IMG/VR virus record: IMGVR_UViG_3300003886_000038 | Coordinates: 1 to 28,179 of that record | Length of the DNA: 28,179 nt | Strand: one strand, 5' to 3' | DNA from: a virus | Made by a program: the position numbers and the translations under genes | Notes under the pieces: generated by a model | What the model was told of the DNA's origin: nothing | Database searches by the model: none | The model's input: only the letters and a program-made list of their open reading frames with translations | Shown: positions 1-28,179 of the stretch, piece after piece | How positions within the stretch are numbered: position 1 is the first letter of the stretch | How the letters are laid out: each line of letters starts with the position of its first letter

Positions 1-207
1 CGTCGGGTCGCCCGGGAGGTGCCGCCAGTGTCCGGCGCGGCGGATATCAAAGAAGTGCCGCGAGGTCGTAAGCGTCGGGCCTATCCACACGATGATGCCC
101 CGGCAGACGCGGCACTGTCGTCTGGCGCCCGCTGCATAGCGGCTGGTCTGTGACTTATCGGGCCACGGGTCGCCGTGATGCTTCTTCACATCCTTGTGGC
201 GGCTCAT
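1..207 (-). CDS. Small Cys-containing protein, truncated by the window edge
   Basis: An open frame starts at ATG 207 and runs for 69 codons without a stop to the left edge, so the C-terminus is missing. The ATG shares an ATGA overlap with the stop of the preceding gene (204), the coupling seen at most junctions here, which is why I accept it. The N-terminus is very basic and His-rich (HKDVKKHHGD). A CxxC pair (C32, C35, CRVCRG) could be half of a zinc-binding site. It is the last gene visible in the recombination operon. I do not recognise a family. It could be a small phage zinc-ribbon or HNH-type protein, but no HNH residues lie in the visible part. Confidence 0.6.
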   Translation of the reverse strand, partial: MSRHKDVKKHHGDPWPDKSQTSRYAAGARRQCRVCRGIIVWIGPTLTTSRHFFDIRRAGHWRHLPGDPT

Positions 208-374
208 GCCTCGGCCTCAGCCTTCGCGGCCTTCGCCTTCGCGTCTGCCCCGGCCTTGAGCCGCAGCGCGTCACGGGAGCCGTGCCCACACCAGCAGATG
301 ACGAGCCAGCGATGCTCGTGGCCGCAGACGTAGCACCACGAGGGGCCGGGATGAGACCGCGCCACGCCGGTCAC
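204..374 (-). CDS. Small zinc-ribbon-like protein (56 aa)
   Basis: The start is GTG 374, which overlaps the recT stop as GTGA; a GGAG lies 8 bases upstream, inside the end of recT. Cysteines and histidines are concentrated in the first half (CYVCGHEH then CWCGHG), arranged as two close Cys pairs that could bind one zinc ion. The second half is an alanine/lysine/glutamate-rich helix (KAKAAKAEAEA). It lies directly after the RecT and YqaJ genes and may be a nucleic-acid-binding accessory, but this is only inferred from position and the Cys pattern. A longer reading from 464 exists but would lie deep within recT and has no matching start signal. Confidence 0.6.
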   Translation of the reverse strand: MTGVARSHPGPSWCYVCGHEHRWLVICWCGHGSRDALRLKAGADAKAKAAKAEAEA

Positions 375-1321
375 TTCCACGACTCCTGCTTGTCGTTCGC
401 ATGGTTGCCGGGGTGAGCCACCTCGCGCTTGCACGCTCCCATCTCCTTGTCGAAGCCGGAACATCGCTCAGGTTCGCTCTCTGGCTCGCTGGGCGCCTCC
501 TGCGGGCCTTCCGGCTCCGGTACAGGCGGTTCCACTACCTCGGGCTCTGCCGACGCTCTCCGTTGCGCTACGGCCGCCATGGCCTTGCTCGCTGCCGTCG
601 TCGGAGCGATGGCCTTGGGCGGCTCGGCATCGAGGTCCGCGTCGTATCGCAGCAGCCGCTCCGCCTGTGGTGACAGCGGTAGCCGCTTGCACAGTCGCTT
701 GATGACCGTCTTGCGTGCCATCTCGGAGTACCAGCCGTCCCACGGGCTCGATCGCCGGTTGCCCCCGGCCCGCCGCGCCAGCTCCACCTCCTGCACCTGC
801 ATCAGCTCGGGGATGGTGCCGCCGTTCTTGAGCCTGGCGTAGGCGAACAGCGCACGGATATCGCCACGGTTCGGTGCCTCGCTGTCAGCCAGCGCGGCAT
901 TGATGAAGGGCACATGGCGCCAGTGCGGCCCCTGCTCGTCGCTCCAGTAGTCGAACTCGTCATGCTCGTAGATGACGAACGAGTCCACGTAGGCGACCTC
1001 GCCGGCCTGTCGGACCAGCTTGAGGTAGCCGCGCCACATCGGCATGAGCTGTGCCTTGGTGCCGTAGCGGATGATGGCGGCCTCGCCCAGCGAGCCGGTC
1101 GGCTCGAGGTTGAGCATCGCCGCGTCCCGGATGGCCTCCACGATGGACAGCGGCTCGGCCTGCAAGAGGTCCGAGTTGTTCACCACCGCGTGCAGCGCCA
1201 CCGTCTTGAAGCGTTCCACCGCCTCGGGTGAGCCCAGCAGTGCGGCGAACTGGTCCGCCCGCTCATCAGTCATCCTCACTACCTGGAGGTTCCAGTCGCG
1301 CTGCTTCTCTGCCTGTGTCAT
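371..1321 (-). CDS. recT: RecT-family single-strand annealing recombinase
   Basis: This 316-residue protein matches the RecT/Bet-type annealing family. The recognisable core is in the first ~215 residues: a motif around AIRDAAMLNLEPTGSLGEA, followed by a conserved stretch with MPMWRGYLKLVRQAG, EHDEFDYW and later WDGWYSEMARKTVIKRL. RecT proteins coat single-stranded DNA and pair it with a complementary strand, working with a partner exonuclease. That partner is probably the YqaJ-type gene just upstream, whose stop overlaps this ATG as ATGA. After the core comes a Pro/Glu-rich low-complexity linker (about residues 250-285), then a small Cys-containing tail (CSGFDKEMGACKREVAHPGNH). In RecT proteins the C-terminal tail often mediates contact with single-strand-binding protein, so this tail may do the same. 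Confidence 0.92.
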   Translation of the reverse strand: MTQAEKQRDWNLQVVRMTDERADQFAALLGSPEAVERFKTVALHAVVNNSDLLQAEPLSIVEAIRDAAMLNLEPTGSLGEAAIIRYGTKAQLMPMWRGYLKLVRQAGEVAYVDSFVIYEHDEFDYWSDEQGPHWRHVPFINAALADSEAPNRGDIRALFAYARLKNGGTIPELMQVQEVELARRAGGNRRSSPWDGWYSEMARKTVIKRLCKRLPLSPQAERLLRYDADLDAEPPKAIAPTTAASKAMAAVAQRRASAEPEVVEPPVPEPEGPQEAPSEPESEPERCSGFDKEMGACKREVAHPGNHANDKQESWK

Positions 1322-2316
1322 TCCGTCTCCTTGAATCTGACATCGAGTCTGCGCGTGCCCGGCCGTCCCGGTCCGGTATGCAGGCTCTCGATGGCGTCGA
1401 GGTCATCGAGGCTTGCCGCGAACGCTTGCGACTCGGCCCAGAAGTCTCCGAGTATCTCCCGATACGCTGCCGCTACCGCCTGCCAGTCCGTCACCGGCTT
1501 GCCGTCCTTGGTGCGCTTCCATGTGATGGTGAAGCCCTCGCCGCGCAGCCCCGAGTCGTCCCCGATGACCTCACGGATACGGTTCGCCAGCAGCTCGTCC
1601 GCCGCCTTCGCCTCGCGCAACGTGTCGCGACTCTCGCGCAGCGCCTGTACGAGTAGCTGCTGCTCCGCCGTGGCGGGCCTGATATCGCCCGTCTCGTCGG
1701 GATGCTGTGACGCCAGCCATGCACGCGTCCGTTCGGTGCCATCCACCTCGGGCGGCTCGTGCGGCTCGATGTGCGTCCACCAGAAGCGCTCCAGCTCGGC
1801 GCGCATCTCGGCGATGAAAGCGTCGTCACGCGGCACCGTGTAGCGGCGGAACTCGCGCGAACGGATGACCGCCGCGATGTCCACCGAATCGCGGCCCATC
1901 ACCATCATCTGGTGCTGCACCTGCGCCCAGTAGTGCGGCGGTACCTCGCCGTCAGGAGCCTCGCCCCAGCCCTTCGCGCTGCCTGCCGTCTTTATCTCCA
2001 CGATGAGCCCCTTGGCCCCGGTGTAGTCGAGATGCGTGCCCAGGAAGGGGAAGCCCGCGATGCGCTCCAGCCGCCGCGACTTGCGCAGCCGTACGCCCGT
2101 CTCCTCTTCGTAGAGGTCCGCTATGGGTCGCTCCATCGCCAGGCCGAAGTAGGCAGGCAGCCCGGCCGTGTCGGGCCCGGCCTCACCGACCTTGGCGCGG
2201 TACACGTCGTTGGCCGTGGCCCACGGGCTCAGGCCGAGGATGGCCGGCGCATCGCTCGCGCCGAGATAGTCGTTCTGATGGTCGCCCGCACATGCCGGGC
2301 ACTTCCACTCGCTCAT
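1318..2316 (-). CDS. YqaJ-type phage exonuclease (RecE/lambda Exo-like nuclease)
   Basis: This 332-residue nuclease has the YqaJ signature of the PD-(D/E)XK superfamily: an N-terminal DYLGASDAPAILGLSPW segment, E62 in GLAMERPIA, D97 in THLDY, E107-x-K109 in VEIKTA, and a Q-rich helix (AQVQHQ, 131-136). It would digest one strand of linear duplex DNA so that the following RecT can anneal the exposed strand. The preferred start is ATG 2316, because GGAG lies 6 bases upstream and the ATG shares TGATG with the preceding tiny gene. Frames open as far as 2652 contain no conserved sequence. A CPAC pair at residues 6-9, followed by H13, could add a zinc site at the N-terminus. The C-terminal third (~200-332) looks helical and is less conserved. 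Confidence 0.9.
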   Translation of the reverse strand: MSEWKCPACAGDHQNDYLGASDAPAILGLSPWATANDVYRAKVGEAGPDTAGLPAYFGLAMERPIADLYEEETGVRLRKSRRLERIAGFPFLGTHLDYTGAKGLIVEIKTAGSAKGWGEAPDGEVPPHYWAQVQHQMMVMGRDSVDIAAVIRSREFRRYTVPRDDAFIAEMRAELERFWWTHIEPHEPPEVDGTERTRAWLASQHPDETGDIRPATAEQQLLVQALRESRDTLREAKAADELLANRIREVIGDDSGLRGEGFTITWKRTKDGKPVTDWQAVAAAYREILGDFWAESQAFAASLDDLDAIESLHTGPGRPGTRRLDVRFKETE

Positions 2317-2402
2317 CATCGTCTCCATTCGATGCTGACCACGAGCCCGGCGAGTAGCGCGAACGCCACCGCCAGCCCGTAGAAGATGTCCGAGGGGTTC
2401 AT
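2316..2402 (-). CDS. 28-residue single-pass membrane peptide
   Basis: This tiny gene is supported by its two junctions. Its ATG (2402) overlaps the stop of the previous gene as ATGA, and its stop overlaps the ATG of the exonuclease as TGATG. The product begins MNPSDIFYG, continues with about 16 hydrophobic residues (LAVAFALLAGLVVSI) and ends in a positively charged EWRR. This is a typical single transmembrane helix with a short cytoplasmic tail. The hydrophobic periodicity and lack of charged residues in the core argue against chance. Its function is unknown. It could be a holin-like or superinfection-exclusion peptide, or a coupling leader for the nuclease gene. Confidence 0.6.
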   Translation of the reverse strand: MNPSDIFYGLAVAFALLAGLVVSIEWRR

Positions 2403-2656
2403 CGGTCCTGCCGCACATGCCACAGCCAGTCAAGCCGCGCACGCGCCGCCGTGACCCGCTTGGCGATGGCAGCAGCGGAGACACCTTCCTCGCGCGCCAT
2501 CGCCCGATACGTCGTCTCCGCGATGCGTCGCAGCAGCTCGCGGTCCTCGTCCTCGCGCTCAAGCGCTGCCCGTGCCCGCTGCCGCTCGTGGAAGCAGGGC
2601 CGACACAGCGTCGAGCGCTCGTGGATGGTCGCGTCGCAGCGCTCGCAGGCATTCAC
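2399..2656 (-). CDS. Small Cys-ribbon plus helical protein (85 aa)
   Basis: The start is GTG 2656, which overlaps the stop of the preceding zinc-finger gene as GTGA. The product opens with CERC and LCRPC (CxxC-x11-CxxC spacing), a likely zinc ribbon. A highly charged helix follows (ERQRARAALEREDEDRELL), then a possible helix-turn-helix-like segment (MAREEGVSAAAIAKRVTAARARLDWL). The architecture suggests DNA binding and possibly regulation, which fits a gene at the head of a recombination operon. An in-frame reading from 2725 would overlap the previous gene by more than 70 bases and is less likely. No named family is recognised. Confidence 0.65.
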   Translation of the reverse strand: MNACERCDATIHERSTLCRPCFHERQRARAALEREDEDRELLRRIAETTYRAMAREEGVSAAAIAKRVTAARARLDWLWHVRQDR

Positions 2657-2826
2657 TGCGGCACCGCCCGGTCGCCTTGGGGCCAGCGATCCTCCCATCG
2701 GTGCCAGCGGCCGGAGCCGTGACATGCGTAGCAGCGGACCGTGGAATAGGCGGCATCGTCCCCGACGCGGCGCCTGCGCGTGCCCTTGCCGCGACAGGCG
2801 CTACAGATGGTGCTATCGCTCGCCAT
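2653..2826 (-). CDS. DnaJ-type zinc-finger-like mini protein (57 aa)
   Basis: ATG 2826 to TGA 2653 encodes 57 residues with two CxxCxGxG-type repeats: CSACRGKG near the N-terminus and CYACHGSG near the middle. This is the signature of the zinc-binding module found in DnaJ and in many small phage proteins. Two such repeats can form one zinc centre. The start overlaps the previous gene by 14 bases and the stop overlaps the next gene as GTGA, so it sits in a tightly coupled operon. The module is often a protein-protein or nucleic-acid contact element. Its partner here is unknown; the neighbouring recombination proteins are candidates by location only. Confidence 0.75.
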   Translation of the reverse strand: MASDSTICSACRGKGTRRRRVGDDAAYSTVRCYACHGSGRWHRWEDRWPQGDRAVPQ

Positions 2827-3073
2827 CGGACACCATCTCGGCCTTGAGCATCCGACCGCCAGCGAGTGCGCCGGGCCATGAGCGCATCGGGTTGGTCATG
2901 TCGCGGTCCTGTAGGCCGATGCCGCTCAGGCGCTCAAGCGGCCACGCACCAAGCCCGTCAGACGGGTCGAACGGACCGTGGACATGGCTAGGAACTTCCG
3001 CCAGGCTGAAGTGTCGGCCCAGTCTCGCGCGCTGGCGAGATAGCTCCGAAGGGGTCGGATAGTGAGGGGTCAT
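2813..3073 (-). CDS. Hypothetical protein, first gene of the recombination operon (86 aa)
   Basis: ATG 3073 has a strong ribosome binding site (GGAGG, 6 bases upstream) and is the first gene after the promoter at 3119-3158. The product has 86 residues, is Pro- and Arg-rich, and shows no transmembrane segment or Cys pair. A short central stretch (HVHGPFDPSDGLGAWPLERL) looks folded, but I do not recognise a family. The last 14 bases overlap the start of the zinc-finger gene downstream. As the promoter-proximal gene it may be an early regulator; that is position-based inference only. Confidence 0.65.
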   Translation of the reverse strand: MTPHYPTPSELSRQRARLGRHFSLAEVPSHVHGPFDPSDGLGAWPLERLSGIGLQDRDMTNPMRSWPGALAGGRMLKAEMVSDGER

Positions 3074-3118
3074 CTCGTGCCTCCAAGTGGCTGGCCGCTC
3101 ATCGTCGGCTCTGGACCG

Positions 3119-3158
3119 AGTATAAACCCCTTGACGCCCGCTGTATACCCCCTATATC
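3119..3158 (-). promoter_or_regulatory. Promoter for the recombination operon
   Basis: On the minus strand TATACA (3147-3142), a 17-base spacer and TATACT (3124-3119) form a sigma-70-like promoter about 45 bases before ATG 3073. A GATATA-GGGGGT block lies immediately upstream of the -35 and matches the block upstream of the -35 at the other promoter in this window (17777-17793). The stop of the upstream membrane-protein gene (3157) lies within this block, so the promoter starts right where the previous operon ends. The -35 is a 4/6 match to consensus; activity is inferred. Confidence 0.55.
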
Positions 3159-3375
3159 AGCGGTCGAAGGCACGCAATCCAAGCAGCATGAGAAGCGCCC
3201 CGATGAGGCTGCCCACCAGGCCCAGCAGCAGCGTCGAATCCTGCGTCGCCTCGGGCATCAGGGCAGGCATCAGCAGGACCGAGCCGACGATGAGTGAGAT
3301 GAGGGCCAGCATCACGATGGCCACCACGGCGCGAAGCTGATACGACAGGTCACGCTCACGGTCGCGTCTCGCCAC
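3157..3375 (-). CDS. Small two-helix membrane protein, holin-like (72 aa)
   Basis: The chosen start is GTG 3375, with GGGAG five bases upstream; a longer reading from GTG 3432 has no ribosome binding site. The N-terminus is charged (ARRDRERD). Two hydrophobic helices follow (AVVAIVMLALISLIVGSVLLM and LLLGLVGSLIGALLMLLGL), separated by a short polar loop (PEATQDS), and the end is a basic RAFDR. Two helices with a charged N-terminus fit a class II holin or antiholin. A second holin candidate lies beside the endolysin at 26007-26252, so the pair could act together. It could equally be an unrelated envelope protein. It is the last gene before the next promoter. Confidence 0.7.
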   Translation of the reverse strand: MARRDRERDLSYQLRAVVAIVMLALISLIVGSVLLMPALMPEATQDSTLLLGLVGSLIGALLMLLGLRAFDR

Positions 3376-3458
3376 GGGGTCTCCCTTGCTGGGGTCAGAA
3401 GGCCCGCAGTCTGAGGATGACCGACGCTCCACCGCGAGGCACTAGTTACTTATGCGTA

Positions 3459-3563
3459 TCAGATGATAGTCGCCAGTGCCCGCGCCAGTGCCCGGATGCC
3501 TCGCTCGCCGACGAGCGCCCATGCCGTCGCGCCGATAGCCACGCCCGCGATGAATGTCTCCAT
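3459..3563 (-). CDS. 34-residue membrane-associated peptide
   Basis: This short gene follows the tail-tip gene by 12 bases and has the strongest ribosome binding site in the region: AAGGAGG ending six bases before ATG 3563. The product is a hydrophobic helix (FIAGVAIGATAWALVG) followed by an amphipathic, arginine-containing helix (RGIRALARALATII). The sequence could span or lie along a membrane. Its place between tail genes and another small membrane protein suggests a role in lysis or at the host envelope, but nothing shows this directly. The strong start signal is the main reason to accept it. Confidence 0.6.
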   Translation of the reverse strand: METFIAGVAIGATAWALVGERGIRALARALATII

Positions 3564-3575
3564 CTCAAACCTCCT

Positions 3576-6305
3576 TCATGCCGGCATGTACTCCACTCGG
3601 ATGACGGCAGCGAGTGCCGGGGCGCTGCCGAGGGTGAACGTGCCCGCACTGCGATCGAACGAAGCCGGTTCGGTCAGCACGCCATCCACCCACACCTTGA
3701 GTGTACCGACCCACTCCTCGATATACCAGACCGTCGATGAGCCATCTCCGGGCGGCAGGAACGTCGTGGTGAGCCCGTCCGACCCGAGCTGCGCCTTGAT
3801 GTAGTCCACGGACAGCTTCATGTTCCCCGGCGACACATTCCCGTAGAACTGCACATACAGCCATGACACGTCCGCTAGGCCCGGCTCATCGACTCGCGCC
3901 AGCGTCGTATCCCATGCCACCGGCTCAGGGTCCGAAGCCAGCCACAGCCGGGCCCGCAATGTCGCACCTCGAGCATCGAAGCGCAGCAGGTAGTAGGTGT
4001 CGGCCAGCAGCGTCTTGGCGACGAACGTGCCGAACGTCGAGCCACTGAGTAGCACCAGCCCGCGCAGCCCCGACGACGAGTACGAGGTCGCCACCGCGTC
4101 GCCGAGATGGATGCGCACCCCCGGCCGCGAGGTGTCATCGAACGTCTGGAACTGGAGCATGTTCGCGGCCGCATCCGTCACGTCGCCGAGGTAGAGCGCC
4201 TTGAAGCGCACGAGATATGAGGCCGGCATGGACCATGGCCCCGACGGCTCCTCGGTCGTATCGCCGGGCGTCTCGGAACGCAGCTTCTCGATGACCTCTG
4301 TGCCGTCGGCCGAGACGACGATGGTGCCATCAGTGCCATCGGTCGCCGCCACAGCAGAGCCCGTTACCACCTCCGTCGTCCAGATGTTGCCGCCCTCCCA
4401 CGGCGCCTCGGTGTCGACGCCCTCTCCGAGCAGGATGGTGCCCCATGCCGAGCCGGCTGTGAGCGCCGAGCGGATGGCGACCGTGAACGCCACGGCTGCC
4501 CCGGTGTAGGTGTAGCCGGTCGGGTCTTCGGTCAGCGAATCGTCCGTCTTGGTGCTGACGCGCCAGTACGCGGCACTGCCCAGGAAACCGCCGGCATCGG
4601 TCGCGTAGCCTGTCGGGTCGCCGCTGATGGATGACACCGCGATGCCGAAGGTATACCAGCGAGCCGACGACGCCTCTATCCATGTCGGGTCCAGCTCTGG
4701 GGGATTGGCGATGGACGCATCGCTGCTCGCCTCCAGCTCGATGGCATCGGTGAGCACGTAGCCCATGATCGAGTATTCCTGGTTGAGCGTCGTCGTGACC
4801 GCGAGCGTCTGCCCGGTCGCGGCCCAGCTCTCGGTGCCGTCGATGATGCGATAGACGACCCACGATGCGTTGCTCCCCGGACCGGCCACGAACGCCGCTG
4901 AGGTGAAGCCATGCGTGCTCACGAGGTCATCGTGGAACTCCGACGCCGTGGAGGTGTTCGTTCCGAAGATGACCACCATGCGCCCTGTCACATCAGGCCC
5001 GTTAGGCAAGAGCACCGAGTGCGACGTCTGCGGTGAGGCACTGACGTTAGGCTGTGAATCGAATACATCCGGGTACCCAGTGCCCGTAGATGACGTCCGG
5101 TCGAAGTCGTCCAGCACGTACTCGGATGTGTCGATGCCACTACCGCTGCCCCCGCCGTCCCCGCCATCTCCACCGCTGCCACCGCCTCCATCTCCTCCGT
5201 CGCCGCCGCCGAAGTCGTCATCGAGGTTCACCGGCCGTATCTTGTCGCGGATGCTGAGGCGCACGTCGTACTCGACGTCCGAGAAGCCCTGCCCGCCCTG
5301 ACGTGGCCGGATGGTGGCGCCCGTGATGCGGAAGTAGGTAAAGGCCGTGACGCCGCGAGCCCGCAGCTTGACCTGGATGCGCATCCCCGCCCGGAGTTCG
5401 CCCAGCGCCGAGCCCGGCACCGACACCGTGAGGCCCAGCCGCTTCGTCTCCTCGTTCAGCTTGTCCAGTTGCCGCACAGCCCACTTGCGCGCCGTCTTGG
5501 ACTTCTTCATGTTGCGCTTGATGACCGTCCGGTGGAGCTGCCGGTAGGCGGTCTGCGTCGCCGCCTTTACCTTCCAGACCCAGCCCGACGCCCATCGAAC
5601 GTACATGCCGCTGTAGATGCGCTGCGGGTCCAGCGTGTAGTCCACCGCGGACGGCCCGAACGTCACCGCGTCATCGATATCCGTGGGGTCATCGCTGATG
5701 CGCAGGCTGCTCGTGAACGCCGCCGTGCTCGAGCCCGTCTTGTCGTAATAGAGCACCCAGCCCGTGCCCTGCTTCCAGTAGACATAGAAGTTCTTTCCGG
5801 CAGCCTCGGCAGCGTCATCAAGCACGTCCAGCGGCGTCTTGCCCCTGTAGTTCGTCTTGTCCATGTCCACGGTGTTGGTGTTGGGTATCTGACCAGCGCC
5901 GTCGAGCATCGCCAGCCCGCTCATGCCGATGAGCCAGTTGACGCGCTGGTAGTCCGTCTCGGCCGGTCGTTTCGCGGTCGCGCTGCGCAGCACCCGGTCG
6001 GTCAACACGGTGTTGTGATCCTCCAGCACGGGCGACCACTGCCGCTGCGTGCCCGCCACGAGTGGCCCCTTATCAGGGCTGCGCTCCGCGATGTAGCCGC
6101 CCGCGATGGTGGTGGGGGTCGCCGTCGATTCGGTCGCCAGCCATTTCTTCGTGGCAGGCGCGAGGTCCGCCGTGCCGGTCGTGTCATCGATGACGATATT
6201 GCCTGCTCCGACCTGTCCCTGGATGGCCTGCATATCGAGCGCGATGGAATCGAGGCGCACCTTGTCGGTGACGTCCACCGAGTCGATAGTGATGGTGAGG
6301 CTCAT
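3576..6305 (-). CDS. Tail-tip (baseplate hub) protein fused to a fibre-like region (909 aa)
   Basis: This is the first gene after the tape measure, where siphophages encode distal tail and tail-associated proteins. Residues 1-360 look like a tail hub: SLTITIDSVDVTDKV at the start, a mixed beta region (KNFYVYWKQGTGWVLYYDK, 171-189) and ELRAGMRIQVKLRARG-type strands near 303-318. Residues 362-390 are a Gly/Asp/Ser linker (GGGDGGDGGGGSGGD and similar). The remaining ~520 residues are beta-rich, Thr/Ser/Gly-rich, with jelly-roll-like segments (RPGVRIHLGDAV, YYLLRFDARGATLRARLWL), typical of carbohydrate-binding or fibre domains. The product would form the tail tip and probably bind the host surface. 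No separate distal-tail gene is seen. ATG 6305 overlaps the tape-measure stop as ATGA. Confidence 0.8.
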   Translation of the reverse strand: MSLTITIDSVDVTDKVRLDSIALDMQAIQGQVGAGNIVIDDTTGTADLAPATKKWLATESTATPTTIAGGYIAERSPDKGPLVAGTQRQWSPVLEDHNTVLTDRVLRSATAKRPAETDYQRVNWLIGMSGLAMLDGAGQIPNTNTVDMDKTNYRGKTPLDVLDDAAEAAGKNFYVYWKQGTGWVLYYDKTGSSTAAFTSSLRISDDPTDIDDAVTFGPSAVDYTLDPQRIYSGMYVRWASGWVWKVKAATQTAYRQLHRTVIKRNMKKSKTARKWAVRQLDKLNEETKRLGLTVSVPGSALGELRAGMRIQVKLRARGVTAFTYFRITGATIRPRQGGQGFSDVEYDVRLSIRDKIRPVNLDDDFGGGDGGDGGGGSGGDGGDGGGSGSGIDTSEYVLDDFDRTSSTGTGYPDVFDSQPNVSASPQTSHSVLLPNGPDVTGRMVVIFGTNTSTASEFHDDLVSTHGFTSAAFVAGPGSNASWVVYRIIDGTESWAATGQTLAVTTTLNQEYSIMGYVLTDAIELEASSDASIANPPELDPTWIEASSARWYTFGIAVSSISGDPTGYATDAGGFLGSAAYWRVSTKTDDSLTEDPTGYTYTGAAVAFTVAIRSALTAGSAWGTILLGEGVDTEAPWEGGNIWTTEVVTGSAVAATDGTDGTIVVSADGTEVIEKLRSETPGDTTEEPSGPWSMPASYLVRFKALYLGDVTDAAANMLQFQTFDDTSRPGVRIHLGDAVATSYSSSGLRGLVLLSGSTFGTFVAKTLLADTYYLLRFDARGATLRARLWLASDPEPVAWDTTLARVDEPGLADVSWLYVQFYGNVSPGNMKLSVDYIKAQLGSDGLTTTFLPPGDGSSTVWYIEEWVGTLKVWVDGVLTEPASFDRSAGTFTLGSAPALAAVIRVEYMPA

Positions 6306-8248
6306 CCGATGCTCCGACGCGTGCGATTGGTCGAGATGGCGCGCTGTGTCGAACTGGTGATCTCATAAGCCGAGATGTTGATGTTCGGCGGCTTGATCGT
6401 CACCGAGAGATCCTGCGCCTTGGTCGCCGCCGTGCCGCGATTGACCGCGTCGCGAGTCGATTTCCCGGCACTGACCCCTTCGGCTCCCTTGCTTTCGATA
6501 CGGTCGAGGACCGCCAGCAGCTCGGGGCTGAACGTAGCCCGGTCGCGCTCGGCCTTGTCGAGGAATACCTGCCCCGCTTCGACCTGCCGGATGATGGTCG
6601 GACCGATGGCAAGCAGGGCGCCAGCGAGTCCGATGCCACGGCTTACCCCCATCTGCCTGACGCCCTTCGGCAGTGCCGCAGCGCCACCGCCACCACCGAC
6701 CGGCGGCAGCACGCCCTTGCCGCCGCCGCCAGGCACCCCGCCGACGTTCACGACGCCCGCCGATACCGTCATCGTCGCCACCTTGAAGATGCTCTTGAGC
6801 AGCCCTGCAGCCGAGCCCAGACCGATGACGCCGCCCGTGAGCTTGCCCGCTGCCAGCAGCGCGATGAGTCCCGTCTTCACCTCCCGCGGCAGGCTGTTGA
6901 AGATATCGATGGCCTTGCCCGCGATGTCGGCCCCGAACTGCAACCCCTTCTGGATGTCCTCCCACGGGATGCCGGCCACGAAGTTGCGGATATCCTCGAA
7001 CGTCTTGTCGAGATTCTCGGGCGAGGTGAAGTCATCGAACGCCTTGCCGATGTTCGCTCCGAACTCCTCGATGGCAGGCTGGTTCTCCTGGATGAGCTTC
7101 CGCAGCCTCGTGGTGATGCGCGTGAGCCCCGGCAACAGCGCCGTGCCGATGGTGATGCCCACGTCCACGAGGTTGTCGCGCAGCAGCCCGAGCTGTTTGT
7201 TGAAGCCCTTTAGCTGCTTGTTCGCCACCTCGTCGGTCGTGCCGCCAGCCTTGCGCAGGTCCTTCTCGTAGCGCTTGATCTTCCCTGACGAGCCCAGCAG
7301 CAGCTCGATGCCCGTCTTGGTGTTGCGGTTGAGCCCGAGCTGCTGGAATGCCGCGGCGCGCTGCTGGTCGCTCATGCCTGCGAAGCGCCGCTCAAGGATG
7401 GCCGTGACCTGGCCCATGTTCTTCAGCTCGCCGTTGTTATCGAATATCTGGATGCCGTACTTCTTGAACTCCTTGCGGTTCGTCACGGCCGCCTTCGTCA
7501 GCCCGTCCACCGTGGCCGCGAACGTAGTGCCCGCCAGCTCGCCCTTGACGCCAGCGTCAGCGAACGCCGCAAGCACCGCCACGCCTTCCTCCATGTCGAT
7601 ACCGAGCGCTCGCATCGATGGCCCGGCCTTGCGCGTCAGCGACGTGCTGAACTGCTCCACCGAGGCGTTAGCGAGCGTGTTGGCCTTCACCAGCACGTCC
7701 TGCACGCGGTTGAGCCCGCTCAGGTTCTTGGCCGCGTCCTTGCTCGTCAGGCCCAGCGCTGCCTGTGCATCCGTGGCGAGGTCTGTCGCCGTGGCGAGGT
7801 CGAAGTTGCCGGCCTGTGCGAACGCAGCCACTCGTGGCATCGCCTTGAGCTGCGCCTCTGCCGACAGTCCGGCCGAGGCGAGGAAGAAGTACGCCTCCGC
7901 CGCGTCCTTGGCGCCGAACGTCGTCGAGCGTCCGACCTCGCGCGCAGCCTGCGCCATGTCCGCGCGCATCTCTGCCGTGACGCCCTTCTGGATGGCCAGC
8001 GATTCGGTCATCGCGTCCTCGAAGTCGGCCGCCACCTTGACCGCTCCAGCGATGCCTGCACCAGCGGCAGCGGCAGCGACGAGCCCGACCTTGCCGAGGT
8101 TGCGCGCCACGTTGCCCAGGCCGCGCCCGATATTGCGCGTCGCCTTCGAGAGTCCGCCCAGCCGCTTGTTCGCGCCCTTCATGCGCTTGTCGAAGTTGCC
8201 CGAGAGGTTCAGCTCTACCGCTAGCTCGGCAGTGTCCGCCAGTCCCAT
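6302..8248 (-). CDS. Tail tape measure protein (648 aa)
   Basis: Position after the frameshifted chaperones and composition identify the tape measure, which sets tail length and is ejected with the DNA. The N-terminus carries the phage tail tape-measure domain: coiled-coil residues 1-60, a hydrophobic AAAAAGAGIAGAVKVAADFE, then REVGRSTTFGAKDAAEAYFFLASAGLSA and following Ala-rich helices. A second hydrophobic region (LIALLAAGKLTGGVIGLGSA, around residues 465-485) and a Gly-rich stretch (VGGVPGGGGKG) lie in the C-terminal third. ATG 8248 directly follows the TAG of the frameshift product, with GGAGGG seven bases upstream. At the usual ~1.5 angstrom per residue, 648 residues predict a tail near 95-100 nm. 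Confidence 0.92.
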   Translation of the reverse strand: MGLADTAELAVELNLSGNFDKRMKGANKRLGGLSKATRNIGRGLGNVARNLGKVGLVAAAAAGAGIAGAVKVAADFEDAMTESLAIQKGVTAEMRADMAQAAREVGRSTTFGAKDAAEAYFFLASAGLSAEAQLKAMPRVAAFAQAGNFDLATATDLATDAQAALGLTSKDAAKNLSGLNRVQDVLVKANTLANASVEQFSTSLTRKAGPSMRALGIDMEEGVAVLAAFADAGVKGELAGTTFAATVDGLTKAAVTNRKEFKKYGIQIFDNNGELKNMGQVTAILERRFAGMSDQQRAAAFQQLGLNRNTKTGIELLLGSSGKIKRYEKDLRKAGGTTDEVANKQLKGFNKQLGLLRDNLVDVGITIGTALLPGLTRITTRLRKLIQENQPAIEEFGANIGKAFDDFTSPENLDKTFEDIRNFVAGIPWEDIQKGLQFGADIAGKAIDIFNSLPREVKTGLIALLAAGKLTGGVIGLGSAAGLLKSIFKVATMTVSAGVVNVGGVPGGGGKGVLPPVGGGGGAAALPKGVRQMGVSRGIGLAGALLAIGPTIIRQVEAGQVFLDKAERDRATFSPELLAVLDRIESKGAEGVSAGKSTRDAVNRGTAATKAQDLSVTIKPPNINISAYEITSSTQRAISTNRTRRSIG

Positions 8249-8874
8249 CTAGACACCCTCCGCCGCCATCATGGCGCGCGACGCCTTCGCGTCCTCCATC
8301 GCACCCTCGCGTCGCAGTGCAGCCCCGATGCGCTCCTCTGCGATGAGATGCATCCGCAACATGAACGTATCCCAGTCCGGGGCGGGGCTCGCATAGTAGA
8401 AGTCGTGGACCGCCATCACGGCCTCGGGGTTGCCCGCGAGGACTTCCGGGTGGCTGATGTCGATCGCTTTGTCTGCCCATTGCGAGAGGACTTGTAGGTC
8501 TCCACCGCTGTGACGAAAGGGCGCATCGCGGACTCGCCGTACAGGTCGAAGAGCTTGTCCACGATGGGCTTCACCGTCGTATCCCAGTCGTACATGCCCG
8601 ACTGCAACGATGAGAGGTCGTGCGGTGCCGGCTCGCCGTCATCGTCCTGCACGTCCCAGCCGAGCAGCCCGTCACGCAGGAATAGCAGGCCCAGGCGCGT
8701 GATGTAGTCGGCCGTCCCCTTCGTCTCCGAGAGGATGGCCTGCGCCTCCATGCCCGCCTGTGGCGTCAGGCGAGGCCGCAGCTCGGCGTGGTCGCCATCC
8801 TCGTGAGGCTTGCCCGGACACTCGCAATCGCCGATGCGGAGCCTCTCGGATGCGACCGAGAGGACCCGGCTCAC
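8249..8874 (-). CDS. Tail assembly chaperone, long frameshifted form (G-T type)
   Basis: The long form begins as the short chaperone at GTG 8874, then shifts back one base at CCCTTTC (8521-8515) and continues in the -1 frame to TAG 8249. The region after the shift reads QVLSQWADKAIDI, then HPEVLAG, VHDFYYASPAPDWDTF and EERIGAALRREG, clearly coding-like although it has no start codon of its own. In lambda and many siphophages this G/G-T pair keeps the tape measure soluble and brings tube subunits during tail assembly. Location between tail tube and tape measure matches exactly. Ribosomal slippage is inferred from the heptamer and the open downstream frame. Confidence 0.85.
8416..8874 (-). CDS. 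Tail assembly chaperone, short form (G type, 152 aa)
   Basis: The start is GTG 8874, overlapping the tail-tube stop as GTGA; an in-frame reading from 9027 would lie inside the tube gene. The core (AELRPRLTPQAGMEAQAILSE and similar) ends in a folded segment through VETYKSS, after which the zero-frame tail is short and basic (RSTSATRKSSRATPRP), the appearance of an out-of-frame extension. CPG near C18-C20 gives a small Cys motif. This product, made by ribosomes that do not slip, is the abundant partner of the long form in tail assembly. Confidence 0.85.
   Translation of the reverse strand: MSRVLSVASERLRIGDCECPGKPHEDGDHAELRPRLTPQAGMEAQAILSETKGTADYITRLGLLFLRDGLLGWDVQDDDGEPAPHDLSSLQSGMYDWDTTVKPIVDKLFDLYGESAMRPFVTAVETYKSSRNGQTKRSTSATRKSSRATPRP
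8515..8521 (-). other. -1 ribosomal frameshift heptamer CCCTTTC
   Basis: Read on the minus strand, the zero-frame codons CGC CCT TTC contain C CCT TTC, an XXXYYYZ slippery heptamer. Slipping back one base gives CCC TTT C and opens the -1 frame to TAG 8249. The site lies 35 codons before the zero-frame stop, in the only gene pair of a siphophage where such a shift is expected. I did not identify a downstream stimulatory structure. Confidence 0.8.
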
Positions 8875-9929
8875 GGCAGCGCAGCCAGCGTGTTGACGAC
8901 CGAGGAGCGGTAGGCATACGCCAGCCCGGCGTCGTACCTGCCCTTCATCTCCAGCTCCACGATATCGTTGCCGCCGACCTCGGCCTCGGAGCGCGTGCGC
9001 CACGTCCCGCTGAACCGCTGGTCCCACGAGTACGGCACGCCCGACTCCGCCTCCTGTGTCGATTGCGTCAGCAGCTTGACGTACCGCTCCGTCGGGGTCG
9101 CGTTGAGCCAGTCCACCGTCTCGGAATCGAGCGCCTGCACGATGGCCGCCGTCTTGGCGAACCGGAAGGTAGCGGTGATGGTGCGCCCTGCGAGCCCCCA
9201 GCCGTTGACCTGGAAGCGGCTGTTGGAACCGTTGGCGAACTGCTTGCGATCCACCTCGTTCTCGATGCTCAGGGTGAAGCCATGCAGCGCGTTCGAGATG
9301 AGCGTGCCGCCGATGCCGCCAGAGGTGTCGTCGACGTAGACCGCCGAGTCGGCACCGAACACCTGCGGCAGGTTCGAGCTGACCTGTAGCCCCGTGGTCG
9401 GGGTGACATGCGGATTGACGCCCGAGAAGCGCCAGTTGGCCGAGCCGGTGAGCGGGCCCAGCTCCTCGTCGAACCCGAGGTCGAAGCTCTCCACGATGCC
9501 TCCGTAGAGCTGCATCCCGTCCTCCAGCGCAGAGTCGGTCAGCGTCGCGTCATCGGAGAACTCGTCGGTGAAGAGGTCAAGCGTGGTCGGTGACAGCGAC
9601 AGGCTCTCGTGCGCCCATGTGTAGCTGCCGCCGCCGCCTGCGGAGCCAGAGACACCGCCGCGCAGCCCGGCCGCCATGATGAGCGGGATATCGTCGAACG
9701 TCAGCGGGTTGATGGTGAACGGCAGCGCGACGTTTAGCCACGTCCGGTATGCCGGCAGCGTCGGGTCGATGGAGCCTGTATCGACCTCTTCCTGGTCCGT
9801 CCACTGCGGGTCGATATCGGGCACGCCACGCCAGCCCACGCGCCGGGTCGCAGCGACCGCCGTGTTGACTACCGACTGCTTGCCGAACTGATGCTTGCGA
9901 AACCTGGAGTAGCCGACCAGCGGGCTCAT
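8871..9929 (-). CDS. Major tail tube protein (352 aa)
   Basis: The gene lies between the tail terminator and the frameshifted chaperones, the standard place for the tube subunit. Residues 1-35 (GYSRFRKHQFGKQSVVNTAVAAT) resemble tube proteins that begin with an extended arm. Beta-rich segments follow with a Gly-rich loop (SGSAGGGGSY), and pairs such as LYGGIVESFDLGF and GANW-like strands fit the tube beta-barrel. Its 352 residues are longer than the ~150-250 common in tube proteins, so an added surface domain is possible; I cannot place its boundary. AGGTGAG lies upstream of ATG 9929. Confidence 0.8.
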   Translation of the reverse strand: MSPLVGYSRFRKHQFGKQSVVNTAVAATRRVGWRGVPDIDPQWTDQEEVDTGSIDPTLPAYRTWLNVALPFTINPLTFDDIPLIMAAGLRGGVSGSAGGGGSYTWAHESLSLSPTTLDLFTDEFSDDATLTDSALEDGMQLYGGIVESFDLGFDEELGPLTGSANWRFSGVNPHVTPTTGLQVSSNLPQVFGADSAVYVDDTSGGIGGTLISNALHGFTLSIENEVDRKQFANGSNSRFQVNGWGLAGRTITATFRFAKTAAIVQALDSETVDWLNATPTERYVKLLTQSTQEAESGVPYSWDQRFSGTWRTRSEAEVGGNDIVELEMKGRYDAGLAYAYRSSVVNTLAALP

Positions 9930-9954
9930 GTTCTCACCTCGTGGATGCCCGCCA

Positions 9955-10374
9955 CTATCGCCCTTCGTGGATGATGATACGCCCTACCGTCACGGTCACG
10001 ATGGGATAGACGACACCCTCGCCCATCTCCAGCTCGCCGGATGCGACGCGGACCGGCTCGCTCACCGTGTTGGCACCGACCCACTTCGGGTTATCCGTCA
10101 GCCATTCCACCAGCGAATCGGCCAGCGCATCGAGCGTCGCGGACTCCTCGCGGCTCGGGCCCGGCACCGCCACGAGTATCAGGTCGAGCTCTGCCTCCGT
10201 GCGCCTCACGCCAGACGTATGCACCATGTCCTGACGCATCGAGCCGATATAGATGCACTGCCCCTTGAAGCTCGCAGGGCGCGCCGTGTACAGCGTCAGG
10301 CCGTCCGTCAGCGTCGCGATCCACGATGTGAGCGTGGTCACGGCCGCTGCGCGTGTGGTCGCCCGCCAGGCCAT
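9955..10374 (-). CDS. Tail terminator / tail completion protein (139 aa)
   Basis: Length, order and fold-type sequence (RATTRAAAVTTLTSWIATL at the start, an alternating-strand LDLILVAVPG centre and VVYPIVTVTVGRIIIHE at the end) fit the family that caps the tail tube and joins it to the head (lambda U/gp17-type). ATG 10374 has no clear ribosome binding site. A TGA lies two codons upstream in the same frame, so no longer start exists. A strong hairpin (10388-10430) lies 13 bases before the start and separates this gene from the upstream HNH gene. Confidence 0.7.
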   Translation of the reverse strand: MAWRATTRAAAVTTLTSWIATLTDGLTLYTARPASFKGQCIYIGSMRQDMVHTSGVRRTEAELDLILVAVPGPSREESATLDALADSLVEWLTDNPKWVGANTVSEPVRVASGELEMGEGVVYPIVTVTVGRIIIHEGR

Positions 10375-10387
10375 CAGTCAGGGTCGC

Positions 10388-10430
10388 CGGGGTGCTGGAC
10401 GCGGCGGGCAAACACAACGCCAGCACCCCG
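10388..10430. repeat. Inverted repeat, 11-bp arms, between the HNH and tail terminator genes
   Basis: CGGGGTGCTGG (10388-10398) and CCAGCACCCCG (10420-10430) are perfect reverse complements separated by 21 bases, giving a GC-rich hairpin in the message. No T-run follows on the minus strand, so a simple intrinsic terminator is not shown. It could be an attenuator, an RNA processing site or part of an insertion junction of the HNH gene. Confidence 0.7.
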
Positions 10431-10453
10431 ACACGAGATGGGATAGGGGATAG

Positions 10454-10906
10454 TCACGCCGCGCGCCACGCTTTGCCGGTATGGATGTTCGAGACGGTCG
10501 CCGGGCTCACTCCGAACCGTACGGCGGTATGACGCTGCGCGACCCCAGCAGAACAGAGACGCCGGATCTCGACCGCTTCCTTGGCAGTCAGCTTGGCGCT
10601 GCCATTGTCCTCGCCGAGATGAGCCTTATATCGAGCCCGCCCGCGCTCCATCATGTCCCGTGCATTCTGGGTCGCATCGCCGAGATACAAGTGCGCGGGA
10701 CGGACGCAGGGTTTGACGTCGCATCGATGTAGGACCATGCGCCCATCCGGGATAGGCCCGGCCACCGTTTCATAGGCGAACCGATGAGCCGTCATGAATG
10801 GCCCGCCCGTCACCTTGAAGTTGCCATAGCCGTGTGACCCGATGGCGCCTTGCCATAGCCAACACCCGAGCCCCTTGCGGACCTTTGACCAGAAGCGTTC
10901 ATCCAT
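10454..10906 (-). CDS. Free-standing HNH endonuclease with C-terminal helix-turn-helix
   Basis: This 150-residue protein has an HNH_3-type core: AHRFAYE (H41), then LHRCDVKPCVRPAHLYLG (H60, C62, C67, H72), and QNARDM (N81). The C-terminal 45 residues (KLTAKEAVEIRRLCSAGVAQ then VSPATVSNIHTGKAW) form a helix-turn-helix such as those that direct homing endonucleases to their site. It would cut DNA at a specific sequence, possibly an allele of the flanking tail region lacking the insert. It sits between two conserved structural genes, where it has no structural role. Its ATG overlaps the previous stop as TGATG, while the downstream junction is a 79-base gap with a hairpin. Confidence 0.88.
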   Translation of the reverse strand: MDERFWSKVRKGLGCWLWQGAIGSHGYGNFKVTGGPFMTAHRFAYETVAGPIPDGRMVLHRCDVKPCVRPAHLYLGDATQNARDMMERGRARYKAHLGEDNGSAKLTAKEAVEIRRLCSAGVAQRHTAVRFGVSPATVSNIHTGKAWRAA

Positions 10907-11463
10907 CAGTTCGCGGCGCCATTCCAGCGCGCATGAACGTACTCCCGCAGGATGCCCGGAGCACGCCCCTTGACGTGCTTCAACGCAGGGCGCATGAATG
11001 GCTGCGCCGGGATGCGTGGGATGCGAACGCTGCTCTGCTGTCCGCCACGAGCGCGGTCCGGCCGCGGGATGAATGTGACCTTGGTGCCTCGGCGCGGTGA
11101 ACCCGATAGCCGCGACTGTCCGCCCGCCTTGGTATTCGTGAAGCGCAGCGCCTTCTTCCGTTTCGCCACGACGGTATGAGCACGCGTCCCGAACTCGACA
11201 TAGCGCGCATAGCTCATGCCGGCCTCTACCACGACCCGCTCGGCAGTCACGGGCAATACGACCTTGATGCTGCGTTGCAGCTCACCGGGTCGCCCTCGCC
11301 GCCCTGCCTGAGACTTGCCGACCGGCACCTCGTCCTGCGCCTTCGCGACGACGATGTTGCCGAGCTGGCCCAACATCGCCTTGCGTCCAGCCGAGTCCTG
11401 CAACGCTGCCAGCCGTCGCTGTAGCTCGCGCCCACCGACCAGCCGAGCGCCCGTCCGCGCCAT
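10906..11463 (-). CDS. HK97 gp10-like head-tail / tail completion protein (185 aa)
   Basis: The start is ATG 11463, sharing TGATG with the preceding stop; a frame open to 11475 is not needed. Features of the gp10-like family include the N-terminal helix (GGRELQRRLAALQDSAG), VGKSQAGRRGRPGELQRSI, and the family hallmark SYARYVEFGTRAH near the centre, followed by AQPFMRPALKHVKG near the end. Members join the tail to the head in HK97-type phages. A basic, Gly-rich loop (TNTKAGGQSRLSGSPRRGTK) lies between hallmark segments. Order (connector, small protein, gp10-like, terminator, tube) is standard, apart from the inserted HNH gene. Confidence 0.85.
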   Translation of the reverse strand: MARTGARLVGGRELQRRLAALQDSAGRKAMLGQLGNIVVAKAQDEVPVGKSQAGRRGRPGELQRSIKVVLPVTAERVVVEAGMSYARYVEFGTRAHTVVAKRKKALRFTNTKAGGQSRLSGSPRRGTKVTFIPRPDRARGGQQSSVRIPRIPAQPFMRPALKHVKGRAPGILREYVHARWNGAAN

Positions 11464-11696
11464 CAGGCACACCACCTAGCGAAACGGATATCACTCGCCT
11501 TGAGCGCTTCGCGTGCGAGTTGCGCGGCCTCTTCGTCATGGAAAACGCGGTCGGTCTGGTGAGCAGCTCCGGTGCCCATGGCGATGTGCTCAAGCACTTG
11601 GATATACAGTCTGTCCTCCAATGAGTGCGCCACTTCACTGTCGCCGTTCACCGTAGCGATGGTAGCGACGAGGTCGCGTACCTCTTCGATGGTCAT
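11463..11696 (-). CDS. Small protein between head-tail connector and gp10-like genes (77 aa)
   Basis: ATG 11696 overlaps the connector stop as ATGA, and the stop overlaps the next ATG as TGATG, so the gene is firmly placed. The product is mostly helical (IEEVRDLVATIATVNGDSEVA, RLYIQVLEHIAMGTG, EEAAQLAREALKASDIRFA) and ends in RWCA. In many HK97-type phages the slot after the first connector holds a stopper/second head-closure protein, usually ~100 residues and beta-rich. This one is shorter and helical, so I do not assign that role. Confidence 0.65.
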   Translation of the reverse strand: MTIEEVRDLVATIATVNGDSEVAHSLEDRLYIQVLEHIAMGTGAAHQTDRVFHDEEAAQLAREALKASDIRFARWCA

Positions 11697-12346
11697 ACCG
11701 CCACCATCTGCGAGCCGAGCGTCCAGTCGCGCATGAAGTCCTGCACCTCGATGGGCAGGTTGCTGTAGTCGCGGAACGTGCCGTCTGCGGATACCGATGA
11801 GCCCGAGAGGATGGAGTCCGGGCGCACGGTGTAGAAGCCCGCCAACGCCTTGCACGCCATCAGCAGCTCGTCCGGCGCCAGCAGCCAGCCCCAGTCACCC
11901 AGGATGGTGAGGTCGTTCGGTGTGCTGGCCCACGAGCGGCCCGCCTCGATCCCGGAATCGAGCCCCCTGTCCCACCAGTCCGACTGATGCAGGTATGACG
12001 GACCATCGAGCCGCGATTGGTACGTTCGGAACTGGATGGCCGTGAATATCGTCTGCTCGTGCCGGTCCGGCATCAGGTAGTAGCCGCTGTCCGCCGTCAG
12101 GGCCGAGTCGCTCTTGGTCACCGTCGTGGCGACGCGGAGGTCCGGGATGCTGAGCTGCGCGCGGCCGTGCGTCGTGAACGTCTTGGTCACGCCTGCCTGG
12201 ACCTCGAACTGCCGGGCACTCTCGCGCTCGAGGAAGCTCGATGCTGCGCGGATGTTGGATTCGAGTCGCGCCGTCGCATAGCGCTTGTCGGTCAGCGCCG
12301 TATCGAGGTAGTCCCGTAGCTCACCCGCCGAGATGAACGCTGGCAA
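11693..12346 (-). CDS. Head-tail connector (gp6-like adaptor, 217 aa)
   Basis: The N-terminus (ELRDYLDTALTDKRYATARL, ASSFLERESARQFEV) matches the helical adaptor family that docks under the portal (HK97 gp6/SPP1 gp15 type). The middle is beta-rich (TTHGRAQLSIPDLRVATTVT), and the C-terminal helices (DELLMACKALAGFYTVRPDS, EVQDFMRDWTLGSQMV) are also typical. At 217 residues it is longer than the smallest adaptors, with an inserted beta region. The start is TTG 12346, with GGAG seven bases upstream. It overlaps the preceding glycosyltransferase by 26 bases, so the cassette reads straight into the structural operon. Confidence 0.8.
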   Translation of the reverse strand: MPAFISAGELRDYLDTALTDKRYATARLESNIRAASSFLERESARQFEVQAGVTKTFTTHGRAQLSIPDLRVATTVTKSDSALTADSGYYLMPDRHEQTIFTAIQFRTYQSRLDGPSYLHQSDWWDRGLDSGIEAGRSWASTPNDLTILGDWGWLLAPDELLMACKALAGFYTVRPDSILSGSSVSADGTFRDYSNLPIEVQDFMRDWTLGSQMVAV

Positions 12347-13661
12347 GGGCAGTCTCCGCCTTCGGCTTGCCCGCCGTGTCTGAGTCTACTCCCTCGATGA
12401 CATCACGGAACTGCTCCGCTGCCCGTACCCATGAGAAGTGCTCGCGGATATGCGCCGGGCCCAGCGCGCCGAGCGACTGTGCCCGCGAGGGGTGCGCCAG
12501 CATCCAGTCCACCGCCTCACCGAACTTGCGCTCGTCCACGCGCGCCCAGTAATGGTCGTACTCGTTGTCCGTCAGCGCCGCGATGGGCACCACCTTGCCG
12601 GCCGGTCCGATGACCTCCGGCACCGCGCTGTAGTCCATCCCCACCGCCGGCGTGCCACAGGCGAGCGCCTCCGCGATGGTGAGCCCGAAGCCCTCCGCCG
12701 ACGTGCTCACGTAGACGTCCGCCGCGTTGTACAGGATGTTGAGCACGTTGCGAGGCACCGCGCCCATGCCGGTCAGCATGATGCGGTCCCGTATCTCGGG
12801 CGGGTACTTGCTCATGCTGTCCCCGATGTTGCCGCCCTGGTCCACCGGCCGGCAGTGCAGCACCAGCAGTCGCCGCGCATCACGCGCCAGCACGGGCGCC
12901 ATAGCGCGGAGCAGACTGTTGTAGTTCTTGCGCGGCATGTGGCGGTCCGTGCGCACTGCCCAGCGCTCGCGCGGGTCGCGGCCGAAGAAGCGTTTGGCAT
13001 CCTCCTTGGAGCGGATGACGTGCAGCTTGTCCTTCTCGCGCACCGTGATGGGTCGTGCACCCGTGGCGGGCCAGAAGTCATCGCTGTCGACGCCGTGATA
13101 GACCAGCGGCGGCACGTAGCCCACGACCTCACCGATGGCAGCTTGCCCGAAGCGTGACATCGCGACCGGCTTGACGAAGCTCCACATCTCGGCCCAGCGC
13201 GGCGGCAGGTCGACGCCCTCGATAGGGCAGTAATGGAAGCTGCGGATGCTCTGGAACGCCTCGCGGTATGGCCACACCGACATGCGCACCTGCGCGAAGT
13301 CGCCCAGCAGCACCGCCGCGTCCGGCTTCCAGTCGCCCCACGGAGTCTTGTCCGCCATCAGGACGTCCCCACCGCCCTCGCCCCGGAGGATGCGCGGGAT
13401 GAACTCCGCCGCACCCGTCACGCCCGTCTTGTCGCCTGCCTCGAAGGCCATCGCGACCTGGGCCAGCAGGTAGCGCGTATCGATGGTGCGTGATGCGAAC
13501 GGCTCGGGCAGCTCGCCGTCTATCTCGTTCTGGGAGACGAAGCGCACGTCCAGCCCGAGGTCCAGCAGCGCGCGCCCGAGGTCCAGCGTGACCGTACCGA
13601 ATCCGGTGCTTGACAAATCTCCAAAGAACACAAGCCTTGTCAATGTACCGCCTTCGGTCAC
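12321..13661 (-). CDS. Glycosyltransferase, GT-B fold, GT4-like (about 446 aa)
   Basis: The C-terminal half carries the GT4 donor-binding signature: ADVYVSTSAEGFGL followed by TIAEALACGTPAVGMDYSAVPE, preceded by NRHMPRK-like VRTDRHMPRKN, LLVLHCRP and DRIMLTGMG. The N-terminus has a Rossmann-type start (TRLVFFGDLSSTGFGTVTLD). It should move a sugar from a nucleotide donor to an acceptor that the sequence does not reveal. The stated GTG start overlaps the previous stop as GTGA; TTG 13643, with AGGCGG just upstream, is an equally possible start six codons later. Frames open to 13763 lie inside the preceding gene. This is the last enzyme of the cassette and overlaps the connector gene. Confidence 0.9.
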   Translation of the reverse strand: MTEGGTLTRLVFFGDLSSTGFGTVTLDLGRALLDLGLDVRFVSQNEIDGELPEPFASRTIDTRYLLAQVAMAFEAGDKTGVTGAAEFIPRILRGEGGGDVLMADKTPWGDWKPDAAVLLGDFAQVRMSVWPYREAFQSIRSFHYCPIEGVDLPPRWAEMWSFVKPVAMSRFGQAAIGEVVGYVPPLVYHGVDSDDFWPATGARPITVREKDKLHVIRSKEDAKRFFGRDPRERWAVRTDRHMPRKNYNSLLRAMAPVLARDARRLLVLHCRPVDQGGNIGDSMSKYPPEIRDRIMLTGMGAVPRNVLNILYNAADVYVSTSAEGFGLTIAEALACGTPAVGMDYSAVPEVIGPAGKVVPIAALTDNEYDHYWARVDERKFGEAVDWMLAHPSRAQSLGALGPAHIREHFSWVRAAEQFRDVIEGVDSDTAGKPKAETALASVHLGG

Positions 13662-13873
13662 AGGTCGGACGAGAAGCCATAGGATGCCGAAGCGCCATGT
13701 GCCGCGTGCCACCCATCGGCGGCTGGGCCGATGACGTGAACGACCTCCTCGTCCAGCGTCCACGTTCTGCCTTGACTGTCGATGGCGGCGTACTGGCCGT
13801 CCTCGTACGAGATGAGTACGACGTACCTGTCTCCGGGCGGGGTGCGTAGAGTCTCAGCTAGTAGCGGGACCAT
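13658..13873 (-). CDS. Small beta-rich protein inside the glycosyltransferase cassette (71 aa)
   Basis: ATG 13873 follows GGAGGG by seven bases and overlaps the preceding glycosyltransferase stop as TGATG; its own stop overlaps the next gene as GTGA. The product has alternating strands (DRYVVLISYEDGQYAAIDSQ, GRTWTLDEEVVHVIGPA), as in a small beta-barrel or SH3-like fold, then a Gly/Ala/Ser tail. No catalytic motif is visible. Being wedged between two glycosyltransferases with overlaps at both ends suggests it works with them, perhaps as an accessory subunit, but the family is not recognised. Confidence 0.7.
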   Translation of the reverse strand: MVPLLAETLRTPPGDRYVVLISYEDGQYAAIDSQGRTWTLDEEVVHVIGPAADGWHAAHGASASYGFSSDL

Positions 13874-14955
13874 CACAGTCCCTCCAGCATCTGACGGATA
13901 GCCTCGGCCTCGGTGGGGAAGTCCACCAGCCCATCGAAGCGCGTATGACTCGCGCGGCACATGCGGTCGTACAGCTCGTCGTCGTCGCGCAGTGTGCGCA
14001 GGATGGTGACCAGCTCGTGCCGGTCGTGCGCCTCGACGTCGATGCTCGTGACGCCCTCCTCCCAGAGCGGGCCTGCCAGCTTGCCGATGTAATAGCGCGG
14101 CACGCCCACGACGGGCTTGCCGATGGAGAACCAGTTGTGGATGACATGGCCGAAGCCATCGGACCAGTACTTGCCGTGCCACGCGGTCCGACTCGCCTGC
14201 ATGGCTGCCGCGACCGCAGGAGTGCTGCCGACGTCGCCAGCCGCCCACTCGTCCTCTGGCGCAGATCCGTAGGCGCCGTAGCACTGGAACCGGAACTCGG
14301 CGCGCAGCTCGTCCGCCAGCGAGGCGAACTGCTGATACGGCTCGCGGTTCTCGGGGAAGCAGTTGACGAACGACGCCACGGTGTCACGAGCGCTCTCGGG
14401 CGGCACCTTCGGCCCGAAGAGGTCCGTATCAAACTCCTGGTGATAGATGACCGTGGGCGTGCCCATGTGCGTCGCCTGACGCGCCCATGTGTTCGGGCTG
14501 GTCAACCCCGGCAGCGTCGAGCTGGACAGGATGAACTCGGCCAGATCCCAGCGGCTCACCTGCGCCTCGTTGCCCACCTGCACCCCGAACTTCGCGCCTG
14601 TATCCTTCGCGACCACGGCAAAGCCTAGGTCATTGGCAGGCAGAGACGAGATGACGTAGTCGAAGCGCATGTCTCGCGCCTGCGCAAGCGTCAGCCCCCT
14701 GTGCGTGCGCCACGGGTGCCGCGGGTCCTGTCGCCGCGTGATGCCGTCAGGCTCCACGTAGGCATCGGCCCAGACGCCCTCCAGGTACTGCTTCGCCACC
14801 GCGTCACCGTGCCACTCCTTCTCGAACTGCCAGACGTCCTCGGTGAACCAATCCATCGACTCAGGAAAAAACACCTCCCAGCCGTATCGGTCCTCGAAGA
14901 GCAGCAGCAGACTCTCAGCTAGAGCGTGATGGTGATAATCGGTCAGGACTCTCAC
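13873..14955 (-). CDS. Putative glycosyltransferase, GT-B type (360 aa)
   Basis: The start is GTG 14955, overlapping the membrane-protein stop as GTGA. The N-terminus reads RVLTDYHHHALAESLLLLFE, a type of start seen in phage and bacterial proteins annotated as glycosyltransferases. The C-terminal half has the general GT-B pattern: SDGFGHVIHNWFSIGKPVVGV followed by an acidic DVEAHDRHELVTIL segment and a closing helix. The EX7E motif of GT4 is not clear, so family placement is weaker than for its neighbours. The gene lies between two other cassette genes, supporting a shared glycan pathway, perhaps adding a different sugar. Confidence 0.7.
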   Translation of the reverse strand: MRVLTDYHHHALAESLLLLFEDRYGWEVFFPESMDWFTEDVWQFEKEWHGDAVAKQYLEGVWADAYVEPDGITRRQDPRHPWRTHRGLTLAQARDMRFDYVISSLPANDLGFAVVAKDTGAKFGVQVGNEAQVSRWDLAEFILSSSTLPGLTSPNTWARQATHMGTPTVIYHQEFDTDLFGPKVPPESARDTVASFVNCFPENREPYQQFASLADELRAEFRFQCYGAYGSAPEDEWAAGDVGSTPAVAAAMQASRTAWHGKYWSDGFGHVIHNWFSIGKPVVGVPRYYIGKLAGPLWEEGVTSIDVEAHDRHELVTILRTLRDDDELYDRMCRASHTRFDGLVDFPTEAEAIRQMLEGL

Positions 14956-15191
14956 TTCTGCACCTCACTCTCAGCTCCTCGTGGCGGGATGTAGTCTCGC
15001 ACCCTGCAACGAGCGTCTTTCAGCCCTCGTGCCATGTCTGCCGTCGAGGTTCCTTCATCGACCATGGCCACCACTAGTTGCTTGCACTCGTTGGCCCTAC
15101 GCTCGGCGCCGACTCCCACGGCGAGTCCGACGAACAGGCTCAAGGCGATGATGAGAACGACGCCCACGATGGCCGGAGCCGTCGCTTTCAT
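14952..15191 (-). CDS. Membrane-anchored small protein in the glycosyltransferase cassette (79 aa)
   Basis: The ATG at 15191 overlaps the previous glycosyltransferase stop as ATGA, and the stop overlaps the next GTG. Residues 6-28 are a clear transmembrane segment (PAIVGVVLIIALSLFVGLAV). A soluble part follows with C36, a helix (QLVVAMVDEGTSTADMARGL), C62 and RVRDYIPPRG; the two cysteines could form a disulfide if this part is outside the membrane. It may tether the glycosyltransferases or present an acceptor at the membrane. A signal-peptide-like start cannot be excluded. No family is recognised. Confidence 0.7.
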   Translation of the reverse strand: MKATAPAIVGVVLIIALSLFVGLAVGVGAERRANECKQLVVAMVDEGTSTADMARGLKDARCRVRDYIPPRGAESEVQK

Positions 15192-16276
15192 GCCTCCACC
15201 TCCAGCGCTGGCATATCCTCGGGGTCGGCCGGCACGTCGCCCCAGCGCTCATCGAGCACCGCGCCCCAAGCTGACTCGGCACGCACCCGCGACCACAGCG
15301 CCAGCGCCCGCCCACGGCTCACCTGCGACACCGCAGCGGCCGTCTCGGGGTCAGAGAGGATGCCTGACAGCATCTCGTTCGCCTCGGCCGGGCTGCTCGC
15401 CCACATCGGTGCCAGCAGATGCCCCTCGAACAGCTCCGGGCCATACGGCAGGATGCGCGACATCTCGGGCCCGATGGATACGACCGGGCAGCCCGTCATC
15501 ATCGTCTCTATCAGGCCCAGCGTGTACGAGGCCGGCTGCGTGCCCGTGTAGAGCACCGCGCGCGCCCTGCGCATCAGCGCCTTGAGCTGTGCCTCGGGCA
15601 CCTTGCCCAGCCCGCCCATCTGCTCGGTCTGCGGACCCACCAGCGTCACCGGCAGCCCACGCGTCGCCGCCTTCATCCAGTCGGTATGCACCCACATGGT
15701 GCGCTCCACCGGGTTCTGCGCCATCCACAGCACCGTCTCGTCCTCGCCCGTCCAGCCGCGCCACTCGGCCGGGTCCTTCCAGAACCTGACCATCGCGTCG
15801 GCGCCCGCATAGTTGGGGATATGGCGCTCAAGAGGCGAGTAGCGGACTATCTGCAATCCGTCCTTGACGTGCTCGGCCGCATTGTACTCGTTGGGATGCG
15901 CCGACTGCCCCACGGTGCGCCAGATGACACGCACGCCAGCCGCCATGAGCCTGTCCCACTGCGGCCACAGCCAGCGGTGCTCAAGGTGATGACAGATGAG
16001 CACGTCGGCCCACTCCAGCAGCTCGGGCGGCGTCAGTTGCTTCACGGTATCGAGCCGGTCCGGGTGCTCCTCGTCGGCCGGGATGGCGTCCACGATGGCC
16101 TTGAGGTCCGGGTGCCACGTCAGGCCCGTACGCTTGATGGCCGGGCGCATGTCGTCCAGCGGGTGCTCGGGGTCTATGTACGCTCCGGGTGAGAAGACCT
16201 TGTGCCCCAGTCCGGTGAGCAGGCGTACCTGGTCACTTTCCTCTATCGAGTGGGCGATGAAGAGGAGGATATTCAC
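15188..16276 (-). CDS. Glycosyltransferase, GT-B fold, GT4/GT1-like (362 aa)
   Basis: The start is GTG 16276, overlapping the previous stop as GTGA. The N-terminus is Rossmann-like (NILLFIAHSIEESDQVRLLTGLG), and WADVLICHHLEHRWLW (89-104) resembles the acceptor-domain segment where GT-B enzymes carry a strand ending in a His pair. The donor-side signature is at 240-268: AVLYTGTQPASYTLG, then LIETMMTGCPVVSIG, equivalent to the E-x-G-x-x-x-x-E region. It should transfer a sugar from an activated donor. With the other two transferases and the methyltransferase it could build a methylated oligosaccharide. Confidence 0.85.
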   Translation of the reverse strand: MNILLFIAHSIEESDQVRLLTGLGHKVFSPGAYIDPEHPLDDMRPAIKRTGLTWHPDLKAIVDAIPADEEHPDRLDTVKQLTPPELLEWADVLICHHLEHRWLWPQWDRLMAAGVRVIWRTVGQSAHPNEYNAAEHVKDGLQIVRYSPLERHIPNYAGADAMVRFWKDPAEWRGWTGEDETVLWMAQNPVERTMWVHTDWMKAATRGLPVTLVGPQTEQMGGLGKVPEAQLKALMRRARAVLYTGTQPASYTLGLIETMMTGCPVVSIGPEMSRILPYGPELFEGHLLAPMWASSPAEANEMLSGILSDPETAAAVSQVSRGRALALWSRVRAESAWGAVLDERWGDVPADPEDMPALEVEA

Positions 16277-16479
16277 GGCAGGCGCGTCCAGAAATGCCGC
16301 TTGTCTATCTCGATAGAATCAGTCGGCCGCCCCGCATCCGCTTGCTCGACCAAGTAGCGTGCGGCCACGTCGATGTGATACGCCACCAGCAGCCCCCGGC
16401 ACCATGCCGCCACCCGCTCCACCGCCTCCGGGTCCGGCTTCGCCTGCTCCTTGAGTCGCCGCGTTGCTACAGTCGTCAT
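16273..16479 (-). CDS. Small hypothetical protein in the glycosyltransferase cassette (68 aa)
   Basis: ATG 16479 has GGAGG upstream (nine bases from the start) and follows the methyltransferase by 19 bases; the stop overlaps the next gene as GTGA. The product is helical and charged (TRRLKEQAKPDPEAVERVAAW, LLVAYHIDVAARYLVEQAD), with no membrane segment and one cysteine. I do not recognise a family. Coupling to the downstream glycosyltransferase suggests co-expression. Confidence 0.65.
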   Translation of the reverse strand: MTTVATRRLKEQAKPDPEAVERVAAWCRGLLVAYHIDVAARYLVEQADAGRPTDSIEIDKRHFWTRLP

Positions 16480-16498
16480 TGCCCGCCTCCTGTCCTGA

Positions 16499-17194
16499 CT
16501 ACAGCGGCTCTGCCCTGAACAGGCCCAGCCCGTCCTCGCCTGCGAACGTCACCCGGTGCGTCTTGCCCAAGTGCGCGTAGAGCTTGCCGCGTGCTGAATG
16601 GTACTCCCCGACGATGAGCCCGATACGTTCGAGCTTCGCGCCGATGAGGTTCGACTCCGCTCCCTCGGCATCTATCTTGAGCACCGAGATATCACCGAGA
16701 CGCGCCACCAGCTTGGCGACACTGACCGCTGGCGCCTTCGTCGTCTCCTGCGCCTTGATGCCGTCCGCCATCCGCTGGTTGCCGATGTAGCGGTGCATGG
16801 CTGCGGCGTCCTGGAGCTCCGGGTCGCGCGTGCGGTTCACGTAGTCCCAGTAGATGGTCACCGTCTTGCCCTTGCCCAGCGCCTCGGCCGAGAGGATGCA
16901 GCGCGTCTCCAGCCCATTGGAGTGGAGGTTCATCGCCAGCAGCTCGCGGTTCGGTGCCAGTGGCTCCAGCGCCAGTACGTGCAGCTCCGAGTTATCGAGC
17001 AGCGCCGCTACCGACCACGCGCCGATGTGCGCGCCGATGTCGAGCCCTGCACCGGCCAGCTTCTCGCCACGCATCCCGTACTCGTCCTCATCGAGGATGC
17101 TGCGCGCCACCATGGCATCGTTCGTGCCTGGCCGGCAGTGGATGATGGCCTCGTTGCCTCGCGGTGTCCGGAACGTGAGTCGCTGCGTCTCCAT
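16499..17194 (-). CDS. FkbM-family SAM-dependent methyltransferase (231 aa)
   Basis: The SAM-binding motif LDIGAHIGAWS (51-61), the acidic E77 in VLALEPLAPN, and the family-typical VLKIDAEGAESNLIG (171-185) with EYH (197-199) identify an FkbM-type methyltransferase. Members often O-methylate sugars or polyketide hydroxyls, so a sugar hydroxyl built by the neighbouring transferases is a natural substrate; that is inference. The start ATG 17194 has AGGAGG four bases upstream. An alternative ATG 17236 gives 14 more residues and overlaps the previous stop as ATGA, but has no ribosome binding site. The C-terminal part matches usual family length. Confidence 0.88.
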   Translation of the reverse strand: METQRLTFRTPRGNEAIIHCRPGTNDAMVARSILDEDEYGMRGEKLAGAGLDIGAHIGAWSVAALLDNSELHVLALEPLAPNRELLAMNLHSNGLETRCILSAEALGKGKTVTIYWDYVNRTRDPELQDAAAMHRYIGNQRMADGIKAQETTKAPAVSVAKLVARLGDISVLKIDAEGAESNLIGAKLERIGLIVGEYHSARGKLYAHLGKTHRVTFAGEDGLGLFRAEPL

Positions 17195-17232
17195 CGAGCC
17201 TCCTGCTGCGTCTGACCAGTCTACGCCCTTGC

Positions 17233-17388
17233 TCATCGCTTCGACACCTGCCGATAGCGTTCCACCTCCGTGGGCGTGACGTGCCAGTCTCGCCCGCGCT
17301 TGGTCGCCTTGAGCCGGCCGGCGTGTATCTGCTGGCGCAGCGTGTCCGGCGTGATGGCGAGCCGCCGCGCCGCTTCGGTGAGTGTCAT
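17233..17388 (-). CDS. Small helix-turn-helix DNA-binding protein (51 aa, excisionase/MerR-like)
   Basis: ATG 17388 encodes 51 residues of an excisionase-type winged helix: LTEAARRLAITPDTLRQQI, then HAGRLKATKRGRDWHVT, then EVERYRQVSKR. The helix-turn-helix followed by a short GR-x-W-x-V wing is the standard pattern of small phage and plasmid DNA-binding proteins. It lies seven bases after the ParB-like gene and overlaps the frame of the longer methyltransferase reading as ATGA. It is a candidate to bind the palindrome at 17762-17775 and control the cassette; alternatively it is an orphan excisionase. No integrase is in the window. Confidence 0.8.
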   Translation of the reverse strand: MTLTEAARRLAITPDTLRQQIHAGRLKATKRGRDWHVTPTEVERYRQVSKR

Positions 17389-17395
17389 ATCAAGC

Positions 17396-17746
17396 CTAGT
17401 GGAGGTCGATCCCGTACTGCTCGCGGATGTCTGTCGGCAGTGCGCCCATCAGCTCGACGAGGTCGGTATCGCCGAAGGCTGGCGAGCCGTGCTCGAAGTG
17501 CAGGGCTTCGAAGTCGAGCCCAGCCTCGGCGAACACGTCTGCGATCTCGATCGTCGGGATCTCGTTCTCGATGCCAAGTCGGCAGGCGGCGGCGTAGCGA
17601 TGTGTGCCAGTGATGAGGTACGAGTCGTCCCACACGACCAGGGCTGCACCGACCCAGCCATCACGCTCGATGGATGTCATGAGAGTCGAGACCTTGGCCT
17701 CGTCCCGGACCTCGTGCATCGTGGTCAGTGTCGTGGTGTTGTCCAT
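17396..17746 (-). CDS. ParB/Srx-like N-terminal-domain protein (116 aa)
   Basis: The segment VSTLMTSIERDGWVGAALVV, followed by YLITGTHRYAAACRLG and PTIEI, matches the ParB/sulfiredoxin fold, where G-x-H-R-x-x-A contacts a nucleotide. The C-terminal part (FEALHFEHGSPAFGDTDLVEL, PTDIREQYGIDL) is not recognised. ParB-type domains may bind CTP, cut DNA, or act as kinases, so the activity cannot be named. It is the first gene of the cassette, directly after a strong promoter; the predicted transcription start coincides with its ATG (17746), so the message is probably leaderless. It may be a regulator or part of the modification pathway. The sequence is relatively rich in GATC compared with the rest of the window. 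Confidence 0.75.
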   Translation of the reverse strand: MDNTTTLTTMHEVRDEAKVSTLMTSIERDGWVGAALVVWDDSYLITGTHRYAAACRLGIENEIPTIEIADVFAEAGLDFEALHFEHGSPAFGDTDLVELMGALPTDIREQYGIDLH

Positions 17747-17752
17747 GAGTAG

Positions 17753-17793
17753 ACTATAACACTACGCTAGCGTAGGTGTCAACCCCTTATATC
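17753..17793 (-). promoter_or_regulatory. Promoter of the glycosylation cassette
   Basis: On the minus strand TTGACA (17782-17777, perfect -35), an 18-base spacer and TATAGT (17758-17753) form a near-consensus sigma-70 promoter. The -10 ends six bases before ATG 17746, so transcription should begin at or next to the A of the start codon, a leaderless message. A GATATAAGGGG block precedes the -35 and is shared with the promoter at 3119-3158. Lying in the 114-base gap after the capsid gene, it can run the cassette independently of the late operon. Confidence 0.8.
17762..17775. promoter_or_regulatory. Palindromic operator within the cassette promoter
   Basis: CTACGCTAGCGTAG is a perfect 14-base palindrome lying entirely inside the spacer between the -35 and -10. 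A repressor dimer bound here would block RNA polymerase. The binding protein is unknown; candidates are the small helix-turn-helix protein or ParB-like protein encoded immediately downstream, or a phage repressor outside the window. Confidence 0.7.
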
Positions 17794-17804
17794 CGGGCAG
17801 ACGA

Positions 17805-17838
17805 AGAGGCCGGGTGCCTCGATGGCGGCCCGGCCCCT
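17805..17838 (-). terminator. GC-rich hairpin after the capsid gene, possible terminator
   Basis: Minus-strand AGGGGCCGGG (17838-17829) pairs with CCCGGCCTCT (17814-17805) over ten positions (nine Watson-Crick and one G-U) with a 14-base loop, starting 23 bases after the capsid stop. A U-tract does not follow, so termination would be partial or factor-dependent. It could also stabilise the 3' end of an abundant capsid message. Confidence 0.5.
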
Positions 17839-17860
17839 GCGCTCGATGAGGAGGTATCGA

Positions 17861-19330
17861 CTAGGGAACGAAGTCGTTGACGTCCTGGAAGGCGCCAGCG
17901 AGGATAGCGGGCCGGGCGTCGAAGCCGAGCTCCATCTCTCCGCGGAAGCCCACCGTGTTGGTGTCCCACCGCGTCCCGGCGATATCAGAACTATCGACGC
18001 GATAGTCCTCGCCGATGTAAAGCTTGGCCGCCTTGAAATCACCCACCACCATGCGGTCGCTCGTGATGGTCGTATCGGGGAAGACGGGCAGACCCCAGAT
18101 GCGCAGGCCAGCGGGTCCACCCGCTACGCCCGGGCCCGGGTCGACCGTCGCCGGCCCCTGGCTGACACCAGCGATGTAGAAGCCGGCCGCATCCGCGCCC
18201 TGCGCCACCATCGTCCAGTAGTCCGCCGCGTTGACCAGCACGCCGTTCGCGACCCGGTTGCGGTTCGCGAGTGCGCCCGCCGCCTTGGCGATGGCCGTGG
18301 CCGCTGCACCTGCGATGGTGGCAGCCGCGGTGTGCGAGGTCCGATAGTCGTTCGTGGTCGTCGCCAGCCCGGTCAGCAGACCATAGGGCTCGCTCGAGCC
18401 TGAGCCGCTCAGGACGTAGTACGCCTCGCCCAGTGCGAACGCATGACCCAGCTCGGACAGCACGTCCTGCTCGGCCGCTCCCGCGCTCTGGCGCAGGAAC
18501 TGCTTGCCGATGTCATAGATGAGCGCCATCGTGTACATCGTCGCGGTGTAGGCGAGGTACGAGAGGTTGCGATTCTCCTTGGTCGCACCGAAGGCCGCGA
18601 TGGCCGCACGCGCCGGACCACCCGCACGGGTCGGCATATCGACCGCGAAGGACGACACGCCCGTCACCGTATTCATGAGCGTCCTGAACGGATGCTCGTA
18701 CGCTGCCGGCTTCGACAGCGCGTCCACGATGGCGTTGGGGATGATGGCCTGCCCGGTCGCCGATGAGGTACCGAGTGTCGCCTTGACCGCGTAGCCGCCG
18801 TTGGGGTCGACCTCGACACGAGACTGACTGCCCGAGACGGCTGCCGTGTTCTTGACGGCTCCGCCCGGCCCCCACGGGTCCTCCCACTGGAGTCCCATCG
18901 CCTTGAGCCCCTGCTTGCCACGTCGCTGGTCCTCGGCATCGACCGAACGGGCCAGGTAGACATTGAGCAGGAAGTCACCGGCCTGCCCGGCAGCCTGTCC
19001 GGGTGAGCCGTCGATGATGCCGTTGCCGCCGATGGCCGCAGCCTTGGAGGGGTTGCGCACCGATGCCAGGAAGTCCTGCAGGTCCGCCTGTGCCTTGGTG
19101 GTCGCAGCCTCGCGCTCTGCGAGGTCGTGCGCCTCCACGAGCTTCTGGATGGCCTCGCCGTGCTCGGTCCGGGCCTTGTTCGCCTCGGTCCAGCGCGCGC
19201 CGTCCGACTCCTTCGACTCGGCCATGATGCTCACGGCCTCTTCGAGCTTCGCGGTCAGCGCTGCGACGTTCTCGCCGTAGTCTGAATGTGGGTCACCTGT
19301 GGTGGTGACGTGACCTTGTGCCGTTGACAC
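17861..19330 (-). CDS. Major capsid protein, HK97 fold (489 aa)
   Basis: The HK97-type capsid subunit with an N-terminal scaffolding-like arm: residues ~20-90 are a charged coiled coil (NVAALTAKLEEAVSIMAESKE, EAIQKLVEAHDLAERE), followed by a Gly-rich cleavage-type region (GGNGIIDGSPGQAAGQ, 101-116). The mature domain contains EHPFRTLMNTVTG, FAVDMPTRAGG, ALGEAYYVL-type helices, DYWTMVAQGADAAGFYI and GLPVFPDTTITSDRMVVGDF, a hallmark series for this family. The protease just upstream would trim the arm. The start is GTG 19330, with AAGGAG seven bases upstream. Long Ala-rich helix (ATIAGAAATAIAKAAGAL) is present. The C-terminal half ends in a short gap with a hairpin and the cassette promoter. 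Confidence 0.92.
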   Translation of the reverse strand: MSTAQGHVTTTGDPHSDYGENVAALTAKLEEAVSIMAESKESDGARWTEANKARTEHGEAIQKLVEAHDLAEREAATTKAQADLQDFLASVRNPSKAAAIGGNGIIDGSPGQAAGQAGDFLLNVYLARSVDAEDQRRGKQGLKAMGLQWEDPWGPGGAVKNTAAVSGSQSRVEVDPNGGYAVKATLGTSSATGQAIIPNAIVDALSKPAAYEHPFRTLMNTVTGVSSFAVDMPTRAGGPARAAIAAFGATKENRNLSYLAYTATMYTMALIYDIGKQFLRQSAGAAEQDVLSELGHAFALGEAYYVLSGSGSSEPYGLLTGLATTTNDYRTSHTAAATIAGAAATAIAKAAGALANRNRVANGVLVNAADYWTMVAQGADAAGFYIAGVSQGPATVDPGPGVAGGPAGLRIWGLPVFPDTTITSDRMVVGDFKAAKLYIGEDYRVDSSDIAGTRWDTNTVGFRGEMELGFDARPAILAGAFQDVNDFVP

Positions 19331-19334
19331 GGGA

Positions 19335-20072
19335 TCACTCCTTGCGTTGCATCAGCTCCATGAGCCGGTCCACGCTGGTCCCGATACGGGATAGCGCCCG
19401 GTCCATCGCCCGCCGCTCGCCGCTCCCGCTGGTCGTCCCGGCCTTGGCCCCGCCGTCGCGGAGGTATGGCCCGAGGTCCGACAGTTCGGCCGTCAAGTCT
19501 GCCCAGAAGGCATCGGAGGGAGTGTAGTCCGCGCTATGCATCGCGTCAACGAGTGACGCCTTGAGCGGCCTCAGCACGCTGTGCGTGTTCTGTGGTGAGG
19601 TGGAGAGCGTCTGACGCCAGTACGGCCACACGTCGATATGCCCCGTCGCCTTGTCTACCCGCGCCAGCTCGCCGATGGTCTCGCTGCTGCCGAAGAGCCG
19701 GGCGCCACGTTCCGCCAGCGACTTGACGAGCGAGAGCCGCCGAGCGCCGGCATCGAGCCAGAGCGTGACCCAGACGCCATCATCCTCGGTGCGCGGGTCC
19801 ACCGCCTTGCCGATGACCGTCCGGCCATCCACTGGTGCCGGCTCATCGTCTCCGACCGCGTGGCCCATGACGCCCAGCGGGTCTTTCCCGTGGTGCCAGT
19901 CCACCGGCCGCGCCTTGAGCCAGTCCGCCTTGATATCCGTCCGCTCGTCGAACCATTCGCCGTCGAGGTCCACGCCGCGCGCATTGCGGGGTGAGGGCAT
20001 CGGTCCGGTGAACGGGAACGCCAGCAGCGCGATAGCGTCGTCATCGAGCAGGGTCGCTTTCAGTTCGCGCAT
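19335..20072 (-). CDS. Prohead maturation protease (U35-type, 245 aa)
   Basis: Its position right before the capsid gene and the segments VDWHHGKDPLGVMGHAVG (58-74, candidate catalytic His), LAERGARLFGSSETIG (119-134, candidate catalytic Ser) and WPYWRQTLSTSPQNTHSV (149-166) fit the HK97-type head maturation protease. It would cleave the capsid arm during head maturation. Residues after ~185 (DLTAELSDLGPYLRDG, then a Gly/Ser-rich linker and a helix with DRALSRIGTSVDRLMELM) may be a scaffold-like tail. I could not confirm the catalytic residues by alignment; the proposal rests on pattern and position. Confidence 0.75.
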   Translation of the reverse strand: MRELKATLLDDDAIALLAFPFTGPMPSPRNARGVDLDGEWFDERTDIKADWLKARPVDWHHGKDPLGVMGHAVGDDEPAPVDGRTVIGKAVDPRTEDDGVWVTLWLDAGARRLSLVKSLAERGARLFGSSETIGELARVDKATGHIDVWPYWRQTLSTSPQNTHSVLRPLKASLVDAMHSADYTPSDAFWADLTAELSDLGPYLRDGGAKAGTTSGSGERRAMDRALSRIGTSVDRLMELMQRKE

Positions 20073-20073
20073 G

Positions 20074-20355
20074 TCAGGTGAACGCTGGCGCGATATCCGC
20101 CCGCACGTCGTCTCGCGTCGGGGTGGAGGGCTTTTGCAGGTCCGCCATCAGACGTGCCTCGCGGCGGACATCCTTGAGCCAGTCGCGCAGGCGTTGGCGA
20201 TACTGCTGCGCTGTCTCGCCGTCCTGTCGTCGGTCGGTGGTGTAGGTGCGGGTGTAGGGGATGACGTTGCCTTCGGCGTCCCTCTGCCCTACGTCGATGG
20301 AGAGGTCTACGCTCGCGCGGGAGCGGTCGAGGTCTGCCGAGATGAGGCTTGCCAT
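20074..20355 (-). CDS. Small hypothetical head-region protein (93 aa)
   Basis: ATG 20355 follows the preceding gene by three bases and the stop lies one base from the protease start. The first half is beta-like (RASVDLSIDVGQRDAEGNV, YTRTYTTD), the second a charged helix (QYRQRLRDWLKDVRREARLM). No family is recognised. Position between putative decoration protein and protease suggests a minor head role, but this is inferred only from location. Confidence 0.7.
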   Translation of the reverse strand: MASLISADLDRSRASVDLSIDVGQRDAEGNVIPYTRTYTTDRRQDGETAQQYRQRLRDWLKDVRREARLMADLQKPSTPTRDDVRADIAPAFT

Positions 20356-20358
20356 GTG

Positions 20359-21123
20359 TCAGTCTCCGATGTTCGCTGCGACGCTGTAGGTGATGGAGTC
20401 GGCGTCCGCGTGGATGGGGACGACCTGGAACGTTCGCGGCAGGATGGCGTTGGCGACCGTGTTGGCAGCAGCAGTCAGGCCGCGCCCGATGCTCAGGACC
20501 GTGGTGCCGATGCCGGTGATGGCCGCAGAGGTCAGGATGGTGTAATACTGCCCGCTTAGGGCGTCCTTGCCCTTGACGGTGAAGACGACACTGGGCGTGG
20601 CCGAGATGGCCGTCACGTCGATGATGATGTCGACGGCCTCGCCGTTGTGGTTGGTGATATCGGCGTTGGCAGGGCTCGATGTCCGCGCTGCACTGGCGAG
20701 GATGGTGACTTCGGTGTTACCACGCTGACGGTCCCACGATGTCCCGTTGAAGTGCAACGGAGCAGTAGCCCAAGGGCCAGTATTGCCAACGAGTGTCCAC
20801 GGCTCGGTCAGCAATACATTTGATTTACCATCGGCACCAGCGCTTTGACCGCCGCCGACCATCAGCGCACCTTTCAACCCCCACAGTGCGTCGGTTCGGT
20901 CTCCGGACGCCACGGCAGCAGGCGCGGCGTTGGCGATGCCACCTATCTTGACGGGGTTGCCGCTGTCTACGGCATCGTGAGCCACGTCGCCGACCATGAC
21001 GGCATTACCTGATGCGTCAGCCTGCGCGGGTACCCACTGAGAGCCGTCCCACACCGCCACGTAGGAGGGGATACCAGAGTCGGACCCGGCCTCTGCGGTG
21101 CCTGACTTGACTAGCTCGGACAT
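20359..21123 (-). CDS. Putative head decoration or fibre-like structural protein (254 aa)
   Basis: Residues 1-90 contain repeated short beta elements common in phage virion surface proteins (SYVAVWDGSQWVPAQADASG, NPVKIGGIANAAPAAVASGD), which usually link a particle-bound arm to an outer domain. The C-terminal ~120 residues (AVDIIIDVTAISATPSVVFTV, GQYYTILTSAAITGIG, RTFQVVPIHADADSITYSV) form an Ig- or lectin-like beta sandwich. The gene lies within the head module, with GGAGAGG upstream of ATG 21123. A decoration protein exposed on the capsid, and therefore a candidate acceptor for the glycans, is plausible but not shown. Confidence 0.65.
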   Translation of the reverse strand: MSELVKSGTAEAGSDSGIPSYVAVWDGSQWVPAQADASGNAVMVGDVAHDAVDSGNPVKIGGIANAAPAAVASGDRTDALWGLKGALMVGGGQSAGADGKSNVLLTEPWTLVGNTGPWATAPLHFNGTSWDRQRGNTEVTILASAARTSSPANADITNHNGEAVDIIIDVTAISATPSVVFTVKGKDALSGQYYTILTSAAITGIGTTVLSIGRGLTAAANTVANAILPRTFQVVPIHADADSITYSVAANIGD

Positions 21124-21170
21124 ATCAGCCTCTCCGTTCGGCCCGCCGTCGTAATCCTACACCTGTCCAT

Positions 21171-23285
21171 CTAGCCCTCCGCGATGGTGATGGGTTGCCA
21201 GGCCAGCGTCCCGTTGGGGTGCTCGGCCATCGTCTCGGCATCGGCATCGGCCAGTGTGAACGGCTCGCCATCTCGTTCGCGGCAGGCATCGTCCTTGTCA
21301 CCGTCGATGGCGCGCACCATCGTGATGCCCGTCTCGCCGTACGTATCGAGCGCCGCCGTGTTCGCCGTGACCATCGACTCGGTGCGTGCGATCGTCTCCG
21401 CGCGCAATTCCGATGCGAACGCCCGTTCGACGCCCTTCACGATAGCCCCGCTATCGCCCTCCAGCGGTGCCACGAGCTCGCGCAGGCCACCGCCACGGAT
21501 GACCGATGCGAGGTCGGTCACGCTGGCGCCCTGACCGACGCCGAAGACCATGAGGTCACGGATGGCAGAGCGTGTCAGCTCGTTGATGTCCGTGACGCGC
21601 GCCGCCAGCCGTGACAGCGCCGAGGCGGTCACGCGCTCGGTCAACGATGCCTTGCCCGCGGTAGCGGTCGCGACGCGGGATGCCAGCGGGCCTAGCTGCT
21701 CCTCGAAGATGGCGAGCAGCTCGCGGTCCTCGCGTGCCTTGTCCCACCATGCGTCGGTATCGCCCGGCCGCTTGCCGACATGCTCAGCGTTCCGCAGCAG
21801 CGCCACCCGCACGCGCTCCCGCTGCGCTTCGAGGAACGGCAGCAGCGCACGCTGGAGCTTCGGGCTCAGTGCGTCGGTCAGCGCGTGGATGCCCTTGGCC
21901 TTGCCCAGCGTGTCGGGAGTCTCGGGGGTCGCCAGCTCCGCTATCTCCAGCGCCGGGTCGATCATCTCCAGCTCGGGCTCGCCCTCAAGCCCCCGGATGA
22001 CCGGCGCCGAGCGCTCGCCCGGCGTGTAGATGATGGCCGCGTCGAAGACCGGGTCACCAGATGAGCCGTAGCCGAGCAGGCTGCGTCGCTCGAGGATGGT
22101 GAGCGGCTGGGTCACCGCGTTGGCTGCCATCTCGAACGCTGGCGCCATGTCGTCGAACTCGGGCATGTGGAGCACCAGTTCGAGGTCGATGCCGAACGCC
22201 TTGTATCGGTCCAGCAGTTGGCCCTGGATGACCTCCTGATGGATGCGCAGGCGTGGCCCCACGGCCTTCTGCCACAGCGTCGCCTCGTCGTACTTCGGCC
22301 GCTCGCCGCCGTTGAGCCCCGCTGCCGTCGCACCGCCGAGCTGTGACAGTGGCACGCCCCACAGCGCCAGCAGCGCGTCACGGCCCATCTCGGACAGCGC
22401 CACGAGGTCGAGGTCCGATGGGCTCACCGACGTGGGCGTGAACTCCACCGCGCCCTTGAGCACGAGGTTCCGCTTCGCCGCGTCGGGCATCTCGGTGATG
22501 GTACGGAGGTCCTTGATGACCTGGTCGTACGTGGTAGGAGGCATCACGCCTTCCTTCGGGCTCACGATGCCCGTGAGGCGTCCACCCGATGACAGTACGC
22601 CAGCCGCTTGTCGGTCAGCCAGCCGCGTCACGTCGGCCGATGTCAGCGCGGATTCCACCAGCCCGGTCGCGAGGTGCCCGTTGTCCGGCTCTTCGAGCGG
22701 CTGGTAGATGATCTCGTCCGTCTTGAAGCCGACCGGGTTCCGGCTGCCGGGGTCCATCACCCAGCCGAGCAGCGCGCCCTGCTTGTTCGTCGCTGGCATC
22801 ATGCGCGCCGGGTTGATGTAGATGATCTGCGATGGTGTGCCCGCGAACAGCTCCGTGCCCGACAGGTACCAGAAGCCGCCGCCACTGAGCCCCATGTGGC
22901 GACAGGTGATGTAGCCCAGCCCGCGACCCGTCCGGGGTGACGCCGTGATGGGCTCGCCCTCTACAGGCCGGTAGGGCGTCCGCAGCAGCTCACGCACAGC
23001 GCGCAGCTCCTCGGGGCTGTCATCAGTGACCGGCTCGCCGTCCGGTGTGCGCAGCTCCCACTTGACCGTGGAGAACAGCGACGAGATGGCCCGCTCGCTG
23101 GCACGTATCCAGAGGTTGCCCAGCCCGAGCGACTGCCCTCGTGCCGCCGCCGCCTGTGGGTCGTTCTCGCGGGCGAACAGCTTGGGCTCGTACGTCAGGG
23201 CTACCGCGCCCGCACCCGTCGCCGCCTTCTCTGCCACGGGTGGCGGCACGCTACGGGGTCGGAGGAGGTCTTGCAGCACGCTCAC
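21171..23285 (-). CDS. Portal protein fused to a MuF-like head morphogenesis domain (704 aa)
   Basis: Residues ~1-470 have the HK97-type portal pattern: GLGNLWIRASERAISSLFS, LRTPYRPVEG, GGGFWYLSGTELF, QIIYINPARMMPA, GFKTDEIIYQPL and ALLALWGVPLSQLGG, followed by ILERRSLLGYGSSGDPVFD. The last ~150 residues hold a MuF-like region (LRAETIARTESMVTANTAAL, AIDGDKDDACRERDGEPFTL, AEHPNGTLAWQPI), which in most phages is a separate head morphogenesis gene. The usual HPNCRC signature is degenerate here (HPNGTLAW). The product would form the DNA entry ring and carry a minor head domain. Start GTG 23285 overlaps the previous stop as GTGA; the stop is TAG. Confidence 0.88.
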   Translation of the reverse strand: MSVLQDLLRPRSVPPPVAEKAATGAGAVALTYEPKLFARENDPQAAAARGQSLGLGNLWIRASERAISSLFSTVKWELRTPDGEPVTDDSPEELRAVRELLRTPYRPVEGEPITASPRTGRGLGYITCRHMGLSGGGFWYLSGTELFAGTPSQIIYINPARMMPATNKQGALLGWVMDPGSRNPVGFKTDEIIYQPLEEPDNGHLATGLVESALTSADVTRLADRQAAGVLSSGGRLTGIVSPKEGVMPPTTYDQVIKDLRTITEMPDAAKRNLVLKGAVEFTPTSVSPSDLDLVALSEMGRDALLALWGVPLSQLGGATAAGLNGGERPKYDEATLWQKAVGPRLRIHQEVIQGQLLDRYKAFGIDLELVLHMPEFDDMAPAFEMAANAVTQPLTILERRSLLGYGSSGDPVFDAAIIYTPGERSAPVIRGLEGEPELEMIDPALEIAELATPETPDTLGKAKGIHALTDALSPKLQRALLPFLEAQRERVRVALLRNAEHVGKRPGDTDAWWDKAREDRELLAIFEEQLGPLASRVATATAGKASLTERVTASALSRLAARVTDINELTRSAIRDLMVFGVGQGASVTDLASVIRGGGLRELVAPLEGDSGAIVKGVERAFASELRAETIARTESMVTANTAALDTYGETGITMVRAIDGDKDDACRERDGEPFTLADADAETMAEHPNGTLAWQPITIAEG

Positions 23286-23449
23286 TCGGAGTCATCCTCC
23301 TTGGGGCGACGCGACTCCGCCACCTCCGCCAGGAGCCCGCCAGCGACAAGCATACTCCCCGCAGCGACCAGCGCGACGGGCCACCACATCGCCGCCAGCC
23401 CGACCAGCAGCAGGCCGAAGCCGAGCAGCATCACGAATGTATTGCTCAC
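23282..23449 (-). CDS. 55-residue two-helix membrane protein before the portal gene
   Basis: GTG 23449 overlaps the previous stop, and the stop overlaps the portal start, each as GTGA. Two hydrophobic helices (FVMLLGFGLLLVGLAAMWW, VALVAAGSMLVAGGLLA) are followed by a charged tail (ESRRPKEDDSE). The coding potential is strengthened by the overlaps and hydrophobic pattern. A membrane protein embedded in the packaging operon is unusual; it may act in lysis or exclusion. No family is recognised. Confidence 0.7.
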   Translation of the reverse strand: MSNTFVMLLGFGLLLVGLAAMWWPVALVAAGSMLVAGGLLAEVAESRRPKEDDSE

Positions 23450-23697
23450 GACAGGACCATCTCGGGGTGCATATCAGCCCATGCCCTCGCGGTGAATGTG
23501 ACGGTCATGCCTCCGCGCTTTACCGTCACAGTGCCATCTGCGTTTCGCACCGGGGCAGACCGAGAGTCGCCGTAGCGCGCTTTCGGCGGCTCATCCGGCT
23601 CAAGAGCGTCCAGCTTTGCCTGTGCGATTGCCGCCTCACACGGTGACTCGTCAGCCTGCGCCATACGCCGCAGCGCGTCCCGGCGTCGTTCGCTCAT
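23446..23697 (-). CDS. Small hypothetical protein between terminase and portal genes (83 aa)
   Basis: ATG 23697 overlaps the terminase stop as ATGA. The product starts with a basic helix (SERRRDALRRMAQADESP) and continues with a probable helix (EAAIAQAKLDALEPD) and a small beta part (GTVTVKRGGMTVTFTARAW) ending at HPEMVLS. A longer reading from 23730 would overlap the terminase further and has no start signal. No family is recognised. Confidence 0.65.
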   Translation of the reverse strand: MSERRRDALRRMAQADESPCEAAIAQAKLDALEPDEPPKARYGDSRSAPVRNADGTVTVKRGGMTVTFTARAWADMHPEMVLS

Positions 23698-25025
23698 GCG
23701 ATGCCGCTCGTGGCCGTACCTGTGCCCCAATCATCGAGCAGCAGCTCGGTCATCGCCCAGACCAGCGCGTCCACCCGGTCAGGCGAGCCGATATCGAGCA
23801 CATCGGACGTGCGCCCCTTCTCGACGGGCAACCACGATGTCATCTGGTCCTCCAGTAGTGGGAGTGGTTCCACGTGGAACACGCGCCCCTGCTCGTACTT
23901 CGCTGCGATGGGCTCGGCACGGACTCGCTTGCCGCGTGACGCATGGACGAGCTTGACCGGCACGTTCGGGTCCACCGTGCGGATGACGTGCTCCACCATC
24001 TCGCCTCCGTTGTTCGACTCCGCGATGATGCGGTCAGCCTTGAGACGATGGTACATCCGCACCGCCGCGCTCCCCCACTCGTCGGGGCTGCCGCGCAGCG
24101 AGCCATCCTCGAAGACGTAGCCCAGTCCATCCTGGCCGATGCCCGCGCCGACGATGCCCGTCTCGTCAGCCGCCTCGCCGGACGTGGCCGCTGGGTCGAT
24201 GGCGACCACCATGCGGTCCATGTCGGGCGCCTCGCGGTAGCGGATGAGGCCGCGCTTCCACAGCGCACCCGCCATGTCCTCCAGTATCTCGGCCTCTATC
24301 TCCTGCCGACCCAGTCGCGTGCCCTCGTAGGCTCGCAGTATCTCGCTGAGGAATGCGGGGTCCAGGTTCTCCGCGTTCTCGTGCGTCGAGCCTTGCGTGA
24401 TGACGACGCGCCCTTGTTCGAGGTCCGTGCCCTCGGGATGTCCCGACGCCCACGCCTTCGCTCGCTTCACCAGCGCCTTGATGAGCGGGATGGGCCGCGG
24501 CGTCGTCGTCACGATGACTTGGGGCGCCGGGGGAACGCGCAGGCCGAACATCATCATGTTCCACGTCGTGTCGGGATAGAGCCACGCTGCCGCCTCGTCG
24601 GCCCACACCTTCTGATGCTGTGGCCCGCGCAGCAGGTCCGGCTCGTCAGAGGTGAAGACATGGCCCTGAGCCCCGGACGGGAAACGGATGAGTCGCTTCG
24701 ATGCGATCCACTCCGGCTTGCGCCAGTCGGGGAACACGTTGAGCAGCCCGGACGGCCCCTCTATCATCAGGTCGCGCGCCTCGCCGATGGTGCGCCCGAT
24801 GAGGCCGATGCTTTCCACGTCCTCGCTCCATGCCCGTACCGTCTCGGCGCCCGTGCGTGTCTTCCCGAAGCCGCGGCCGGCCATGATGAGCCACGCTCGC
24901 CAGTCGCCCTCGGGGATACGTTGCTTCTCTCGGGCTACCTGCGACCAGTCGTACTTGCGCAGCAGGGCGCGCCGGTCCTGCTCGGCCTGCACGTAGCCGC
25001 GCTTCTCGAGCGTCGTCAGTGACAC
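23694..25025 (-). CDS. terL: Terminase large subunit (ATPase and nuclease, about 443 aa)
   Basis: Walker A AGRGFGKT (49-56), Walker B VWADE (140-144), the TTTP coupling motif (173-176), and nuclease residues D277 in VAIDPAAT, AESNNGG (335-341) and D419 in DRVDALVWAM identify the packaging motor, which pumps DNA through the portal and cuts concatemers. The start used is GTG 25025, with GAGGCG upstream and a 10-base overlap with the preceding gene. ATG-like starts to 25070 add an unconserved 15 residues. The order small subunit, two small genes, large subunit, small gene, membrane protein, portal is loosely spaced compared with most phages. Confidence 0.95.
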   Translation of the reverse strand: MSLTTLEKRGYVQAEQDRRALLRKYDWSQVAREKQRIPEGDWRAWLIMAGRGFGKTRTGAETVRAWSEDVESIGLIGRTIGEARDLMIEGPSGLLNVFPDWRKPEWIASKRLIRFPSGAQGHVFTSDEPDLLRGPQHQKVWADEAAAWLYPDTTWNMMMFGLRVPPAPQVIVTTTPRPIPLIKALVKRAKAWASGHPEGTDLEQGRVVITQGSTHENAENLDPAFLSEILRAYEGTRLGRQEIEAEILEDMAGALWKRGLIRYREAPDMDRMVVAIDPAATSGEAADETGIVGAGIGQDGLGYVFEDGSLRGSPDEWGSAAVRMYHRLKADRIIAESNNGGEMVEHVIRTVDPNVPVKLVHASRGKRVRAEPIAAKYEQGRVFHVEPLPLLEDQMTSWLPVEKGRTSDVLDIGSPDRVDALVWAMTELLLDDWGTGTATSGIA

Positions 25026-25246
25026 AGCGACGCCTCGGCTCCCGGCCACGACGGCTCGAGGTGGTTCCACACGGGGTCAGACAGAGGCCCGTCACGCAAC
25101 GGCTCCGGCCGGCAGGCGCACGAATGCGAGAGGATGTGCCCGCAGGCAGGCTCGCTGCTGATGCCTGCGTACACGGGCACGACGTGCGGCTCTCCGTCCT
25201 TCACGAACACGGCCCACTGGCGGATATCAGTCGTCGTCAGGCTCAT
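25016..25246 (-). CDS. Small Cys/His-rich protein between terminase subunits (76 aa)
   Basis: ATG 25246 overlaps the previous stop as ATGA. The product has a folded first half (DIRQWAVFVKDGEPHVVPVY) and a Cys/His cluster (C35-x-H37, H41-x-C43-x-C45: CGHILSHSCAC), a possible zinc site, then a Pro-rich end. The pattern is compatible with a small nucleic-acid or protein-binding zinc module. No family is recognised. Confidence 0.65.
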   Translation of the reverse strand: MSLTTTDIRQWAVFVKDGEPHVVPVYAGISSEPACGHILSHSCACRPEPLRDGPLSDPVWNHLEPSWPGAEASLCH

Positions 25247-25467
25247 GCGTCATAAACGCGCGGTTCTGCCGTCTTGCGAGTCCCCATGACCTCACGATGA
25301 CACTCTGTGATACGTATGACTATCTCGCCCATCTCGATCGCTTCGACAGCGTTCGGTGGCTCGTCTGTGAAGCGGTCCATGAAACGCACCAACTCCTCTG
25401 TCGCCATGAGCAAACGCCCGATAGCCGCCGCCGTGGTGGCCTCACGCATCAGTCGGTTCATCATCAT
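25243..25467 (-). CDS. Small helical protein starting in a run of five ATG codons (about 74 aa)
   Basis: Five consecutive ATG codons (25473-25459) follow GGAGG; the third (25467) has the best spacing, so it is used here. The rest is helical (EATTAAAIGRLLMATEELVRF, EAIEMGEIVIRITECH). The start lies in the final acidic tract of the small terminase gene, giving a 26-base overlap, and its stop overlaps the next gene as ATGA. No family is recognised. The exact start among the five ATGs cannot be resolved from sequence. Confidence 0.7.
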   Translation of the reverse strand: MMMNRLMREATTAAAIGRLLMATEELVRFMDRFTDEPPNAVEAIEMGEIVIRITECHREVMGTRKTAEPRVYDA

Positions 25468-25999
25468 CATCATCCTCCGCCAGCTCTGCGTCCAGTTGCT
25501 TGGCCTTGGCTTCAAGCTCCTCGTCGGTCATCTCGGCGAGCACCGGCACCAGGGCGATGGGTCCGCCGCCCGGTCCCGATACCTCCATCTGGGTCGGTGC
25601 CTCGCGCCATCGCTGGGGCCAGCGTATCTTCAGCATCCCGATGGCTGCCGTGGGTGAGTCAGCGGTCTGCTTCATCAGGTTCGCAGCCACCGTAGCCTCG
25701 GCCAGTGCCGCCGCTTCCTCATATTCGCGCAGGAAATGCAGGTACGGAGCATCGGCCTCCGGCACCCCCTTACCTTGCTCGTCCACCTCCCGAGCCCTCG
25801 CGCCATGAGTGAGCCAGTCATGTATAGCCCGCTCGCTGATGCCTGCCACGCGAGCAGCTATGACGAGGAAGGAGCCAGCCGCGATGGTGTCGAGGAAACG
25901 CTGCACTCTTACCCGGTCGAAGATGAGCGACGGTCTGCCTACAGCAGCTTTCGGCCTGCGTGGAGCGCGGCCATTGCCGCTCGACTTGCGCTCGGTCAT
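25442..25999 (-). CDS. terS: Terminase small subunit (185 aa)
   Basis: An N-terminal basic segment is followed by a helix-turn-helix (RFLDTIAAGSFLVIAARVAGI then SERAIHDWLTHG) that would recognise the packaging site. The middle holds helices (LHFLREYEEAAALAEATVAAN) used for ring assembly, and WPQRWREAP is a frequent feature of this family just before the C-terminal region. It ends in an acidic tract of five Asp residues that overlaps the start of the next gene. It works with the large subunit at 23694. ATG 25999 has AGGAGG upstream. Confidence 0.85.
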   Translation of the reverse strand: MTERKSSGNGRAPRRPKAAVGRPSLIFDRVRVQRFLDTIAAGSFLVIAARVAGISERAIHDWLTHGARAREVDEQGKGVPEADAPYLHFLREYEEAAALAEATVAANLMKQTADSPTAAIGMLKIRWPQRWREAPTQMEVSGPGGGPIALVPVLAEMTDEELEAKAKQLDAELAEDDDDDEPTDA

Positions 26000-26006
26000 C
26001 GGCCTC

Positions 26007-26252
26007 CTACTCCGGTGGCTCCGCTCGCAGCGCCTCGTCCACCTTGCGCTCTACCGTGGCCGGGCTGTCCACGACGGAGCGGATGCCCAGCGCGGTCAGG
26101 ATGATGCCCACCAGTGGCAGCAGCGAGGTCAACAGCACCTGCCACTCGTCAGAGATATCGTCGGTCCAGCCGAAGGCGCGGGCCAGCAGTGGCACCGCTG
26201 CCGTGATGACACCACCGATGATGCCAAGGATGGCTGCTGGTTCTCGTCTCAT
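26007..26252 (-). CDS. Holin candidate (two transmembrane helices, 81 aa)
   Basis: ATG 26252 overlaps the endolysin stop as ATGA. Two hydrophobic segments (ILGIIGGVITAAVPLLARAFG and VLLTSLLPLVGIILTALGI) flank a short acidic loop (TDDISDEW); the C-terminus is charged. Two helices, size and coupling to the endolysin fit a holin that opens the membrane at lysis. A second small membrane protein at 3157 has a similar layout and could be an antiholin. Confidence 0.75.
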   Translation of the reverse strand: MRREPAAILGIIGGVITAAVPLLARAFGWTDDISDEWQVLLTSLLPLVGIILTALGIRSVVDSPATVERKVDEALRAEPPE

Positions 26253-27118
26253 GCCTTGCCTCCTAGTCTCATCTTCTGGAGCTCCGCCACCACGTCGGCA
26301 CGGGCTGCCTGGTCGCCTGCATCACAGATAGCAGGAGTCACGCTGCCGGGGAAGTCGATGCCCTCCACGATCTCGTCGATGGCGTCGTTGTAGCACTCGA
26401 CATAGCGTGGTCGCTCCTCGACGGGTGGTCGCGGTTTGCGCCCGGTGAACACCTTCATGAGCTGCTTCTCGGAGCCGTAGAAGGCGTTCCCGTCGATGCT
26501 GCGCCACTTGCCGTCGAGCCAGACCTTGAACGAGCCGAACTGCCACAGCGGGGTCCGGCCGAAGCCTGCGAAGCCAGCGCGTGGCGGCACCTTGGGGAGG
26601 TCGGGCCACTGGCATGTGTGGCGTTTGCCGTCCCAGCGGGCCTGCCACAGCGCATCAGCCAGCCCGTTCACGTCGGGGTTGCCGATGCTGCGCCAGTAGC
26701 CCGATGACGAGTAGACCCAGCGCTCGGAGCGCGGCGCCTTCTGGCGGATCCGGCGCAGGAAGTCTCGTACCGTGCGCCAGTCGGGGTCGTCGGCTGGTGT
26801 CGGGGTCGGTACGCGCTCGACGTCTACGATGAGCGGGATATCACGAGTCGCGCCAGTGGCCCGGACGGTGCGCAGGAAGTGGTCAGCCTGGGCCTTGCCG
26901 TTGCCGCGCTGCAGGAAGTGGTAGGCGCCCACGAGGATGCCGCGCTTCTCGGCCTTGCGCCGGTTGGCGGCGAACGACGGGTCCACGAAGCCGGTGCCCT
27001 GTGTCGCCTTGAAGATGGCCCACCTGACACCGCACTTCACGAGCTTGTCGAGCCACTTGCCGGACATGCCACGCTCGCCCTGCCAGTGTGATGCGTCGAT
27101 GCCGAGCTGCTTCTTCAT
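26249..27118 (-). CDS. Endolysin, GH25 muramidase (289 aa)
   Basis: The GH25 fold is shown by GIDASHWQG (catalytic-site D8), FKATQGTGFVDPSF, LVGAYHFLQRGN, and the DVE motif (99-101, IVDVERV), with the C-terminal barrel strands LWQFGSFKVWLDGKWR and DGNAFYG. It hydrolyses the N-acetylmuramic acid-N-acetylglucosamine bond in peptidoglycan at lysis. No signal peptide is visible, consistent with holin-dependent release. About 55 C-terminal residues (after PPVEERPRYVE) exceed the catalytic barrel and may aid wall binding. The gene sits ahead of the terminase genes rather than at the end of the tail module. Confidence 0.93.
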   Translation of the reverse strand: MKKQLGIDASHWQGERGMSGKWLDKLVKCGVRWAIFKATQGTGFVDPSFAANRRKAEKRGILVGAYHFLQRGNGKAQADHFLRTVRATGATRDIPLIVDVERVPTPTPADDPDWRTVRDFLRRIRQKAPRSERWVYSSSGYWRSIGNPDVNGLADALWQARWDGKRHTCQWPDLPKVPPRAGFAGFGRTPLWQFGSFKVWLDGKWRSIDGNAFYGSEKQLMKVFTGRKPRPPVEERPRYVECYNDAIDEIVEGIDFPGSVTPAICDAGDQAARADVVAELQKMRLGGKA

Positions 27119-27705
27119 GCCATCTCCCAGACCTTCACTGACACGCCGGGCGTGTCGGATGTGTATCGCTTTCCCACCACCAGCGCCACCACCTGCGAGT
27201 CATCACGATACGCCACGCCTGTGAGTGCGTCGAGCAATGCCCGCGCCAGCTTGTCGATATCGGGTCGCTTCGCGGGGTACTCGAGCGCCGATGCGGCGAG
27301 CCTGCCACTCGCCAACGTGTCGGACTTCGGGCGCGGCAGCAGGAACGTCGCTTCGATGCGGACCGCGCCCGTCAGCATCCGCCCCCCGGCGCGGCGAGCC
27401 TCCCAGCCGATGGCGTCGCGCCACGGGCCCAGCCCCTTGGTGGTGCTCGTGATGACCGGCTTGTCTCCGTGCATGAACGCCCTGGTGCTGCCCTGTGGTC
27501 GCGGCATACCCGCCACGCGGAAGGCGACGGCCGGCAGCGGCTTGACGACGCCCTCGGCATGTGACGCGCAGACCGGGTACTCGAAGTCATCGCTGTCGTG
27601 TCGCTCCCAGCGCGCCTCGCCGTCGCAGCCCTCGACCCACTGGCAGCCCTTGGCCTGTCGGCCTGTCGGCTCGTACTCCTCCCGTGTCTCGGAGTCGATC
27701 ATCAT
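27115..27705 (-). CDS. RusA-type Holliday junction resolvase with Cys/His N-terminal extension (196 aa)
   Basis: The RusA family signature is clear: VAGMPRPQGSTRAF (64-77), then KRPDIDKLARALLDALTG (147-163) and AYRDDSQVV (165-173), with the acidic active-site residues D149, D151, D159, D168 and D169. RusA proteins cut four-way junctions and remove branches from DNA before packaging. A C21-x5-C27 pair, C46 and H49 ahead of the domain look like an added zinc-binding module. ATG 27705 has GGAG seven bases upstream and overlaps the previous stop as ATGA; a reading to 27741 is not needed. Confidence 0.9.
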   Translation of the reverse strand: MMIDSETREEYEPTGRQAKGCQWVEGCDGEARWERHDSDDFEYPVCASHAEGVVKPLPAVAFRVAGMPRPQGSTRAFMHGDKPVITSTTKGLGPWRDAIGWEARRAGGRMLTGAVRIEATFLLPRPKSDTLASGRLAASALEYPAKRPDIDKLARALLDALTGVAYRDDSQVVALVVGKRYTSDTPGVSVKVWEMA

Positions 27706-27896
27706 GCCCGCTCTCCTTCTCGTCGTCGGCCCATGTGCCACAGGCGGCAGTGGTCGCAGCGATAGATGTGCAGCAGACCGACCGCGACCTCTGAGCCGGT
27801 GATGCGCCGGAGGGCACGCTTGGCGAGCTTCTTGGACGGATAGCCGCGCTTGCCCATGCCGTCGGCTCGGCGGCAGCAGCGCGGGTCGGCCCTCAT
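27702..27896 (-). CDS. Small zinc-finger-like protein (64 aa)
   Basis: ATG 27896 overlaps the previous stop as ATGA. The product has a basic middle (GYPSKKLAKRALRRITG) and a C-terminal YRCDHCRLWHMG segment (CxxC followed by WH), a pattern common in small phage proteins related to zinc ribbons. A further Cys pair sits at CCRRADG near the start. It could help recombination or transcription; the next gene is the RusA-type resolvase. Confidence 0.7.
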   Translation of the reverse strand: MRADPRCCRRADGMGKRGYPSKKLAKRALRRITGSEVAVGLLHIYRCDHCRLWHMGRRREGERA

Positions 27897-28171
27897 TCGC
27901 CCCATCCCGAGACGTCCTTGCCGGGGACGGTGTCTGGCTCCGGGTCGGCGAGGATGTTGGCTGCGACCTCGCACATGGGGCACGTCGCGACGTAAGCCGG
28001 CCCGTGGTTCTGGTGCGTGAAGCCCAGCGCTCTCCGCAGCCGTTCCCGCTCCTGTCGGGCGCCGATGCGTTGCTCGGCCTGACCGTCCTTCAGCCACTCG
28101 TTCAGCTCAGCAGCACTCGCGAACTCGATGGACTCCGCAGCGGTCGCGGACCCCAAGCGGTCTGTCAGCAC
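27893..28171 (-). CDS. Small Cys/His-containing protein at the right edge, possibly partial
   Basis: GTG 28171 to TGA 27893 encodes 92 residues; the frame stays open beyond the GTG to the window edge, so a longer start cannot be excluded. It has a charged helix (EQRIGARQERERLRRALG), then a Cys/His cluster (FTHQNHGPAYVATCPMCE: H53, H56, C64, C67) typical of a small zinc knuckle. The stop overlaps the next ATG as ATGA. It belongs to the same operon as the resolvase. No family is recognised. Confidence 0.65.
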   Translation of the reverse strand: MLTDRLGSATAAESIEFASAAELNEWLKDGQAEQRIGARQERERLRRALGFTHQNHGPAYVATCPMCEVAANILADPEPDTVPGKDVSGWGE

Positions 28172-28179
28172 CCACCCTT

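Follow-up and report, generated by a model that had tools for sequence, protein, structure and literature searches.

A glycosyltransferase and methyltransferase island at the capsid–adaptor junction of an uncultured tailed-phage lineage, with a probable role in virion glycosylation

Gene content of the capsid–adaptor interval

The window analysed here is the whole 28,179-base stretch of IMG/VR virus record IMGVR_UViG_3300003886_000038, which is possibly a fragment and for which a search found no DNA similarity to cultured phages. Its main genes lie on the minus strand in the order TerS, TerL, portal, two proteins of 254 and 93 residues, a protein at the protease position, the capsid and then the island block, which is followed on its 3' side by the head-tail adaptor, a neck protein, an HNH endonuclease, the tail tube and the tape measure. 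The interval between capsid and adaptor comprises genes for a ParB-like protein, an HTH_17 protein, an FkbM methyltransferase and three GT-B glycosyltransferases (termed GT2, GT1b and GT3), in addition to three small genes, all on the minus strand (Table 1). The capsid protein is distantly homologous to that of mycobacteriophage Thibault (E 6e-15).

Six neighbouring pairs overlap by 1–4 bases (HTH/FkbM, 68 aa/GT2, GT2/79 aa, 79 aa/GT1b, GT1b/71 aa and 71 aa/GT3), and the adaptor overlaps the end of GT3 by 26 bases. GC3 reaches 0.78–0.87 in the listed genes, a range that excludes the 71-aa gene, and 0.70 in the 79-aa gene. As GC3 supports coding and the overlaps join the neighbours, the genes are real at the coordinates of Table 1, which confirms each of those listed in the initial annotation. 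Its premise that capsid and adaptor are normally adjacent or nearly so also holds, as the two genes are adjacent or one gene apart in island-less phages with a related terminase.

Table 1. Positions of the island genes, their borders and neighbouring features in the window
Feature	Position	Strand	Evidence
254-aa protein in the hypervariable portal–protease slot; acceptor proposed earlier	20359..21123	-	no family match
Major capsid protein, HK97 type; upstream border, acceptor candidate	17861..19330	-	phrog_10 E 2e-32
GC-rich hairpin directly 3' of the capsid stop	17805..17838	-	window z -2.0
Sigma-70-type promoter, TTGACA-18-TATAGT, 11/12 match	17753..17782	-	motif scan
Protein with a ParB-like N-terminal domain; insert specific to this phage, probably leaderless	17396..17746	-	PHROG ParB/methyltransferase models, best E 9e-5
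HTH_17/excisionase-like DNA-binding protein; part of insert	17233..17388	-	Pfam HTH_17 3e-10; phrog_1840 5e-6
FkbM-family SAM methyltransferase; exchangeable	16499..17236	-	Pfam Methyltransf_21 3e-9
Small 68-aa gene; not conserved	16273..16479	-	GC3; homologue search in relatives
GT2, GT-B glycosyltransferase; exchangeable	15188..16276	-	Glyco_trans_1_2 1e-6, above cut-off
Small 79-aa protein, one N-terminal hydrophobic/membrane segment; not conserved	14952..15191	-	homologue search in relatives
GT1b, GT-B glycosyltransferase; exchangeable	13873..14955	-	AlphaFold2 model pLDDT 92.5, GT-B/GT4 fold
Small 71-aa gene; not conserved	13658..13873	-	homologue search in relatives
GT3, GT4-type glycosyltransferase; invariant	12321..13661	-	Glyco_trans_1_4 7e-13; phrog_2170 3e-21; synteny
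Head-tail adaptor; downstream border, TTG start 12346	11693..12346	-	phrog_442 E 2e-9
Major tail tube protein; second acceptor candidate	8871..9929	-	AlphaFold2 pLDDT 84.3; best PDB match P74-26 tail tube, E 1e-13

FkbM scores 37.7 bits against Methyltransf_21, compared to a gathering cut-off of 22.7, and its SAM-site and acidic motifs are invariant in an alignment of 23 sequences. The E-x7-E pair of GT3 (E332/E340) is invariant in 28 sequences. The longest ORF for GT3 begins at 13763, but the start of the gene most likely lies near 13661 or 13642. In GT2 the first E of this pair is substituted (alignment of 21 sequences). GT1b matched no sequence family; however, its confident model adopts the GT-B fold, and structural comparison gave matches with Z scores of 20–23 over ~300 residues, including TarM (Z 22.9) and MshA (Z 21.6). 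In the window GT1b, D-x7-N takes the place of the E-x7-E of GT4 enzymes, with D266 invariant in 21 sequences. The assignment of three GT-B transferases is thus right, GT2 and GT3 by Pfam and GT1b by predicted structure. No homologue of any of the three small proteins was found in the relatives, so the earlier idea of accessory subunits finds no support as a conserved feature.

Relatives of the island and its neighbouring elements

A capsid-motif search of IMG/VR fetched 33 loci, and a GT3-motif search yielded 80 loci of 163 matches; these relatives are metagenomic contigs, many of them fragmentary, with ORFs from a simple composition-based caller. In each of the 23 distinct contigs of the capsid-motif set that span both capsid and adaptor, GT3 lies in the interval. 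Among the 80 of 163 GT3-motif matches, the adaptor directly follows GT3 in 74 of the 76 loci whose downstream sequence extends for 600 bases or more. In 17 of 24 loci, the GT3 stop and the adaptor start share a 4-nt overlap. Sixteen of the 23 contigs also carry FkbM, GT2 and GT1b, at times duplicated or reordered, whereas seven lack all three (L002, L003, L030, L032, L037, L040 and L041). In those of the seven that were read in detail, the slot is occupied by sugar genes unrelated to them: GT-A transferases, an NTP transferase and an epimerase/dehydratase, as well as a hexapeptide acyltransferase and a GDSL hydrolase. Further members have additional genes in the slot, namely a GDP-mannose 4,6-dehydratase in L022 and L023 (the L023 protein scoring above the TIGR01472 cut-off), an NDP-sugar dehydrogenase in L018 or other methyltransferases.

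Distances were compared by Mantel test among 17 phages with all genes, where pairwise identities near 50% make saturation possible, though alike for all genes. GT3 distances follow those of the capsid (rho 0.63, p 0.001) and the adaptor (0.69, p 0.001) about as strongly as capsid and adaptor follow each other (0.53), whereas GT1b (-0.08), GT2 (0.16) and FkbM (0.15) show no significant correlation with the capsid. In the capsid tree, L036 and L038, which are of the FkbM/GT2/GT1b type, group with L037, L040 and L041, which carry other sugar genes (support 100/100), indicating that the island content changed inside a group that kept GT3. Searches of cultured phage records found no match to the capsid, GT1b, GT2 or FkbM (tblastn for the three enzymes). 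When cellular genome contigs were searched for a host, the GT3 profile retrieved cellular GT4s alone among the matches listed, and the GT1b and GT3 profiles had no match in ~400 genomes per phylum for the phyla of L112 (Solirubrobacteraceae) and L075 (Chloroflexi). Judged from its distribution among these contigs, FkbM-GT2-GT1b-GT3 is not a local insertion.

The sequences upstream of the island behave differently. The promoter is the sole match of at least 10/12 on both strands of the window, and its spacer, a usual location for an operator, contains one of the window's two perfect 14-bp palindromes, CTACGCTAGCGTAG, a predicted operator-like site. Transcription from this promoter is predicted to begin at the ATG of the ParB-like gene, which would give a leaderless message. 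Searches of IMG/VR found neither further copies of the promoter-operator nor relatives of the ParB-like protein, which rules them out as reusable modules. Between the capsid stop and GT3, none of the relatives contains a 10/12 promoter match, and in most FkbM-bearing relatives no more than a few hundred bases separate the capsid stop from the island. Absent from the relatives, the promoter and the ParB and HTH genes appear to be an insertion private to this phage and not the original control of the cassette. The cassette had been described as independently promoted; a strong promoter is indeed present, but independent promotion is not supported as a property of the cassette. The ParB-like and HTH genes would form an insert with its own promoter and operator-like palindrome between capsid and island, and read-through from this promoter may raise expression of the island and tail genes.

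Other inserts occur at the junction. In L006, L007, L010 and L014, the TTGACA of a promoter includes the GT3 stop codon and small genes lie downstream, in L014 together with a cytosine-DNA-methyltransferase-like stretch; L021 and L024 have HNH gene inserts. A GC-rich hairpin follows the capsid gene in most relatives, with a mean z of -2.7 over 32 loci including the window, compared to -1.2 to 0 after other genes. The hairpin sequences are unrelated between loci, and a classical terminator was rejected because most copies lack a U-run. The hairpin may stabilise the capsid mRNA or damp downstream expression, in keeping with enzymes that would be required at lower levels than the capsid.

Candidate acceptors, proposed function and alternatives

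The 254-aa protein had been proposed as a possible acceptor of a methylated oligosaccharide. No homologue of it was found in the relatives, and the content of its portal–protease slot, assigned by eye from the sequences, differs between them (LamG-like, collagen-like and GDSL-like proteins); in L002 and L003 the slot is empty, yet both retain GT3. This protein therefore cannot be the shared acceptor, and as a universal acceptor it was discarded, whereas the other part of the proposal, a virion-directed glycan and methyl cassette, still provides the best reading. The capsid and tail tube genes accompany GT3 wherever a contig is long enough to show both. Both proteins are reported to be glycosylated in cluster O and Che8-type mycobacteriophages (PMC11600133, PMC12619734 and PMC11256854), and we regard one or both of them as the most likely acceptors. 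In the cultured precedents, glycans are reported at C-termini. Among the relatives compared, no conserved S/T-rich C-terminal tail was seen on either protein, so that a shared glycan-acceptor tail was rejected, and no acceptor motif was identified.

We propose that FkbM-GT2-GT1b-GT3 is, with good probability, a virion-glycosylation island of an uncultured tailed-phage lineage, with an invariant glycosyltransferase and exchangeable sugar genes. Upon late expression, the cytosolic GT-B enzymes would draw on host nucleotide-sugars, supplemented in some relatives by sugars from island-encoded dehydratases or dehydrogenases, and would build a short chain on a structural protein of the virion. As the only invariant member, whose divergence tracks that of the capsid, GT3 probably performs the acceptor-tied step, the attachment of the first sugar; GT2, GT1b and FkbM would then extend and cap the chain, with FkbM O-methylating one sugar. 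Exchange of GT2, GT1b and FkbM between phages would change the glycan type. A stronger formulation, which we advance only tentatively, at somewhat below even chances, is a serotype-like locus in which a near-essential GT3 primes a virion protein, exchangeable sugar genes including those for de novo nucleotide-sugar synthesis switch the particle glycans, and glycosylation is a core trait. Several points weigh against the virion reading: location in a structural operon alone is no proof of a structural target, neither acceptor candidate shows the conserved C-terminal tail that the cultured precedents would lead one to expect, GT1b appears to lack the canonical E-x7-E pair, the enzymes have no detectable homology to those of Thibault, and the cultured phage records searched gave no match to FkbM, GT2 or GT1b.

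Some of this evidence could also be accommodated if the enzymes modified a wall or membrane glycan of the host late in infection, against superinfection or re-adsorption to debris, in the way that serotype-conversion or receptor-masking genes alter the host surface. Glycosyltransferases of wall, lipid and exopolysaccharide synthesis (TarM, PimA and HepE) are among the structural matches of GT1b, GT3 is weakly similar to an EPS glycosyltransferase (NCBIfam), and the variation of the slot resembles that of O-antigen loci. However, the window island has no flippase, polyprenyl-phosphate glycosyltransferase or polytopic membrane protein, and its lone membrane-segment gene is not conserved; together with the fixed position within the head operon and the co-divergence of GT3 with capsid and adaptor, this makes a host-surface target unlikely. 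Phage glycosyltransferases that act on DNA exist as well, and T4 alpha-glucosyltransferase is among the GT-B matches of GT1b (Z 19.7), which would be in line with an island that glycosylates and methylates modified bases of the phage DNA against restriction. Yet none of the window genes scanned, in a record that may be a fragment, is a base-hypermodification gene, and several glycosyltransferases with FkbM and sugar-nucleotide genes at a capsid–adaptor junction would be an unusual layout for that purpose, so that we consider DNA modification highly improbable.

The junction might instead be a permissive hotspot for accidental cargo (morons) with no virion-specific function, a view to which the promoter-borne ParB/HTH insert of the window phage, the HNH genes and the promoter-borne small genes after GT3 in relatives lend some weight. 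It has difficulty with the presence of GT3 in every one of the 23 testable contigs, with its co-divergence with the capsid and with replacement genes that are again mostly sugar genes; accidental cargo is accordingly quite unlikely, a little less so than DNA modification.

Virion glycosylation has been demonstrated experimentally in a few mycobacteriophages and is regarded as an accessory trait. Here, the conservation of GT3 equals that of the capsid in at least 80 metagenomic contigs (80 of 163 matches) while its partners are swapped, which predicts diverse particle glycans in these environmental phages. This pattern offers a route to ask why glycans vary, be it for adsorption, particle stability or shielding, and action of GT3 on the capsid or tail tube would be a testable first step.

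Comparison with known systems

Bacterial O-antigen and serotype loci possess fixed flanks around an exchangeable sugar-biosynthesis core. The window island shares this layout, its inferred target being the virus particle. No O-antigen-type flippase or polymerase was recognised in the island, and none of the hallmarks of a gtr serotype-conversion cluster (flippase and polytopic membrane glycosyltransferase) was found within 17793–12321.

The cluster J mycobacteriophages Omega, Thibault, LittleE and Courthouse have an insertion of 8–10 genes between the capsid and the head-tail connector, the function of which was left open (PMC3706429, 2013). They share with the window the genomic site, the presence of several glycosyltransferases and SAM methyltransferases, and a content that varies among relatives (Thibault map). 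Despite the distant relationship of the capsids, no homology of the island enzymes to those of Thibault was detectable: profiles of GT3, GT2, GT1b and FkbM gave no significant match to its proteins. The two islands thus appear to work alike, with no evidence of common descent. Moreover, the description of cluster J includes no invariant glycosyltransferase preceding the adaptor.

Cluster O phages encode an O-methyltransferase and three glycosyltransferases (Corndog gp35–gp38; PMC4351075, PMC11600133), which are reported to modify the capsid and tail tube (PMC11600133; also PMC12619734, citing Freeman 2023). Both systems comprise one methyltransferase followed by three glycosyltransferases within the virion operon; however, the cluster O genes occupy the portal–protease interval and not the capsid–adaptor junction. 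The cultured Microcystis phage Mae-JY09 (PP395641), which has a related terminase, carries a GT4 gene with distant homology to GT3 (profile E 2e-20) that lies with an NAD-dependent epimerase gene between the capsid and the head-tail adaptor. It differs in its scaffold-type capsid module and in lacking FkbM, GT2 and GT1b, and its glycosyltransferase gene does not adjoin the adaptor. Given the cluster J site and the case of Mae-JY09, the gene layout and location are of a known kind; what is new is that one glycosyltransferase is invariant, that the nucleotide-sugar genes are exchangeable and that the island occurs across the lineage.

Variable sites around the island

The interval between portal and protease forms a second hypervariable slot, which is occupied in the window and in nine relatives (loci L004, L005, L006, L014, L019, L025, L026, L036 and L037 on IMG/VR metagenomic contigs) by beta-rich, LamG-like, collagen-like or GDSL-like proteins, and is empty in L002 and L003. 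A strong GC-rich hairpin immediately follows the capsid stop codon of the window; about 20 relatives have one at the equivalent position, with differing sequences and, in most, no U-run. An HNH endonuclease gene is inserted within the neck-tail region of the window, and HNH genes likewise break up the islands of L021 and L024. Recombination genes lie downstream of the tail genes.

Positions of the features
Feature	Locus	Position
RecT- and RecE-like genes	window	371-2652
HNH endonuclease gene	window	10454-10906
GT1b	window	13873-14955
Post-capsid hairpin	window	17838-17805
Portal-protease slot occupant	window	20359-21123
GT3 stop/promoter-like site	L006	9443
GT3 stop/promoter-like site	L007	5589
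GT3 stop/promoter-like site	L010	1000
GT3 stop/promoter-like site	L014	17462
C5 methyltransferase-like frame	L014	17800-18500

Inserts between GT3 and the adaptor

In four relatives, the stop codon of the glycosyltransferase gene GT3 lies inside the TTGACA of a promoter-like site, from which the small genes ahead of the adaptor may be driven. The interval between GT3 and the adaptor in L014 holds a reading frame that, judged by eye, resembles a C5 cytosine DNA methyltransferase.

Donor site of GT1b

The GT-B glycosyltransferase GT1b has D-x7-N at the position of the E-x7-E pair of GT4 enzymes, and its residues D266, H270 and H273 are invariant among 21 sequences: a candidate altered donor site.
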